DNA from: Pseudomonas sp. SCB32
GTDB lineage: Bacteria; Pseudomonadota; Gammaproteobacteria; Pseudomonadales; Pseudomonadaceae
NCBI RefSeq assembly: GCF_009189165.1
Contig: NZ_CP045118.1
Location: 186,001-250,000 of the forward strand
DNA length: 64,000 nt
Direction: 5' to 3'
Shown: in pieces, positions 1 through 64,000 of the stretch
Numbering within the stretch: position 1 is the first letter of the stretch
Layout: every line of letters starts with the position of its first letter
The notes under the pieces: model-generated
What the model was told of the DNA's origin: nothing
What the model saw: only the letters and a program-made list of their open reading frames with translations
The model's database searches: none
Made by a program: the position numbers and the translations under genes

Positions 1-191
1 TGGGCAACGCCCAAGCGGGCTTCCCGCACCTGGGTGGCCAGCACTCGGCCTATACCGCCAAGCAGCTGACCGCCTTCCGCGAAGGCGATCGCACCAACGA
101 CGGCGACGCCATGATCATGCGCAGCATCGCCGCCAAGCTGTCCAACAAGGACATCGCCGCGATCTCCAGCTACATCGAAGGCCTGCACTAA
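1..191 (+). CDS. cc4: Cytochrome c4, C-terminal fragment (cut by window edge)
   Basis: The reading frame enters at base 3 and ends at TAA 189-191, giving about 62 residues of the C-terminus. The visible part (GGQHSAYTAKQL, then NDGDAMIMRSIAAKLSNKDI, then the end AAISSYIEGLH) is the second half of a class I c-type cytochrome domain. The Met in DAMIM is the expected axial haem ligand. The haem-binding CxxCH motifs lie off the left edge. A dihaem cytochrome c4 next to dsbA is the arrangement I know from P. aeruginosa, which supports the c4 call over c5 or another small cytochrome. It would carry electrons in the periplasm to terminal oxidases. A terminator follows 30 bp after the stop. Confidence 0.8.
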   Translation, partial: GNAQAGFPHLGGQHSAYTAKQLTAFREGDRTNDGDAMIMRSIAAKLSNKDIAAISSYIEGLH

Positions 192-221
192 GCGGCCCCT
201 GGCGGAAATCGCTGGAATGAA

Positions 222-248
222 AAAAGGGTGGCTTCGGCCGCCCTTTTT
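222..248 (+). terminator. Rho-independent terminator of the cytochrome c4 gene
   Basis: A 7-bp stem (GGGTGGC/GCCGCCC) closed by a TTCG tetraloop is preceded by an A-run and followed by TTTTT. It is a textbook intrinsic terminator between the cytochrome gene and dsbA. Confidence 0.9.
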
Positions 249-357
249 CGCATCCGCCGCCACTACAATGCTGGAACCGTGCCTGGTGCCCCAGGTCAAA
301 ACCGCTTCATCCCGCCGCGCCAGAGCGAGGCGGATCCGCTCAGCCAAGGAGTGAACC

Positions 358-999
358 ATGCGTAACCTGATTTTCACCGCCGCGCTTGCCTTTGCCGGCC
401 TGTTCGCCCTCAACGCGAATGCCACCGAGTTCGAAGCCGGCAAGAGCTACACCGAGCTGAGCCAGGCCGTGCCGGTGTCCCAGCCGGGCAAGATCGAGGT
501 GGTGGAGCTGTTCTGGTACGGTTGCCCGCACTGCTATGCCTTCGAGCCGACCATCAATCCGTGGATCGAGAAGCTGCCGGCCGACGTGCATTTCGTGCGC
601 ATCCCCGCCATGTTCGGCGGCCTGTGGAACATCCATGGCCAGCTGTACCTGACCCTGGAATCCATGGGCGTGGAGCAGAAGGTTCACCATGCGATCTTCG
701 AAAAGCTGCACAACAACCCCAAGAGCCTGACCACTCCGGAAGAGATGGCCGCCTTCGTGGCTGAGCAGGGCCTGGACAAGGACAAGTTCCTCAGCACCTA
801 CAACTCCTTCGCCATCAAGGGCCAGATCGAGAAGGCCAAGAAACTGGCGATGGCCTACCAGATCAGTGGCGTACCGACCATGGTCGTCAACGGCAAGTAC
901 CGTTTCGACATCGGTTCGGCCGGCAGCCCGGACGCGGCCCTGGAGCTGGCTGACCAGCTGATCGCCAAGGAACGCGCCTCCGCCAAGGCCGCTCAGTAA
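358..999 (+). CDS. dsbA: Thiol:disulfide interchange protein DsbA (periplasmic oxidase)
   Basis: The 213-aa product introduces disulfide bonds into exported proteins. The N-terminus is a Sec signal peptide (hydrophobic residues 4-20, cleavage near NANA-TEF). The active-site motif C56-P-H-C59 sits after FWYG, and the cis-proline motif GVPTM is present in the C-terminal thioredoxin half. The length fits the family. AAGGAG at 346-351 places the ATG at 358 at good spacing. It stands in its own unit after the cytochrome terminator. The next gene begins 10 bp after its stop, so the phosphodiesterase and diguanylate cyclase may be co-transcribed. Confidence 0.96.
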   Translation: MRNLIFTAALAFAGLFALNANATEFEAGKSYTELSQAVPVSQPGKIEVVELFWYGCPHCYAFEPTINPWIEKLPADVHFVRIPAMFGGLWNIHGQLYLTLESMGVEQKVHHAIFEKLHNNPKSLTTPEEMAAFVAEQGLDKDKFLSTYNSFAIKGQIEKAKKLAMAYQISGVPTMVVNGKYRFDIGSAGSPDAALELADQLIAKERASAKAAQ

Positions 1000-1009
1000 G
1001 GAGCTGGCG

Positions 1010-1882
1010 ATGCTGCGCCGGCGGACTCGTGATCGTGTCGCGGGAGCTTGTGTCCCGAAGGTGAATCCCGTCTACGGGAGCTCCTCCGGCTTGCCTGACG
1101 ACGGCCGGCTCCGCCTGCTCAGCTTCAATATCCAGGTCGGCATCAGTACCGAACGCTACCGGCACTACCTGACCCGCGGCTGGCAGCACCTGCTGCCGAC
1201 CGCGGGCCGTGCCAACAACCTGCAGCGCATTGGCGAGCTGCTCCACGACTACGACGTGGTTGCCCTGCAGGAAGCCGACGGCGGCAGCATCCGCTCCGGC
1301 AACATCAACCAGGTCGAACACCTGGCCCAGCTCGGTTCCTTCCCCTACTGGTACCAGCAGCTCAACCGTAATCTCGGGCGCATCGCCCAGCACAGCAACG
1401 GCTTGCTCAGCCGTCTGCAACCCACCGCCCTGGAAGATCATCCGTTGCCCGGCCCGCCCGGACGCGGAGCGATCCTCATGCGTTTCGGCGAAGGCGACGA
1501 CGCCCTCGCGGTGGTGATGATGCACCTGGCCCTGGGCGCGCGAACCCGCACCCGCCAGCTCGCCTACATCCGCGAGCTGCTGCACGGTTATCGCCATCAC
1601 GTGCTGATGGGCGACATGAACACCCACGCCGCCGATCTGCTGGAAAGCTCGCCCCTGCGCGACCTCGGGCTGATCGCGCCGCAAGTGGAAGCCACATTCC
1701 CCAGTTGGCGCCCGCAGCGCTGCCTGGACCATATCCTGCTCAGTTCCGAGCTGGCGCTGGAGCGCGTCAGCGTCCTGCCGCAACCGATTTCCGACCACCT
1801 GCCCGTGGCCGTGGAAATCCGCTTGCCGGATGCCTTGCGCACCTCCTCGTCGCTTGCCTTGCGCGGCGAGGCGCCTCAATGA
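1010..1882 (+). CDS. Endonuclease/exonuclease/phosphatase (EEP) family protein
   Basis: The 290-aa protein has EEP-fold motifs in order: LLSFNIQVG (metal-binding Asn), VALQEADGG (catalytic Glu), LMGDMNTHA (Asp-x-Asn) and the C-terminal [10 protein letters not shown] (catalytic Asp-His). The family cleaves phosphodiesters in nucleic acids or lipids, and the substrate here cannot be read from sequence. The first 30 residues are basic and poorly conserved in type, so an internal start is possible, although the ATG at 1010 follows GGAG at 1001-1004. The stop overlaps the dgcP start (ATGA), showing translational coupling to the diguanylate cyclase. Confidence 0.85.
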
Positions 1883-3822
1883 GTCGCGAAGTCGAGCCAC
1901 GCTGGAAACAAAAGTATCTCGATAACCTCGAGCAGCAGGAAAAGCTCGAACGGCGCTGGAACGCCCGCGTCGACCTGCTGCGCCGGGGTCTGGTGCGCAG
2001 CAGCCTGGCGGCCGAGGGCAGCGACAAGGCGGTGGACGCCTGCATGAAGGAGCTGCGCGAGGTTCTGCGCCGCGACGAAATGGACGCCGGCCTCGCTCGC
2101 CTGATTCCGCAGCTGGAACGCGCGGTGCTCGATTCCGAGCAGCGCCGCCAGCAACGCATCGAGCAGAATATCGCGGCGCTCTCCCAGCTCGCCCAGCAAC
2201 TGCTGGCGCTCGAGCTGCCGGGGGAGGTGCGAAAGCCGCTCAAGCATTTCGCCAGGGACATCGCTGCGCGGGCCAGCAACTCCCGCGAGCTGCCAGCTCT
2301 GCTCAGTGAGCTGAGCGGCCTGCAGCGCCAAGTGATCGAGCATTTCGGCGCCGCCGGCAATGAACAGCGTCCCGGCCTGCTGCAACGCCTGTTCGGCGGG
2401 CGTGAGGCGGCCAGCGATGCGCCGGAGCTGCCGCAGGTCGTGGCTGCCGCTGTGGTCGAGACGCCGCCCGCTGAGACGCTGGTGCTGGCCGATACGATGG
2501 CTGTCCAGGCCGAATCCCTGGCACCCGCACCCGCACCCGCACCCGCACCCGCACCCGCACCCGCACTAGAGCCAGAGCCAGAGCCCGTAGCGGTTGCCCC
2601 CACCCTCGAGCCGGCCGTCGAGACCGCCGACCCGGTGGCGCCCGAAGCGCCAGTCGCACCTGCTGGCGTGGCGCCGGGCCCGGCCCTGCTCGACAGCCTG
2701 CCGTTGCCCGCCGGCCTGTTCGGCGAGCCGGCTGAAACAGCCGACCCCTATGCCCTGCCGCCGCGCCCGGAGCCGGGCTACAGCGCGGTTGCGCCGCATA
2801 TCGAGGCCAGCCTGCTGCACCTGCTGGACGAAATGCGCCTGCCGATCACCCATCAGCCCCAGGCCGAGGCCCTGCGCTCGCGCATTCACGGCAGCCTGAA
2901 CTGGTACGAACTGGTGCCGGTGCTGGATGACCTGGCGGTGCTGGTGCTGTCGCTCAACGATAGCGGCCAGCGCGAGTTCGAAGGCTACCTGTACCAGCTC
3001 AACGAGCGCCTGGGCGCGTTCCTCGATGGTCTGCAGGTGGTGCACGACAGCCACGCGGGCTCCAGCTCCAGTGCCCGCGACCTCGACGATACCCTGCGCG
3101 AGCAGGTCAGCGGCCTGAAGGAAAGCGTGCTGGAAGCCACCGACCTGGAGGGCCTCAAGCGCCACGTCGAAAGTCGTCTGCAAGGGCTGGTCGGCACCAT
3201 GGACCAGTTCCGCGAGGAGCGCGAAGCCCGCGAGCGCGAGGTGGGCGAGCGCATCCAGTCGCTGATGACGCGGGTGGCGAGCATGGAGGAGGAGGCGCGG
3301 ACCTTCAAAGCCAATATCGAGGACCAGCGCCAGAAGGCCATGACCGATGCCCTGACCGGCCTGCCCAACCGCGCCGCGCTGAACGAGCGTCTGGAGCAGG
3401 AAGTGGCGCGCTGGGAGCGCTTCGGCGACGACCTCCTGCTGGCGGTCCTGGATGTGGACCACTTCAAGCGCATCAACGACGACTTCGGCCATCTGGCTGG
3501 CGACAAGGTGCTGAAGATCATCGCCTCGGAGCTTTCCAAGCGCCTGCGTAAGACCGACTTCATCGCCCGCTACGGCGGCGAGGAGTTCGTCGTGCTGTTG
3601 CCGGCCACGCCGCTGGAAGGCGGGCAGCAAGTGCTCGACGTGCTGCGCGGCGCGGTGGAAGCCTGCCCCTTCCACTTCAAGGGCGAACGCCTGGTGATCA
3701 CCTGCTCCGCAGGGCTCACCGCCTTCCGCTCAGGCGAGCTCAGCGACGCGGTCTTCGAGCGGGCCGACCAGGCGCTGTACCGCGCCAAGCGCGGCGGACG
3801 CAACCGCCTCGAAGTCGACTGA
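1879..3822 (+). CDS. dgcP: Diguanylate cyclase with C-terminal GGDEF domain (DgcP-like)
   Basis: The 647-aa cytoplasmic protein makes c-di-GMP. Residues 1-400 hold charged coiled-coil segments around a low-complexity Ala-Pro linker (about residues 215-232, followed by EPEPEP). A second helical region leads into a GGDEF domain at about 485-647. The active site is GGEEF at 566-570, and an RKTD inhibitory I-site lies exactly five residues upstream (557-560), so product inhibition is expected. The ATG at 1879 overlaps the previous stop. A frame opening at 1705 is only a read-through of the upstream gene in another frame. The layout and neighbours match P. aeruginosa PA5487 (DgcP), which I recall as acting at cell poles. 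Confidence 0.92.
2521..2566 (+). repeat. Tandem hexanucleotide repeat GCACCC (7 copies plus GCAC) in dgcP
   Basis: Seven uninterrupted GCACCC units encode (Ala-Pro)n in the linker of the diguanylate cyclase. The unit is a multiple of three, so slippage would change linker length without shifting the frame. Confidence 0.9.
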
Positions 3823-3837
3823 CACCGCGTCTTCACC

Positions 3838-3886
3838 TGCAGGAGCGGGCCGTGCCCGTGATCGCGCGCATGGCGCGCTCCTACAA
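3838..3886. repeat. REP-like palindromic element
   Basis: The sequence has the form AGGAGCGGGC-N-ATCGCGCGCATGGCGCGCTCCTAC, with complementary ends GGAGCG/CGCTCC. It is the first of three repeats in the roughly 360-bp non-coding gap between dgcP and glmR. Confidence 0.7.
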
Positions 3887-3909
3887 CAACCCGATGCCCC
3901 GAATCTCGT

Positions 3910-3946
3910 GTAAGGCGGATAACGCCTACGGCGTTATCCGCCTTAC
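3910..3946. repeat. Perfect 17-bp inverted repeat of the GGCGGATAACGCC family
   Basis: Arms 3910-3926 and 3930-3946 are perfect complements around a 3-base TAC loop. No T-run follows, so this is a mobile-type palindrome or bidirectional hairpin rather than a clear terminator. Related palindromes occur near 53.5 kb and 54.4 kb. Confidence 0.85.
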
Positions 3947-4020
3947 GGCTGCCAGCTTTCGGTCGCCGAGAAATGACAGTTACTCCGACTTAAAGTCCTG
4001 CCCGAGCGCAGCAGCCCAAG

Positions 4021-4087
4021 GTAGGAGCGAGCTTGCTCGCGAACCGCGTCGCTGCCGATGATCATCGCGGACGAAGTCCGCTCCTAC
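4021..4087. repeat. REP pair (GTAGGAGCGAGCTTGCTCGCG ... CGCTCCTAC)
   Basis: Two oppositely oriented Pseudomonas-type REP units: GTAGGAGCGAGCTTGCTCGCG at the left and TCGCGGACGAAGTCCGCTCCTAC at the right, separated by about 20 bp. The pair lies just upstream of the glmR promoter. Confidence 0.85.
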
Positions 4088-4118
4088 AGAAAAACACTTC
4101 CGTTCATGCGGGAAAATC

Positions 4119-4172
4119 TTGACAAACGAAAGAACATTGGTTTTGATTCGAGAAATTATCTTTCGAATCGAA
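4119..4172 (+). promoter_or_regulatory. glmR promoter with palindromic operator (DeoR-type)
   Basis: TTGACA at 4119-4124 and TTTGAT at 4142-4147 are spaced by exactly 17 bp. Overlapping and following the -10 is an inverted repeat, GATTCGA (4145-4151) and TCGAATC (4163-4169). CGAAA-type half sites around it resemble operators of DeoR/GlpR-family repressors. Its position over the core promoter suggests autoregulation by GlmR. The site is seen in sequence; the regulator assignment is inference. Confidence 0.6.
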
Positions 4173-4184
4173 ACTTAATAGTTC

Positions 4185-4955
4185 ATGTCGAAACGCAACA
4201 CTCCCCAACGTCGCCACGACATCCTGGCGCTGCTCGCCGAACAGGGCGAGGTCAGCGTGGACGATCTCGCGCGCCGCTTCGCCACCTCCGAGGTGACCAT
4301 CCGCAAGGACCTGGCTGCCCTCGAAGGCAACGGACTGTTGCTGCGCCGCTACGGTGGCGCGGTGCCGATGCCCCACGAACTGATCGCCGAACCGAGCCAG
4401 CCGCTGTCGCGCTATAAACAGGCCATCGCCCGCGCGGCGGCGGCCTGTATCCGCGAACACGCGCGGATCATCATCGACAGCGGCAGCACCACGGCAGCGC
4501 TGATTCCCGAGCTGGGGCGCAAGCCAGGTCTGGTGGTGATGACCAACTCGCTGAGCGTGGCCAACGCCCTGCGTGAGCTGGAGCGCGAGCCGGTCCTGTT
4601 GATGACCGGGGGAACCTGGGACCCGCACTCCGAGTCATTCCAGGGCCAGGTGGCCGAGCAGGTGCTGCGCTCCTACGATTTCGACCAGTTGTTCATCGGC
4701 GCCACCGGCCTTGATCTCGCGCGCGGTACTACCACGTTCAATGAATTGCTGGGGTTGAGCCGGGTGATGGCCGAGGTTGCTCGTGAGGTGATCGTAATGG
4801 CCGAGGCCGACAAGCTGGGCCGGCGCATCCCCAACCTGGAACTGCCGTGGAGCAGCGTCCAGATCCTGATAACCGACGAGCGCCTCAGCGATGAGGCGTA
4901 CGAATTGATCCAGGCGCGTGGCGTGAGAGTGATCCGCGCGCGCTGCGAAGACTGA
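4185..4955 (+). CDS. glmR: DeoR-family transcriptional regulator GlmR
   Basis: The 256-aa protein has an N-terminal DeoR-type winged HTH (residues 5-58, [20 protein letters not shown]) and a C-terminal sugar-phosphate-sensing domain ([30 protein letters not shown]). It lies 16 bp upstream of glmS in the same direction, the arrangement known in Pseudomonas, where the regulator controls amino-sugar supply to the cell wall. The likely ligand is a glucosamine or fructose phosphate. No good Shine-Dalgarno precedes the ATG at 4185, so initiation may be weak. A palindrome over its promoter suggests autorepression. Confidence 0.9.
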
Positions 4956-4971
4956 AAAGGAGAGCCATCCC

Positions 4972-6807
4972 ATGTGTGGAATCGTTGGCGCCATCGCCGA
5001 ACGTAATGTGACCCCGATTCTCGTCGAGGGCCTCAAGCGCCTTGAATACCGTGGCTACGACAGTGCCGGGGTGGCCGTGGTCGATGGCTCCGGCGCCCTG
5101 GGTCGCCGCCGCCGCGCCGGCAAGGTGTCCAGCCTGCAGCAGGCCATCGACGAGCAGCCGCTACTTGGCCGCCTGGGTATCGCCCATACCCGCTGGGCCA
5201 CCCACGGTGCGCCTACCGAGGCCAACGCCCACCCGCACTTCTCCCATGGCGAACTGGCGGTGGTGCACAACGGCATCATCGAGAACCACGAGACACTGCG
5301 TGAAATGCTCAAGGCCCGTGGCTATGCGTTCACCTCGCAGACCGACACCGAGGTCATCGTCCACCTGCTGCACCTGCGACTGACCGAGATGGGTGATCTC
5401 ACGGTCGCGCTCAAGGCCACGGTCAAGGAGCTGCACGGCGCCTATGGCCTGGCGGTGATCAGTGCCAGGCAACCGGACCGCATCCTCGCCGCGCGCAGTG
5501 GCAGTCCGCTGGTGGTCGGCCTGGGTCACGGCGAGAACTTCCTGGCTTCCGACCAGCTTGCCCTGCGCCAGGTGACCGACCGCTTCATCTACCTGGAAGA
5601 AGGCGATATCGCCGAGATCCGCCGCGACAGCGTCCAGCTGTGGGACGTGAAAGGCAATCCGGTACAGCGTGAGGCCGTGCGCTACCACGAGGGCGCCGAG
5701 GCTGCCGACAAGGGCGCCTACCGCCACTTCATGCTCAAGGAAATCCACGAGCAGCCGTCCGTGGTGCAACGCACCCTGGAGGCCCGCCTGGGCGCCGAGC
5801 AGGTGCTGGTGGACAACTTCGGCCCGCAGGCTCGCGAGCTGCTGGCCAAGGTGCGCACCGTGCAGATCGTCGCGTGCGGCACCAGCTACCACGCCGGCAT
5901 GGTTGCCCGTTACTGGCTGGAAAGCCTGACCGGGATTCCCTGCCAGGTCGAAGTCGCCAGTGAGTTCCGTTATCGCAAGGTCGCCGTGCACCCGGATTCG
6001 CTGTTCGTCACCATCTCTCAGTCCGGCGAAACCGCCGATACCCTGGCCGCGCTGCGCTACGCCAAGGAGCTGGGCTTCCTCTCGAGCCTGGCGATCTGCA
6101 ACGTCGCCACCAGTTCGCTGGTGCGCGAGTCGGACATGACCCTGCTGACCAACGCCGGCCCGGAAATAGGTGTTGCCTCGACCAAGGCCTTCACCACCCA
6201 GCTGGTGGCGCTGATGTTGCTGACTCTTGGCCTCGGCCAGGTGCAGAAGCGTCTTGGCGAAGGCGTCGAAGCGGAACTGGTGGCCGAACTGCGTCGCCTG
6301 CCGACCCGCCTGGAAGAAGCCCTGGCGATGGAAAAGGTGGTGGAGAAGGTCAGCGAGCTGTTCGCCGAGAAGCACCACACCCTGTTCCTCGGCCGTGGCG
6401 CGCAGTACCCGGTGGCGATGGAAGGTGCGCTCAAGCTCAAGGAAATCTCCTACATCCACGCCGAAGCCTACCCGGCCGGCGAGCTCAAGCACGGCCCGCT
6501 GGCCCTGGTGGACGCCGACATGCCGGTGGTCACCGTGGCGCCGAACAACGAGCTGCTGGAAAAACTCAAGTCCAACCTGCAGGAAGTGCGCGCTCGTGGT
6601 GGTGAGCTGGTGGTCTTCGCCGAGGGCGGCACCGGTATCAACAACGGCGCGGGCATCCATGTGGTGGGCATGCCGGCGATCCACGATTGCCTGGCGCCGA
6701 TCCTCTATACCGTGCCGTTGCAGCTGTTGTCTTACTACGTCGCCGTGCTCAAGGGCACCGACGTCGACCAGCCGCGCAACCTCGCCAAGTCGGTGACCGT
6801 GGAGTAA
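4972..6807 (+). CDS. glmS: Glutamine--fructose-6-phosphate aminotransferase (isomerizing)
   Basis: The 611-aa enzyme makes glucosamine-6-phosphate, the first committed step to UDP-GlcNAc, peptidoglycan and LPS. The N-terminal class II glutaminase domain starts MCGIVG, leaving Cys2 as nucleophile, with RWATHG and the NGIIEN motif. Two SIS isomerase domains follow (ACGTSYHAG and SQSGETADT; then [18 protein letters not shown]). The C-terminus NLAKSVTVE is the canonical end recognised by Tn7 TnsD. AGGAG at 4959-4963 precedes the start. It is followed by a strong terminator. Confidence 0.98.
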
Positions 6808-6835
6808 ATCGACCACCGTCCATTGGTTTCCAGAG
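6772..6835 (+). other. Predicted attTn7 region, unoccupied
   Basis: The conserved 3' end of glmS (codons for the last ~12 residues) is intact. The expected Tn7 insertion point, about 25 bp past the stop (near 6832), falls at the base of the glmS terminator. No transposon ends are visible downstream, so the site appears empty. The site is inferred from known Tn7 biology and was not tested. Confidence 0.6.
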
Positions 6836-6868
6836 GCCCCGGCGCGTTGCGCCGGGGCCTCGGTTTTT
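6833..6868 (+). terminator. glmS rho-independent terminator
   Basis: A perfect 13-bp GC-rich stem (6833-6845 with 6849-6861) with a 3-base loop is followed by GGTTTTT. Confidence 0.93.
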
Positions 6869-7160
6869 CTGTCTTCCGCAGCGGATGAGTGGGAAATTTC
6901 GCCTAAGCTTCGTCACGTTTTCTCTACAAAAGTTTCACAAATTCTTCTCACTTCTGCCAAGACGATAAGTCAGCCTTTGCGCAGCGTCCCTGATGGGTGC
7001 ACTGCGTAACCGAGGCCCTTGCGGCCCGGACGAACAAGACCAGGTACCGGCCTTGGCCGGTCACTACAAAAACACACTGGCTCGGGCGACCCATGGCGAT
7101 TACAGCGTTCCTGCTGACACGGGACACCTCTGCCCCCGGCTTGAGCTGGGGGCGCTGTTC
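6869..7160 (+). promoter_or_regulatory. Leader of the envelope-sugar operon with RBS-occluding hairpin
   Basis: No gene is supported here. The first 100 bp are relatively AT-rich and probably carry the promoter. A 7-bp hairpin lies at 7046-7061 (ACCGGCC TT GGCCGGT). A 10-bp hairpin at 7132-7153, with one G-T wobble and a 2-base loop, contains the only purine-rich Shine-Dalgarno candidate (GGGGG 7148-7152), 8-12 bp before the GTG at 7161. That geometry predicts structure-controlled translation of the first gene. Confidence 0.5.
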
Positions 7161-8162
7161 GTGAAGTTTCTGGTCACCGGCGCCGCCGGTTTCATCGGCT
7201 TTCACATCGCCCAGCGGCTATGCCGCGACGGCCACGACGTGGTCGGTATCGACAATCTCAACGACTACTACTGCGTCGAGCTCAAACAGGCTCGCCTGGC
7301 CTTGCTGTGCCAGGAGCGCAACTTCCGCTTCGAGCACCTGGACATCGCCAATGCACCGGCCCTGGCAGCCCTGTTCCAGGCGGAAAGCTTCGATCGGGTG
7401 ATCCACCTGGCCGCTCAGGCCGGGGTGCGCTATTCGCTGGAAAACCCGCAGGCCTACGCCGATGCCAACCTGACGGGCTTCGTCAACCTGCTTGAAGGCT
7501 GCCGCCATTCGCGGGTTGGCCATCTGGTATACGCCTCCAGCAGCTCGGTTTACGGCATGAACAGTGCCATGCCATTCAGTACCGACGCCGTGGTGGACCA
7601 GCCGGTGTCGCTGTATGCCGCCACCAAGCGCGCCAACGAGCTGATGGCGCACACCTACGCGCACCTTTACCGACTGCCGGTCACCGGCCTGCGCTTCTTC
7701 ACCGTGTACGGCCCCTGGGGGCGTCCGGACATGGCGCTGTTCAGGTTCACCCGCTCGATCCTCGAGGGGCGCGCCATCGATATCTACAACAACGGCGAGA
7801 TGTCCCGCGACTTCACCTACATCGACGATGTGGTCGAGGGCGTGGTGCGCATCCAGGACTACCCGCCGCACAAGGGCGAGCACGGCGAGGCGCCGGTGGC
7901 GCTCTACAACGTCGGCCGTGGTGAGCCGGTGCGCCTGCTCGACATGGTGGAGTACGTGGAGCAGGCGCTCGGGCGCCGGGCTGCCCGCAACTATTTGCCG
8001 CTGCAGCCGGGTGACGTGCTGCAGACCTGGGCCGACGTCGAGGCGCTGGCATGGCGCACCGGCTTCCGTCCGGCGACTTCGCTGCAGTACGGGGTCGAGC
8101 GATTCGTTCATTGGTACCGCGAGTTCTACGCGATTGAAGAGCCCTGCGTCGGTGCGGCGTGA
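7161..8162 (+). CDS. UDP-glucuronate 4-epimerase-like NAD-dependent epimerase
   Basis: The 333-aa SDR protein would convert UDP-glucuronate to UDP-galacturonate. It has the Rossmann motif G7AAGFIG13, the catalytic pair Y152-x3-K156 (YAATK) after SSSSVYG, and the signature RFFTVYGPWGRPDMA typical of the CapI/LspL/GAE branch rather than GalE. The GTG start at 7161 is chosen because the fold begins right there (MKFLVTGAAG). A frame-open ATG at 6993 would add 56 unlikely residues. It is first in a run of four co-directional genes. UDP-galactose or UDP-GalNAc epimerase is the main alternative. Confidence 0.85.
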   Translation: MKFLVTGAAGFIGFHIAQRLCRDGHDVVGIDNLNDYYCVELKQARLALLCQERNFRFEHLDIANAPALAALFQAESFDRVIHLAAQAGVRYSLENPQAYADANLTGFVNLLEGCRHSRVGHLVYASSSSVYGMNSAMPFSTDAVVDQPVSLYAATKRANELMAHTYAHLYRLPVTGLRFFTVYGPWGRPDMALFRFTRSILEGRAIDIYNNGEMSRDFTYIDDVVEGVVRIQDYPPHKGEHGEAPVALYNVGRGEPVRLLDMVEYVEQALGRRAARNYLPLQPGDVLQTWADVEALAWRTGFRPATSLQYGVERFVHWYREFYAIEEPCVGAA

Positions 8163-8187
8163 AGGGCCACGGAGTAAAAGTCCAAGC

Positions 8188-8928
8188 ATGTCCAACAGCC
8201 CTTATGTGTCGGTGCTGATTCCGGCGAAGAATGAAGCCGAGAACCTTCCCGAGCTTCTCGAGGAAGTCCGCCAGGCCCTGGCCGGCGAGGTGTTCGAAGT
8301 CCTGGTGGTGGATGACGGCAGTACCGACGCGACCCGCGCCGTGCTGCAGAACCTGCAGCAGGGTGGCTACACCCAGCTCAGGGTGCTGACCCACGAGCGT
8401 TCGCTGGGCCAGAGCACCTCCATCTACCACGCCGCCGAGGCTGCCCGTGGCCACTGGCTGGCGACCCTGGACGGTGACGGCCAGAACGATCCGGCGGACA
8501 TCCCCGGCATGCTCGCCATGGTCCGCGCCGCCGATTGCCCGGCGGACCTCAAGCTGATTGCCGGACACCGGGTGAAGCGCCAGGACAGCGCCAGCAAACG
8601 CTGGGCTTCGCGCTTTGCCAACCGCCTTCGCGGGCGCCTGCTCAACGACCACACCCCGGATACCGGGTGCGGACTCAAGCTGATCGAGCGCGACGCCTTC
8701 CTGCGCCTGCCGTACTTCGATCATATGCACCGCTTCATTCCGGCGCTGATCCAGCGCCACCAGGGCAAGATGCGTGTGCATCCGGTGAACCACCGGCCGC
8801 GTAACGCCGGGGTGTCCAAGTACGGCAACCTGGACCGCGCGCTGGTGGGCATCCTCGATCTGTTCGGTGTCTGGTGGTTGATCCGGCGTACGCGTCTGGA
8901 TGCCGTTCCCCGCGAGCTGGGGCGCTGA
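8188..8928 (+). CDS. GT2 family glycosyltransferase, probable polyprenyl-phosphate glycosyltransferase
   Basis: The 246-aa protein has a dolichol-phosphate-mannose-synthase-like fold. It starts YVSVLIPAKNEAENL, followed by VVDDGSTDATR (nucleotide-sugar Asp residues), TLDGDGQNDP (metal-binding DxD-like) and GCGLKLIERD. No membrane helices are evident, unlike ArnC-type enzymes with C-terminal helices. GGAG at 8171-8174 precedes the ATG. It likely loads a sugar, here probably galacturonate, onto undecaprenyl phosphate for the membrane transferase 4 bp downstream. Confidence 0.8.
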   Translation: MSNSPYVSVLIPAKNEAENLPELLEEVRQALAGEVFEVLVVDDGSTDATRAVLQNLQQGGYTQLRVLTHERSLGQSTSIYHAAEAARGHWLATLDGDGQNDPADIPGMLAMVRAADCPADLKLIAGHRVKRQDSASKRWASRFANRLRGRLLNDHTPDTGCGLKLIERDAFLRLPYFDHMHRFIPALIQRHQGKMRVHPVNHRPRNAGVSKYGNLDRALVGILDLFGVWWLIRRTRLDAVPRELGR

Positions 8929-8931
8929 CCC

Positions 8932-10527
8932 ATGGCGAACCGGGGCGAGTCCGGCAATTCCTTCTCCAGCCCGGCGCCACTGCGCATGGGGCCTGGCGCG
9001 CAGTATTCATGGTGGTGGCGTTTCGCTGAGCGACCCTGGTTGCTGCTGATCCTGGCGGCCTTGCTGCTGGGCGCCGGGCTGGGGTTGCGCCAGCCAGGTA
9101 ACGTTGACGAGGAGCGTTTCCTGGGCGTGGCCCTGGAGATGCTGCAGAACGGCGACTGGTTGATCCCCCATCGCGCTGCGCAGATCTATCCGGACAAGCC
9201 GCCGCTGTTCATGTGGCTGGTAGCGGTGCTGGTGCGCCTGGGGCTGGCGCCGAACCTGGCGCTGTTCCTGCCGGCCTTCGGTTCCGGGCTGGTGGCGACC
9301 GCTTGCCTCTACGACCTCGGCCGGCGCCTGTGGAACCGCCGCATCGGCCTCATCGCCGGGCTGCTGTTCCTGGCCACGTACCAGACCTACGCGGTGCTGC
9401 GCGATGGCGGCATCGACGGTTTCCTCTGCCTGTGGATCAGCCTGGGCGTCTATGGCCTGTGCCGCCACCTGCTGCTCGGCCCTGCGTGGCGCTGGTTCTA
9501 CCTGGCCTGCGTGGCGATGGGCCTGGGCATCATCAGCAAGGGCGTGGGCTTCCTGCCCGCGCTGATGCTGATCCCCTATGCCTACGCGGCGCGCAAGGGT
9601 TGGTCCGGCGTGGTGCGCATGCCCGGCCAGGCACGTGCCTGGTGGTTGGGCCTACTGGTGGTCCTGGGCGCCATCTCGCTGTGGCTGGTGCCCGTGCTGC
9701 TGCACGTGCTCCTGAACGGCAGCGCCGACGGCCGTGCCTACCTCGACAACATCCTCCTGCACCAGACCGCCCAGCGCTATGCCAGCGCCTGGCAGCACCA
9801 GGAGCCGTTCTGGTACTTCTTCGTCAAGGTCATCCCGCAGTACTGGCTGCCGTTGCTCCTGGCCCTGCCGTGGATGGTGCCGGCCTGGCGCCGACAACTG
9901 GCCCGCCATGACGGCCGCCTGCTGGTGCTGCTCGGTTGGGTAGCGCTGGTACTGCTGTTCTTCAGCCTGAGCTCAGGCAAGCGCAAGCTCTACATCTTCC
10001 CTGCGCTGCCCGGGTTGGTGCTGGCCATGGCGCCGCTGGTGCCCTGGCTGCTGCACCGCTGGTTCGCCCAGCGGCCGAGGGCGCGCAAGGTCTTCCAGGT
10101 CATCGCGCTGGTCTGGTTCGCCGCCTGGTTCGCCCGTGGCGTCATCGAGCCGCTGCGCGACCCCGGCGACGACCGTCGCCCGCTGATGGCGGAGGTGGCG
10201 CGCCTGAGCGGTGGCGCCGAACTGGTGCTGACCAACTGGCGCGAAGGCCACTGGCTCTATGCCCGCCAGCCGCTGGTGCATTTCGGCCTGGATACCCCGG
10301 ACCCATCGACCAAGGCGCTGACCTGGCTGCGCGGTCATCCGCAGGCGGTGGCCATGGTTCGTGCCGAAGACCTCGAACGCTGCTTCCGTCGCGAACGTGC
10401 CCGCGAGGTGACGGGCGACTACGAGGAACACTGGTTCCTGGTCGGCGCCGATGCCGACAACAGCCAGTGCGCTGACGACGCTTCCGCGCCGGCCTATCGT
10501 TTTGCCTGGAAGCAGCCGCTTTTCTGA
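8932..10527 (+). CDS. ArnT-like integral membrane glycosyltransferase (GT83/PMT superfamily)
   Basis: The 531-aa polytopic protein has about 12 predicted membrane helices. The family signature in the first periplasmic loop is visible: GNVDEERFLGVALEM (catalytic acidic residues) and YPDKPPLFMWLVA. A short soluble C-terminal domain follows residue 420. The family transfers sugars from undecaprenyl phosphate to lipid A or LPS on the periplasmic face. With a UDP-glucuronate epimerase and a GT2 upstream, galacturonate is a better guess than aminoarabinose, since no other arn genes are here. The start is 3 bases after the preceding stop. Confidence 0.8.
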   Translation: MANRGESGNSFSSPAPLRMGPGAQYSWWWRFAERPWLLLILAALLLGAGLGLRQPGNVDEERFLGVALEMLQNGDWLIPHRAAQIYPDKPPLFMWLVAVLVRLGLAPNLALFLPAFGSGLVATACLYDLGRRLWNRRIGLIAGLLFLATYQTYAVLRDGGIDGFLCLWISLGVYGLCRHLLLGPAWRWFYLACVAMGLGIISKGVGFLPALMLIPYAYAARKGWSGVVRMPGQARAWWLGLLVVLGAISLWLVPVLLHVLLNGSADGRAYLDNILLHQTAQRYASAWQHQEPFWYFFVKVIPQYWLPLLLALPWMVPAWRRQLARHDGRLLVLLGWVALVLLFFSLSSGKRKLYIFPALPGLVLAMAPLVPWLLHRWFAQRPRARKVFQVIALVWFAAWFARGVIEPLRDPGDDRRPLMAEVARLSGGAELVLTNWREGHWLYARQPLVHFGLDTPDPSTKALTWLRGHPQAVAMVRAEDLERCFRRERAREVTGDYEEHWFLVGADADNSQCADDASAPAYRFAWKQPLF

Positions 10528-10553
10528 TTTTCCACTTGCCTGGGAGTCCGAAC

Positions 10554-11525
10554 GTGAACAGAGCCGCTGACAGCCTGGAAGTCATTCAGCCGCACCCTCT
10601 GCGCCACCGTTTCAGCTGGCGCGCCTGGGCGTGGCTGGCCCTGGTCCTGGTACTGCTCCTGCCAGCCGTGACGCTGGCGCTGCTCAAACACTGGCCGCAA
10701 CGGGCCTACTTCTATTTCAGCAGCCAGCTGCACGCCGCCGACTGGGCGGGGCGCAGTGTCTGGCTGCCCGACTACAAGGTGGTGATCGATGCGCTGCCGG
10801 TGAAGGGCATCGAGTCCGACCTGTCCGCCATCAGCTTCGACTTCGACCATGACCGCCTGATTGCGGTGACCAATTCCGGAGCCATGAAGCTGGCGGTGCT
10901 GAGCAAGAGCGGCGAGATGTTGGCGCAGTACCCCTTGGTCGGATTCGAGGATGTGGAGGGGGTGGCCTACCTGGGCGATGGCCTGGTGGCGGTGTCCGAC
11001 GAGAACCTGCAGCAGATCGATTTCTTCGCGCTGCCGGAGCAGCCCGGCCAGAGCATCGATGCCCGCGACGTGCAGTCGATCGCCCTGGCGATCAATCCAA
11101 GTGTCCACAACAAGGGCTTCGAAGGCCTGACCTACGATGCCGAGCATGACCGCCTGTTCATCGGCAAGGAACGCGGCCCGCGGCAGATCTACGAGATCAC
11201 TGGCGTGCGTGCGAGCCTGGCCGGCAAGCTGCAACTGAAGGTGATCGACCATACGGCCTGGGTGAAGCGCAGCGTATTCGGCACCGATATCTCCGACCTC
11301 CACTACGACCACAAGAGCGGCCACCTGCTGGTGCTCAGCGAGGAGTCGCGGCTGATCATGGAGCTGGACGGGCAGGGCGAGCTGGTCAGTTTCCGTTCGC
11401 TGGGCGGGTTTGGCGACCTGAAGCGGGCGGCCCCCCAGGCCGAAGGGCTGACCATGGATGCCGACGGCAACCTCTACGTGGTCAGCGAGCCGAATCTCTT
11501 CTACCGCTTCGAGAAGCAGCGCTAA
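10554..11525 (+). CDS. SdiA-regulated family (YjiK-like) membrane-anchored beta-propeller protein
   Basis: The product is about 323 aa. One N-terminal membrane anchor (WLALVLVLLLPAVTLALL) is followed by a beta-propeller-like domain with FDFDHDRLIAVTN, FEDVEGVAYLGDG and KGFEGLTYDAEHDRLFIGKE repeats, as in the SdiA-regulated family. The function of the family is not settled. GTG 10554 is preferred because GGGAG (10542-10546) lies 7 bp upstream. A TTG at 10536 is also open. It is last in the sugar operon, 26 bp after the transferase, and may be a periplasmic accessory. Confidence 0.75.
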   Translation: MNRAADSLEVIQPHPLRHRFSWRAWAWLALVLVLLLPAVTLALLKHWPQRAYFYFSSQLHAADWAGRSVWLPDYKVVIDALPVKGIESDLSAISFDFDHDRLIAVTNSGAMKLAVLSKSGEMLAQYPLVGFEDVEGVAYLGDGLVAVSDENLQQIDFFALPEQPGQSIDARDVQSIALAINPSVHNKGFEGLTYDAEHDRLFIGKERGPRQIYEITGVRASLAGKLQLKVIDHTAWVKRSVFGTDISDLHYDHKSGHLLVLSEESRLIMELDGQGELVSFRSLGGFGDLKRAAPQAEGLTMDADGNLYVVSEPNLFYRFEKQR

Positions 11526-11549
11526 GCGCTATCGGGAGCCGCCTGGGGC

Positions 11550-12203
11550 TCAGTTGCTCTGCGCGCCGGCGCCCTCGGTCTCGGCCTGGCGCCGGATCAG
11601 CGACAGGTTGCGCAGGTAGACCACGATGCCGAACGACTGGCCGAGGATGATGATCGGATCGCGCTGCGCCACGGCGTAGCTGAACAGCAACACGCTGCCG
11701 GCCATCGACAGGTACCAGAAATGGATGGGGTTGACCGGGCGCCCGGCGCGCTCGGAGAACCAGAGCTGCAGGACGAAGCGTCCGGTGAAGAGTACCTGGC
11801 CGACCATGCCGATAGCGGTCCAGAGCGGGTCGGCGCCGGTGATGACCTTGAGGATCGGCTCAGGCTTCGATATCCAGCCCAATGCGATCGCCACTGCCGC
11901 CCAGGTCAGCCAGGGCCAGGCGAAGAACAGCGGTCGGCCCCCGCCGTGGCGGCGATCCAGCTCAAGATTGCGCAGATAGATCGCCAGGCCCGCAAGCTGT
12001 CCCAGGCTGATCACCAGGTCGCGCTGGTGCGTGGCGTAGGCCAGCAGCAGCACCGCGCCGGCACAGCTGAAATACCAGAAATGCACCGGCATCAGGCTCA
12101 TGCGCGCGCGCTCGGACAATACCCATTGGACCAGAAAGCGGGCCGAGAAAGCCGCCTGCGCAGTCAGTCCGATGGCAAACCACAGTGGATTGGCTGCGTT
12201 CAA
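11550..12203 (-). CDS. Membrane protein with two tandem LABN (lipid A biosynthesis N-terminal) domains
   Basis: The small integral membrane protein is about 217 aa. It contains two copies of the same module: FSARFLVQWVLSERAR...PVHFWYFSCAG...HQRD...YLRNLEL and FTGRFVLQLWFSERAG...PIHFWYLSMAG...AQRD...YLRNLSL. Each has three predicted helices, as in the short domain at the N-terminus of some LpxB proteins. TTG at 12203 is preferred because AGGGGG lies 6 bp upstream. An upstream GTG at 12275 would add 24 residues without a good SD. It converges on the sugar operon with about 25 bp between stops. Stand-alone LABN proteins accompany polyprenyl-linked sugar donors, supporting a role in the same pathway. 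Confidence 0.75.
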   Translation of the reverse strand: MNAANPLWFAIGLTAQAAFSARFLVQWVLSERARMSLMPVHFWYFSCAGAVLLLAYATHQRDLVISLGQLAGLAIYLRNLELDRRHGGGRPLFFAWPWLTWAAVAIALGWISKPEPILKVITGADPLWTAIGMVGQVLFTGRFVLQLWFSERAGRPVNPIHFWYLSMAGSVLLFSYAVAQRDPIIILGQSFGIVVYLRNLSLIRRQAETEGAGAQSN

Positions 12204-12758
12204 GCAAAGCCCCCTGGTCGGATCGTCGAGAGCCGCGACGGGCGCGGCCGATAGCACTGCCGGGAGTATACACACGGCAGATGTCTCTTCAGTGGCTGTG
12301 ACGAATGGTCGGGTGAAATGGCCGAGCGGAGGAGGGGATCAACATTCCCCCGGTGCCTGCACGTCCGGGGGTGTGGACGGGGCACCGAGGCCAGGCGGCA
12401 GGAGCCGCAACACGAGGGGAATGGAAATCGACCTTGTCTTGTGGACAAGGTCGGACCCCAACCCTCCGAGGGGTACCTGACAAGTCTCCCGAAGGGTGCG
12501 AGGCGGGCCAACGATAGAAGCTGGCCACTGGCCGGTCAATCGAAAACGACAAACGCGTGTTGGGCCTGTCCGATATTCGAACCAAAAGGGCGATGGAAAG
12601 CCGCGGACTTCGTTAGCCGGCTATCGGAGGTGTCTATACTGTTTCCGAATGTGTCAGCGAATCTGCGCCGGGACGGGCTGGCGATGCGTCTGATACGGGG
12701 TGGCGAGGGACTTCCGCCCAGAGACCCGGGAAGCCGTCCACCCAACCAGAGAAGCCCC
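12204..12758. other. 555-bp non-coding region with dense hairpins upstream of kgtP-like gene
   Basis: No credible gene. Between 12340 and 12530 hairpins are packed closely: a nested stem GGTGCC 12352-12357 / GGCACC 12381-12386 enclosing CGTCC 12362-12366 / GGACG 12375-12379; GCGGC-AGGA-GCCGC at 12395-12408; and a 9-bp inverted repeat GACCTTGTC / GACAAGGTC at 12430-12452. It could be a small RNA, a long structured leader of the transporter, or stacked operators. I could not match it to a known RNA family. Confidence 0.45.
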
Positions 12759-14066
12759 ATGAACGCACCGTCCTCTGCACCGCAGTACTCCGCCCACGAG
12801 CGCCGTACGCGCATCCTCGCCATCGTCGGCGCCTCCTCGGGCAACCTGGTGGAGTGGTTCGACTTCTACGTCTACGCCTTCACCGCCCTGTACTTCGCCC
12901 ACGCCTTCTTCCCCTCGGACAACCCGACGGTGCAGTTGCTCAACACCGCCGGGGTGTTCGCCGCCGGCTTCCTGATGCGCCCCATTGGCGGCTGGATGTT
13001 TGGCCGCATCGCTGACAAGAAGGGCCGCAAGACGGCGATGATGATCTCGGTGCTGATGATGTGCGGCGGATCGCTGGCGATTGCCGTGATGCCGACCTAC
13101 TCCAGCATCGGCGTCGCCGCGCCCGCCCTGTTGCTGCTCGCGCGACTGTTCCAGGGCCTCTCGGTGGGTGGCGAGTACGGCACCAGTGCCACCTACATGA
13201 GCGAGGTGGCGCTCAAGGGCCAGCGCGGCTTCTTCGCCTCCTTCCAGTACGTCACCCTGATCGGCGGCCAGTTGCTGGCGGTGCTGGTGGTGGTGGTCCT
13301 GCAGCAATTGCTGACCACCGACGAGCTGAAGTCGTGGGGCTGGCGGATTCCCTTCGTGGTTGGCGCGATCACCGCGGTGATCGCCTTCTACCTGCGCCGT
13401 TCGCTGAGCGAGACGGCCAAGGCGTCCAACCTGCAGCGCAAGGAGTCGGGCACGCTCACCGAGCTGTTCGCCAACCACAAGCGCGCCTTCTTCACCGTGC
13501 TCGGCTTCACCGCCGGCGGCTCGCTGATCTTCTACACCTTCACCACCTACATGCAGAAATACCTGGTGAACACCGCCGGTATGGACGCCAAGGTGGCCAG
13601 CGGCGTGATGACCTTCGCGCTGTTCGTCTACATGTGCATGCAGCCGCTGTTCGGCGCGCTGTCCGACCGCATCGGGCGCAAGACCTCGATGCTCTGGTTC
13701 GGCATCCTGGGGATGATCTTCACCTGGCCGATCCTCTCCGCGCTGAAGGCGGTGAGCAGCCCCTACATGGCCTTCGTGCTGATTATCGCGGCGCTGGCCA
13801 TCGTCAGCCTGTACACCTCGATCAGCGGGCTGATCAAGGCGGAGATGTTCCCGCCGGAGATCCGCGCCCTAGGCGTGGGCCTGTCCTACGCGATTGGCAA
13901 CGCCATCTTCGGCGGTTCGGCGGAGTACGTCGCCCTGGGCCTGAAGACCATGGGCGTGGAGGGGTACTTCTACATCTACGTCTCGGTCATGTGCGGCGTG
14001 GCGCTGGTGGTCTGCCTGCTGCTGCCGGACCTGCGCAAGGTCAGTTACCTCAACGACGAGGACTGA
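12759..14066 (+). CDS. kgtP: MFS metabolite:H+ symporter, KgtP-like (alpha-ketoglutarate/dicarboxylate permease)
   Basis: The 435-aa protein has 12 predicted helices. MHS-family features are visible: [13 protein letters not shown] in TM1, the loop 2-3 motif [34 protein letters not shown] in TM4-5, and the second-half repeat [11 protein letters not shown]. This family imports C4-C6 carboxylates with protons. The best likeness is the C5-dicarboxylate permease of Pseudomonas (PA5530 in memory), but proline/betaine or shikimate permeases share the same fold. The ATG at 12759 follows GAGAAG (12749-12754). The gene has a long structured upstream region. Confidence 0.8.
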
Positions 14067-14081
14067 CCCTGCCGCGAGCCG

Positions 14082-15554
14082 CTAGTCGCTACCCCGGCCA
14101 CGCAGGGCGTGGTCGGGCAGCGCCAGTGCAATCAACAGGGCCAGGGCGCCGAAGCCGGCATTGATCAGGAACAGGTGCCTGAACACGCCATCCAGCGTCT
14201 GCCGTTGCGCCTCGTGACCTGGGCCGCCCAGGCTCGCCAGCAATGCGCTGGCCGACAGGCCGTGGCCGGCGTTACCCGCCAGCGGCTGCAGCATGGCCAG
14301 GAGCAGGGCCGACATCAATGCGATGCCCACCGCCCCGCCGAGGGAGCGGAACAGCGTGATATTGCTGGTGGCCACGCCCAGGTAGCGGCTGTCCACCGCG
14401 CTCTGCGCCGCCACCAGGCTGGTGGGGAACTGGGTGCCGGCGGCGATGCCGGTCAGCAGCATGCACAGGCCCGAGAGCAGGTAGGCGCCCGGCGAGGCCA
14501 GCGCCAGGCCGGCGATGGCACAGGGCGTCAACAGTGCGCCGGCGACTATCTGCGGCTTGTAGCGGCCGAGGATCGCGGTCAGTCGGCCGCAGCAGTAGGC
14601 GCCGATCGGCACGCCCATGGCCAGTGGCAGCAGGTGCAGCGCGGCGCTGTCCGCGCCGGCGCCAGTGACCGACTGGAAACGCAGCGGCACCAGCACCGAC
14701 AGCGAGATGACCTGGAAGCTGGCGAAGAAGCTGATCAGCCAGCTCAGCGTCGCCGCGCGGATGCGGAACAGGTGCATCGGCACCAGCGGCTCCGGCGCCT
14801 GGCGTTCCTGCATTACGAACAGCGCGATCAGCGCCAGTGCGGCGGCGAACAGCCCGAGCATCTGCGGATCGCTCCAGCGCGCGCCCTGGCCGACTTCGGT
14901 GATCGCCAGCAGCAGGCTGCCCAGGCCCGCGATCATCAGCGCGGTGCCCAGGTAGTCGATCACCGGCTTGCGCCCCGGCACCGGTAGGCCGCGCAGGGTG
15001 CGGCGCGAGACGGCAAGCGCGACCAGGCCCACCGGCAGGTTGATCAGGAACACCCAGCGCCAGGACAGGTACTCCGTCAGCAGCCCGCCCAGCACAGGAC
15101 CGGCGATGCTGGCGATGGCGTACATGCTGCTGAAGTAGCCCTGGTAGCGGCCGCGTTCGCGGGGCGGGACGATCTCGCCGATGATCGCCTGGCTCACCGA
15201 CATCATGCCGCCGGCGCCGATGCCTTGCAGCACGCGGGCGAGCACCAGCTGCTCCATGTTCTGCGCGGCGCCGCAGAGCAGGGATGCGGCGGTGAACAGG
15301 GCGATGGCGAACAGCATCAGCACGCGGCGCCCGTAGAGGTCGCCGAGCTTGCCGTAGATCGGCATGGAGATGGTCATCGCCACCATGTAGCCGGAGATGA
15401 CCCAGGCAAGCAGGTCGAAGTCGCCGAAGCCGGCAGAGATCGCCGGCAGCGAAACGGCGACGATGGTCTGGTCCAGCGCACCGAGGAAGATCGCCAGCAT
15501 CAGTCCCACCAGCACGGTGCGGACCGCCGGACGCGGTGCGGAGAAGGTACTCAA
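14082..15554 (-). CDS. MFS multidrug efflux transporter, DHA2 (14-helix, EmrB-like) family
   Basis: The 490-aa protein has 14 predicted helices. Motif A in loop 2-3 reads GKLGDLYGRRVLM. LDQTIVAVSLPAI in TM1 and GPVLGGLLTEYLSWRWVFLINLPVG in TM5 (motif C region) are the DHA2 signatures. It exports toxic compounds in exchange for protons; the substrate is unknown. The start is TTG at 15554, placed by AAAGGGGG about 5 bp upstream. It is convergent with kgtP and has no EmrA partner beside it. A CCTTCGG/CCGAAGG inverted repeat lies 25 bp upstream. Confidence 0.85.
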   Translation of the reverse strand: MSTFSAPRPAVRTVLVGLMLAIFLGALDQTIVAVSLPAISAGFGDFDLLAWVISGYMVAMTISMPIYGKLGDLYGRRVLMLFAIALFTAASLLCGAAQNMEQLVLARVLQGIGAGGMMSVSQAIIGEIVPPRERGRYQGYFSSMYAIASIAGPVLGGLLTEYLSWRWVFLINLPVGLVALAVSRRTLRGLPVPGRKPVIDYLGTALMIAGLGSLLLAITEVGQGARWSDPQMLGLFAAALALIALFVMQERQAPEPLVPMHLFRIRAATLSWLISFFASFQVISLSVLVPLRFQSVTGAGADSAALHLLPLAMGVPIGAYCCGRLTAILGRYKPQIVAGALLTPCAIAGLALASPGAYLLSGLCMLLTGIAAGTQFPTSLVAAQSAVDSRYLGVATSNITLFRSLGGAVGIALMSALLLAMLQPLAGNAGHGLSASALLASLGGPGHEAQRQTLDGVFRHLFLINAGFGALALLIALALPDHALRGRGSD

Positions 15555-15875
15555 GGCGGCCCCCTTTACTGCAGAGGTCCTTCGGTCGGAAAGCGCCGAA
15601 GGGCGGCACAGTGTAGCCCAGGCCGGGGTCCAATGATCACGGGGTCTGCAGCCCGCGAGCTATTCTTTCCATTACGCAGAGGCTCTATCTCAGGCCTGAT
15701 AAGGATGCATCCCGGACCGACTGCTACGCTTGCATGGCGAACTATCAATCCGGGGAAGTCGGCTGGCGCTGCCGGGCGAACTCAGCGCCCGATGGATTTG
15801 CGCGGGCCAGGCCATAGGGACTGACTATGGAGGAACTGGTCTATAGTTCTTCAGCCCTGTGACCAGGAGGTATGC
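15555..15875. promoter_or_regulatory. Divergent promoter region between the efflux pump and cfa
   Basis: On the pump side an inverted repeat CCTTCGG (15579-15585) / CCGAAGG (15596-15602) is a plausible operator. On the cfa side CTATAGT at 15841-15847 resembles the extended -10 element favoured by RpoS, 30 bp before the cfa start. cfa genes are commonly stationary-phase induced. No gene is supported between. Confidence 0.4.
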
Positions 15876-17060
15876 ATGAAAGCCAATCTGCCCTCTGAGT
15901 TGCTGTCCCTGCAGTTGCCGTTGCGCATCCGCATCGGCGAGGCCCAGGCCTTCGACCTGGGGCCGGACCCGCAGGTAACTCTTGTCGTGCGTGACCCGAC
16001 GCTGCTGACCGAGATCAGCCGGCCCAGTCTCGATGTACTGGGGCGCGCCTATGTCGAGAAGCGCATGGACATCGAAGGCCCGATCGGCGAGGTGATCGCC
16101 ATGGGCGATGCCCTGAGCGCCGCGCTCGGCGACGACGACGACTCGGGCGAGCACGTGCGCGAAAGCCACGACAAGGCCACCGATGCCGAGGCGATCCACT
16201 ACCACTACGACCTCTCCAATGAGTTCTACCAGCTGTGGCTGGACCCGGAGATGGTGTACTCCTGCGCCTATTTCGAGACTGGCAGCGAGGGCCTGGCCAC
16301 CGCGCAGCTGGCCAAGCTGCGCCACCTGTGCCGCAAGCTGCGTCTGCAGCCGGGTGACAGCCTGCTCGACGTGGGTTGTGGCTGGGGTGGCCTGGCGCGT
16401 CTGGCGGCGAAGGAATTTGGCGCCAAGGTGCTGGGCATCACCCTGAGCGAGGAGCAGCTCAGGCTTGGTCGCGAGCGGGTCAAGGCCGATGGCCTGCAAG
16501 GCCAGGTCCGGCTGGAGCGCATGGACTACCGCGACCTGCCGCGCGACGGCCGTTTCGACAAGGTGGTCAGCGTCGGTATGTTCGAGCACGTCGGCCACGC
16601 CAACCTCGGCATGTACTTCCAGCACCTGTTCGACGTGGTGCGCCCGGGCGGGCTGGTGATGAACCATGGCATCACCTCGCGCTTCACCGATGGCCGGCCA
16701 GTGGGGCGTGGCGCTGGCGACTTCATCGACCGCTATGTCTTCCCCCACGGCGAGTTGCCACACCTGTCGCTGGCGGTGGCGCGGATGAGCGAAGCCGGGC
16801 TGGAAGTGGTCGATGTCGAAGGGCTGCGCCTGCATTACGCGCGCACCCTGGACTTCTGGAGCGCGAGCCTCGAAGCGAAGCTGGCTGAAGCCGCGAAGCT
16901 GGTGCCCGAACAGGCCCTGCGCATCTGGCGCCTGTACCTGGCCGGTTGCGCCTACGGCTTCAAGAAGGGCTGGATCAACCTGCACCAGATCCTCGCCAGC
17001 AGGCCGCACGCCGATGGCTCCCATGAGGTGCCGTGGAACCGGCGCGATATCTACGCCTGA
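15876..17060 (+). CDS. cfa: Cyclopropane-fatty-acyl-phospholipid synthase family methyltransferase
   Basis: The 394-aa SAM-dependent enzyme methylenates unsaturated acyl chains of membrane phospholipids. The N-terminal domain (1-105) precedes HYHYDLSNEFYQLWLD. The SAM-binding motif is LDVGCGWGGLA, followed by GITLSEEQ, VGMFEHVGH (Glu/His of the bicarbonate site) and the C-terminal YGFKKGWINLHQIL. The length is typical. AGGAGG at 15865-15870 gives a strong start. The nearest known relative by memory is PA5546. A substrate other than phospholipid is possible because Pseudomonas often has paralogues. Confidence 0.88.
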   Translation: MKANLPSELLSLQLPLRIRIGEAQAFDLGPDPQVTLVVRDPTLLTEISRPSLDVLGRAYVEKRMDIEGPIGEVIAMGDALSAALGDDDDSGEHVRESHDKATDAEAIHYHYDLSNEFYQLWLDPEMVYSCAYFETGSEGLATAQLAKLRHLCRKLRLQPGDSLLDVGCGWGGLARLAAKEFGAKVLGITLSEEQLRLGRERVKADGLQGQVRLERMDYRDLPRDGRFDKVVSVGMFEHVGHANLGMYFQHLFDVVRPGGLVMNHGITSRFTDGRPVGRGAGDFIDRYVFPHGELPHLSLAVARMSEAGLEVVDVEGLRLHYARTLDFWSASLEAKLAEAAKLVPEQALRIWRLYLAGCAYGFKKGWINLHQILASRPHADGSHEVPWNRRDIYA

Positions 17061-17063
17061 TGC

Positions 17064-17516
17064 TCAGAAGCGGTCGGCGGCCAGCCAGCCTTCGGGGCTG
17101 GTCGCAGGCGGTACACCGCGCTCGCGCAAGCCCGCTTCGAATGCCTTTTTCCAGATGCGCTCGGCGCAGTACTGACTGTATTCGCCCGCCAGCCTGTCCA
17201 CCCGCGCATACGCCGAGTCGGTCGCCACGCCGGCGGGTGGCGTCGGGCCGAGGCGTTCCAGGGCCTGGCGCGCTTCCAGCGTATCGCGGGATATCTTCAG
17301 GCAGTAGGTAAAGTGCGCATCGGACATGCCCGGATAGGGCGAATCATGCTGGCGCAGGTAATTGGCCAATTGCATGAGCGCAATGATGATCCCGATCCCT
17401 GCCGCGAAGACCAGGCCGAAGAACCCCAGGATCAGCACCGGCACGGCGTCGAACAGGTCACGCTGCAGAGAGCGGGGGATTTGCTTCCAGACGTAGAGCC
17501 ATTCCTTGGGCGACAT
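17064..17516 (-). CDS. Hypothetical single-span membrane protein
   Basis: The product is about 150 aa from the ATG at 17516 (AGGGA 5 bp upstream). Upstream in-frame ATGs at 17522 and 17531 and a longer open frame to 17627 exist. One strong membrane segment (VPVLILGFFGLVFAAGIGIIIAL) is followed by a soluble Cys-containing tail (YCLKISRDTLEARQAL, YSQYCAERIWKKAF). I do not recognise a family. It is tail-to-tail with cfa (3 bp between stops) and divergent from the GNAT gene. Confidence 0.6.
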   Translation of the reverse strand: MSPKEWLYVWKQIPRSLQRDLFDAVPVLILGFFGLVFAAGIGIIIALMQLANYLRQHDSPYPGMSDAHFTYCLKISRDTLEARQALERLGPTPPAGVATDSAYARVDRLAGEYSQYCAERIWKKAFEAGLRERGVPPATSPEGWLAADRF

Positions 17517-17581
17517 GACCATCCCTGTCATGAAAGTGGGCACAATGGCGACCACTCTAGGGACTTGAGGTGAACAGTGCC

Positions 17582-18049
17582 ATGACGGCTTCTCTGACTC
17601 TGCGTGAACTCGACGTCGACCAGGCACCCTGGCCGCTGTTGCTGCTGGCCGATCCCAGCCGCGAGCAGGTGCAGTGCTACCTGCGAGAGTCCTGCCTGCT
17701 GGCGCTTTTGGCAGGAGGACGCACGCTGGGGGTGGTGGTGATCACGCCCCGCTCCGAAGGCGCGGCGGAAATCACCAACCTCGCGGTGGATGAAGCCTGG
17801 CAAGGGCGCGGCCTCGGCCGTCGCCTGCTGGAGTCGGCCATCGCGCGGGCCAGGGTGGACGGGCTGCAGCGGCTGCTCATCGCCACCGGCAACTCCAGCC
17901 TCGCCCAGCTCGGGCTATACCAGCGGGCGGGGTTCCGCATCGTCGGGATCGAGCCGGACTACTTCGTCCGGCATTACCCCGAGCCGATCTTCGAGAACGG
18001 CATCCAGTGCCGCGACCAGATCCGCCTGGCGTTGGCGCTCAATCCCTAG
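17582..18049 (+). CDS. GNAT family N-acetyltransferase
   Basis: The product is 155 aa with the acetyl-CoA binding signature ITNLAVDEAWQGRGLGRRLL (motif A, Q/R-x-x-G-x-G/A) at mid-protein and LGLYQRAGFRIVGI near the C-terminus. The substrate (protein, amine or antibiotic) is not evident. The ATG at 17582 is preceded by GAGGTG (17567-17572); a GTG at 17570 is in frame. The stop overlaps the folE2 stop by 3 bases on the opposite strand. Confidence 0.8.
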   Translation: MTASLTLRELDVDQAPWPLLLLADPSREQVQCYLRESCLLALLAGGRTLGVVVITPRSEGAAEITNLAVDEAWQGRGLGRRLLESAIARARVDGLQRLLIATGNSSLAQLGLYQRAGFRIVGIEPDYFVRHYPEPIFENGIQCRDQIRLALALNP

Positions 18050-18933
18050 CCGCGCCGCCAGCGGCTGACCGCCACCGCATCATGGGCGTGCAGGCTTTCC
18101 GCGTGGACGACCCGCACGTCGAACCCGATTAATTCCTCGCGCTGCATCAAGGCCCGGTGCAGCCGGCGCGCGGCATCCTCGCAGAACATCAGGTTCTGCC
18201 CGTTGGCGAGGGCGAAGGCCTGCTCGTCGGCGCGCTTCACCGCCGTCTGCACGGCGGTGCCGAGGGCCGCTTCGGCGTGGTCGATCAATTCGTTCAATAG
18301 AAAACCAGTGGCCGCCGGATCGAGCCGCAGGCGAAGTCGCGCCTCGCTGCGCTGGCTGTGCGGCGCGGCAACTATGCCCTGCGTGCTGCCGAGCCAGTCG
18401 CGGACTTCATCGGCGTGCAGCGCCCGCCCGGCGAAGTCACAGTCGAAGCGCTCCTAGATCAACTGGCGGGCAAGGGCGGCGGAGCAGGGGCAGGTGGAGG
18501 AGTAGGGCAGCGACAGGCACAGCTCCAGTTGCAGCAGGCCAGCTTCCCTGTGGGCGTGGATTTCGCAGGGATAGCGCTTCCAGCCGCTCAACGGGCTGAC
18601 CAGCGCCGGACGGCGCAGCATCAATTCGAAGCGCAGGACCAGGCTGGCCTGGTGGGAAAGCTGCGCATGGCTTTCAAGAAATTGCCCAAGGGTATCGCGC
18701 AGCAGGGCGGGCGAGAGCTCTGCATCGGCCAGCGCTTCCAGCGCCAGGTACAGGCGCGACATGTGGATGCCGCGCGCCCCGGCGTCATCGAGGCTGACGC
18801 CGGCGTCGGCGAAGGCGGCAACCCGCTCACCGGTGATCCTCAGTGGCACGGCAATGCCCTGCATGCCAACCCAGTCGAGGGGAATTGGCAGGTGGGTGGA
18901 CTGGCGGGCGATGTCGGGAAGGGCGGCGGTCAT
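18046..18933 (-). pseudogene. folE2: GTP cyclohydrolase FolE2 (zinc-independent type), interrupted by in-frame amber codon
   Basis: The frame encodes a full-length, roughly 295-codon FolE2, which makes dihydroneopterin triphosphate for folate when zinc is scarce. Recognisable parts are PIPLDWVGMQGI, GIHMSRLY, SHQASLVLRFELMLRRPA, the catalytic CPCS (C148-P-C150), then NGQNLMFCEDAARRL and HAHDAVAVSRW at the end. Codon 160 is TAG (complement of 18454-18456) between LARQLI and ERFDCDF, in the same frame, where homologues usually have Gln. A single C-to-T change (CAG to TAG) explains it. The product would lose 45% of the chain, including the conserved Glu region. A Zur box lies 24 bp upstream of the ATG. 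A sequencing error is possible. Confidence 0.85.
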
Positions 18934-18956
18934 GGCAAGGGTCGCTGGTTGCAATT

Positions 18957-18969
18957 GTTATAATATAAC
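18957..18969 (-). promoter_or_regulatory. Zur box controlling folE2
   Basis: The sequence GTTATAATATAAC is a perfect palindrome matching the gammaproteobacterial Zur operator core. It lies 24 bp before the folE2 ATG and is identical to the second box at 19505-19517. Zinc-loaded Zur would repress here. Confidence 0.88.
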
Positions 18970-19017
18970 GTAGTTGCTTCCGTACGATCCCGCAATGGGT
19001 CGATGCGCTCCCGTGGC

Positions 19018-19419
19018 TCAGCGCGCCTGCTGCTTGCAGCCGCTCACTCGCCCGCAGGTCAGGCGGGTGCTGTCGCCGGAGGAGCTGCTGAAGTGGCTGA
19101 TGTTGGTCCAGCCGATGCCGCGACTGGTGCCGACCCACACTTGCCCGTCGCTGGCGACGCCGCTGAAAAAGGTCAGGCTGCCAAAGCGCGTGCCGGTTTG
19201 CGCCCATTGCCTGCCGCTGGCGGCATCGAAGCCGCGCAGGTAGGTGTCGTGGCCCTGGGTGGCGACGCTGTAGAGGTTGCCCGCGTCGTCCATGCAGGCC
19301 ATGACCTGCGCCGACCAGGCGCAGCGCGCCGGCTCCTCGCCGGGGAAGGGCAGTGGCGCCTGGCCGCTGGCGCAGGCGAGTGGGGCGAACAGGCAGAGCG
19401 GCAGGGCGCGGCGCAGCAT
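19018..19419 (-). CDS. Small secreted hypothetical protein of the zinc-starvation cluster
   Basis: The product is 133 aa with a clear signal peptide (MLRRALPLCLFAPLACASG). The mature part reads like fragments of a beta-propeller (MDDAGNLYSVATQGHDTYLRGF, FSGVASDGQVWVGTSRGIGW) and has four Cys residues. No family is recognised. It is divergent from dksA2, and the shared intergenic holds the second Zur box about 86 bp upstream of its start, so zinc control of both directions is plausible. Its stop lies about 85 bp before the folE2 start in the same direction. Confidence 0.65.
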   Translation of the reverse strand: MLRRALPLCLFAPLACASGQAPLPFPGEEPARCAWSAQVMACMDDAGNLYSVATQGHDTYLRGFDAASGRQWAQTGTRFGSLTFFSGVASDGQVWVGTSRGIGWTNISHFSSSSGDSTRLTCGRVSGCKQQAR

Positions 19420-19504
19420 CGGGCATCCGGAATTCAGCTGGGGCGGGGCATTGGTATCGCACGTCGTCGGTCGGTTGTCGATTCTCGATTGTAGAACATG
19501 AATT

Positions 19505-19517
19505 GTTATAATATAAC
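19505..19517 (+). promoter_or_regulatory. Zur box between dksA2 and the divergent secreted-protein gene
   Basis: A second, identical GTTATAATATAAC palindrome, 31 bp upstream of the dksA2 ATG. The downstream genes dksA2, the G3E GTPase and the DUF1826 gene are tightly packed and probably form one Zur-repressed operon. Confidence 0.88.
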
Positions 19518-19548
19518 ATTAAAAGATCACTCCGACCCGGAGACGGCC

Positions 19549-19953
19549 ATGACCGAACAGGAACTGCTCGCCCAGCCCGGCGAGGCCTACATGAGCGAGG
19601 CGCAACAGGGTTACTTCCGCAACCTCCTGCTGAACCAGCGTGGAGAGTTGCAGGTGCGCATCGACGAACAATTCCACGCCCTGCAGGACGGCGAGCGCCC
19701 CAGCGACGACGCCGATATCGCCAGCCGCGAGGAAGCGCGCCAATGGCAACTGCGCGTGCTTGAGCGCGAGAAGAAGCTGCTGGACAAGATCGACCAGGCC
19801 CTGGCGCGCCTGGTGCGGGGCGATTACGGCTGGTGCGCGGAAACCGGTGAACCGATCGGCCTGCGCCGCCTGCTGCTGCGCCCCACCGCCTCGTTGTGCA
19901 TCGAGGCCAAGGAGCGCCAGGAACGGCGCGAACTGCATGTCCGTGAAGCCTGA
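19549..19953 (+). CDS. dksA2: Zinc-independent DksA paralogue (DksA2), RNA polymerase-binding transcription factor
   Basis: The 134-aa protein acts with ppGpp in the RNA polymerase secondary channel. The coiled-coil tip motif D53-x2-D56-x-A58 is present. The zinc finger is degenerate: C96-x2-T99 and C117-x2-A120 replace the four cysteines of DksA, so structural zinc is not needed. This is the known substitute made under zinc limitation. The true start is the ATG at 19549 (CCCGGAGACGG upstream). A longer open frame begins inside the Zur box. It is first gene of the Zur operon. Confidence 0.93.
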
Positions 19954-19984
19954 TCCCCTGGAGTCCATTGCCTTGAATGCCCCC

Positions 19985-21186
<1,202 letters not shown>

Positions 21187-21187
<1 letters not shown>

Positions 21188-21819
21188 TGGGGGCTCTCGA
21201 TTCGCCAGCCGGGCCGCGCCAGGTGCTGGGGGATGACCCGCAGGTGCTGGCCGAGGTGCTGAAGGAAGACGTCAACCTGGCCATCTGGCAACGCACGCTC
21301 TACCCGGAAATCAGCGCTTTCGCCGATCGGTTGGGCAGCCGGCCGCTGGACCTGAAACAGAGTCTGGACGTGCAGGGAGAGCGCGTCGTGTTGCGTGAGC
21401 TGCTGCCTGAGCACGCGCGACTCGACGGCTTCTCGCTGTTTCGCGCCGACCTTGAGTGGTTGCTGGAAGCCTTTGCCTGCCTCACGGGCGCACGACGCAT
21501 CGGCCTGCGCCTGCGCAGTCTGGACCGCGCCATGTGCCCGCGTTTTCACGTCGATCATGTGCCGCTACGGCTGGTCACCACGTATATCGGGCCGGCCAGC
21601 CAGTGGCTGGAAGAGTGGGCGATGGCGCGTACGCGGTTGGCCGATCCGACGGCGGAGCCCAACGACGCTGTGCAGATACGTCAGATGGCGGCCGGCGACG
21701 TGGGTCTGTTCAAGGGCGAGAAATGGGCCGGCAATCTCGGCGGCGGCATCGTCCACCGCTCGTCGCAACCGGCGTCTGGCGAACGGCGCCTGCTGCTGAC
21801 GCTGGACTGGCTGCGCTGA
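21187..21819 (+). CDS. DUF1826 family protein
   Basis: The 210-aa protein belongs to the DUF1826 family, found with Zur-regulated G3E GTPases in Pseudomonas. There is no assigned activity. H121-x-D123 followed by a distant H190 and R200/R201, in RFHVDHVPLRLVTTYIG ... GGGIVHRS, resembles the facial-triad layout of Fe(II)/2-oxoglutarate oxygenases or a metal site; this is my inference. The start overlaps the upstream stop by one base, so it is translationally coupled to the metallochaperone. Confidence 0.78.
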
Positions 21820-21978
21820 TTCCCGCATCGGCAGGGAGGTGCCGGGCGGGCAAAAAAATGGGCCGCCAGGGGATGGCGACCCAATTCACCAAGATCATGT
21901 TCGGCGTGGGGTGCCGAGAGGGTGTGAGGTACCCAGCGACAGTAAGCCTGAGCTGTATGACGGGCCGATGACCGTACC

Positions 21979-22332
21979 TCAGGGCTTGCGCCACTGGCCG
22001 TTGCTCTGCCCCTCGCAGAACGGCTGGAGGATGCGCGCATCGCTGGCCACGCCGTAGTAATGGATGTCCTGGCGGTAGGGCATGCCCTGTACCTGGGCGT
22101 TTTCGCAGACCCCGAAGGCGCCGCTCGGGCAACTATCGGCATAGGTGACCTGGACCTTCTGGTCCTTGAGCTGCGGCTGGCAGAAGCCTTCGCGGAACAG
22201 CTTGGCGGGAATGCTGCGGTTCTGCTGGCAGACCTTCACGTCGAGGTTGGCACCCTGGCTGTGCACCACGCAGGCTTCGCCGTGGGCGAACAGCGGCAGG
22301 CAGGCGAGGGCGAAGGGCAGGAGCTGGCGCAT
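21979..22332 (-). CDS. Small secreted hypothetical protein
   Basis: The product is 117 aa. A signal peptide (MRQLLPFALACLPLFAHGEA) is followed by a mature domain with six Cys (ACVVHS, KVCQQN, GFCQPQ, DSCPSG, VCENAQ, PFCEGQ), suggesting a disulfide-stabilised periplasmic or extracellular protein. No family is recognised. It lies between two G3E-type genes on the opposite strand, 77 bp from the second one. No Zur-type palindrome was seen in front of it. Confidence 0.65.
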   Translation of the reverse strand: MRQLLPFALACLPLFAHGEACVVHSQGANLDVKVCQQNRSIPAKLFREGFCQPQLKDQKVQVTYADSCPSGAFGVCENAQVQGMPYRQDIHYYGVASDARILQPFCEGQSNGQWRKP

Positions 22333-22409
22333 GGTCGATCCGGGGGGTGCGATAAGAAGCCGCGACTCTAGCGCTTTTCCCGGCGAGCGTCAGGCGGCAC
22401 CATGGGCGA

Positions 22410-23372
22410 ATGTTGAAGCAGATCCCGACTTATCTCATCGCCGGCCCTCTCGGGGCGGGCAAGACCAGCCTGCTGCGCGACCTGCTGGGCCAGCGCCCAG
22501 CGGACGAGCGCTGGGCTGTACTGGTCAACGAATTCGGCCAGGTTGGCCTGGACGCCGCGCTGCTCAGCCGCGACGAGGATGGCGTCGCCCTCGGCGAGGT
22601 CGCCGGCGGCTGCCTGTGCTGCGTGAATGGCGCGCCCTTCCAGGTCGGGCTGGGGCGGCTGTTGCGCAAGGCCAGGCCGCAGCGACTGTTCATCGAGCCC
22701 TCCGGCCTCGGCCATCCGTCGCAGCTGCTGGCGCAACTGCGTGCCGCGCCCTGGCAGGGCGTGCTGGCGGTGCAGCCGCTGGTCATGGTACTGGATGCCG
22801 CGGCGCTGGCGGCCGGGCAGCCGCTGCCCGAGGCCCAGCAGAATGCCCTGGCGCAGGCCGGGCTGTTGCTGCTGAACAAGAGCGAGGACCTCGATGACGC
22901 GGCCCGTGCCGCGCTATTGGCCGGCTTGCCGGCGCTGCCGACACGCTGGACCACCCAGGGCCATCTGGCGCTCCCCGAATTGCCCACCGTGCCCCTGACC
23001 GAGCCCGCGGCCGAATTACCCGTGCTGCCCAGGGGCGTGGAAGGTGCTGTGCTGCTGCACCGCGACCAGCCCTTGCGGCAGGAGCGCATCGAAGACGGTC
23101 GGCAGGCGATTGGCTGGCGCTTCCATCCGGACTGGCGTTTCCGTATCGGTGAGCTGGATGCGTGGCTGGCCACGCTGCCCGGCTTGCTGCGGGCCAAGGC
23201 GGTCCTGCATGGCGAGGCCGGGTGGATGGCGTGCAACCGCACCGATCGGCCAGTGGCCTGGACGGACAGTGCGTGGCGTCGCGATAGTCGGATCGAGTTG
23301 ATCCTGGCCACGGAAGTCGACGCGCAACCGCTTCAGAATGCGCTTCTGCGCTGTGCCATAGCGCCGGTCTGA
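22410..23372 (+). CDS. Second G3E-family GTPase (CobW-like)
   Basis: The 320-aa protein has Walker A G12PLGAGKT19, C68-L-C70-C71 and IEPSGLGHP, as in COG0523 proteins. The guanine motif reads LNKSEDL. It is shorter than the first paralogue and its C-terminal CobW domain is compact. The position just before tonB matches a Pseudomonas gene I recall as PA5532. The metal served is unknown. No Zur box was found directly upstream, so regulation may differ from the first paralogue. Confidence 0.85.
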   Translation: MLKQIPTYLIAGPLGAGKTSLLRDLLGQRPADERWAVLVNEFGQVGLDAALLSRDEDGVALGEVAGGCLCCVNGAPFQVGLGRLLRKARPQRLFIEPSGLGHPSQLLAQLRAAPWQGVLAVQPLVMVLDAAALAAGQPLPEAQQNALAQAGLLLLNKSEDLDDAARAALLAGLPALPTRWTTQGHLALPELPTVPLTEPAAELPVLPRGVEGAVLLHRDQPLRQERIEDGRQAIGWRFHPDWRFRIGELDAWLATLPGLLRAKAVLHGEAGWMACNRTDRPVAWTDSAWRRDSRIELILATEVDAQPLQNALLRCAIAPV

Positions 23373-23403
23373 CGGTCGAGGTTGCCCTTGCGGGTTGAGT
23401 GAA

Positions 23404-23418
23404 TGATAATAATTATCA
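23404..23418 (+). promoter_or_regulatory. Fur box upstream of tonB
   Basis: TGATAAT-A-ATTATCA is a perfect 7-1-7 palindrome matching the Fur consensus, 40 bp before the tonB ATG. It predicts iron repression of tonB. Confidence 0.88.
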
Positions 23419-23457
23419 GAAGATAGTGCTTCCTGAACTCTTTCCGCAGGAATTCTC

Positions 23458-24483
23458 ATGTCGTTACCCCAACTGCGCGAAGCGGCCGACACCCGTCTTG
23501 CCGACTCCGCCGAGGCCCCGCTGTTTCCCGCAGCGGTGGCGGAAGACAGCGCCGTACTGCCCAGCGTGAACGCCCAGCGCGTCAACGAGGCCAACCTGCG
23601 CCTGGTCAGTTGCGAGGGTGAGCGGCGGGATGCGGAAGTGATCCCCGAAGAGGTGCTGATCCCCTACGCCCTGCCCGTGGAAGGCGTGGAAGAGGGCGAG
23701 GAGCCGCCGCGCCCGGGGGGCTGGTGGAAGTCCTCGGGCCTGGCGATTGGCATGCACGTCGCCATAGTCGCTGCGCTGTTCTGGGTCGTGCCCTCGCCGG
23801 CGGAGCTGAACCTGGGGCAGGGCGAAACGCCCAAGGCGATGCAGGTCAGTGTCGTTACCCTGCCGCCCAAGCCGGAGCCGGTGCAGCAACCGCCGGCGGC
23901 CGCGCCGGTTCCGACGCCGCCTGAACCGGAGCCGCCCAAGCCGGTCGAGCCGCCCAAGCCTGTGGAAAAGCCCAAGCCGAAACCCAAGCCGGTGGAAAGG
24001 GCCATCCCCAAGGTCGCGCCCAAGCCCAAGCCGAAACCCAAGCCCGAGCCTGAGGCCGAAGCGGCGCCTGAAACCACCGCGCCACCGACCCCGGCTGCGC
24101 CGCCACCCCCCGCGGCACCGACCGTAGGCCAGTCCACCCCCGGCGCGCAATCGGCGCCCACCGGCTCCCAGGGCCCCGCCGGCCTGCCGACCGGCAGCCT
24201 CAACGACAGCGATATCAAGCCGCTGCGCATGGACCCGCCGGCCTATCCGCGCCTGGCCCAGTCCAAGCAGATCGAAGGACACGTGAAGGTGCTGTTCACC
24301 ATCACCAGTGATGGCCGGATCACCGACATCCAGTTCCTCGAGTCGACCCCACCGCGCGTCTTCGAGCGCAGCGTGCGCGATGCCATGGAAAGATGGCGCT
24401 TCGAGCCCCGCACCGTCGGCGGCCGGATCGTCGCGCGTCAGGCGACCAAGGTGTTCAATTTCGAGTTGAAGAAGGCTCGTTGA
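23458..24483 (+). CDS. tonB: TonB energy transducer with long cytoplasmic N-terminal extension
   Basis: The 341-aa protein couples the proton motive force to outer-membrane siderophore receptors. Residues 1-90 are a cytoplasmic extension before the single membrane helix (about 93-112, containing H100), as in P. aeruginosa TonB1 and unlike the ~240-aa enteric form. A Pro/Lys/Glu-rich periplasmic spacer (about 130-215) and a C-terminal TonB domain (YPRLAQSKQIEGHVKVLFTI, FERSVRDAMERWRFEP) follow. GCAGGA 7 bp upstream supports the start. No exbBD are adjacent. A Fur box precedes it and a strong terminator follows. Confidence 0.95.
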   Translation: MSLPQLREAADTRLADSAEAPLFPAAVAEDSAVLPSVNAQRVNEANLRLVSCEGERRDAEVIPEEVLIPYALPVEGVEEGEEPPRPGGWWKSSGLAIGMHVAIVAALFWVVPSPAELNLGQGETPKAMQVSVVTLPPKPEPVQQPPAAAPVPTPPEPEPPKPVEPPKPVEKPKPKPKPVERAIPKVAPKPKPKPKPEPEAEAAPETTAPPTPAAPPPPAAPTVGQSTPGAQSAPTGSQGPAGLPTGSLNDSDIKPLRMDPPAYPRLAQSKQIEGHVKVLFTITSDGRITDIQFLESTPPRVFERSVRDAMERWRFEPRTVGGRIVARQATKVFNFELKKAR

Positions 24484-24501
24484 GTCCTTTCCGCAGCCAA
24501 T

Positions 24502-24530
24502 AAAAAACGCGCCCCAGGGCGCGTTTTTTG
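24502..24530 (+). terminator. tonB rho-independent terminator
   Basis: A 7-bp CGCGCCC/GGGCGCG stem with a 2-base loop is flanked by A6 and T6, so it can work in both directions. Confidence 0.93.
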
Positions 24531-24623
24531 GTGCCGGCAATCCGTGTCGAGGGGCTCTCCGCAAGGCCGAGGGGACACCAGGTTCTTGCTTGCGGTTCGC
24601 CCCCGGCGTGGCCTGAAGCATTG

Positions 24624-24694
24624 ATCGCGGGCATGGCCCGCTCCTACGAGAGAGGCACCGGCCCCAACCTGTAGGAGCGGGCCATGCCCGCGAT
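24624..24694. repeat. REP pair, perfect 24-bp inverted arms
   Basis: The unit at 24624-24647 (ATCGCGGGCATGGCCCGC plus TCCTAC) and its exact reverse complement at 24671-24694 flank 23 bp. Together with the next pair it fills most of the ~330-bp gap between tonB and the deoxyribosyltransferase gene. Confidence 0.9.
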
Positions 24695-24729
24695 GTTCTT
24701 GCTCTTCGCAGGGTGCCGGGCAGCTTTCT

Positions 24730-24801
24730 GTAGGAGCGAGCTTGCTCGCGAACCGCCTGACGCCGGCCTTGCCGGCGGATCGCGGAGAAGCTCCGCTCCT
24801 A
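24730..24801. repeat. REP pair (GTAGGAGCGAGCTTGCTCGCG ... CGCTCCTAC)
   Basis: The same organisation and left unit as the element at 4021-4087, with a different inner spacer that itself holds GCCGGCCTTGCCGGC. Confidence 0.88.
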
Positions 24802-24812
24802 CGAAAGGCGAC

Positions 24813-25322
24813 TCATTCCTCCTGGAACAACTCCGCCTTCAGCAGCTCCAGCGCTTCCCTCGCCCCACCCACGGCGATCTGCACCGGCACGCCGAGCATC
24901 AGGTTCAGCGGCAGGCCGAAGGCCTCCACCTGGTTGCCGTCGCGGTCGCGGCCCGGCTCCTGGCCCTTCCACTCGCAGGGCAGGCGCTCGGCGCAGCTCC
25001 CGCCCTCGCGGATGTAGCCGTACAGTGGCTTGCCCAGGGCGGCGGCATAGCCCAGTTCGAAGGCGGTGCCGCTGTCCGGTTCAGTGCCGCGGAAGGGATT
25101 GAGATTGGCGACCACCGCGTCGGCCTCGGCGATCAGCGCGAGATTGGCCTGGTAGATCCACAGCGCCTGGTCCTGTGGCTGATCGATCCCCTCGGGCACC
25201 TGGTGATCCAGCGGATAGAGGCCCTGCAGGCCGAACTCGGCGCACAGGGTCTTGAGCCGTTCGCCCTGTTCGAAGGCGTCGGGGCGGAACACATCGGGGC
25301 CGGCGAGGTAGATCTTGAGCAT
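24813..25322 (-). CDS. Nucleoside 2-deoxyribosyltransferase
   Basis: The 169-aa enzyme transfers deoxyribose between bases (nucleotide salvage) or hydrolyses deoxynucleosides. Family motifs: YLAGPDVF at the N-terminus (phosphate/ribose loop), ADAVVANLNPFRGTEPDSGTAFELGYAAA with the catalytic Glu in AFELG, and a C-terminal NLMLG. It starts two bases after the antiporter stop, so the two are one transcript. Confidence 0.88.
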   Translation of the reverse strand: MLKIYLAGPDVFRPDAFEQGERLKTLCAEFGLQGLYPLDHQVPEGIDQPQDQALWIYQANLALIAEADAVVANLNPFRGTEPDSGTAFELGYAAALGKPLYGYIREGGSCAERLPCEWKGQEPGRDRDGNQVEAFGLPLNLMLGVPVQIAVGGAREALELLKAELFQEE

Positions 25323-25324
25323 GG

Positions 25325-26407
25325 TCAGAGTCCCATCAGCGACAACATCAGGAAGGTGGCAAACAGCACGAAGTGGGTCATGCCTTCGATGGCGTTGGTC
25401 TTGCCGTCATGCAGGTTGAAGCCGGCGACCATCAGGGTGATGAACATCATGCCGGTCTGCAGCGGCGTCATCGCCATCTGGATCGGCTGGCCCTTGAACA
25501 GCGCCAGGGCCTCGATCACCGGTACGGTGAGGATCACGGTGGACAGCGAGGCGCCCAGGGCGATGTTGACCACCGGCTGCATGCGGTTGGCCAGCGCGGC
25601 GCGCAGGGCGGTGAGGATTTCCGGGCTGGCGGAGATTGCCGCCACCAGCAGCGCCGGCACGATCGGCGGCACGCCGCTGCCTTCCAGGCCGACGTCCAGG
25701 GCCTTGGACATCACCTCCGCCAGCGCGCCGATCAGCACCACGCCGACCACCAGCAGGCCCATGGACTGCTTGCTGTTGCCGGCTGCCTCGTGGCCTTCGG
25801 CGTGTTCGCCGTGGGCGGCGTAGTTGTAGCTGAAGAAGTAGCTGTGCTGGCCGGTCTGCATGCGCAGGAACAGCGCGTAGAGCATGACCATGCAGCCGAT
25901 GGTGAAGAACGAGTAGAGCTTCCACTGCTCGGCCGGGATCAGCTCCGGCACCACCATGGAGATGCCCACGGCGGTGAGGATCATGGTCACGTAGGTCTTG
26001 CCCGAATCGTCGTTGTACGACTGCTCGCCGTGCTTCAGGCCGCCGAGCAGCGCGGCCAGGCCGAGGATGCCGTTCATGTCCAGCATCACCGCGGCGTAGA
26101 TGGTGTCGCGGGCCAGGGTCGGCGAATGGTTGTGGCCCATCATGATCGCCAGGATCACCACTTCCACCAGCACCGCCGCCAGGGTCAGAATCATGGTGCC
26201 GTAGGGCTCGCCGACCTTCTCCGCGAGGATTTCGGCGTGGTGCGCCACGCGCAGCGAGACGCCGATGATCACGGCCAGCAGGGCCGTGGCGGTGATCCCT
26301 GCGAGCATCTTGCCGCCGCCCAGCAGGCTGTGCTCCAGCGGGTACACCGCGATCGCCACCAGCAGGGCGAGGAGGAGGAATTTTTCGTCTTTGAGCGCGC
26401 GCAGCAT
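25325..26407 (-). CDS. chaA: Ca2+/H+ antiporter, CaCA superfamily (ChaA-like)
   Basis: The 360-aa membrane protein has about 11 helices and the two alpha repeats of the superfamily: GEPYGTMILTLAAVLVEVVI with its acidic residues, and ASPEILTALRAALANRMQPV...GASLSTV. The loop between halves is His/Glu-rich (HGEHAEGHEAAG). It exchanges cytoplasmic Ca2+, Na+ or K+ for protons. It is first gene of a two-gene unit with the deoxyribosyltransferase. Confidence 0.88.
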   Translation of the reverse strand: MLRALKDEKFLLLALLVAIAVYPLEHSLLGGGKMLAGITATALLAVIIGVSLRVAHHAEILAEKVGEPYGTMILTLAAVLVEVVILAIMMGHNHSPTLARDTIYAAVMLDMNGILGLAALLGGLKHGEQSYNDDSGKTYVTMILTAVGISMVVPELIPAEQWKLYSFFTIGCMVMLYALFLRMQTGQHSYFFSYNYAAHGEHAEGHEAAGNSKQSMGLLVVGVVLIGALAEVMSKALDVGLEGSGVPPIVPALLVAAISASPEILTALRAALANRMQPVVNIALGASLSTVILTVPVIEALALFKGQPIQMAMTPLQTGMMFITLMVAGFNLHDGKTNAIEGMTHFVLFATFLMLSLMGL

Positions 26408-26586
26408 CGAGGGCTATCCATTTCCGGCAGGAGCAAGTGCGCCATCTTAGGCAATGCCCGGAAGGCACACCAGGGGCGTGCCTGCGAGACCTGGGTACAG
26501 ATCACGGCGGCGGGAGGTGCCCGTCATCGGCATCTTCATCTGCACCTTCTCCGGGCCGTGCGATAATTTCCCCGACCGCCTGATAA

Positions 26587-27549
<963 letters not shown>

Positions 27550-27553
27550 CGCG

Positions 27554-28219
27554 TCAGAGCGAGGGCGGCGCCAGCAGGCCCAGGCCGTCCAGCAGGCGGC
27601 CCAGTTCGCGCATGTCCTTCGCCCGCGCGAACTCGCCGCCGAGCCCGCTGAAATCCAGTTCGCCGAAGCCGACTACCCGCGCACCGGCCGCCAGACCGGC
27701 GCGCAGGCCCGGAAGGCTGTCGTCCACCACCAGGCAGCGTTCGGCCGCCACGCCCAACTGCCGGGCGGCGTGGCGGATCAGTTCGGGGTCGGGTTTCCAG
27801 GCGCCGACGTCATAGGCGCTGATCACGCGCCCGCGAAAGTCATCCAGCAACCCCGCGCAGTCCAGGCTGGTCTCGATCTTGTCGCGCGGGCCGTTGGAGG
27901 CCACGCACTTTGCCACCCGCAGCCGGCGCACCAGCGCCACCGCACCGGGCATCGGCCGCAACCGGGCGCGCAGCCAGGGCAGGCTGCGCTGACGGTAGTT
28001 GGCAAGGAAGTCGGATGGCGCCACCTGTGGATAAAGTCGCCCCAGGTGCTCCACCACGTCCTGGAAGCGTTCGCCCCGGTAGATCGGCAGGATGGCCTCC
28101 ACCGAGGTGTGCACGCCGCGCTCGCCGAGCAGCCGGACGATCAGTTCGGCGGACAGCTGCTCGCTGTCCACCAGCGTGCCGTCGCAGTCGAAGATCAGCG
28201 CGTCGATCCGACCGGCCAT
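27554..28219 (-). CDS. HAD-superfamily phosphatase (phosphoglycolate/YieH-like)
   Basis: The 221-aa protein has all HAD motifs: DCDGTLVDS (nucleophile Asp), VASNGP (Thr/Ser motif II), KPDP (Lys motif III) and VVDDSLPG (acidic motif IV), with an alpha-helical cap between. The substrate is probably a small sugar phosphate such as 6-phosphogluconate or phosphoglycolate. Its ATG is one base after the SulP stop, so it is coupled to that transporter. Confidence 0.85.
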   Translation of the reverse strand: MAGRIDALIFDCDGTLVDSEQLSAELIVRLLGERGVHTSVEAILPIYRGERFQDVVEHLGRLYPQVAPSDFLANYRQRSLPWLRARLRPMPGAVALVRRLRVAKCVASNGPRDKIETSLDCAGLLDDFRGRVISAYDVGAWKPDPELIRHAARQLGVAAERCLVVDDSLPGLRAGLAAGARVVGFGELDFSGLGGEFARAKDMRELGRLLDGLGLLAPPSL

Positions 28220-28220
28220 G

Positions 28221-29864
28221 TCAGGCTCCGGCCACCGTGGCCGCCAGCGCGGTGGGGAAATCGGGGTGATAGCCCGCCGCTCTGGGCGCGTCGAGTATCC
28301 CGGTCTTGCGCAGCTTGCCCAGCACCCGCGCGTTGGCCTCGCACAGGCGCACTTCGATGCCGCGCCGCTGGAGGTCTTCGATCACTTCCTGCAGCGTCTG
28401 CAGGCCGGTGATGTCCATGAAAGGGACGCGGCGCAGGCGGATGATCAGCACCTTGGGATCGGTGTGGGTCTGGGCCAGGGCGCGCTCGAACGTCTCCACC
28501 GCGCCGAAGAACAGCGGTCCCTCGATGCTGTACACCAGCACGCCGGGTGGCAGCTCGGCGAGACCCCGGCCGCGCAGCTCCACGTCCAGCTCCGGGCCTT
28601 CGTCAGCGTGCACTTCCACCGACGACGCCATGCGCCGCATGAAGTGCAGCATGGCGAGGATCACGCCGATGTTCACCGCGATCACCAGGTCGCTGAACAC
28701 CGTGAGCAGGAAGGTGATCAGCAGGATCGCCACGTCGGCGCGTGGCGCGCGCCTGACCATGAACAGGAAGTGCCGCGCCTCGCTCATGTTCCAGGCCACT
28801 ACGAAGAGGATCGCCGCCAGCGCGCAAAGCGGAATGTTCGAGGCCAGCGGGGCGAGGAACAGCAGGATCAGCACCAGGGTCACGGCGTGGGTGACCCCGG
28901 CCAATGGGCTGCTGCCGCCGTTGCGGATATTGGTGGCCGTGCGGGCGATGGCGCCAGTGGCGGCGATTCCGCCGAACAGCGGAGTGACCAGGTTGGCGAT
29001 GCCCTGGCCGATCAGCTCCTGGTTGGAGTCGTGGCGGGTGCCGGCCATGCCGTCGGCGACCACCGCCGAGAGCAGCGATTCGATGGCGCCCAGCATGGCG
29101 ATGGCGAAAGCCGGGCCGATCAGCTCCAGTACGCGCGGCAGGGTCACCTCCGGCAGGCTGAAGCTTGGCAGGCCCTGGGGAATACCGCCGAAGGCGCTGC
29201 CGATGGTGGCGACGCCGTCGAAGTGGAACAGCGACTGGATGGCCGTCACCACTACCATGGCGACCAGTGGGCCGGGCACCCGGTGCAAGGCTTTGATGCG
29301 CGGCGTGAAGAGCACCAGAGCCAGGCCCAGCAGCGCCAGAACGGTAGTCGCGAGATGCAGCTGTGGCAGCGCCTGCAAGAGGTGCCAGAGCTTCTGGTGG
29401 AAGTGCTCACCGCTGACGGCGGGCAGGCCGAAGAAGTCCTTCCACTGGCCGACCCAGATGATCACCCCGATGCCGGCGGTGAATCCGACAATCACCGGTG
29501 CCGGGATGAAACGGATGATGGTGCCGAGCCGGCTCACCCCGAGCAGCACGAGAATGGCGCCAGCCATCAGCGTGGCGATCTGCAGGCCGTCGACACCGTA
29601 CCTGGCGGTGATCCCGGCAAGGATGACGATGAAGGCGCCGGTGGGACCGGCGATCTGCACCCGGCTGCCGCCCAGCAGCGACACCAGCGCACCGGCCAGG
29701 ATCGCCGTATAGATGCCCTGTTCCGGCTTCACTCCACTGGCGATGGCAAAGGCCATGGCCAGCGGCAGCGCCACCACCCCGACTATCACCCCGGCCACCA
29801 GGTTGCGTGTCCAGTGCTCGCGGCCGAACAGGCCGGCCTTCCAGGCGTCTCGCAGGGCGATCAT
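28221..29864 (-). CDS. SulP-family anion (sulfate/bicarbonate-type) transporter with STAS domain
   Basis: The 547-aa protein starts MIALRDAWKAG at 29864, with GGAGA upstream. The open frame continues 59 codons further without family likeness. The membrane domain has about 11-12 helices with the SulP signature region VALPLAMAFAIASGVKPEQG and GGSRVQIAGPTGAFIVI. A C-terminal STAS domain (about 440-547; FMDITGLQTLQEVIEDL) follows. Such proteins carry sulfate, bicarbonate or dicarboxylates; specificity cannot be read here. It is co-transcribed with a HAD phosphatase. Confidence 0.87.
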   Translation of the reverse strand: MIALRDAWKAGLFGREHWTRNLVAGVIVGVVALPLAMAFAIASGVKPEQGIYTAILAGALVSLLGGSRVQIAGPTGAFIVILAGITARYGVDGLQIATLMAGAILVLLGVSRLGTIIRFIPAPVIVGFTAGIGVIIWVGQWKDFFGLPAVSGEHFHQKLWHLLQALPQLHLATTVLALLGLALVLFTPRIKALHRVPGPLVAMVVVTAIQSLFHFDGVATIGSAFGGIPQGLPSFSLPEVTLPRVLELIGPAFAIAMLGAIESLLSAVVADGMAGTRHDSNQELIGQGIANLVTPLFGGIAATGAIARTATNIRNGGSSPLAGVTHAVTLVLILLFLAPLASNIPLCALAAILFVVAWNMSEARHFLFMVRRAPRADVAILLITFLLTVFSDLVIAVNIGVILAMLHFMRRMASSVEVHADEGPELDVELRGRGLAELPPGVLVYSIEGPLFFGAVETFERALAQTHTDPKVLIIRLRRVPFMDITGLQTLQEVIEDLQRRGIEVRLCEANARVLGKLRKTGILDAPRAAGYHPDFPTALAATVAGA

Positions 29865-30334
29865 TGCAGTCTCCGACAGGGTCCTGGCTGTTGATACTAA
29901 CAGGCCGGCGCGTGGCCGGGCGCTGGCGCAGGTCATGGCCGCGGCGTGCTGTCGCAGGCTGAGTCGGGTGAACAGAATATTGCACGACCCCTGATGGCGC
30001 GCGGTGTCCGGCCTACTCTCTGGACGCCTATATATGGGCATTCATACCTGAAATTGACGGCGTCGATTTGCCAGTCGCCCCGAAAATTGGCACAATGTGT
30101 TCATTATGTTGAACATCAAGGCTCTACCTCTCCCCACTTCCCGCCTGGTTTCGCGCGAGCGTTACTGGACCGGCGACCTCTAGCCCCTCCCAACGGCAGC
30201 TACCTGTTGGTGGCGCCAAGCGCGGCGAACCTCGCCGCCCGAGTCGGCGCCACCGAACCCGAACCGAAACCGCCGCAAGGATGCTCCTCGCGAGATTGCG
30301 ATTGCGCGCGGCCGCCCGTGGGAGGGCTTGCACC
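29865..30334. promoter_or_regulatory. Intergenic with palindromic operator and structured leader ahead of the SMR pair
   Basis: No gene is supported. TGTTCA-N6-TGAACA at 30098-30115 is a palindromic operator candidate, with a possible -35 TTGGCA at 30087. The ~215-nt stretch to the mdtJ start folds strongly: CCAAC/GTTGG (30190-30194, 30206-30210), an outer stem TGGCGCC/GGCGCCA (30211-30217, 30246-30252), and an inner stem GCGGCGA/TCGCCGC (30222-30228, 30232-30238). It may be a riboswitch-like or leader-peptide control region for the exporter. It does not clearly match guanidine riboswitches. Confidence 0.45.
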
Positions 30335-30694
30335 ATGCGTTCCTGGATCTATCTGTTTGCCGCCATCGGCTTTGAAGTCGTTGGCACCACTTCGATGAAA
30401 CTGACCCATGCGCTGTACCCGGTTGCGGGTCTGCTGCTGATGTACCTGATGGTCGGCCTGTCGTACTACTTCCTGTCCCTGGCCATCAAGCATGTGCCGG
30501 TGGGTGTGGCCTACGCCCTTTGGGAAGGCATCGGCATCGTGCTGATCTCGCTGGTCAGTGCCGCCTGGCTGGGCGAGGACCTGACCCTGGAGAAGGCTCT
30601 GGGCCTGGTCGTGATGATCGCCGGCATCCTGCTGGTGAAGTCCGGCACCCGCAAGAGCGAGCGTGAGACCGGCATGGAGGCCGCAACATGCTGA
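30335..30694 (+). CDS. mdtJ: Small multidrug resistance (SMR) exporter subunit, MdtJ-like
   Basis: The 119-aa protein has four predicted membrane helices. The essential SMR Glu lies in TM1 ([14 protein letters not shown]). [13 protein letters not shown] in TM3 and the GEDL loop match MdtJ more than EmrE. With its partner it forms a heterodimer that, in the best-studied case, exports spermidine. GGGAGGG lies 10-15 bp before the ATG at 30335. The partner start overlaps its stop by 7 bp. Confidence 0.85.
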
Positions 30695-31017
30695 ACCATG
30701 ACCTGATTCCGATGGCCTGGCTGGGCCTGGCCATCGTCCTGGAAGTGATCGCCAACCTGCTGCTGAAGTACTCCGACGGCTTCCGCAAGCGCATCCTGGG
30801 CGTCACCTCGATTCTCTTCGTGCTGGGCGCGTTCACCGCACTGTCCCAGGCGGTGCGTGGCATCGAGTTGTCGGTGGCCTATGCGGTGTGGGGTGGCTTC
30901 GGCATCCTCGCCACCGTGGCCATGGGCTGGGCCCTGTTCGGTCAGCGCCTGGCCTGGCGCGGCTGGCTGGGCCTGGTGATGCTGATCGTGGGCATGGGCC
31001 TGCTGAAGCTGGCCTGA
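30688..31017 (+). CDS. mdtI: Small multidrug resistance (SMR) exporter subunit, MdtI-like
   Basis: The 109-aa protein has four predicted helices. Glu in TM1 ([19 protein letters not shown]) and [14 protein letters not shown] in TM3 match the MdtI half of paired SMR proteins. It overlaps mdtJ by 7 bp and is followed by a terminator, so the two form a closed operon. Confidence 0.85.
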
Positions 31018-31034
31018 TCCCCTTGCAGTGACCC

Positions 31035-31070
31035 AAAGGCGGAGCCTCCGAAAGGGGGCTTCGCCTTTTT
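31035..31070 (+). terminator. Terminator of the SMR operon
   Basis: Stem AAAGGCGGAGCC / GGCTTCGCCTTT with one mismatch, loop of about 10 nt, followed by TTTTT. Confidence 0.85.
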
Positions 31071-31324
31071 CATGGCTGTCGTTCTGGCGTCGCGAGGGTC
31101 GCGCACTGGTCCAGGTACGCCCCGCTTAAGCAATCCCTCGCCCCGGTCGCCCTATCTCTGCAGCGAAGGCTGCGCGTCCAGGCGGAAACACCGCTTCCCG
31201 GTACGTGCGACGAACGTCCGGGCGGAAGCCGAGCTTCTGCATGGATTTCTCGCAAAGCCCCGTGGATAGGGGCTCCGGCCATTGGCATCGATATTGCTCT
31301 CGGGCAGCAAAGGGGTGTTTTCAG
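31071..31324 (+). promoter_or_regulatory. Left boundary of the flagellar locus with sigma-54 promoter of the fliD operon
   Basis: TGGCATCGATATTGCT at 31283-31298 fits the -24/-12 consensus (TGGCAYR-N4-TTGCW) fully, 27 bp before the fliD start. The region before it (31071-31280) shows nothing I can assign. The promoter suggests that fliD-S-T-K-L-fliA-motAB is switched on by sigma-54 with LafK. Confidence 0.75.
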
Positions 31325-32668
31325 ATGTCCACGATAGATTCCGACTACGTCAAACAGATGGCCCAGCAACTGGCCACCTATGAGGTCCAGAACGGGCTGA
31401 GCAAGGCCGATCGCAACAAGGCCTCGTACCAGTCGCAGCTCACGGCGGTGACCTCGCTGGAGTCCGCGCTCAAGACCTTCGCCTCGGCGGTGAAAGGCCT
31501 CAACAAGGCCACCGACGCCAGCATGCTGGTCAACAGCGCCACGATGAGCAAGGACGGCTACCTCACCGCGACGGTGGGCAGTACCGCGGTGGCCGGCAAG
31601 TACGATTTCTTCGTCGAACAGCTGGCCACCTCGCACCAGCTGTCCTTCTCCGGGCTGCAAGCGGGCGACATCGACACCCAGGGCACCCTGACCCTGAGCC
31701 AGAACGGCAAGTCCTTCGACATCGACCTGAGCAAGATCGACAGCGATGGCGACGGCAGCAACTCCCTGGACGAGCTGGCGGCGGCGATCAACAAGGCCAC
31801 CGACAACACCGGTGTGAAAGCCACCCTGGTGCGCAGCAATGGCCAGGTTTCGCTGGTGCTGGGCGCGGATAAGAGCGGCGCGGCCAATGCCATCGGCCTC
31901 TCGCTCAGCGGTACCTCTACCGCCAACAGCGCCTTCGAGAACGCGCTGGCCAATCCGCAGGAACTGTCCAAGGCGCAGGATGCCCGCGTCCGCCTGGGCG
32001 GCGAGAGCGGCATGCTGATGACCAACGCCAGCAATAGCTTCGACAACATCATCGATGGTGTGAGCGTGACCTTCACCCAGGCGCAGAAGTCCGGCGAGCA
32101 GCCGATCTCCATGACCATCGCCCAGGACAAGAGCGCCACCACCAAGAAGCTGCAGGGCTTCATCGACGCCTACAACGCCCTGGCCAGCCAGATCGACACC
32201 CTGACCGCCAGCGGTGACCAGAACGGCAACGCCCGTGGCGCGCTGGCTGGCGACTCCAGCGTGCGCGCCATCGACAACAGCCTCAACCAGCTGCTGCGCA
32301 CCACCTTCGGCGGCACCAACCTGATCAATCTCGGTGTCAGCGCCGACCGTAACGGCAAGCTGACGCTCGATACCAAACGCTTCGAAAAGGCCGTTGCCAG
32401 CGACCCGCAGGGCCTGGACAAGCTGTTCCTCGGCAAGGGCAACCTGCTCGACAGCCTGGACAAGAACATCGCGCTCTACACCAACAGCGCAAACGGCGTG
32501 ATGAAGTCCCGCAAGGACACGCTGAACAACGGCCTGCGCCGCGTGAACGATGACTACGACACGCTGCAGAAGCAGTACGACAGCTACTACGCGCGTTACC
32601 TCAAGCAATACACCTCGATGATGCAGACGATGCAGTCGATGAGTCAGACCAGTGGGATGTTCGGATGA
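31325..32668 (+). CDS. fliD: Lateral flagellar filament cap protein FliD (LafB)
   Basis: The 447-aa hook-associated protein 2 caps the filament and drives flagellin folding. The N-terminal D0 heptads (IDSDYVKQMAQQLATYEVQ), the central domain and the C-terminal coiled-coil (YDTLQKQYDSYYARYLKQYTSMMQTM) with a GMF end are typical. Open frame extends upstream, but the family starts at ATG 31325 with AAGGGG nearby. It is first gene of an eight-gene operon headed by a sigma-54 promoter. The next start overlaps (ATGA). Confidence 0.9.
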   Translation: MSTIDSDYVKQMAQQLATYEVQNGLSKADRNKASYQSQLTAVTSLESALKTFASAVKGLNKATDASMLVNSATMSKDGYLTATVGSTAVAGKYDFFVEQLATSHQLSFSGLQAGDIDTQGTLTLSQNGKSFDIDLSKIDSDGDGSNSLDELAAAINKATDNTGVKATLVRSNGQVSLVLGADKSGAANAIGLSLSGTSTANSAFENALANPQELSKAQDARVRLGGESGMLMTNASNSFDNIIDGVSVTFTQAQKSGEQPISMTIAQDKSATTKKLQGFIDAYNALASQIDTLTASGDQNGNARGALAGDSSVRAIDNSLNQLLRTTFGGTNLINLGVSADRNGKLTLDTKRFEKAVASDPQGLDKLFLGKGNLLDSLDKNIALYTNSANGVMKSRKDTLNNGLRRVNDDYDTLQKQYDSYYARYLKQYTSMMQTMQSMSQTSGMFG

Positions 32669-33063
32669 GCGGCTACGCAATGAACGAGAGCTACGACAGC
32701 TACCGGATGGTCGACCTGGAGGCCAAGGCCGCCGCCTCGTCGCCCTATGAACTGGTCCTGGTGCTGTTCGATGGCCTGCTCGATGAGCTGGCCCGCGCGC
32801 GCGGGCACATCGAGCACAAGCGCTACCAGCAGAAGGGGCGCTCCCTGGAAAAGTGCCTGAACATCCTCAATGGCTTGAGCGGCGCGCTCGACTACGAGAA
32901 TGGCGGCGAAGTGGTCCAGGGGCTGGCGAGGCTCTACGACTACTGCATCTATCGCCTCTCCGACGTCAGCGTTTCGCTGGACGTTGTCGGCATCGATGAA
33001 GTGGTGCGCCTGCTGGGCATCCTGCGCGAAGGCTGGGAGGGCGTGAGTGCCACACGTGGATGA
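32665..33063 (+). CDS. fliS: Flagellin export chaperone FliS (LafC)
   Basis: The 132-aa helical protein has the FliS pattern: a tyrosine-bearing N-terminus (YAMNESYDSYRMVDLEAKAAASSPYELVLVLFDG), then KGRSLEKCLNILNGLSGALDYENGG and a YDYCIYRL helix. It binds flagellin C-termini and delivers subunits to FlhA. It overlaps fliD by 4 bp and the next gene by 17 bp. Confidence 0.9.
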   Translation: MSGYAMNESYDSYRMVDLEAKAAASSPYELVLVLFDGLLDELARARGHIEHKRYQQKGRSLEKCLNILNGLSGALDYENGGEVVQGLARLYDYCIYRLSDVSVSLDVVGIDEVVRLLGILREGWEGVSATRG

Positions 33064-33364
33064 TCGCCAGCGCCTGCTCGAGCTGTACGAACAGCTCGGC
33101 GCAGCGCTGCAGCGCAAGGACTGGAGCGCCATGGGTCAGATCGACCTGGCGATCCGCGCGCAATTGGTGGCGATGGCGTCGCAGCCGGGCCTGGCGGCCG
33201 ATGTGCTGCTGGCCAAGAAACGCCTGAAACACCTGCATGAAGACGCGTCGCAGGCCTGCGCGGCGGAGTGCGAGCGCCTGCGCCGCCTGCTGTTGTCGCA
33301 CCTGGAGTACGCCGAAGGCCGTTCGGCGTACATGCAGGTGGATATGCTCCCGGAGGGGCGATAG
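33047..33364 (+). CDS. fliT: FliT-like flagellar chaperone (LafD)
   Basis: The 105-aa all-helical soluble protein occupies the fliT/lafD position between fliS and fliK. Sequence likeness to FliT is low (LLELYEQLGAALQRKDWSAM... matches the FliT N-terminal pattern). It would be the chaperone for the cap protein. The start is GTG at 33047 inside fliS, with GGGAGG upstream. Confidence 0.65.
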   Translation: MPHVDDRQRLLELYEQLGAALQRKDWSAMGQIDLAIRAQLVAMASQPGLAADVLLAKKRLKHLHEDASQACAAECERLRRLLLSHLEYAEGRSAYMQVDMLPEGR

Positions 33365-33367
33365 ACC

Positions 33368-34516
33368 GTGATCCAGCTGATGACCCAGCCCATCCCCGTC
33401 GTCGCCGCTGGTGGCGACCGCCCGGTGGCCGACGCCCGCGCGGCGGGTTCCGCCGTTGCTGCGAACGTCTCCGGCTCCCGCGCGCAGCAGGGACAGGCGA
33501 ACGCCGAGGCGCGGACGATCACGGTGCAATCCTTCCTCACCCAGTTCGACACCGCGCAGACCGACGACTCGGCGCAGCCGGCGAGCAGCGCGCAACCGGT
33601 CCTGCCCGAAGCCGTGACGCCGGAAAGTGCCGATGCCGACGCCTCCACCCCGCCAGCGCAGGAGGCGTCTCCCTCCGGTGCGGAAAACTGGCTGGCCGGG
33701 ATGCTCAGCCAGGCCGGGTTGATCGTGCAGGCGCGCGACAATCCGCCGGCAGAGACTTCCGCGCGTGTTGCCGGTTTCGCCACTCAGGCCACCCAGGCCG
33801 TCGAGTCCCGCGCACAGCCCGCGCCGTCCGCGGTGCCGCCGGAAGACGTCCTGCTGCCGCCCGCCGAACCGCAGGACGATGCCGGCAAACCCACGGCTCC
33901 CGCTCCACGTGAGACCACCCAGAGCCAGGCGCAGACGCTGCTGCAGCAGCACCTCGCCGCCGCGTCGGCCACGCCGGACGCCACTGCGCCGCAACTGCCC
34001 AGCGCTGCCGTCGATGTGCGGTTGCCGGGCAGCGACGGCAGCGCGCCGGCCAATGCGCAGGCAAGCACGACGCCGCTGTTCGACAAGCTGCTGCACCTCA
34101 AGGGCGACGATGCCCACTGGGGCGAGCAGATGGTCACGGCGCTGCGCGACAACGTCGAGCTGCAGCTTGGCCAGCGCGTGCAGAACGCCACGATCCGCCT
34201 CGACCCGCCGGAGCTGGGCGCGATGGAAATCCTCGTGCGCCATGAGGCGGGTCAGCTCAACGTGCAGATCTCCGCCTCCCACGGCGAGGTGGTGCGCATG
34301 CTCCAGCAGACCAGCGAGCGCCTGCGCCAGGAGCTGGTCGGGCACAACTTCCTGCAGGTCAACGTGCAGGTGTCCGCCGACTCGGGCCAGAACGGCCAGC
34401 AGAACCGCCAGCGCTTCGAGCAGGAACAGCTCGCGGTTTCCGCCAATCCGCGCGACGCGCAGGTCGGCGAACGCGCCGCGCCGCGTGGCGACAGCGATGT
34501 ACTGATCACCGTGTAG
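33368..34516 (+). CDS. fliK: Flagellar hook-length control protein FliK (LafE)
   Basis: The 382-aa protein is low-complexity, Ala/Pro/Gln-rich over residues 1-260 (ruler region). It has the FliK C-terminal domain: NATIRLDPPELGAMEILVRHEAGQ then VQISASHGEVVRMLQ and LRQELVGHNFLQVNV. That domain switches the export gate when the hook is complete. The start is GTG 33368 with GGAGGGG 10 bp upstream. Base bias is strongly GC, like its neighbours. Confidence 0.88.
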   Translation: MIQLMTQPIPVVAAGGDRPVADARAAGSAVAANVSGSRAQQGQANAEARTITVQSFLTQFDTAQTDDSAQPASSAQPVLPEAVTPESADADASTPPAQEASPSGAENWLAGMLSQAGLIVQARDNPPAETSARVAGFATQATQAVESRAQPAPSAVPPEDVLLPPAEPQDDAGKPTAPAPRETTQSQAQTLLQQHLAAASATPDATAPQLPSAAVDVRLPGSDGSAPANAQASTTPLFDKLLHLKGDDAHWGEQMVTALRDNVELQLGQRVQNATIRLDPPELGAMEILVRHEAGQLNVQISASHGEVVRMLQQTSERLRQELVGHNFLQVNVQVSADSGQNGQQNRQRFEQEQLAVSANPRDAQVGERAAPRGDSDVLITV

Positions 34517-34560
34517 GCCGCGCGCGGCCCGCACTCCCACAGGATTTTTCGAGATACCCC

Positions 34561-35034
34561 ATGTCCACGTCGCGCCTCGTTGTACTGATGCTCATCGTGA
34601 ATATCGCCGTCGTGCTGGGTGGCGTGTTCGTCAATTACAAGATGATCAAGTCCGCCAGCCTCGCCCCGGCGGCCGCCGCTGAAGCCGGCAAGGAGGACGC
34701 CAAGCCGGAGGAAGAGAGTGCCGAGTACCTCTTCGTGCCGGTGGAGAAGATCATCGTGAGTTCGCGCGGCGATGACCGCGAGCACTACTTCGTGATCGAC
34801 CTGGTGCTGCAGGCCACGGCCGACCAGGACCGCAAGAAGCTGGAAAGCGTGGCGCCCATGGTGCGCAGCTCGGTGGTGTCCAACCTGACCCCGGAGAAGT
34901 TCGAGACCCTGCGCGCCATGCCCATCGGCGAGGTGCAGGCGCGCCTGGAAAAGGCGGTGATCGACGACTTCTCCGCGCGCAAGGTGGTGGTGCCCTTCGA
35001 GCACGTGCTGCTCAGCAAGATGATCGTCCAGTAA
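34561..35034 (+). CDS. fliL: Flagellar basal-body-associated protein FliL (LafF)
   Basis: The 157-aa protein has a short cytoplasmic start, one membrane helix (VVLMLIVNIAVVLGGVFVNY), an acidic linker (EAGKEDAKPEEESAEY) and a FliL domain ending FEHVLLSKMIVQ. It supports stator units at the motor. It lies 44 bp after fliK and 6 bp before the sigma factor gene. Confidence 0.9.
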   Translation: MSTSRLVVLMLIVNIAVVLGGVFVNYKMIKSASLAPAAAAEAGKEDAKPEEESAEYLFVPVEKIIVSSRGDDREHYFVIDLVLQATADQDRKKLESVAPMVRSSVVSNLTPEKFETLRAMPIGEVQARLEKAVIDDFSARKVVVPFEHVLLSKMIVQ

Positions 35035-35040
35035 GCCGCC

Positions 35041-35796
35041 ATGCACGCCCTTCGCGATCCCGCCTACGACTACGGCAGCGCCTACGCTGGCGACCACGGG
35101 GGGGGCCATGCGCGCCTGTCCCCGGTTGCCGAGCAGCGCTGGATGATGCAGTACCTGCCGCTGGTGCGGCGCATCGTCAGCCAGCTGTCGCTGCAGGCCA
35201 ACCAGGTGCTGGATCGCGAGGACATGGAACAGATCGGCCTGATGGGCCTGCTCGAAGGCCTGCGCCGCTATGGCGAGCCGGACGAGCAGTTCGGCCGCTT
35301 CGCCGCGTTGCGTATCCGTGGCGCGATTCTCGACGAGCTGCGCCGCCAGGACTGGCGCCCGCGCCAGGTTCGCCAGCAGGCGCACAAGGTGCGCGACACC
35401 ATCCGCGCCCTGGCACGAAAGCTCGGCCGCGTGCCGAGCGACGAGGAAGTGCTGGCCGCCACCGGCCTCGACGAGGCGGGCTACCAGGACTACCTGCGCG
35501 CCGAATCCTCCGAGGCCATCGAGAGCTTCGATGCGCTGCTGCAGAGCGGCCATGAAGGCGTTCAGGGCAGCGGCGATGCGCTGGAAGAGCGGGTGTTCAA
35601 GGAGCGCCTGCTGGCCCAGGCGCTGGAGCGCCTCAACGAGCGCGAGCGGCTGATCCTCAACCTGTACTACCAGCACGAGCTGAACCTCAAGGAAATCGCC
35701 CTGGTACTGGAGCTGACCGATGCGCGCATCTGCCAGCTGATGAAGCAGGCGATCGGCAAATGCAGCCGTTTCCTCAACGACCCCGACACCCCCTGA
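35041..35796 (+). CDS. fliA: Flagellar sigma-28 factor FliA (LafS)
   Basis: The 251-aa protein has region 2 (YLPLVRRIVSQLS, DMEQIGLMGLLEGLRRY, RIRGAILDELRRQDW), region 3 (HKVRDTIRALARKLGRVPSDEEV) and region 4 with an HTH (LNLKEIALVLELTDARICQLMKQAI). It would drive late genes such as the flagellin. The cognate anti-sigma FlgM is encoded at 54.1 kb. This is a dedicated second copy; a polar fliA is expected elsewhere. Confidence 0.92.
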   Translation: MHALRDPAYDYGSAYAGDHGGGHARLSPVAEQRWMMQYLPLVRRIVSQLSLQANQVLDREDMEQIGLMGLLEGLRRYGEPDEQFGRFAALRIRGAILDELRRQDWRPRQVRQQAHKVRDTIRALARKLGRVPSDEEVLAATGLDEAGYQDYLRAESSEAIESFDALLQSGHEGVQGSGDALEERVFKERLLAQALERLNERERLILNLYYQHELNLKEIALVLELTDARICQLMKQAIGKCSRFLNDPDTP

Positions 35797-35809
35797 AGAA
35801 CCCAGACCT

Positions 35810-36682
35810 ATGCAGAAAATCATCGGTGCCCTGATCATCATCGCCTGCGTCCTCGGCGGCTACGCCATGGCCCATGGCGACATGCGCGCACTCTGGCAGC
35901 CGGCGGAGATCGTCATCATCCTCGGCGCCGGCCTGGGCACCCTTGTCGTCGCCAACCCGCGCGAAGTGCTGCTGGAAATGTGCTCGCAGATCAAGGGCGT
36001 GTTCGTCTTCAAACGCCGTGGCGAGGAATTCCAGCGCCAGTTGCTGATGCTGCTCTACGAACTGCTGGAGATGGTCGACGTCGGTGGCCTGAAGGTGCTC
36101 GACGCGCACATCGAGGAGCCGGAGCAAAGCGAGCTGTTCGCCAAGTACCCGCTGATCCTCCAGGAAAAGAACCTGATGGCGTTCATCGCCGACAACTTCC
36201 GCCTCATGGCCATGGGCAAGATCAGCGCCCACGAACTCGAAGGCTTCCTCGAACAGGAGCTGGATGCCATGGAACACGCCCTGCTGCAGCCGTCCAAGTC
36301 GCTGCACAAGGTCGGTGAGGCGATGCCGGGCTTCGGCATTCTCGCGGCGATCATGGGCATCATCATCACCATGGGCAACATCGGCGGCTCGGTGGCGGAG
36401 ATCGGCGCCCACGTGGCCGCCGCCCTGGTCGGCACCTTCTTCGGCATCTTCGTCTGCTACTGCCTTATGGACCCGCTGTCCAACGCCATGTCGCAGCGCG
36501 TGAAGACCGAGCTGTCGGCGCTGGAGTGCGTGCGGACCACGCTGGTCGCCCATGTCGCCGGCAAGCCCACGCTGCTGGCGGTGGACGCCGGGCGAAAGCT
36601 GATCGAGCAGGATGTGAAACCGGCCTTCAAGCAGCTGGAGACCTGGGTTACCCGCTATGAGGAAGAGCGGGACGTCGCATGA
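35810..36682 (+). CDS. motA: Flagellar motor stator protein MotA (LafT)
   Basis: The 290-aa protein has four predicted helices (residues 3-22, 31-50, ~170-190, ~200-222) and a large cytoplasmic loop with the charged residues that meet FliG. The length and the PGFGILAAIMGIIITMG segment with its conserved Pro fit MotA. LafT types are proton-driven in known lateral systems, but coupling-ion choice is not proven here. It overlaps motB by 4 bp. Confidence 0.92.
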   Translation: MQKIIGALIIIACVLGGYAMAHGDMRALWQPAEIVIILGAGLGTLVVANPREVLLEMCSQIKGVFVFKRRGEEFQRQLLMLLYELLEMVDVGGLKVLDAHIEEPEQSELFAKYPLILQEKNLMAFIADNFRLMAMGKISAHELEGFLEQELDAMEHALLQPSKSLHKVGEAMPGFGILAAIMGIIITMGNIGGSVAEIGAHVAAALVGTFFGIFVCYCLMDPLSNAMSQRVKTELSALECVRTTLVAHVAGKPTLLAVDAGRKLIEQDVKPAFKQLETWVTRYEEERDVA

Positions 36683-37677
36683 AGAAACGCGCCGACAAGC
36701 ATGGCGAGATCATCGTCAAACGCCGCAGCAAGAAGGGCCACGAAGACGAACATGGCGGTGCCTGGAAGGTAGCCTTCGCCGACTTCACCCTGGCGATGAT
36801 GGCGCTGTTCATGGTGCTGTGGATCATCCAGCCGCAGGTCAACTCGCAGCCGATCGCGGTCGGTGACCGGGACGTCAACCCGGTGGTGGATGGCGGCGCC
36901 GGCGTGTTCGATGGCGCCAGCCGCACGCCCCTCGAGCTGGACGGCATGCCGCAGCCGGTGAAGACGCCTGAGCGGCCGGCGCCCGACCTGGCGCTGGCCA
37001 GGAACAAGGCCGGCGAGCAGAGCGGGGAGCATGCCACCCAGCAGCAAGGCGAGGGCCGCCAGTACGACAGCAATGACGACCTGCGCGAGCTGGCCGAGCT
37101 GATCCGCGAGGTATCCGGCAAGGTCGACGCCCTGGCCAACATCGAGGTGACGGTGGTCCCCCAGGGCCTGCGCATCCTGATCAAGGATGACCAGCAGCGG
37201 TTCATGTTCGAGCGTGGCAAGGCGGCCCTCGATCCGCATTTCCAGACCTTGCTCGGCGCGCTTTCCGGCGTGCTGGCGAAGGTGCAGAACAAGCTGATCC
37301 TGAGTGGCCACACTGATGCGGTGCAGTACCGCCGTCCCGATGGCTACAACAACTGGAACCTCTCCGGCGACCGCGCCCTGCGCGCGCGCAATGTGATGGT
37401 CGACAGCGGCTTGCCGGCCGCCCGGGTACTGCAGGTGGCGGCCCAGGCCGACGTCATGCCGCTACGTCCGGAGGACCCGGAAAACGGCGCCAACCGGCGC
37501 ATCGAGATTCTCCTGCTGACCCAGCGCGCGGAGAGCCTGTACCGGGAGATCTTCGGCGAGAGTTATGCACAGGTGCATTACTCCAGCTCCGGCGCGCAGC
37601 TGGTCACGCCCAAGCCGGCTGAAGCGGCGCCAGCGCCAGTGTCGGCGACCGTCCCGGCTGCACCGGCCACGCCGTAA
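36679..37677 (+). CDS. motB: Flagellar motor stator protein MotB (LafU)
   Basis: The 332-aa product has one N-terminal membrane helix (VAFADFTLAMMALFMVLWII) containing D35, the ion-binding aspartate. A long periplasmic linker and a C-terminal OmpA-like peptidoglycan-binding domain (LILSGHTDAVQY, NWNLSGDRALRARNVMV, NRRIEILLL) follow. An Ala/Pro tail ends the protein. It is last gene of the fliD operon and convergent with the regulator pair. Confidence 0.92.
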   Translation: MKKRADKHGEIIVKRRSKKGHEDEHGGAWKVAFADFTLAMMALFMVLWIIQPQVNSQPIAVGDRDVNPVVDGGAGVFDGASRTPLELDGMPQPVKTPERPAPDLALARNKAGEQSGEHATQQQGEGRQYDSNDDLRELAELIREVSGKVDALANIEVTVVPQGLRILIKDDQQRFMFERGKAALDPHFQTLLGALSGVLAKVQNKLILSGHTDAVQYRRPDGYNNWNLSGDRALRARNVMVDSGLPAARVLQVAAQADVMPLRPEDPENGANRRIEILLLTQRAESLYREIFGESYAQVHYSSSGAQLVTPKPAEAAPAPVSATVPAAPATP

Positions 37678-37682
37678 GCGGA

Positions 37683-38171
37683 TCAGTGGCCGCGCAGCTG
37701 GCGGGGACAGAACACCTGGCGCGTCTCCACGCCGTAAAGGCAGCCGCCCAGGGGTTCGAGGGTGATGCGTGCGCCGCGCTGGCGGCCATAGAGCAGGCTG
37801 AAGATCAGCTCGTTGTCCAGGCCGCTGTCGGCGCGCAGGTTGCTGATGCTGTTTTCCTCCACCTGCAGCTGGTAGCGCCCGCGCAGGTCGCTGCCGAGCA
37901 GGCCGGAGACCTCGAGGATGTTCGCGTCCTGCTGGATCATCGAGTAGAAGCGCCCCTCGTGGAACATGGTGGTCTGGGCGATATCCAGCACCCTGCCGGT
38001 GCTGAGCACGACCTGGCCGGTAGAGGCGTAGCGGCCATCGATGGCCGAGGTGTTCTGTGCGTGGCGCCACAGCAGGTACAGCGCCAGCGCGAGGCAGGCG
38101 ACGCCCACCAGGGAAATCAGCAGGCAGCGGCGAGCCACGCCGGCCTCGCGGCGTAGGATCAGTTCAGGCAC
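37683..38171 (-). CDS. Small membrane-anchored partner of the LafZ-like regulator
   Basis: The 162-aa protein has one N-terminal membrane helix (CLLISLVGVACLALALYLLW) and a periplasmic domain with two Cys (GGCLYG, VFCPRQ). It is not a recognised family. It overlaps the regulator gene by 13 bp on the same strand. The layout resembles ToxR-ToxS, where a small membrane protein stabilises the regulator; that comparison is inference from context. Confidence 0.6.
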   Translation of the reverse strand: MPELILRREAGVARRCLLISLVGVACLALALYLLWRHAQNTSAIDGRYASTGQVVLSTGRVLDIAQTTMFHEGRFYSMIQQDANILEVSGLLGSDLRGRYQLQVEENSISNLRADSGLDNELIFSLLYGRQRGARITLEPLGGCLYGVETRQVFCPRQLRGH

Positions 38172-39007
38172 TTGCGCAGCTGCTCCTGGGAAATCCGGGC
38201 GATCTGGCTCTCATGGATCAGCAGCCAGTTGGAGCGGCCCTCGGGCTGCACGCACACCAGCTCGTAGAAGCCCGACGTCATGTGCAGCAGCAGGCCGATA
38301 GGGCGGGTTGCCAGTTCGGATAGCTGCCTGGCCAACTGCCGGGTGTCCTGCATCAGCCGCTGGAGCTCCTGCTCGTTGTCTTCCACGTAGGTGATCTGCA
38401 GCGGTCCGAGTTTCTGCTCCGCGGTGAGTACCGGGTTGCGCAACTGGGTGTGGTAAAGGGCGCCGGCGAGTACCAGCAGGCCGAGCGTGCACAGGCTGGC
38501 GGCGACGAACTTCAGACGCCGCTGTCGGTTCGCTTCGGGCTTCTTTTGCGTGGGCTCCCGCGGGATGAAGGCCGGCGCGGCATCGGCGCTGTCCACCTTC
38601 TGTTCCGACTCCGGCTCTGCCGCCGTGTTCGCCAGGTACTGCGGGTTGAACATGTAGCCGCGACGGGGCAGGGTCTGGATGATCTGCCGCTGCTTCTCGT
38701 CCGCCAACACCTGGCGCAGGGTGTAGATCTGCTGGTTCAGGCTGCCCTGGCCGACCACGCGGTCCGACCAGGCGTGGGTCAGCAGCTCATCGCGGGCGAC
38801 CACGTCCCCCGGCGTCTGCAGCAGGCGTTCGAGCACCCGGCTCCCGGAAAAGCCCAGGTCGATACGCTCCACCTGGCCGTCACGGTCGAGGTCGAGCTGA
38901 TAGAGCGCTGGATAGAACTGCGCGATGCAATCGGAACGGCCGGTGCGGAGGGTCAGACAGGCGATGGAGGCCCGGCTCTCCGCAAGCGTTGGAGTGAGTG
39001 TGCTCAT
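38159..39007 (-). CDS. Membrane-bound winged-helix regulator (ToxR/CadC type, LafZ-like)
   Basis: The 282-aa protein has an N-terminal OmpR/ToxR-type winged helix (residues 45-122: SGSRVLERLLQTPGDVVARDELLTHAW, GQGSLNQQIYTLRQVLAD, QTLPRRGYMF), one membrane helix at 166-186 and a 95-residue periplasmic domain. It acts as a one-component sensor across the inner membrane. The start at 39007 has AAGGG upstream. Location inside a lateral flagellar locus fits LafZ, a putative membrane regulator of Flag-2 systems. A palindrome at 39100-39123 is a possible self-binding site. Confidence 0.78.
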   Translation of the reverse strand: MSTLTPTLAESRASIACLTLRTGRSDCIAQFYPALYQLDLDRDGQVERIDLGFSGSRVLERLLQTPGDVVARDELLTHAWSDRVVGQGSLNQQIYTLRQVLADEKQRQIIQTLPRRGYMFNPQYLANTAAEPESEQKVDSADAAPAFIPREPTQKKPEANRQRRLKFVAASLCTLGLLVLAGALYHTQLRNPVLTAEQKLGPLQITYVEDNEQELQRLMQDTRQLARQLSELATRPIGLLLHMTSGFYELVCVQPEGRSNWLLIHESQIARISQEQLRKCLN

Positions 39008-39301
39008 CTTGCCCTTGCGAGCCGCTTCCTTGACGGTCGCGGGGAAAGCTCCATGTGTGGATGGAGGCAGGGGCGGCATTTTGACGTCAGAAAAATGTTG
39101 GTGCAAGTTCTGAATTTTGCACCGCCGTGCTTGCAATTCTTGCGCGAAATTCGAAGTCGCGAGCCAGAGCGGCTCGTATGGTGGCAATACGCCTTTTGCC
39201 TGGGGCTGCGTACCCGCAGACAGCATGACGCCCCGGCCTGCGGGGCGTCATGCGTGGCGAGTTTCGCGCGGGGCGGGGGGCGCTGCGCGAAAGGTTTCGC
39301 C
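39008..39301. promoter_or_regulatory. Regulatory gap between the LafZ-like gene and flagellin: operator palindrome and hairpin
   Basis: GGTGCAA (39100-39106) and TTGCACC (39117-39123) form a 7-10-7 operator-like palindrome 93 bp upstream of the regulator start. A perfect 13-bp hairpin (39223-39235 / 39241-39253) lies 49 bp past the flagellin stop. It lacks a T-run but probably protects or ends the flagellin transcript. Confidence 0.55.
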
Positions 39302-40201
39302 TTAGCCCAGCAGGCCCATGATCATGCTGGGCATCTGGCCAGCCTGCTTGAGCATGGAGATGCCGGACTGCATCAGCATGGAGTTCTTGCTCATGTTGGC
39401 GCTTTCGGTCGCGAAGTCGGCGTCCATGATACGGCCTTTGGCCAGCTCGGTGTTGTCCTTCATGTTGGCCAGGTTGTTCGAGGTGTGCTGCAGGCGGTTG
39501 ATGTTCGCACCGAACTGCGCACGCAGGGAGCCGATGTTGTCCAGCGCGGTGCTGATGGTGTCGATGGTGGTGTTGGCGGAGGCGCCCGAAGCGATCTCGG
39601 TGCCGGCTGTGGTCGGAGCGGTGGTGGCGAAGAACGACGAAACGTCGGTCAGGCCGCCGGTGCCCAGGGCGCTACCCAGGGCAGTGCTGATGTCCAGGTT
39701 CAGCTTCTCGCCGGAGGTGGCGCCGATCTGGAAGCTCATGGCGGCGGAGAACTTGCCCTTGGTGCCGTCGATGGCGGTGCCGTCGCTGAACAGCTTGTCG
39801 CCGGCGTACGAGGTGTTCTTCATGATGTTGGCCAGCTCGGAGCCCATCTGGTCGTATTCGGCCTGCAGGGCGTCGCGGTCTTTCTGGCTGTTGGTGTCGT
39901 TCGAGGACTGGGTGGCCAGGTCCTTCATGCGTTGCAGGATGTCGGTCACTTCGCTGAAGGAGCCTTCGGCGGTCTGCAGCATCGAGATGGAATCGCTGGT
40001 GTTGCGCATGGCGACGTTCATGCCGCGGGACTGGGCGTTCAGACGGGTAGCGATCTGCAGGCCAGCGGCGTCGTCAGCGGCGGAGTTGATGCGCAGACCG
40101 GTGCCCAGACGCTGCTGGTTGGTGGACAGCGAGCTGTTGGTCTTGCTCAGGCTGGTCTGGGTGATCAGGGAGGAGTAGTTGGTTTGAATCGACAAGGCCA
40201 T
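39302..40201 (-). CDS. fliC: Lateral flagellin (LafA)
   Basis: The 299-aa filament subunit is short for Pseudomonas polar flagellins (~390-490 aa) but typical for lateral ones. The N-terminal D0/D1 has QRLGTGLRINSAADDAAGLQIA; the C-terminal has LDNIGSLRAQFGANINRLQH and DADFATESANMSKNSMLMQSG, ending MIMGLLG. The variable centre (about 130-205) is small. AGGAAG lies about 9 bp before the ATG. It is monocistronic and divergent from an ATP-grasp gene. No clear sigma-28 promoter matched the consensus upstream. Confidence 0.95.
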   Translation of the reverse strand: MALSIQTNYSSLITQTSLSKTNSSLSTNQQRLGTGLRINSAADDAAGLQIATRLNAQSRGMNVAMRNTSDSISMLQTAEGSFSEVTDILQRMKDLATQSSNDTNSQKDRDALQAEYDQMGSELANIMKNTSYAGDKLFSDGTAIDGTKGKFSAAMSFQIGATSGEKLNLDISTALGSALGTGGLTDVSSFFATTAPTTAGTEIASGASANTTIDTISTALDNIGSLRAQFGANINRLQHTSNNLANMKDNTELAKGRIMDADFATESANMSKNSMLMQSGISMLKQAGQMPSMIMGLLG

Positions 40202-40585
40202 GGTGGACTTCCTAAGTGAGCTGAATGAAGCCGGCGTTGTGCCTGCTGAAGGGGTAAGGCGACAGCTCCCGGGGAAGGATTAAATGGCCGGGCGAAATTT
40301 TTGGCGCGGGGATTCCGGCGGGGCTGCCACGTGTTCCGCCACTGCCGGACCTGACGAGTGGCAACCCGGCCGGAGCGAGGCTCAGGCCTGTTTTCACCAC
40401 CCTGGCCGGGGCTTGCGCCTCCCCGCTGGCGGGTTCACGGCTACGCTTGAGGTTGCCGCTGGCCGATTCTTTTATGGCCAGCGGGGTGCCAGGGGGCAGC
40501 AGGTCGATTGCGCACGAGGCCGTCAGGCAATGGGAACTCACTTTCCGGTTGAGCTGTTCCGGCGTTTTGCCAGCGGGGTTTGTGC
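40202..40585. promoter_or_regulatory. Divergent control region between flagellin and the ATP-grasp gene
   Basis: No gene is supported. A perfect 9-bp inverted repeat CCGCTGGCC (40456-40464) / GGCCAGCGG (40476-40484) with an AT-rich 11-bp spacer lies about 100 bp upstream of the ATP-grasp start and is a likely operator or hairpin. The flagellin promoter must lie in 40202-40330, but only a weak TTAA/GTCGCC-type sigma-28 match is visible. Confidence 0.45.
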
Positions 40586-41581
40586 ATGAGCACGCTACTT
40601 GGCGGCGTTTCCTCCCCCACCTGCCTGATCACGGCCACCGGCGCCTTCTGCGCCGAGGCGGTGATCGCGTCACTGCGTCGTCATACGGATGCGCGACTGC
40701 TGGGGACCAACTATCGGCCAGCGGAGTGGTGCGCCACCTCGGCCCTGCTGGATGTCGCCTACCAGGTGCCGCCCGCGCGCGAGGTGGACGCCTATGTCCG
40801 CCGCATCCTGGAGATCTGCGACGCCGAGCGGGTGACCCACGTCCTGCCGATGATCGATCCCGAGGTCGATGCGTTCGCGCTGCATCATGAGGCCTTCACC
40901 TCCCGCGGCATCACCCTGTGCATGCCGCCGCTGGAGAGCATCCGCGTCAGCCGCGACAAGTGGCTGGTCTACCAGGCGTTCCAGGACGTCCAGGGCATCC
41001 GCGCCATTCCCACCTGGCGCCTGCAGGACCTGCCGGTGCCGGGATTGGAGCTGCCGCTGATCGCCAAGCCGTGCGACGGTCGCAATAGCGAGGGGCTGGT
41101 GCGCATCCAGGATGCGGATTACCTGCGCTACATCCAGGACAAGTGCCAGGGTCGCGACTACATCGTGCAGCCGCTGCTGCCTGGCGAAGTGTGCGTCGTC
41201 GACGTGGTGCGGCAGGCCAGTACCGGGCAGTGGGCGGGCATGGCCCGGCAGGAGTTGATTCGCACGCCCACTGGCGCCGGGCTGACCGTGCGGATGCTGC
41301 CCGATGCGTCGCTGGTCGAGGCGGCGGGCCGGGTCGCCGAGGTGCTGGGGGTGAATGGCTGCATCAACATGGAGTTCCTCGTGCACGACGGCGAGGCGCT
41401 GCTGATGGACGTCAACCCGAGGTTCTCCGGCGGGATCGCCTTCAGCTATCTCTCCGGCTACGACATGGTGCTCAACCACTTCCGCTGCTTCTCGGGAGGC
41501 GAGCTGGACGCACCGGTCGTGCCGGCGCCAGCCATCCATGCACGGCACTACGTGGAAGTCACCACCGTCAGCGGAACCTGA
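40586..41581 (+). CDS. ATP-grasp superfamily enzyme inside the flagellar locus
   Basis: The product is 331 aa. A Rossmann-like N-terminus (CLITATGAFCAEAVIASL) precedes an ATP-grasp fold: LPLIAKPCDGRNSEGLV (ATP-binding Lys), YIVQPLLPGEVCVVDVV (hinge Glu), then INMEFLVHDGEALLMDVNPRFSGG with the Mg-binding E and N-x-R. Such carboxylate-amine/thiol ligases join a carboxylate to an amine using ATP. No substrate can be named. It stands alone between the flagellin and flgA genes, co-directional with neither. Modification of flagellin or making a filament-associated small molecule is a hypothesis. GGGG 8 bp upstream supports the ATG. Confidence 0.8.
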   Translation: MSTLLGGVSSPTCLITATGAFCAEAVIASLRRHTDARLLGTNYRPAEWCATSALLDVAYQVPPAREVDAYVRRILEICDAERVTHVLPMIDPEVDAFALHHEAFTSRGITLCMPPLESIRVSRDKWLVYQAFQDVQGIRAIPTWRLQDLPVPGLELPLIAKPCDGRNSEGLVRIQDADYLRYIQDKCQGRDYIVQPLLPGEVCVVDVVRQASTGQWAGMARQELIRTPTGAGLTVRMLPDASLVEAAGRVAEVLGVNGCINMEFLVHDGEALLMDVNPRFSGGIAFSYLSGYDMVLNHFRCFSGGELDAPVVPAPAIHARHYVEVTTVSGT

Positions 41582-41614
41582 GGGCGCAGCTTCCGTCGGG
41601 CCTGCTGGGCCGCT

Positions 41615-42424
41615 TCAGAAGAGGCTGCTCACCACGCCCGACTCCATCACCTTCGCCTCGATGACCTTCTGGCTGCGCAGGTTCTTCACCCGGATCACCT
41701 CGTCCTGCTTGCCGTTGGCCAGTGCCTCGCCAGCGGCGCTGGCCTGGATGCCGTCCTGGCTGGCGACGATCTTCACCTGCTGGCCGCGACGCACCAGCAG
41801 CGCACCGTCGAGCAGCGCAGGGGTCAGCGGCTGGTCGGCGCGGATGCGGCGGCGGGCAGTCATGCCGACCACGTCCTCGACCCGGGTGAAGTAGGTCCGC
41901 GCGCTCTTGCCGATCTGCTGCGGCGCGAGCTTCAACTGGCCCGCCTCCAGTGTCTGGCCGCGCTCGATCTCGCCACCGGCGACCACCGCAGGCAGGTACA
42001 GCGTCGGCTGGCTGGTGAAGTACACCGGCCAGCCCGGCTGCCCCGGACAGTTCGCCTCGAAACGGCGTCGGGCGCTGGGCGTCGCGGGGGCTTCGCTGCT
42101 TCGCAGTTGCGGGTCGCTCGGGCAGGCGGGGAGCTTGCCCAGGCTGTTGGGCAGGTTGTTCTCCACCCTGAAGGTCATGCCTTTCCAGCCTTCCTTCTGC
42201 GCGGTGCCTTTCAGCTCGGCGGCGATCATGCGCTGGGCGGCGGCGTCCAGCTGCGCACGTGCGTCCTGGGCCTGCTCCTGGGCGTGGCCGAGCGCCGCAA
42301 GCGCGAGGAGGAAGCAGGCGGAAAGGACTTTTCCGCATCCGCCTGCAGGGTGTGCCCAAAGCGGAAGCGCAGCGTTGCGCGCGCCGCCGGAGATGGCGCA
42401 TAAAGCCTTGTAAATCAACGACAT
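41615..42424 (-). CDS. flgA: Flagellar P-ring assembly chaperone FlgA (LfgA)
   Basis: The product is about 269 aa. The N-terminal hydrophobic segment (KVLSACFLLALAALGHA) acts as export signal after a ~30-residue lead that may be too long; a start closer to the signal peptide is possible. The C-terminal SAF domain reads VVAGGEIERGQTLEAGQLKL, RIRADQPLTPALLDGALLVRRGQQVKIV and GEALANGKQDEVIRVKNLRSQKVIEAKVM, typical FlgA. It helps FlgI polymerise. It is divergent from flgB across a 75-bp gap. Confidence 0.85.
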   Translation of the reverse strand: MSLIYKALCAISGGARNAALPLWAHPAGGCGKVLSACFLLALAALGHAQEQAQDARAQLDAAAQRMIAAELKGTAQKEGWKGMTFRVENNLPNSLGKLPACPSDPQLRSSEAPATPSARRRFEANCPGQPGWPVYFTSQPTLYLPAVVAGGEIERGQTLEAGQLKLAPQQIGKSARTYFTRVEDVVGMTARRRIRADQPLTPALLDGALLVRRGQQVKIVASQDGIQASAAGEALANGKQDEVIRVKNLRSQKVIEAKVMESGVVSSLF

Positions 42425-42442
42425 GAAGCGACCTGAAGGGGT

Positions 42443-42458
42443 CGGCATGCTTTGTGCT
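42443..42458 (+). promoter_or_regulatory. Candidate sigma-54 promoter of the flgB operon
   Basis: CGGCATGCTTTGTGCT keeps GG and GC at the correct 12-bp offset, with the -24 element differing at one base and the -12 element at one base from TGGCAYR-N4-TTGCW. It lies 42 bp before the flgB ATG, in the only gap upstream of the rod-hook operon. Confidence 0.6.
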
Positions 42459-42499
42459 CTGTCGCCACGCACGCCGAACGATGAGAGTGGGTTGCGGGA

Positions 42500-42865
42500 A
42501 TGAGTATACGGTTTGACGAGACCCTGGGTATCCACGAGAGGGCCCTGTCGCTGCACATGCAGCGCAGCGAAATCCTGGCCTCGAACCTGGCCAACGAGGA
42601 CACCCCCGGCTTCAAGGCGCGGGACATCGACTTCGCCGCCGAGATGCAGCACCAGGACGGCGCCAGTGCGCTGCTGGCCAGCACCGGCCCGGCGCGCCCG
42701 GACCTGAAGTACCGCATCCCCAACCAGCCCTCCCAGGACGGCAACAGCGTCGAGCTGGCCACCGAGCAGGCGGAGTTCTCGCGCAACGCGATGGATTTCC
42801 AGACCAGCCTGACCTTCCTGACCCTGAAATTCCGCGGCCTCAAGCAGGCCATCGAAGGACGCTGA
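42500..42865 (+). CDS. flgB: Flagellar proximal rod protein FlgB (LfgB)
   Basis: The 121-aa product has the rod-family motif SEILASNLANEDTPGFKARDIDF at the N-terminus and a C-terminal ELATEQAEFSRNAMDFQTSLTFL helix. It is the first rod subunit secreted. It opens the flgBCDEFGHIJKL operon after the predicted sigma-54 promoter. Confidence 0.93.
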   Translation: MSIRFDETLGIHERALSLHMQRSEILASNLANEDTPGFKARDIDFAAEMQHQDGASALLASTGPARPDLKYRIPNQPSQDGNSVELATEQAEFSRNAMDFQTSLTFLTLKFRGLKQAIEGR

Positions 42866-42869
42866 CGCC

Positions 42870-43298
42870 ATGGCATTCGATTCCATCTACCGCATCGCCG
42901 GCTCGTCGATGAACGCGCAGACCGTGCGCCTGAACACCGTAGCGAGCAACCTGGCCAACGCCGATTCCGCCGCCAACAGCCCCGAGGCCGTGTACCAGGC
43001 GCGCAAGCCGATGTTCGCCGCCGTCTACGAGAACGACCGGCTCACCCGTGACGCCGGCATGGGCGGCGCCCATGTGCAGGTGCTCGACGTGGTCACCTCC
43101 GGCCGCGCGCCGCAGCGCCGCTACGAGCCGGGCAGCCCGCTGGCCGACGCCACCGGCTACGTCTACTACCCCGCCGTCAACGAGATCGAGGAGATGACCG
43201 ACATGATGTCCGCCACCCGCAGCTTCGAGACCGGCGTGGAAGTGCTCAACCGGGTCAAGAGCATGCAGTCCAGCCTGCTGAAACTGGGAGACGCCTGA
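42870..43298 (+). CDS. flgC: Flagellar proximal rod protein FlgC (LfgC)
   Basis: The 142-aa product has LNTVASNLANADSAANSPEAVYQARKP near the N-terminus and the C-terminal FlgC signature MTDMMSATRSFETGVEVLN. Length and position are standard. It starts 4 bp after flgB and overlaps the flgD start by one base. Confidence 0.93.
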   Translation: MAFDSIYRIAGSSMNAQTVRLNTVASNLANADSAANSPEAVYQARKPMFAAVYENDRLTRDAGMGGAHVQVLDVVTSGRAPQRRYEPGSPLADATGYVYYPAVNEIEEMTDMMSATRSFETGVEVLNRVKSMQSSLLKLGDA

Positions 43299-43960
43299 TG
43301 AGCACGGTCAACAACGACACCCGCGCCACCGGCACCTCGTCGGACACGCCCAAGCAGGCGGTGAACCTCGGCCAGCTCACCGACATGGAGAACAGCTTCA
43401 TCACCCTGCTGGTCGCCCAGGTGCAGTACCAGGACCCGACCAAGCCGGTGGACAGCACCGAGTTCATCAACCAGTACTCGGCCATGGCGCAGGTGAAGAG
43501 CATGCAGAACATGACCACCCTGCAGCAGAACAACCTGGTGCTGATGGACAACCTGCAGACCCTCAGCGCCGCCAGCCTGGTGGGCCAGGAAGTGAAGGTC
43601 AGCGCCGACAGCCTGCAGTTGGAGGGTGCCAAGGTCAGCGGCCAGGTCACCCTGGCGCACGCCTCGGCCACTACCGTGCTGCAGCTCACCGATGCCAATG
43701 GCGTGCGCACCGACATCGCCCTCGGCCCGCAGGAGCCGGGCGCCGTGCCGTTCTCCATTGACCCGCAGGCCCTGGGCCTGAAGCCTGGCAAGTACAGCCT
43801 GGCGGTGAAGACCGACAGCGGCGAGACGCCGGGCGTCGAGGTGTCCGGGCTGGTGAACAACGTCCGCGTCAGCGCCGACGGCCCGGTGCTGGACGTGCAG
43901 GGTGCAGGGCAGGTGCCCTTCTACAAGATCGTCGAATTCAGTCAGGGCCAGGCCGCCTGA
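43298..43960 (+). CDS. flgD: Hook assembly scaffold FlgD (LfgD)
   Basis: The 220-aa product has the conserved N-terminal FlgD segment (NSFITLLVAQVQYQDPTKPVDSTEFINQ, AMAQVKSMQNM) and a C-terminal Ig-like/FlgD tudor region. It caps the growing hook and is discarded at completion. Confidence 0.93.
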   Translation: MSTVNNDTRATGTSSDTPKQAVNLGQLTDMENSFITLLVAQVQYQDPTKPVDSTEFINQYSAMAQVKSMQNMTTLQQNNLVLMDNLQTLSAASLVGQEVKVSADSLQLEGAKVSGQVTLAHASATTVLQLTDANGVRTDIALGPQEPGAVPFSIDPQALGLKPGKYSLAVKTDSGETPGVEVSGLVNNVRVSADGPVLDVQGAGQVPFYKIVEFSQGQAA

Positions 43961-43996
43961 GCGCCTGTTCCACACCATTGAGGAAGAGCTGAGACC

Positions 43997-45184
43997 ATGA
44001 GCTTCAACATCGCCCTGAGCGGCCTGAACGCCGTCACCCAGCAGCTGGATACCATCAGCAACAACATCGCCAACTCCGGCACCGTGGGCTTCAAGTCCTC
44101 GCGCACCGAATTCGCCAGCGTCTACGCCGACGGCAAGGGCATGGGCGTGGAAGTCTCCGGCACCACCCAGAGCATCAGCCAGGGCGGCTCGCTGGTGTCC
44201 ACCAACCGCAACCTGGACCTGGCCATCTCCGGCGGCGGCTTCTTCGTGGTCAAGAGCGGCAACGGCGACACCCAGTACACCCGCGCCGGCGTGTTCAGCC
44301 AGGACAAGAGCAACTACCTGATCAACGCGACCGGCCAGCGCCTGCAGGGCTACCCGACCGACGCCGCTGGCAACCTGTTGGTGGGCACCGTCTCCGACCT
44401 GCAGGTGAAGACCGCCAACCTGCCGGCCAAGGCCACCGACAAGCTGGAGTTCGTCGCCAACCTCGACTCCAACGAGAAGGTGCCGGCCATCGGTCCGTTC
44501 GACCCGCAGAACGTGGCCACCTACAACTCCACCTATACCAGCAAGATCTACGACTCCCAGGGCAAGGAACACACCCTGACCCAGTACTTCGTGCTGACCG
44601 GCACCAACACCTGGGATGCCCACTACGCCGTCGATGGCACCGCCGTGGGCGGCGCCCAGGCGCTGACCTTCGCGCCGAACGGCTCGCTGTCCTCGCCGAT
44701 CGCCGCCGTTCCGGTGAGCTTCAACCTGCCGGGCGTCGACCCGATGAACATCGCCTTGGACTACACCGGCACCAGCCAGTACGGCTCGGACTTCGTGGTC
44801 ACCACCAACCGCACCACCGGCTACGCCGCCGGCGAGCAGACTGGCATCGCGGTGGAGAGCGACGGCAAGGTCTACGTCAACTACAGCAATGGCCAGCGCA
44901 TGCTGCAGGGCCAGGTCGCCCTGGCGAACTTCGTCAATGCCGGCGGCCTGCAGAACCAGAGCGGCACCGCCTGGACCGAGACTTCCGCCTCCGGCGCCGC
45001 GCTGATCGGCGTGCCCGGCATCGGCCAGTTCGGCTCGCTGTCTGCCGGCAACCTGGAAGGCTCCAACGTCGACATCACCCAGCAACTGGTGGGCCTCATG
45101 GAAGGCCAGCGCAACTACCAGGCGAACACCAAGGTGATGACCACCGACAAGGAACTCACCCAGGTCCTGTTCCAGGCCATCTAA
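43997..45184 (+). CDS. flgE: Flagellar hook protein FlgE (LfgE)
   Basis: The 395-aa product has N-terminal MSFNIALSGLNAVTQQLDTISNNIANSGTVGFK, the standard hook/rod D0 motif. The C-terminal LEGSNVDITQQLVGLMEGQRNYQANTKVM ends the D0 pair. Central domains form the hook surface. AGGAAGAG lies 7 bp upstream. Confidence 0.95.
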   Translation: MSFNIALSGLNAVTQQLDTISNNIANSGTVGFKSSRTEFASVYADGKGMGVEVSGTTQSISQGGSLVSTNRNLDLAISGGGFFVVKSGNGDTQYTRAGVFSQDKSNYLINATGQRLQGYPTDAAGNLLVGTVSDLQVKTANLPAKATDKLEFVANLDSNEKVPAIGPFDPQNVATYNSTYTSKIYDSQGKEHTLTQYFVLTGTNTWDAHYAVDGTAVGGAQALTFAPNGSLSSPIAAVPVSFNLPGVDPMNIALDYTGTSQYGSDFVVTTNRTTGYAAGEQTGIAVESDGKVYVNYSNGQRMLQGQVALANFVNAGGLQNQSGTAWTETSASGAALIGVPGIGQFGSLSAGNLEGSNVDITQQLVGLMEGQRNYQANTKVMTTDKELTQVLFQAI

Positions 45185-45193
45185 GGAAACTCC

Positions 45194-45922
45194 ATGGATC
45201 GCCTCGGCTATACCGCGATGACCGCGGCCAGTCGCAGCATGTCTGCGCTGGACATCCGCGCCAACAACCTCGCCAACGTCAACACTCCGGGCTTTCGCGC
45301 GGACATGGAGCACGCCACGGCGGTGAACGTGAGCGGCGCCGGCTACGACAGCCGTCACCTCGCACGCATCGAGAGCAGCGGCGTGGACATGACCCCCGGC
45401 ACCCTGGTGGCCACCGGGCGTGACCTCGATTTCGCCATCCAGGGCCCCGGCCTGATCGCCGTGCAGAACGCCGGCGGCGAGGCCTACACCCGCCAGGGCA
45501 ATCTGACGATCGACGCCGACCGCCAACTGATGATCAACGGCCGCCCTGTGCTCGGCGAAGGCGGCCCGATCACCCTGCCCGAATACGACGCCATCGCCAT
45601 CGGCAGCGACGGCACGATCTCGGTGATGCCGAGCGGCGACTACCTGATGACCGATGTCGACCGCATCAAGCTGGTGGACGCGCCGGCCGCCTCGGTGGTG
45701 AAGAACGCCCAGGGCCTGCTGGTGAGCAAGAACGGGCAGAACCTGGCGACCAGCGAGGACGTGCGCCTGGTGTCCGGCCACCTGGAGCAGAGCAACGTCT
45801 CGGCCATCGACCAGCTGGTGGGCACCATGAGCCTGAACCGCCGGTTCGAGAGCCAGGTGAAGATGATGAAGGCCGCTTCGGATCTGGCCGAAGCGGGCGA
45901 CCGATTGATTCGTGGCGGCTGA
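45194..45922 (+). CDS. flgF: Flagellar proximal rod protein FlgF (LfgF)
   Basis: The 242-aa product has LDIRANNLANVNTPGFRADMEHA at the N-terminus, GRDLDFAIQGPGLIAVQ in the central fold, and LEQSNVSAIDQLVGTMSLNRRFESQVKMM at the C-terminus. It lies 9 bp after flgE. Confidence 0.93.
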   Translation: MDRLGYTAMTAASRSMSALDIRANNLANVNTPGFRADMEHATAVNVSGAGYDSRHLARIESSGVDMTPGTLVATGRDLDFAIQGPGLIAVQNAGGEAYTRQGNLTIDADRQLMINGRPVLGEGGPITLPEYDAIAIGSDGTISVMPSGDYLMTDVDRIKLVDAPAASVVKNAQGLLVSKNGQNLATSEDVRLVSGHLEQSNVSAIDQLVGTMSLNRRFESQVKMMKAASDLAEAGDRLIRGG

Positions 45923-45949
45923 GCCGCGGCGCGATAGCAGGAGCGAGAG

Positions 45950-46735
45950 ATGAGTTCGGCACTTTGGGTCAGCAAGACCGGCCTTGCGGCACAGGACACC
46001 GCGATGTCCACCGTGGCCAACAACCTGGCCAACGTGAATACCGTCGGCTTCAAGAGCGACCGCGCGGTCTTCGAGGACCTGTTCTACCAGGTCGAGCTGC
46101 AACCGGGCGCCCAGGCTGACCAGGTCAACACCGTACCCTCCGGCATCCAGCTGGGCAGCGGCGTGCGCGTGGTGGGCACGCAGAAGGTGTTCACCGAAGG
46201 CAGCATGCAGACCACCGGCCAGCCGATGGACCTGGCGATCATCGGCAGCGGCTTCTTCCAGGTCGAAGCGCCCAACGGCGACACCTACTACACCGAGAAC
46301 GGCCAGCTGCAGCTCAACAACGAGGGCATGGTGGTCAATGCCCAGGGCCTGCCGCTGAAGCCGAGCATCGAAGTACCGTCCGGTGCCAGCCGCTTCACCG
46401 TCGGCAGCGACGGCATCGTCACCGCCATCCTGCCGGGCGAGACCCTGCCCACCGAGCTGGGCCAGATCACCCTGGTCCACTTCACCAACCCGGCCGGCCT
46501 GGAGGCCTTGGGTGGCAACCTCTACAAGGAGACCGCCGCCAGCGGCGAGCCGCAGGAAGGCACGCCGGGCGAGGAGGGCCTGGGCACGATCAAGCAGGGC
46601 GTGCTCGAAGGCTCCAACGTGCAGGTGGTGGAGGCCATGGTGAACATGATCGCCATCCAGCGCGCCTACGAGGCCAACGCCAAGGTGCTCGACGCCGCGT
46701 CGGGCATGCAGCAGTTCCTCAACCAGACGGTCTGA
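45950..46735 (+). CDS. flgG: Flagellar distal rod protein FlgG (LfgG)
   Basis: The 261-aa product has MSSALWVSKTGLAAQDTAMSTVANNLANVNTVGFKSDRAVF and the FlgG signature GSGVRVVGTQKVFTEGSMQTTGQPMDLAI. The C-terminal LEGSNVQVVEAMVNMIAIQRAYEANAKVL is complete. GGAGCGAGAG precedes the ATG. Fewer than 3 bp separate it from flgH. Confidence 0.95.
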   Translation: MSSALWVSKTGLAAQDTAMSTVANNLANVNTVGFKSDRAVFEDLFYQVELQPGAQADQVNTVPSGIQLGSGVRVVGTQKVFTEGSMQTTGQPMDLAIIGSGFFQVEAPNGDTYYTENGQLQLNNEGMVVNAQGLPLKPSIEVPSGASRFTVGSDGIVTAILPGETLPTELGQITLVHFTNPAGLEALGGNLYKETAASGEPQEGTPGEEGLGTIKQGVLEGSNVQVVEAMVNMIAIQRAYEANAKVLDAASGMQQFLNQTV

Positions 46736-46737
46736 CC

Positions 46738-47400
46738 ATGACGCGCCTCGCCCTGCTGGCCGCACTGGCGCTGCTCGCCGGCTGCCAGAGCTTCAACGAG
46801 ATGCTGCCGGACGAGGACTCCTCGCTCTACCAGCCGCCGGAACTCGACTACAGCCTCCCGCCGACCACCAGCGGCGGGCTGTACCGTTCCGGCAACGGCG
46901 GTTCGCTGATCCGCGACAAGCGCGCCATCGGCGTGGGCGACATCGTCACCGTGGTGCTCAACGAAGCCACCCAGTCGAGCAAGAGCGCGGGCACCAGCTT
47001 CGGCAAGAAATCCGACATCAGCGTGCCGACGCCGACCATTCTGGACTCGCAGTACGACCAGCTGAACTCCTCGGCCACGGCCAACCGTAACTTCAACGGC
47101 GCGGCCAAGAGCTCGCAGCAGAACACCCTCACCGGCTCCATCGCGGTGACCGTGCACAAGGTTCTGCCCGGCGGCGTGCTGCTGGTGAAGGGCGAGAAGT
47201 CCCTGCGCCTGAACCAGGGCGACGAGTTCATCCGCTTGACCGGCCTGGTGCGCCTCGACGACATCAACCGCTCCAACCAGGTGTCCTCGCAGAACGTCGC
47301 CAATGCCAAGATCTCCTACGCCGGGCGCGGCGTGCTCAACGACAGCAACTCGGCCGGCTGGCTGACGCGCTTCTTCACCCACCCGCTGTTCCCGATGTAA
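46738..47400 (+). CDS. flgH: Flagellar L-ring lipoprotein FlgH (LfgH)
   Basis: The 220-aa outer-membrane ring protein has a lipoprotein signal MTRLALLAALALLAGC with Cys16 as lipidation site. The core has NGGSLIRDKRAIGVGDIVTVVLNE, LTGSIAVTVHKVLPGGVLLVKGEK and IRLTGLVRLDDINRSNQVSSQNVANAKISY. Length is normal. Confidence 0.95.
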   Translation: MTRLALLAALALLAGCQSFNEMLPDEDSSLYQPPELDYSLPPTTSGGLYRSGNGGSLIRDKRAIGVGDIVTVVLNEATQSSKSAGTSFGKKSDISVPTPTILDSQYDQLNSSATANRNFNGAAKSSQQNTLTGSIAVTVHKVLPGGVLLVKGEKSLRLNQGDEFIRLTGLVRLDDINRSNQVSSQNVANAKISYAGRGVLNDSNSAGWLTRFFTHPLFPM

Positions 47401-47415
47401 GCAGGCGAGCATTCC

Positions 47416-48519
47416 ATGCGTAGAACCCTTTCCCGCCTGCTGGCGATGCTGTGTCTGTTCTGGCAGGCGCAGACGCAGGCCATCCCGCTGCTGGACCTCG
47501 TGGACATCGAGGGCGTGCGCGAGAATCAGCTGATCGGCTACGGCCTGGTGGTCGGACTGGACGGCACCGGCGACAAGAACCAGGTGAAGTTCACCACCCA
47601 GTCGGTGGCCAACATGCTCAAGCAGTTCGGCGTGAACCTGCCGCCGAACGTCGACCCCAAGCTGAAGAACGTCGCCGCCGTGAGCGTCACCGCCAGCGTG
47701 CCGCCGTCCTACAGCGCCGGGCAGACGGTGGATGTCACCGTGTCCTCGCTGGGCGACGCCAAGAGCCTGCGCGGCGGCCTGCTGCTGATGACGCCGTTGC
47801 AGGGCGTGGACGGCGAAGTCTATGCCCTGGCCCAGGGCAACCTGGTCGTGGGCGGCCTGCATGCCCAGGGCCAGAGCGGCTCCAGCGTCTCGATCAATAG
47901 CGCCAACAGCGGCCTGATCCCCAATGGCGCGACCGTCGAACGGATGATCCCCAGCGACTTCACCCAGCGCCCGGACATCATGCTCAACGTGCGCAAACCC
48001 AGCTTCCAGACCGCGACCAAGGTCATGGAAGCAGTCAATGCGCGTTTCGGCTCTGGTACTGCCACCGCGCTGGACGGCACCAAGGTCTCGGTGCGCGCGC
48101 CAGTCAGCAGCGCCCAGCGCACCAGCTTCATGGCCATGCTCGAAGGCATGGAGGTGCAGGAAGGCCGTACCCGGCCCAAGGTGGTGTTCAACAGCCGCAC
48201 CGGCACCGTGGTGGTCGGCCAGGGCGTGCGCGTGAAGGCCGCCGCCGTGTCCCACGGCACCCTCACCGTGACCATCAGCGAAAACCCGCAGGTCAGCCAG
48301 CCGGGGCCGTTCTCCAACGGCACCACGGCGGTCACGCCGCAGTCGAACGTCTCGGTCAGCCAGGACAAGAAACCGATGTTCAAGTGGCCCGAAGGCACCA
48401 GTCTGGAAACCATCATCCACACGGTGAACAGCCTGGGCGCGACCCCCGACGACGTGATGAGCATCCTCCAGGCGCTGGAGCAGGCCGGTGCGTTGAACGC
48501 AGAATTGGTAGTGATCTGA
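47416..48519 (+). CDS. flgI: Flagellar P-ring protein FlgI (LfgI)
   Basis: The 367-aa product has a Sec signal peptide (residues 1-22, ending AQTQA) and the conserved [22 protein letters not shown] start of the mature ring protein. TATRLV-type repeats and the end [29 protein letters not shown] are typical. It needs FlgA as chaperone. Its stop overlaps the flgJ start. Confidence 0.95.
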
Positions 48520-49559
48520 TGAGCATCACCTCGCTCAACCGCCCCATCGTGCCCACCGGCCAGCCAGGCGAGTCGCCCGAAGCGATCCGTCGCGAGCAAT
48601 TGCAGGCGGCCTCCGAGCAGTTCGAGGCGATGTTCCTGCAGCAGATCCTCAAGCAGATGCGCAAGGCCGGCGACGTGCTCTCCGCCGGCAGCCCGATGCG
48701 CAGCCGCGACCTCGACACCCTGCGTGACTTCTACGACGAAGCGCTGGCCGAGCACCTGGCCACGCGCAAGCAGACCGGCATCGCCGACCTGCTGGTGCGC
48801 CAGCTCTCCGGCGAGCCGGGCAATGCCGCCGAGGCGGTGGCGCTAACCGACGACGGCGAAGCGCTGCGCCGGCCTTCGGTGTCCAGCCGCAACCCGCTGG
48901 TGGATAGCTGGCAGCGCGGCGTCGACCGTCTTGCCCATGCCTGGCAGCAGGGCACGGCGGGCTTCCGCACCCTGGTGGACAGCGTGATCGGCCAGGAGTC
49001 CGGCGGTAACGCTTCCGCCGTCTCGCCCAAGGGCGCGCGCGGTCTGATGCAGCTGATGCCCGACACCGCCCGTGAAGTCGCCGGCGAGCTCGGCCTGCCC
49101 TATGACGAACAGCGCCTGACCAGCGACCCGGCCTACAACAAGGCCCTGGGCAGCGCCTACCTGGGCAAGATGCTCGACCGCTACGACGGCCAGCACGTGC
49201 TCGCCCTGGCCGCCTACAACGCCGGCCCCGGCAAGGTGGACGAGTGGCTCAAGAGCAATGGCGACCCGCGCAGCGGGCAGATCGGCATGGCCGACTGGGT
49301 GCGCAGCATTCCCTTCGAGGAAACCCGCGACTACACCCTCGGCGTACTGCGCCGCGTACGCGAGGCCCAGGCGCCGGCGCGCATCCCCGGCAGCGGGCTG
49401 TCGCCGGAGACGGGCCTGAAGTACGCGCCGCAGGAGGGATTTAAGCGCGGCGCCGATTCCGTCGCCTATCAGGGACAACAGTCCGAATTTGCCGGCCGAC
49501 CGGCCTCGGCGGCGTTCGCCCAGCCGATCCGCATCGAGTCGAAGGAGAGTGCGTCTTGA
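48519..49559 (+). CDS. flgJ: Rod-cap protein FlgJ fused to an SLT-type lytic transglycosylase domain
   Basis: The product is 346 aa. Residues 20-100 are the rod-binding domain (REQLQAASEQFEAMFLQQILKQMRK, SRDLDTLRDFYDEALAEHLATR). Residues 145-300 form an SLT/GH23-like lytic transglycosylase: VIGQESGGNASAVSPKGARGLMQLMPDTA with catalytic E160, then LGSAYLGKMLDRYDGQHVLALAAYNAGPGKV. The usual gammaproteobacterial FlgJ carries a GH73 N-acetylglucosaminidase instead, so the hydrolase differs. It opens the peptidoglycan for the rod. It overlaps flgI by one base and flgK by four. Confidence 0.9.
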   Translation: MSITSLNRPIVPTGQPGESPEAIRREQLQAASEQFEAMFLQQILKQMRKAGDVLSAGSPMRSRDLDTLRDFYDEALAEHLATRKQTGIADLLVRQLSGEPGNAAEAVALTDDGEALRRPSVSSRNPLVDSWQRGVDRLAHAWQQGTAGFRTLVDSVIGQESGGNASAVSPKGARGLMQLMPDTAREVAGELGLPYDEQRLTSDPAYNKALGSAYLGKMLDRYDGQHVLALAAYNAGPGKVDEWLKSNGDPRSGQIGMADWVRSIPFEETRDYTLGVLRRVREAQAPARIPGSGLSPETGLKYAPQEGFKRGADSVAYQGQQSEFAGRPASAAFAQPIRIESKESAS

Positions 49560-50923
49560 GTATGTTGAGCCAGATCGGCTACAGCGGTCTGCGTGCGGCG
49601 CAGATCGCCCTGTCCACCTCCGGCCAGAACGTCGCCAATGCCAATACCCCCGGCTTCAGCCGGCTGAACCCGGTGCTCGCCTCGCTGGCCGGCGAGGGCG
49701 GCCTGAACGTCGGCGGTGGCGTGGTGGTGACCAGCATCCGCCGCATGGCCAACGACTTCCAGAACCAGCAGCTGTGGCGCGCCACCACCGAGCAGAGCTA
49801 CTACGACAGCGGCCAGCAGTACCTCTCGGCACTGGAGGGGCTGATGGGCGGCGAGGGTTCGAGCATCAGCGTCGGCCTGGACAACTTCTTCGCCGCGCTC
49901 AGCGAGGCCACCGCCACGCCCGGCTCGGTCGCGCTGCGCCAGCAGATCATCAACGAGACCAAGAACCTCGCCCAGCGCTTCAACGGCCTGTCCGGCAACA
50001 TCGACAGCCAGTTGCGCGCCCTGCAGGAACAGCGTGCGTCCATGGTCGGCGAAATGAATGGCCTGACCACCAACCTCGCCGCATTGAACAAGCAGATCGT
50101 CGAAGTCGGCTCTGCCGGCGGCGACACCACCGCGCTGCGCGACCACCGCGAAAGCCTGGTGCAGGATCTCTCGAAGTACGCCGCGATCCGCGTCAACGAA
50201 GTGCCCGATGGCTCGCTCACCGTCTCCCTGGCCAACGGCCAGCCGCTGGTGGCCGGTATCTCCGCCGGCCAGCTGGCGATCAACCGTACCGCCAGCGGCG
50301 AACAGGAAATCGCCCTGACCTTCGTCGGCACCCGTTTCCCGTTGACCCAGGACGGCATGGGTGGCGCCCTCGGCGCGCTGTACGACACCGAGTACGACTC
50401 CCTGCGGCCGAACCAGGACGCCCTGCACGAGATGGCGGGCCAGTTCGCCCAGATGGTCAACGACACCCTGGCCAAGGGCTTCGACCTCAAGGGCAATCCC
50501 GGCCAGGCGCTGTTGACCTACAACGCCGGCAGCACCACGGCGATGCTCACGGTGAACGGACTGAAGCCCGAGGAGCTGGCGCTGTCGGACACCGCGGGTG
50601 AAACCGGCAACAACGTGAACCTGCTGGCGCTGCTCGACCTCAAGGGGCAGACCATCACCGTCGGCGGCAGCCAGGTGACCCTCAACGACGCCTTCGCCGG
50701 CCTGCTCGGCAAGGTCGCCAGCGCCAGCCGGCAGAACCAGGCGGACCAGAAGACCGCCACCACCGTCGCCGCCCAGGCCCAGTCCCAGCGCGACAGCGTC
50801 AGCGCCGTGAGCCTGGACGAGGAAGCGGTGAACCTGATCACCTACCAGCAGGCCTACCAGGCCAACATGAAAGTCATCAGCACCGCCAAGGAGCTGTTCG
50901 ACTCGATGCTTGCGGCCTTCTGA
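49556..50923 (+). CDS. flgK: Hook-filament junction protein FlgK, HAP1 (LfgK)
   Basis: The 455-aa product has N-terminal QIGYSGLRAAQIALSTSGQNVANANTPGFSRL and the C-terminal VSLDEEAVNLITYQQAYQANMKVISTAKELFDSML. AAGGAGAG at 49542-49549 is best spaced for the TTG at 49556; an ATG two codons later is an alternative. It is somewhat shorter than polar FlgK, as usual for lateral sets. Confidence 0.93.
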   Translation: MSMLSQIGYSGLRAAQIALSTSGQNVANANTPGFSRLNPVLASLAGEGGLNVGGGVVVTSIRRMANDFQNQQLWRATTEQSYYDSGQQYLSALEGLMGGEGSSISVGLDNFFAALSEATATPGSVALRQQIINETKNLAQRFNGLSGNIDSQLRALQEQRASMVGEMNGLTTNLAALNKQIVEVGSAGGDTTALRDHRESLVQDLSKYAAIRVNEVPDGSLTVSLANGQPLVAGISAGQLAINRTASGEQEIALTFVGTRFPLTQDGMGGALGALYDTEYDSLRPNQDALHEMAGQFAQMVNDTLAKGFDLKGNPGQALLTYNAGSTTAMLTVNGLKPEELALSDTAGETGNNVNLLALLDLKGQTITVGGSQVTLNDAFAGLLGKVASASRQNQADQKTATTVAAQAQSQRDSVSAVSLDEEAVNLITYQQAYQANMKVISTAKELFDSMLAAF

Positions 50924-50946
50924 CGGCCTGCGCGAGGGAAAGCAGA

Positions 50947-51861
50947 ATGCGGATTACCAACGCACAGATCACCGCAATGATGAGCGGTTCGATGAACAAC
51001 AGTTCGGCGGCCCTGGGCAAGCTGATGCAGCAGATGTCCACCGGCAAGCGCATCCTCCAGCCTTCCGACGATCCCATCGCCAGCGTGCGCATGCTGCGCA
51101 TCCAGCGCGAAGAGGCGAGCCTGGCGCAGTACCGCACCAACATCAGCAGCGTCTCGAGCAATCTATCGACCCAGGAGACCAACCTGCAGGCCACCTCCGA
51201 CGCCATGCTCAACGTGCGCGACCTGTTGCTGTGGGCGGCCAACGGCTCGAATGCGTCCAAGGACCTCAACGCCATGGCCGGCGAGCTGGAGAACATCGAG
51301 AAGACCATCGTCAGCTTCGTCAACGTGCGCGACGAGGAGGGCCGCTACCTGTTCTCCGGCACCTTGAGCGACACCGCCGCGGTGACCTACGAGCCGCTCA
51401 CCGATAGCTACGTCGCCACCGGCAACGACAAGTCGCGCCAGGTCGCCGTAGCCAACGGCGTGCAGGTGGAGGAGAACGTCACCGCGCTGGGCGTGTTCGG
51501 CGGCGGTATGGATTTCCTCAACCAGCTGCACGCTGCCGTGAAGCTGCTCAAGGACCCTGCGCTGGACACCACAGACCCGGCGGTGCAAGCGCAGATCACC
51601 GCGGCCGTCGACAGCCTCGACCGCGGCCACGACGGCGTGTTGGGCGCCATCACCGAACTGGGCGGCCGGCAGAACACCCTGACCATGCTCAATTCGAGCA
51701 ACGAGGAAGTCTCGCTGGTGAACCAGAAGATCAATGGCGAGCTGTCGCAGCTGGATTACGCCGGCGCCAGCATCGACCTGAACAGCTACCAGCTCGCGCT
51801 CCAGGCCACGCAGAAGACCTACCTGAAGCTCAACGACCTGTCGCTGTTCAGCCGCCTGTAG
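50947..51861 (+). CDS. flgL: Hook-filament junction protein FlgL, HAP3 (LfgL)
   Basis: The 304-aa product has MRITNAQITAMMSGSMNNSSAALGKLMQQMSTGKRILQPSDDPIAS, the FlgL N-terminal signature. Its flagellin-like C-terminus reads LGGRQNTLTMLNSSNEEV and SYQLALQATQKTYLKLNDLSLFSRL. It ends the rod-hook operon and is followed by a large imperfect hairpin. Confidence 0.93.
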   Translation: MRITNAQITAMMSGSMNNSSAALGKLMQQMSTGKRILQPSDDPIASVRMLRIQREEASLAQYRTNISSVSSNLSTQETNLQATSDAMLNVRDLLLWAANGSNASKDLNAMAGELENIEKTIVSFVNVRDEEGRYLFSGTLSDTAAVTYEPLTDSYVATGNDKSRQVAVANGVQVEENVTALGVFGGGMDFLNQLHAAVKLLKDPALDTTDPAVQAQITAAVDSLDRGHDGVLGAITELGGRQNTLTMLNSSNEEVSLVNQKINGELSQLDYAGASIDLNSYQLALQATQKTYLKLNDLSLFSRL

Positions 51862-51867
51862 TTTTAC

Positions 51868-51938
51868 GTAGGAAGACCGGGCCGCGCCGCATGGAGGTCT
51901 GGACGCTGAAAGGCGGCGCATGATCCGGATCTTCCTAC
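51868..51938. terminator. Large imperfect hairpin after flgL
   Basis: Outer arms GTAGGAAGA (51868-51876) and TCTTCCTAC (51930-51938), with inner arms GCGCCGC (51884-51890) and GCGGCGC (51913-51919), fold into a ~71-nt structure. A weak CTTTTA follows. It may end or attenuate transcription between flgL and lafW. Confidence 0.5.
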
Positions 51939-52000
51939 CTTTTACCCAGCGCCCCCGGCCTCGTTGCCGGGTGAGCGCACCATCCGGTGCAGAGGTCACC

Positions 52001-53047
52001 ATGAAGGTCATCAAGCAACTGCCGGCTGCGGCCGTCTTCGATCCGCGCGAACGCCGCGACGTCATCCCCTCCGCTCCCGGCGAGCGGCAGAATGGCCTGC
52101 GCCAGCGCGAGGACAAGGCCGCGAACGCCGCGCAGACGGCACGTGGCGCGCAGAAGAGCGGCAGCTTCAACCTGCAGCTCAACCAGCAGTTGTCGTCGAT
52201 GCAGTCCGCGGACAGCTACCTGGGCGACCTGCAGGACCGACTCGGCAGCCTCAAGCTCAGCCTCGGCCGCGAGCTCAGCACCCCGCAGTCCCAGGACCGC
52301 GAGGGTGTGCGCCAGGGCATTCGGCAGGTCAACGAACTGCTGGACCAGCGCGCCCAGCGCTCGGACGGCAGCCTCGACGCCAACTTCCGGCTGCGCCTGA
52401 ATGAGCCGGTACGCAGTCGCTTCAGCCTTGAGGGCCTGGAGTCGGTGGAGGACATCCAGCGCTCGGGCAAGGAAACCCTGCTGTTCAGCGCCGGACGTCA
52501 GCTCGCGGAGCCGGCAGCGGTGGTGCTGGACGACGGCATGAGCACCGAGCAGGTACTCCGGCGCTTCAATGCCACCCTCGGCCAGGCCGGTATTCGCGCC
52601 GAACTGGACAGCGACGGCGCGCTGAAATTCTCCGCCCCCGAGGCCGACTGGCAGCAGCTCAAGGGGCAGTTGGCGGTGCAGGGCGAGGGCAAACTGTTCG
52701 CCAAGGGCAAGAACACCCGGCTGAAAAGCCAGGAGGACGGCCTGCTGGTGTTCCCCACCGAGATCAAGACCGATGCCTTCCGCGAACAGCGCCAGTTGCT
52801 CGACTCGGTGGTTTCCGCGCTGGACCGCATTGGCGGCCTGCGCGACCAGCTGCGCCATCGCCAGGACGACATCCGCGACTTCCTCGACCGCCACGCCAGC
52901 GATGACGAGCGTGAGTGGGCCCACACCTTCGCCGCCTCCATGCTCGACCGCATGGGGCGCAGCGCCACCCATTACAGCGCGGCGGCGCAGACCGTGGTGG
53001 CCCAGGCCAACCTGAGTCGGTTTGCGGTGGTGAGTTTGCTGGCCTGA
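52001..53047 (+). CDS. Flagellin-like hook-associated protein (LafW-like)
   Basis: The 348-aa product has flagellin-like ends. Residues 55-95 have the D0/D1 heptad pattern (NLQLNQQLSSMQSADSYLGDLQDRLGSLK). The C-terminus has LLDSVVSALDRIGGLRDQLRHRQDDI and ends VVAQANLSRFAVVSLLA, closely like flagellin/FlgL ends. The central MSTEQVLRRFNATLGQAGIRAEL resembles a flagellin IN-type repeat. The position beside flgL fits LafW, a hook-associated protein of Flag-2 systems; its exact role is unknown. ATG 52001 (AGAGGT upstream) is preferred over 51920. Confidence 0.7.
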   Translation: MKVIKQLPAAAVFDPRERRDVIPSAPGERQNGLRQREDKAANAAQTARGAQKSGSFNLQLNQQLSSMQSADSYLGDLQDRLGSLKLSLGRELSTPQSQDREGVRQGIRQVNELLDQRAQRSDGSLDANFRLRLNEPVRSRFSLEGLESVEDIQRSGKETLLFSAGRQLAEPAAVVLDDGMSTEQVLRRFNATLGQAGIRAELDSDGALKFSAPEADWQQLKGQLAVQGEGKLFAKGKNTRLKSQEDGLLVFPTEIKTDAFREQRQLLDSVVSALDRIGGLRDQLRHRQDDIRDFLDRHASDDEREWAHTFAASMLDRMGRSATHYSAAAQTVVAQANLSRFAVVSLLA

Positions 53048-53606
53048 TTGTCCACTGCATGCGCCAGGGCAGGGCTCGCTCTGCGTAGGAGCGGACCTTG
53101 TCCGCGAAATCCATCGCGGTGGAATCTGTGCAGACAGGAGCGCGCAGATGCTCGCCGCCAGCCTGTAGGACCGAGGGGGACGCCTGGTTCTTGCTCGCGA
53201 ACAAATTTCCCGGCTGCATCGGCGTTGGGCGGTTCGCGAGCAAGCTCGCTCCTACGAAGAGCAGTCCGGCGCAAACGCTATCCGCCGTGATGGGTATCGC
53301 TGCGCTCCACGCCATCCTACGAAGTGCAATCCAGCATGAAGCAGCCAAAGTCCCAGGGGCGCGCAGAGTCCCGTCAGGACCCGGATGTCGGGACGAGCCC
53401 TTTTGGTTACTTTTTTGAGGGCGGCTATCCGACGTTTGAGAAACGTGACTCGCCCGAGGGGGCGAAACAAAAAGCCCCAGCACGTGCCGAAGCGGCGCAG
53501 AAACACCCAAAGCCAGAGCGGTGGATAACGCTTGAGGCGTTATGCGCCCTACAAGAGCATCCCACTCCTACAGGCGCGGTCTACGGAACAGCCCATGCCC
53601 CGCGGC
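53048..53606. repeat. 559-bp repeat-filled gap between lafW and flgN
   Basis: Contents in order: a REP unit with GCGGACCTTGTCCGC (53091-53105); a REP pair with inner arms TTGCTCGCGAAC (53191-53202) / GTTCGCGAGCAA (53232-53243), ending CGCTCCTAC at 53255; a ~150-bp Pseudomonas-type intergenic stretch (about 53390-53515, CCCTTTTGGTTACTTTTTTG ... GACTCGCCCGAGGGGGCG); and an ATAACGC/GCGTTAT palindrome at 53525-53543. No gene is supported. Confidence 0.7.
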
Positions 53607-54050
53607 TCAGTACCCCGAGTACGCCGAATACACCGCCTGCTCGCCTGGGTTGCCCAGGAGCTGGCTGAGGATGTCGTGGTGCATCGCCAGCAGTTTGCCG
53701 TTGCGCTCGTTGAGGCGCTTGCACTGGGCGGTGAGCTGGCCGAGTTGCAGCCACTCCTGCTGCAGGTCCGCACGGCGCGCCGGCGTGTAGTTGGAGAGCA
53801 GCGTGCGCATGCCCTCGGCATCCAGCGGCAGGCTGAAGGCGCGCAGGGCCTTGCTGCGCCGCTGGGCGCGGGTGGCGATGGCGTCGAGCAGGGTCTGGAT
53901 TTCCGGGTTCAGCGCTTCGATCTGCGCGCTGTCCCGTGCCTGCAGGTGGCGGTAGAGCTCCTGCAGGCGGTCGCGCAGCGCCAGGCAATCGCGGCCATCC
54001 TGCTGGATGTCCTGCTCGATTACCTGCAGCAACCGCGCGCGCTGGGTCAT
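53607..54050 (-). CDS. flgN: Flagellar chaperone FlgN (LfgN)
   Basis: The 147-aa all-helical protein matches the FlgN pattern: a long N-terminal helix (LLQVIEQDIQQDGRDCLALRDRLQELYRHLQ), then LGQLTAQCKRLNERNGKLLAMHHDIL. It escorts FlgK and FlgL to the export gate. Its ATG overlaps the flgM stop by 4 bp, forming a flgM-flgN unit. Confidence 0.88.
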   Translation of the reverse strand: MTQRARLLQVIEQDIQQDGRDCLALRDRLQELYRHLQARDSAQIEALNPEIQTLLDAIATRAQRRSKALRAFSLPLDAEGMRTLLSNYTPARRADLQQEWLQLGQLTAQCKRLNERNGKLLAMHHDILSQLLGNPGEQAVYSAYSGY

Positions 54051-54331
54051 GCGTCGCTGCCGCGATGGTAGGAGAGGATACTGGTGGCGAGCACGCGGGT
54101 GTCGTTCTGCAGCTCGCCGTTCATCAGTGCGCGGCGGATTTCCGCGACGCGGTCCTGGTCCACGTCGGGCATGGCGCGCAGGGTTTCCTGCATCTCGTCC
54201 AGGCGCAGCGAATCATGTGCCGGCGCGTTGGCGCTGGTCTCGGCCACCGGGGCGGTGCGCTCGCTGCGCGCGGCCTTGGCGGACTCGCTGGTGGCCAGCG
54301 CGGAGCTGGCCAGTTGCCGGGTGATTTCCAT
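54047..54331 (-). CDS. flgM: Anti-sigma-28 factor FlgM (LfgM)
   Basis: The 94-aa product has a disordered Ala/Ser-rich N-terminus (EITRQLASSALATSESAKAAR) and the conserved C-terminal sigma-binding helices (RLDEMQETLRAMPDVDQDRVAEIRRALMNGEL). It holds FliA inactive until secreted after hook completion. The ATG at 54331 gives the family length; upstream frame extends into repeats. Confidence 0.92.
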   Translation of the reverse strand: MEITRQLASSALATSESAKAARSERTAPVAETSANAPAHDSLRLDEMQETLRAMPDVDQDRVAEIRRALMNGELQNDTRVLATSILSYHRGSDA

Positions 54332-54430
54332 GGTGGTATCCGAATTTGTTCTGGGCTTTCCCCCAGAGGGCGACCGCCGCGAAGGAAAACTTAAATGCCG
54401 TGTTTCACGTGCGCAGGTTCCGCTCGAGTC

Positions 54431-54524
54431 GGCGGATAACCGCAAGCGGTTATGCACCCTACGGACCGAGGCTCCGATGCGGGTTTCCCCGTAGGGCGCA
54501 TAACGCTGAACGCGTTACCCGCCG
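54431..54524. repeat. Inverted pair of GGATAAC-family palindromes upstream of flgM
   Basis: ATAACCGC-AA-GCGGTTAT (54436-54453) and TAACGC-TGAAC-GCGTTA (54501-54517) face each other. They are joined by outer arms CCCTACGG (54457-54464) / CCGTAGGG (54489-54496). The pair separates fliJ from flgM and may act as a transcript boundary. Confidence 0.75.
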
Positions 54525-54527
54525 TTT

Positions 54528-54950
54528 TCACGCCTGCCCCCGCCACCAGGACAGCGCGGCTAGGCCATCCTGGATTTTCTGTTCCTGCTGCGCAAGCTGC
54601 AGCTGCCACTGGCCGACCTTGGCCTCGATCACCTGGGTCAGCACCTTCTCGCTGCGCATCGCGGCCAGCAGCTCGCCCTGGATGCGCGCCAGGGTCTGTT
54701 CGGCCACTTCCAGCTCGCGGCGCTGCAGCTGCAGCATCTTGTGCAGGGTGACCTTGTATTGCTGCTGGTTGTGCCGCTGCAGCGGCGTGCTGGTGGCCAC
54801 GCTGAAGCCGCACAGGCGGTCCAGGCCGGTGATGTTGTTGCGGTAGCGCTGGCAGAGGGTCTGCTGGTAATTCACCCGCCCGAGCAGCTGGCGGACCTTG
54901 CCGCCGCGCACGTCGGCAAGGCGCCCGAGCATCTCGATCTGCGCCTTCAT
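54528..54950 (-). CDS. fliJ: Flagellar export protein FliJ
   Basis: The 140-aa coiled-coil protein is the central stalk of the FliI ATPase. The pattern fits (VRGGKVRQLLGRVNYQQTLCQRY, QLQRRELEVAEQTLARIQGELL, IEAKVGQWQLQLAQQEQK). FliJ is poorly conserved, so position after fliI (one-base overlap) carries much of the call. It is last gene of the lafK-fliEFGHIJ unit. Confidence 0.85.
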   Translation of the reverse strand: MKAQIEMLGRLADVRGGKVRQLLGRVNYQQTLCQRYRNNITGLDRLCGFSVATSTPLQRHNQQQYKVTLHKMLQLQRRELEVAEQTLARIQGELLAAMRSEKVLTQVIEAKVGQWQLQLAQQEQKIQDGLAALSWWRGQA

Positions 54951-56281
54951 CAGCGACCGCCGACGATGCTTTGCAGGGTGGCGATGCTGTTGCCCAGCTC
55001 CGCCCCGTCGGCCGTTTCCTGGCGCAGGTAGCGCTCCAGCATGGGCGCCAGCTGCACCGCGCGGTCGGTCTTCACGTCCATGCCCGGCGTGTAGCCGCCC
55101 AGCGGGATCAGCTCCTTGATGCGCTCATAGGTGCCGCTGAATTCCTTGAACTGCCGCGCGGCGGCCAGATGTGCGGGCTCCGCCACCTGGCTCATGCAGC
55201 GGCTGACCGAGGCGCCGATGTCGATGGCCGGGTAATGACCGACGTCCGCCAGCCGGCGCGACAGCACGATGTGCCCGTCGAGGATGGCGCGGGCGCAGTC
55301 GACGATCGGGTCCTGGTGGTCGTCGCCCTCGGCCAGCACGGTGTAGATGGCGCTCAGGCTGCCGGTCTCGCCTTCGCCGTTGCCGGCGCTTTCCACCAGC
55401 TCCGGGAGCATGCCGAATACTGACGGCGGATAGCCCTTGGTGGCCGGCGGCTCGCCCAGGGCCAGGGCGATCTCGCGCTGGGCCATGGCGTAGCGGGTCA
55501 GGGAATCCACCAGCAGCAGCACGTCCTTGCCCTGGTCGCGGAAATAGGCGGCGATGCTGTGGCATAGCTCGGTGGCCTTCAGCCGCATCAGCGGCGACTC
55601 GTTGGCCGGGGCCACCACCACGACCGCCTTCTGCAGGCCTTCCGGGCCGAGGGAATGCAGGATGAATTCCTGCACCTCGCGGCCGCGCTCGCCAATCAGC
55701 CCGACCACCACCACGTCGGCCTTGGTTTGCCGGGTGATCATGCCCAGCAACACGCTCTTGCCCACACCGCTGCCGGCGAACAGGCCCACGCGCTGGCCCT
55801 TGCCCAGGGTCAGCAGGCCATTGATGGCACGCACGCCAACGTCCAGCGGCTCGGACACCGGACGCCGGCGCAGCGGGTTCACCTGCGGCAGCTCAGTGGG
55901 CAGCGGGTGGCGGCCGGCGAGCTTGCCGAGGCCGTCCAGCGGTTCGCCGAGGCCGTTGACCACGCGCCCCAGCCAGGAATGATCGATGTGCAGCACGGCT
56001 TCGTCCGGCGCCGGGAAGACCCGCGAGCCTGAGGTCAGGCCGACGGGCTTCTTGAAAGGCATGAGGTAGGTGATGTCACGGTTGAAGCCGACTACCTGCG
56101 CCTCCAGGCGCTCGCCGTCGGCGACTTCCACGTAGCAGCGCTGGCCGGTCATGCGCCGGCAGCCCAGGCTTTCCAGCAACAGGCCGGACACCCGCACCAG
56201 GCGACCGCTGACCCGCGCCAACTGTACCGAGTCCAGCGAGCGCAGCGCCTCTTCGAGCTTGAAGCCGTCGCCCAGGGCCAT
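54950..56281 (-). CDS. fliI: Flagellum-specific ATPase FliI
   Basis: The 443-aa product is F1-beta-like. Walker A GLFAGSGVGKSVLL, Walker B VLLLVDSLTRYAMAQREIALALGEPPATKGYPPSVF and the family-specific DEAVLHIDHSWLGRVVNGLGEPLDG are all present. It energises export of flagellar subunits. It starts one base after fliH. Confidence 0.96.
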   Translation of the reverse strand: MALGDGFKLEEALRSLDSVQLARVSGRLVRVSGLLLESLGCRRMTGQRCYVEVADGERLEAQVVGFNRDITYLMPFKKPVGLTSGSRVFPAPDEAVLHIDHSWLGRVVNGLGEPLDGLGKLAGRHPLPTELPQVNPLRRRPVSEPLDVGVRAINGLLTLGKGQRVGLFAGSGVGKSVLLGMITRQTKADVVVVGLIGERGREVQEFILHSLGPEGLQKAVVVVAPANESPLMRLKATELCHSIAAYFRDQGKDVLLLVDSLTRYAMAQREIALALGEPPATKGYPPSVFGMLPELVESAGNGEGETGSLSAIYTVLAEGDDHQDPIVDCARAILDGHIVLSRRLADVGHYPAIDIGASVSRCMSQVAEPAHLAAARQFKEFSGTYERIKELIPLGGYTPGMDVKTDRAVQLAPMLERYLRQETADGAELGNSIATLQSIVGGR

Positions 56282-56282
56282 C

Positions 56283-56981
56283 TCAGTCTTCGTCCTGCAG
56301 GTGCGCGCTCAGGGCGTCCATGCAGCTGTCCAGGCGCTGCTGGCAGCCGATGTCGGCTTCGGCCTGTGCGGTGACGACGCGGCACTCGCCCAGCGCCAGG
56401 CGCTCGTCCGGCACCAGTCGCCACTTGGCGGCGCGCTCGGGGTTCAGCTCGCGGATGCGCGCGCATTCCTCCGGATTGAGCAGGATCTGCACGTCGCCCA
56501 GTTCGCCCGGCATTGCGGCCAGCGCTTCCTCGGCCAGTGTCAGCAGTTGCGTGGGGTTGAGCGTCAGCTCGACGCGGATGACCTGTTTCGCGACCTTCTG
56601 CACCAGTTCCAGCAGCTCCTTCTGGCGCGCGCGCTGGAACGCCTGGTGGTAGTCGCTGAAGGCGTCGACGGCGGCCTGCAGGGGAGCGCTGGCTTCATCG
56701 AATGCCTGGCGGCCGGCGGCGCGGCCTTCCTCGCGCCCCTTGCGCAGCCCATCCTGGCGACCGGCTTCGAAGCCTTCGCGCAGGCCGGCTTCACGGCCTT
56801 CGCCGACGCCGTCCTGGTAGCCGCGCTCCAGGCCTTCCTGGAAGCCTTCGGAGATGGCGCGTTGGCGGGCGGCCGGGTCGCTGTCCCAGCCATGGCTGTC
56901 GCCGCTGGCGGTGGCGCAGCGCGGCGGGAAGCGGTAGGGGCGCCAGGCGCGGCTGTCGGCCTTGATGACTTTGATCGCCAT
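56283..56981 (-). CDS. fliH: Flagellar assembly protein FliH
   Basis: The 232-aa product has the FliH-specific glycine-repeat region: GFQEGLERGYQDGVGEGREAGL plus GFEAGRQDGLRKGREEG (GxxxG array, about residues 45-90). The C-terminal vacuolar-ATPase-E-like domain follows (AKQVIRVELTLNPTQLLTLAEEAL). It regulates and docks FliI. Confidence 0.92.
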   Translation of the reverse strand: MAIKVIKADSRAWRPYRFPPRCATASGDSHGWDSDPAARQRAISEGFQEGLERGYQDGVGEGREAGLREGFEAGRQDGLRKGREEGRAAGRQAFDEASAPLQAAVDAFSDYHQAFQRARQKELLELVQKVAKQVIRVELTLNPTQLLTLAEEALAAMPGELGDVQILLNPEECARIRELNPERAAKWRLVPDERLALGECRVVTAQAEADIGCQQRLDSCMDALSAHLQDED

Positions 56982-56987
56982 GGCCGG

Positions 56988-58028
56988 TTACTCCACCGTC
57001 TGCTCGCGGAACAGCTGCACCTGCAGGTCGCCCTCGGCGGCCAGCTCGCGCACCACGCCCATGATGTCCTTGCGCACCTGCTCCACGCGGCTCAGCGGCA
57101 CCGGGCCCTGGCGGCGGTTGATGGATTCCATCTGCTGCATCTGGCGCTTCGGCATGGCGCCCTGGATGGCGCGCACCAGCTCGGGCTCGGCGCCCTTGAG
57201 GGCAACCACCCACTCGTCCAGCGGGATGACTTCCAGCAAGGTCTGCAGCACTTCCTGGTTCTGCCGGGAGAGGATGAAGAAGTCGTACATCTCGTCCTCG
57301 ATCTTCTCCACCAGCGAATCGTTGTGCGCGCGCAGCAGCTCGAACATCTGGTTACGGTCGCCCTTGAAGCGGTTCATGATGTCCGCCGCCTGCTTCACCC
57401 CGCGCACTTGCGAGCCCTGGGTGGAGAGCACGCGCAGGCTGCGGTCGATCAGTTGCTCAAGCTCCGCGATGACGTCGCTGTTCACCTCGCTCAGATTGGC
57501 GATGCGGAACAGCAGCTCGTCCTGGCGCTCGGCGGGCATCGCCTCGAGCACGTCGGTGGCCATGCCCGGCGGCAGGAAGGCGAGGAACACCGCCTGCATC
57601 TGCGCGTGCTCCTTGGCGATCAGCGCGGCGAACTGCTTGGGGTCGATCCACTCCATGCGCGCCATCTTGGCGCGGATTTCCTCGCCATAGATGCTGTCCA
57701 GCAGGTTGCGCGTGATGTCGCTGCCCAGCGCCTTGCCGAGCATGCCGGCGAGGTAGGAACGCGACGCGCCCTTGATGCTGGACTGCAGCTTGTAGTCGTC
57801 GAAGAACCGTCCGATGACGTCGGAGACGGTGTTCTGCTTGACGTTGGACAGCCGCGCCATCGCCTGGCTGATGCTGACGATCTCCTCGCGGCTGAAGTTG
57901 CGCAGGATGCCCGCGGAGGCTTCGTCGCCCATGCTCAGCATGAGGATCGCGGCCTGTTCCAGGGAGCTCACGGCGCGCATCTGCGGGCCGCGCTTTTTCG
58001 TTTCTTCAGGCAGGCTCGTGTCGGTCAT
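56988..58028 (-). CDS. fliG: Flagellar motor switch protein FliG
   Basis: The 346-aa product binds FliF at its N-terminus and the stator at its C-terminal torque helix (PLDEWVVALKGAEPELVRAIQGAM, RQGPVPLSRVEQVRKDIMGVVREL). The middle-domain motif reads EHAQ instead of the common EHPQ (IAKEHAQMQAVFLAFLP). ATG 58028 is preferred to the TTG at 58037. The gene overlaps the fliF 3' end by 23 bp. Confidence 0.95.
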   Translation of the reverse strand: MTDTSLPEETKKRGPQMRAVSSLEQAAILMLSMGDEASAGILRNFSREEIVSISQAMARLSNVKQNTVSDVIGRFFDDYKLQSSIKGASRSYLAGMLGKALGSDITRNLLDSIYGEEIRAKMARMEWIDPKQFAALIAKEHAQMQAVFLAFLPPGMATDVLEAMPAERQDELLFRIANLSEVNSDVIAELEQLIDRSLRVLSTQGSQVRGVKQAADIMNRFKGDRNQMFELLRAHNDSLVEKIEDEMYDFFILSRQNQEVLQTLLEVIPLDEWVVALKGAEPELVRAIQGAMPKRQMQQMESINRRQGPVPLSRVEQVRKDIMGVVRELAAEGDLQVQLFREQTVE

Positions 58029-59703
58029 TGCGGCCAATCCAGTGCTTGATCACTTCCGAGACCCGTTCCGGGTCGTTCTTCGCCAGCATTTGCAGATGCT
58101 CGATCTGGTGTTCCAGGCCCGAGCCCGGCGCCGGCAGGCGGATTTCCGAGAGCGGGTTCAGCTCGCCGAGCACGTTGAGCCCGCCGACGCTTTCACTGCC
58201 CAGCGCCAGGCGCCGCTCGGCGTCCAGCGCCAGCGGGTACTCGCTGCTGCCCTCGGGCAGTGCGCTGGCGGTGGCCGACGGCTGCGCGCGCTGGGTCAGG
58301 CTACGCACTGCCGGGCGCACGCCGAACAGCAGGAACAGCAGCGCGATCAGGCCGAGCACGGTGTAGCGCACCAGCGACTGCAGGGCACTGCTCTCCCACC
58401 AGCTGGCGGAGGACTCTTCCACCGCCGTGGCGGCGAAGGGGAACACGCTGACGGTGATCAGGTCGCCGCGCTGGGCGTTGAAGCCCACGGCGCTCTTCAC
58501 CATGGTCTCCAGGTCGGCGCGGGCCTTGTCGGTCCAGCCACCCTCGGGCGCGGTCGCGGCGTTGATCACCACCGCGACGCTTTGCTGGCGCAGGGCGAAG
58601 GCCGGGTACTTGATGTGGGTGACGCTCTGGTCGAAATCGTTCTGCCGGGTGGTTTCCTGGCGCGTCGAGGTGGCGCCCTTGTTGTCCGTGCTGGCGACCT
58701 TGCCGTTGCCCGGCGGGGTCGGGTTCTGTGCGTTGGCCTGGCCTTGCGGCGGCTGAGGCGGCGCCTCCGGCGGACGGTTGCTCAGCGAGCCGGGCACGCC
58801 GAGGGCGAGCTGGTCCAGCGTGCTCTCGTTGCGCAGCACTTCGTTGCGCAGGCGCGGCGACTCACCGTAGGTCTGCTGGGTTTCTTCCTTCTGGCTGAAG
58901 TCGATGTCGGCGGAGACGCTGATGCGGTAGTTGCCCAGGCCCAGTACCGGCGCCAGGACTTCCTCGACATTGCCCACCGCCTTGCGCTGGTATTCGTCCA
59001 CCGCCTGCCAGTTCTGCGAGGGACCGCCGGCGCCATTGATGCCGCGCGAGAGCAGCACGCCGTTCTGGTCCACCACGCTGACGTCTTCGGGCTTGAGCTG
59101 CGGCACGCTGCCGGCCATCAGGTTGACGATGGCGCCGACCTGTTCCGGGCTCAGCCGCTGGCCGGGCGCCAGTTGCAGCAGCACCGAGGCCTTGGCCGGA
59201 TCGCGGCGGCCGACCACGAAGGAATTGCTGTCCTCGCGGGCAACGTGCACGCGCGCCTGCTCGATGCCCTTCAGGCCCATGATGGTGCGGGCCAGCTCGC
59301 CTTCCAGGCTGCGCTTCAAGCGCACGTCCTGGAGGAAGTGGCTGGTGCCCAGCGGCTCGTCCTTGTCGAACAGCTCATAGCCGGCCGGCATGGAGACCTT
59401 CACGCCCTTGGCCGCGAGCAGCATGCGGGCGCGCGCCAGGTCTTCCTCGCGCACCAGCACCTGGCCGCTCTGCGGGTGCAGGCGGTAGTCGAAGGATTCG
59501 GCGTCGAGCACCTGCATCACATCGGCGGCCGGGTAGGCTTCGCCGGTGCCGTACAGGGGGCGGTAGGCGCCCTGGTCGCGCCATAGGTAGAAGACCACCG
59601 CCGCCGCCAGCAGCGCGGCGCCCAGGGCGATGCCGAGCAACCCCAGGCGCGGGTCGAGCTTGAATTTGGCGAGCGGCAGGCGCTCTTTCAGGTTCTGCAG
59701 CAC
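58006..59703 (-). CDS. fliF: Flagellar MS-ring protein FliF
   Basis: The 565-aa product has two membrane helices (residues ~22-42, LGIALGAALLAAAVVFYLW; and ~445-465, YTVLGLIALLFLLFGVR). YscJ-like ring domains contain LARTIMGLKGIEQARVHVA and SVLLQLAPGQRLSPEQVGAIVNLMAGSVP. The C-terminal FliG-binding tail LLAKNDPERVSEVIKHWIGRND is intact. It lies 9 bp after fliE. Confidence 0.96.
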   Translation of the reverse strand: MLQNLKERLPLAKFKLDPRLGLLGIALGAALLAAAVVFYLWRDQGAYRPLYGTGEAYPAADVMQVLDAESFDYRLHPQSGQVLVREEDLARARMLLAAKGVKVSMPAGYELFDKDEPLGTSHFLQDVRLKRSLEGELARTIMGLKGIEQARVHVAREDSNSFVVGRRDPAKASVLLQLAPGQRLSPEQVGAIVNLMAGSVPQLKPEDVSVVDQNGVLLSRGINGAGGPSQNWQAVDEYQRKAVGNVEEVLAPVLGLGNYRISVSADIDFSQKEETQQTYGESPRLRNEVLRNESTLDQLALGVPGSLSNRPPEAPPQPPQGQANAQNPTPPGNGKVASTDNKGATSTRQETTRQNDFDQSVTHIKYPAFALRQQSVAVVINAATAPEGGWTDKARADLETMVKSAVGFNAQRGDLITVSVFPFAATAVEESSASWWESSALQSLVRYTVLGLIALLFLLFGVRPAVRSLTQRAQPSATASALPEGSSEYPLALDAERRLALGSESVGGLNVLGELNPLSEIRLPAPGSGLEHQIEHLQMLAKNDPERVSEVIKHWIGRNDRHEPA

Positions 59704-59712
59704 GGCTGATCC

Positions 59713-60048
59713 TTAGAGCGGCATGCGGATGATTTCGTCGAAGGCGCCGGTGAGCTTGTTGCGCACCTGCAGCAGCGCCGAGAACGACACGCCGGCCTTC
59801 TGGCTCTGGATCATGGCGCCGACCAGGTCGTCGCTCTTGCCGCTGTCGACGGCGGCCATGGCGTCGCTGGCCTTGTGCTGCTCGACGTCCACCGAGCGCA
59901 GCGCCTGCTCGAAGCTGGCGCCGATGCCCTGGGTCGGCGCATTGCCGGAAAGCTGCGCGGCGGGCTGGATGGCAGGGCCACTCGCCAGTTCCGCATAACG
60001 GTTCATCCGCTCCAGCATGTCCTGCTGGACCCGCATGATCGAACTCAT
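59713..60048 (-). CDS. fliE: Flagellar hook-basal body protein FliE
   Basis: The 111-aa product has the FliE C-terminal signature SFEQALRSVDVEQHKASDAM, LVGAMIQSQKAGVSFSALLQVRNKLTGAFDEIIRMPL. It links the MS ring to the rod. It lies 25 bp after lafK, probably in the same transcript. Confidence 0.95.
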   Translation of the reverse strand: MSSIMRVQQDMLERMNRYAELASGPAIQPAAQLSGNAPTQGIGASFEQALRSVDVEQHKASDAMAAVDSGKSDDLVGAMIQSQKAGVSFSALLQVRNKLTGAFDEIIRMPL

Positions 60049-60073
60049 GGAAGGTCTCCCCCGGGAAACGAAA

Positions 60074-61474
<1,401 letters not shown>

Positions 61475-61926
61475 CGCAACTTTCCATTCGCTAGTGCGTT
61501 CTACGCCAGTCAGTCGTTCAATCGCGAGCGTGCCTCGAATTATTTGTCGAGAACTGCGGAACTCATTTCTGCCCTGGGCGTCTCACGGGGGCATTGCAAC
61601 AACTTCGTCATCTATTGAAGTGCAGCAACCTGTAACTAACCCGCCCACACTAGCAAGTGCCAGTACTTCGCCATAGCTTCCCGCTGATTAATTAAGCTCA
61701 ATAGACAAAAAGTTCCGTCAAAAACAGCATTTGATATCTATTGATTTAATCAGGCGATGCCGCGTCGCTATCATTGCGCCATGTCAGCAGCCCGTAGCGC
61801 TTGAATCACGGGGCTCGACGAACCACAGAGCATGCCGCGCGCAAAGATCGGCCGATCTCCTCGGTCGTGACACCATTGGTGTCCCTGGGCAGATGGCAGA
61901 TCGAACCCTGAAGTACGACGCTGAGC
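61475..61926. promoter_or_regulatory. AT-rich divergent control region between lafK and fliM
   Basis: 452 bp without a gene. The core 61680-61760 is unusually AT-rich for this chromosome. It contains nested inverted repeats: CTGATTAA (61684-61691) / TTAATCAG (61746-61753) outside and TCAATAG (61698-61704) / CTATTGA (61738-61744) inside. It is a candidate landing site for a master regulator or H-NS-like silencer (MvaT), and should hold the lafK and fliM promoters. No full sigma-54 consensus was found. Confidence 0.55.
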
Positions 61927-62766
61927 ATGACTGGCAAACAAAAAGTCCACCATGGCGTGCCCGCCGATAGTCTGATTCGACTCAAGCCACAGAAACTTGG
62001 CCGGCATTATCACAAGATCCCGCAATACATCAAAGAGGTCTCCGGAAAGTATCCGAGGATCATCAGTGATTATTTCCTGCGGCATTATCGAATCAATCTA
62101 GAACTGGATGGCCTGATTGTTCACGAGGAACTTCCCCGTGATCTGGAATGCCTGTTCGATTCTCCGCTGGGCAAGTTCGGTTTCACCATGGACCGCGCCC
62201 TGCTCACCGAAGTCATCGAGTGTTATTACGGCGGCAAGGTTGTCGCCAATCGCGATACGCCGCCGATCAGCAGCTCCGAGCAGCGCATGCTCGACCGCCT
62301 CGGTCTCGACGTGGTGGACCTGTTCGGCCGCGCCCTGCTGGCCGGCGAGTCGGTCGGCCGCCTGCAGCAGATCGACCCCACCTACGAAGAAGTGCAGTGG
62401 GAGTACGTCGCCGAGTTCGTCTATGTCAGCCACCTGACCGGCGAACGCTCCTCGCTCTACCTCTACCTGGACAACCCGCTGGCGGACGAGCTCACCCGTC
62501 GGCTCGCCGGTCCGCCGTCGCCGCGTCTCTCCGGTAACCCGGTGGCGCACATCAAGCACCTGCCGCTGCGCCTGGACTGCGTGGTCGCCGCCGCGCGCAT
62601 GCCGCTCTCGCAGGTGCTCGCCCTGGAACCGGGCGACGTACTGATGATCCGTCCCCTGGAACGCGTCGACGTGCGCGTCAACCAGCAGAAGCTGTTCCGC
62701 GGCGCCATCTTCGAAGACGACGGCACCCTGTTCCTCTCCTCCCTGGAAAGCGTGAAAAACCCATGA
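61927..62766 (+). CDS. fliM: Flagellar motor switch protein FliM, lateral type
   Basis: The 279-aa product is about 40 residues shorter than polar FliM (~320). The conserved middle domain (CheC-like, FDSPLGKFGFTMDRALLTEVIECYYGG) and C-terminal SpoA domain (LPLRLDCVVAAARMPLSQVLALEPGDVLMI) are present. The N-terminal CheY-binding peptide (LSQ-E-IDALL type) is missing; the protein begins MTGKQKVHHGVPADSLIRLK. A non-switching motor is implied. It overlaps fliN by 4 bp. Confidence 0.92.
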   Translation: MTGKQKVHHGVPADSLIRLKPQKLGRHYHKIPQYIKEVSGKYPRIISDYFLRHYRINLELDGLIVHEELPRDLECLFDSPLGKFGFTMDRALLTEVIECYYGGKVVANRDTPPISSSEQRMLDRLGLDVVDLFGRALLAGESVGRLQQIDPTYEEVQWEYVAEFVYVSHLTGERSSLYLYLDNPLADELTRRLAGPPSPRLSGNPVAHIKHLPLRLDCVVAAARMPLSQVLALEPGDVLMIRPLERVDVRVNQQKLFRGAIFEDDGTLFLSSLESVKNP

Positions 62767-63134
62767 CCGGTTCTCTCTCCGACTCCGAGTTCGAGTCGCT
62801 GATCAACGACGGCGACCTCAGCCTGACCCAGGACGCCTCCGACATCCCCGCCGAAGCCATGCGCGCGCCGCTGCCGCAGCAGGACCTGAGCTTCTTCGGC
62901 AAGATCCCGGTGAACGTCACCCTGGAAGTCGCCTCGGTGGAGATTTCCCTGAAGGAACTGATGGATGTCGACGCCAATAGCGTGATCATCCTCGACAAGC
63001 TCGCCGGCGAGCCGCTGGACGTGAAGGTCAACGGCGCGCTGTTCGCCAAGGCCGAGGTGGTCGTCATGAACGGCAACTACGGCCTGCGCGTGCTCGAACT
63101 GTGCGGCGCCGGCCTCGACGCCCTGACTGCGTGA
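62763..63134 (+). CDS. fliN: Flagellar motor switch protein FliN
   Basis: The 123-aa product has a C-terminal SpoA domain: FFGKIPVNVTLEVASVEISLKELMDVDANSVIILDKLAGEPLDVKVNGALFAKAEVVVMNGNYGLRV, with a variable acidic N-terminus. It builds the lower C ring. Its stop overlaps the fliP start by one base. Confidence 0.95.
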   Translation: MTGSLSDSEFESLINDGDLSLTQDASDIPAEAMRAPLPQQDLSFFGKIPVNVTLEVASVEISLKELMDVDANSVIILDKLAGEPLDVKVNGALFAKAEVVVMNGNYGLRVLELCGAGLDALTA

Positions 63135-63886
63135 TGCTCAGCCGCGTCCTGGCCGCGATTGGCCTTCTCACCCTGCTGCTCTGCCCGCTCCATGTGCAGG
63201 CGGCCGGCGGCGAGGTCACGCTGTTCAATCTCCACGACACGGCGGACGGCCAGGCCTTCAGCGTCAAGCTGCAGATCCTCATCGTCATGACACTGCTGGG
63301 CTTCCTCCCGGCGATGCTCATGCTGATGACCTGCTTCACCCGCTTCGTCATCGTGCTGGCGATCCTGCGCCAGGCCATCGGCCTGCAGCAGAGCCCGCCG
63401 AACAACGTGCTGGTGGGTATCGCCCTGATCATGACGCTGCTGGTGATGCGCCCGGTCTGGCAGGACATCTACGCCAACGCCTACCAGCCCTTCGAGGCCG
63501 ACCAGATCAGCCTGGAAGACGGCCTGGGCCACGCCAAGCAGACGCTGAGCCGCTTCATGCTCGCGCAGACCAATCGTACCTCGCTGGAAACCATGGTCTC
63601 GCTCGCCGGTGAAACCCTGCCGGAGAAACTGGAAGACCTGGACTTCTCCCTGCTGCTGCCGTCCTTCGTGCTCAGCGAGCTGAAGACCGCGTTCCAGCTG
63701 GGCTTCATGATTTTCATCCCGTTCCTGGTGATCGACCTGGTGGTGGCGAGCGTGCTGATGGCAATGGGCATGATGATGCTCTCGCCAATGATGATCTCGC
63801 TGCCGTTCAAGCTGATGATCTTTGTGCTGGTGGACGGCTGGGCCCTGATGATGGGCACGCTGACCAGCAGCGTGCAGCCGTTCTAG
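63134..63886 (+). CDS. fliP: Flagellar type III export protein FliP
   Basis: The 250-aa product has a cleavable signal peptide (MLSRVLAAIGLLTLLLCPLHVQA) and four membrane helices with FliP signatures: LMLMTCFTRFVIVLAILRQAIGLQQSPPNNVLVGIAL and LPSFVLSELKTAFQLGFMIFIPFLVIDLVV. It is part of the FliPQR export gate. ATG 63134 is chosen by the overlap with fliN. Confidence 0.96.
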   Translation: MLSRVLAAIGLLTLLLCPLHVQAAGGEVTLFNLHDTADGQAFSVKLQILIVMTLLGFLPAMLMLMTCFTRFVIVLAILRQAIGLQQSPPNNVLVGIALIMTLLVMRPVWQDIYANAYQPFEADQISLEDGLGHAKQTLSRFMLAQTNRTSLETMVSLAGETLPEKLEDLDFSLLLPSFVLSELKTAFQLGFMIFIPFLVIDLVVASVLMAMGMMMLSPMMISLPFKLMIFVLVDGWALMMGTLTSSVQPF

Positions 63887-63905
63887 CGGCCTTTCGGAGA
63901 ACACC

Positions 63906-64000
63906 ATGCTCACCCCGGAAAGCGCCGTCGATATCGTCTCCAACGCCGTGCACATCACCGCGCTGATCGTCTGCGTGCTGATCCTGCCGAGCCTGGTCGG
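63906..64000 (+). CDS. fliQ: Flagellar export protein FliQ, N-terminal fragment (cut by window edge)
   Basis: The first 31 codons read MLTPESAVDIVSNAVHITAL and continue into a hydrophobic helix, matching FliQ, the next gene in the usual fliMNPQR order. CGGAGA lies 7 bp upstream of the ATG. The locus clearly continues past the right edge. Confidence 0.88.
   Translation, partial: MLTPESAVDIVSNAVHITALIVCVLILPSLV

Follow-up and report, generated by a model that had tools for sequence, protein, structure and literature searches.

An amber codon in a FolE2 frame

The folE2 gene described here raises the question of whether a backup enzyme for folate synthesis has recently died, whether its internal stop codon is passed over during translation, or whether a single wrong base in the assembly hides an intact gene. 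The gene lies on the complement of positions 18046 to 18933 of the window, which is the whole stretch of 64,000 nucleotides of DNA that was analyzed. Upon translation, this region is an open frame apart from an internal TAG at codon 160. The amber codon (18454 to 18456, minus strand), which is a Gln codon in relatives, sits between …LARQLI and ERFDCDF…, without a frameshift. The 5′ part of the gene, comprising codons 1 to 159 (18457 to 18933, minus strand), is the sole part that is translated unless readthrough occurs, and it ends soon after the conserved CPCS motif. The 3′ part, comprising codons 161 to 295 (18049 to 18453, minus strand), remains in frame, encodes the enzyme's second half, and is followed by the natural terminator, which is also TAG (18046 to 18048, minus strand). 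The claim of the sequence-only reading that a FolE2 frame is broken solely by TAG at codon 160 is thus confirmed by the translation, by the matching flanks, and by the lack of a frameshift.

When an X is placed at the stop, the protein matches the NCBIfam FolE2 model NF010200.1 with 312 bits, which passes the cut-off of 215. Residues 1 to 159 alone reach 156 bits and the part after the stop alone reaches 146 bits, both of which are below this cut-off. The translated product therefore does not pass as FolE2 by the curated cut-off, and the gene qualifies only when the stop is passed over. Against Pfam PF02649, residues 1 to 159 give 112 bits over profile positions 1 to 157, and residues 161 to 295 give 107 bits over profile positions 160 to 260. 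The gene shares this family match on both sides of the stop with known FolE2 (GTP cyclohydrolase IB) genes such as Pseudomonas aeruginosa PA5539 and Bacillus subtilis folEB, but differs from them in being interrupted by an amber codon and in carrying Ala in place of Thr190. Only one PF02649 match is present in the genome, and a search of the plasmid collection for an intact folE2 copy gave no match at high DNA identity.

We take the metal-site and catalytic residues of FolE2 to be the Cys of CPCS, the His of PHSQRS or HNQRS, the Glu of KRxDE, and the His of ESxHxH. Alignment to 8g6c and 3d2o shows that, of these motifs, CPCS alone precedes the stop, and that the three others follow it. The predicted 159-residue product would lose the second-half motifs PHSQRS, KRADE, and ESLHAHD, and would not unite in one chain the residues that characterize FolE2.

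The amber codon lies at the junction between the two profile halves, close to where a stretch of about 24 extra residues begins. Profile position 159 of NF010200.1 is reached at residue 158, and profile position 161 begins at residue 183. The residues between the halves, 159 to 182 (window 18388 to 18459, minus strand), are missing from the NF010200.1 profile.

Codons 160 and 190 among relatives

The codon aligned with codon 160 is CAG, within an open frame, in all 24 other genomes of the genus, a result that agrees with the earlier proposal of a single CAG-to-TAG change. In the same column, all 80 named loci compared (the top 80 of 581) and all 120 listed proteins (the top 120 of the 8000 candidates scored, namely those sharing most words) have Gln. 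These two sets have organisms in common and, with the window included, make up 201 rows, one of which is an exact duplicate. Internal stops are absent from the best 150 of 271 folE2 matches, which come from 270 genomes of the family; the matches beyond these 150 include weaker ones, among them that of the genome studied here. Among the best 120 matches, a protein of 159 residues appears as one entry, from this genome only, and the nearest intact protein, which is 90% identical, derives from a 26,380-base jgi contig. Two protein searches, considered for their best 120 proteins each, turned up no other strain of the species, and thus the stop base has been seen once. The gene carries one mark of a nonsense pseudogene, a premature stop that removes essential parts and is absent from the orthologues examined.

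A further difference is found at codon 190 (18364 to 18366, minus strand), where each of the 24 genus genomes has Thr, as do all 200 of the other sequences in the alignment (199 of them distinct), and where the folE2 gene of the window has Ala. This codon is two residues ahead of the His of PHSQRS, which aligns with the HNQRS His of solved FolE2. Among 200 distinct sequences, only the folE2 of the window has two sole deviations from otherwise invariant columns, one of which is the stop itself. Because a single deviation of this kind is also seen in 16 of the 199 remaining distinct sequences, Thr190Ala, taken alone, is weak evidence for a real gene in decay.

Selection on the two parts of the gene was assessed by fitting Nei-Gojobori distances on a ten-sequence tree, composed of the folE2 described here and nine relatives chosen from 25. 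The terminal branch leading to this folE2 has a dN/dS of 0.169 overall (bootstrap 0.104–0.259), with 0.170 upstream of the stop (bootstrap 0.079–0.315) and 0.165 downstream of it (bootstrap 0.082–0.296). For the nine relatives, the overall values span 0.128 to 0.231, those downstream of the stop span 0.106 to 0.265, and a fit on all 25 sequences gives 0.175 for the folE2 branch. Because the branch lies within the range of its relatives, the downstream part appears to have been under constraint for nearly all of the branch. That both parts still look constrained suggests that the stop, if real, is young. An unrelaxed dN/dS is expected equally from a recent mutation, a base error, or functional readthrough.

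In its single stop, intact promoter region, constrained sequence, and functional counterpart elsewhere in the genome, folE2 resembles recent nonsense pseudogenes of conditional backup genes, and no difference from these was found. No paper whose title concerns a FolE2 pseudogene was found in the literature.

The Zur box, its neighbors, and zinc-type folE

A Zur-box-like palindrome, GTTATATTATAAC (18957 to 18969, minus strand), is located upstream of folE2, 23 bases ahead of its ATG. It matches 12 of 12 defined positions of the consensus that we assume for such sites, and 11 or 12 of the 12 positions are matched in all 24 relatives. The Zur box is thus intact, as had been stated, and this predicted site at the promoter would place folE2 in the Zur regulon.

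A second palindrome, identical to the first (19505 to 19517, plus strand), precedes a dksA-like gene that is the divergent neighbor of folE2 and forms an open frame at 19549 to 19953 (plus strand, start chosen by eye). The ORF spanning 19498 to 19950 matches TIGR02420.1 with 129.9 bits, above the cut-off of 115.5. Because the palindrome overlaps the 5′ end of an ORF that starts at 19498, the true start of the dksA-like gene is probably the ATG at 19549. Its place in the cluster suggests that this gene is dksA2. The same cluster includes a CobW/COG0523-like GTPase in an open frame (22410 to 23372, plus strand), which matches the TIGR02475 profile with 84.8 bits and the ZigA profile with 43.7 bits, both below cut-off, and which we presume to be a COG0523 protein. 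An ORF of 133 residues (19018 to 19419, minus strand) lies between the dksA-like gene and folE2. Its start resembles a signal peptide by eye, and it has no NCBIfam or Pfam match at an E value of 0.001.

Zinc-sparing clusters of Pseudomonas with dksA2, folE2, and COG0523 GTPases are described in PMC8531726, PMC10393844, and PMC2770081. The features that the present locus has in common with the clusters so described are the Zur-box palindrome and the dksA-like and CobW-like GTPase neighbors. In this literature, PA5539 is grouped with a carbonic-anhydrase-like gene and pyrC2, whereas the 3′ neighbor of folE2 here is a convergent acetyltransferase-like ORF, which is below the cut-offs of the models that it matched.

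The prediction that folate synthesis would fall back on zinc-type FolE presupposes that this enzyme is still encoded, and two intact zinc-type folE copies are indeed present in the genome. Two copies are also present in 22 of the 24 other genus genomes, with three copies in one of the remaining genomes and a single copy in the other. No Zur-box-like site (at least 9 of 12 positions) occurs within 1.5 kb of either zinc-type copy. In B. subtilis, FolE2 is described as letting folate synthesis continue under severe zinc depletion. In a draw of 398 family genomes that contained the present one, 270 have a folE2 match and the remaining 128, or about a third, have none, indicating that life without folE2 is common in the family.

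Explanations for the stop and their consequences

We consider it likely that a recent nonsense mutation inactivated folE2 in this strain or species. An error of one base in the assembly, with folE2 intact in the living strain, would be consistent with a stop seen in one assembly only and with the normal-looking constraint on both parts of the gene, but we judge it to be unlikely. In a finished genome, genuine nonsense alleles should outnumber substitution errors that create stops, and the assembly is one contig of 6,311,241 bases with a completeness of 100. Furthermore, we conducted a census of reading-frame integrity over 250 kb against the sister genome G022, wherein 155 ORFs from two stretches (125 and 30) had a match, a third-position GC filter was applied, and stops 15 or fewer residues from the end of an aligned stretch were not counted. 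Without this filter the census was dominated by antisense ORFs and by starts called too far upstream (9 and 5 stops flagged in this genome). Eight internal stops were flagged among the 155 ORFs. Only that of folE2 lies past aligned residue 76, and in no other case is third-position GC clearly the highest both before and after the stop. The remaining seven are consistent with starts called too far upstream.

The same census yielded two frameshift candidates, one of which (genome ~46,150 to 46,570) resembles a spurious ORF. When the sister genome G015 was used for comparison (26 ORFs), the stop in folE2 and three stops in the first 31 residues of ORFs were flagged, along with two frameshift candidates. 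With two such candidates for each sister, the check on assembly quality is imperfect. The reverse census flagged 4 stops in 155 ORFs of G022 and 3 in 32 of G015, and these similar counts indicate a similar background of flagged stops in the sisters. An ORF of the window at ~2985 to 3563 (minus strand) shows stops in both sisters, and thus the filter passes some spurious ORFs.

The site of codon 160 has a CCAGG context in 15 of the 24 relatives, and a systematic C-to-T miscall at CCWGG would also be a form of base error. At ~2,900 CCWGG sites in each direction, C-to-T differences number 19 on this side versus 22 the other way, and at control CCWGH sites they number 49 versus 46, over 191,564 bases aligned with a sister. 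This lack of asymmetry gives no sign of a miscall linked to methylation or of a hot spot for deamination, and both were set aside for CCWGG. A cytosine-5 DNA methyltransferase is encoded elsewhere in the genome (positions 1432 to 2655 of locus L138, genome ~5,187,500), with 149.8 bits against TIGR00675 (cut-off 100.65).

The amber codon might instead be read through, either by a suppressor tRNA or by low-level misreading by tRNA-Gln with a UUG anticodon, such that some full-length FolE2 is made. The constraint on the downstream part of folE2 would suit this explanation, as would the two tRNA-Gln genes of the genome, both with a ttg anticodon, given that Gln is the fitting residue. Genes that undergo readthrough or amber recoding have an in-frame TAG and conserved downstream sequence in common with folE2. 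Unlike such genes, however, folE2 carries a stop that is present in none of the relatives examined, which reveals no conserved recoding site, and the recency of the stop explains the constraint. ARAGORN detected no CTA (amber-reading) anticodon in the loci covering all 67 tRNA matches of the genome, a result that lends no support to a suppressor tRNA. Thus, neither an amber-reading tRNA nor a stop conserved among relatives, either of which would mark readthrough, was found. Of the 197 filtered ORFs in a 250-kb sample, 22 end in TAG, as does folE2 itself. Recoding of TAG throughout the genome is rejected on these grounds, and general suppression should be costly. We therefore regard readthrough as very unlikely. 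Among the options that the sequence-only reading had placed side by side, recent death is the best supported, and neither a suppressor tRNA nor a dedicated readthrough signal is supported.

It is highly improbable, in our view, that the stop persists as a tuning device and does not amount to a loss. In that case, tRNA-Gln(UUG) would misread UAG, and the little FolE2 thus made, increased by strong Zur derepression, would suffice under zinc starvation. A split enzyme, in which two polypeptides, one per half, now assemble, is barely credible. The stop does fall where the two profile halves meet, near the ~24 residues that the profile lacks, and CTG, a rare start codon, is present at codon 172, ahead of the second half. 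However, the first ATG, GTG, or TTG past the stop is the TTG at codon 213, which is well within the second half and too late to yield all of it, and the split-gene candidate was rejected.

Under the favored explanation of a recent nonsense mutation, the lost gene would be one for a Zur-controlled, zinc-independent GTP cyclohydrolase (GCYH-IB). Because the promoter region and the Zur box have been kept, folE2 would still be transcribed under zinc starvation, and translation would stop at residue 159. The resulting product would be missing the entire second half of the enzyme, which would leave folate synthesis to the two zinc-type FolE copies. We infer a genuine stop base, an inactive 159-residue fragment, and a cell that depends more on zinc for its folate.

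Such an event is of an ordinary kind, affecting a backup gene that is missing from many genomes in the family, and it offers no pointer to a new mechanism. If the stop is real, the strain is a folE2-loss mutant that arose in nature and has retained both the Zur box and the neighbors of the zinc-sparing cluster, and its comparison with intact relatives could reveal the weight that the zinc-independent folate enzyme carries in the wild. The stop in folE2 may show a young step toward the absence of this gene that is common in the family.
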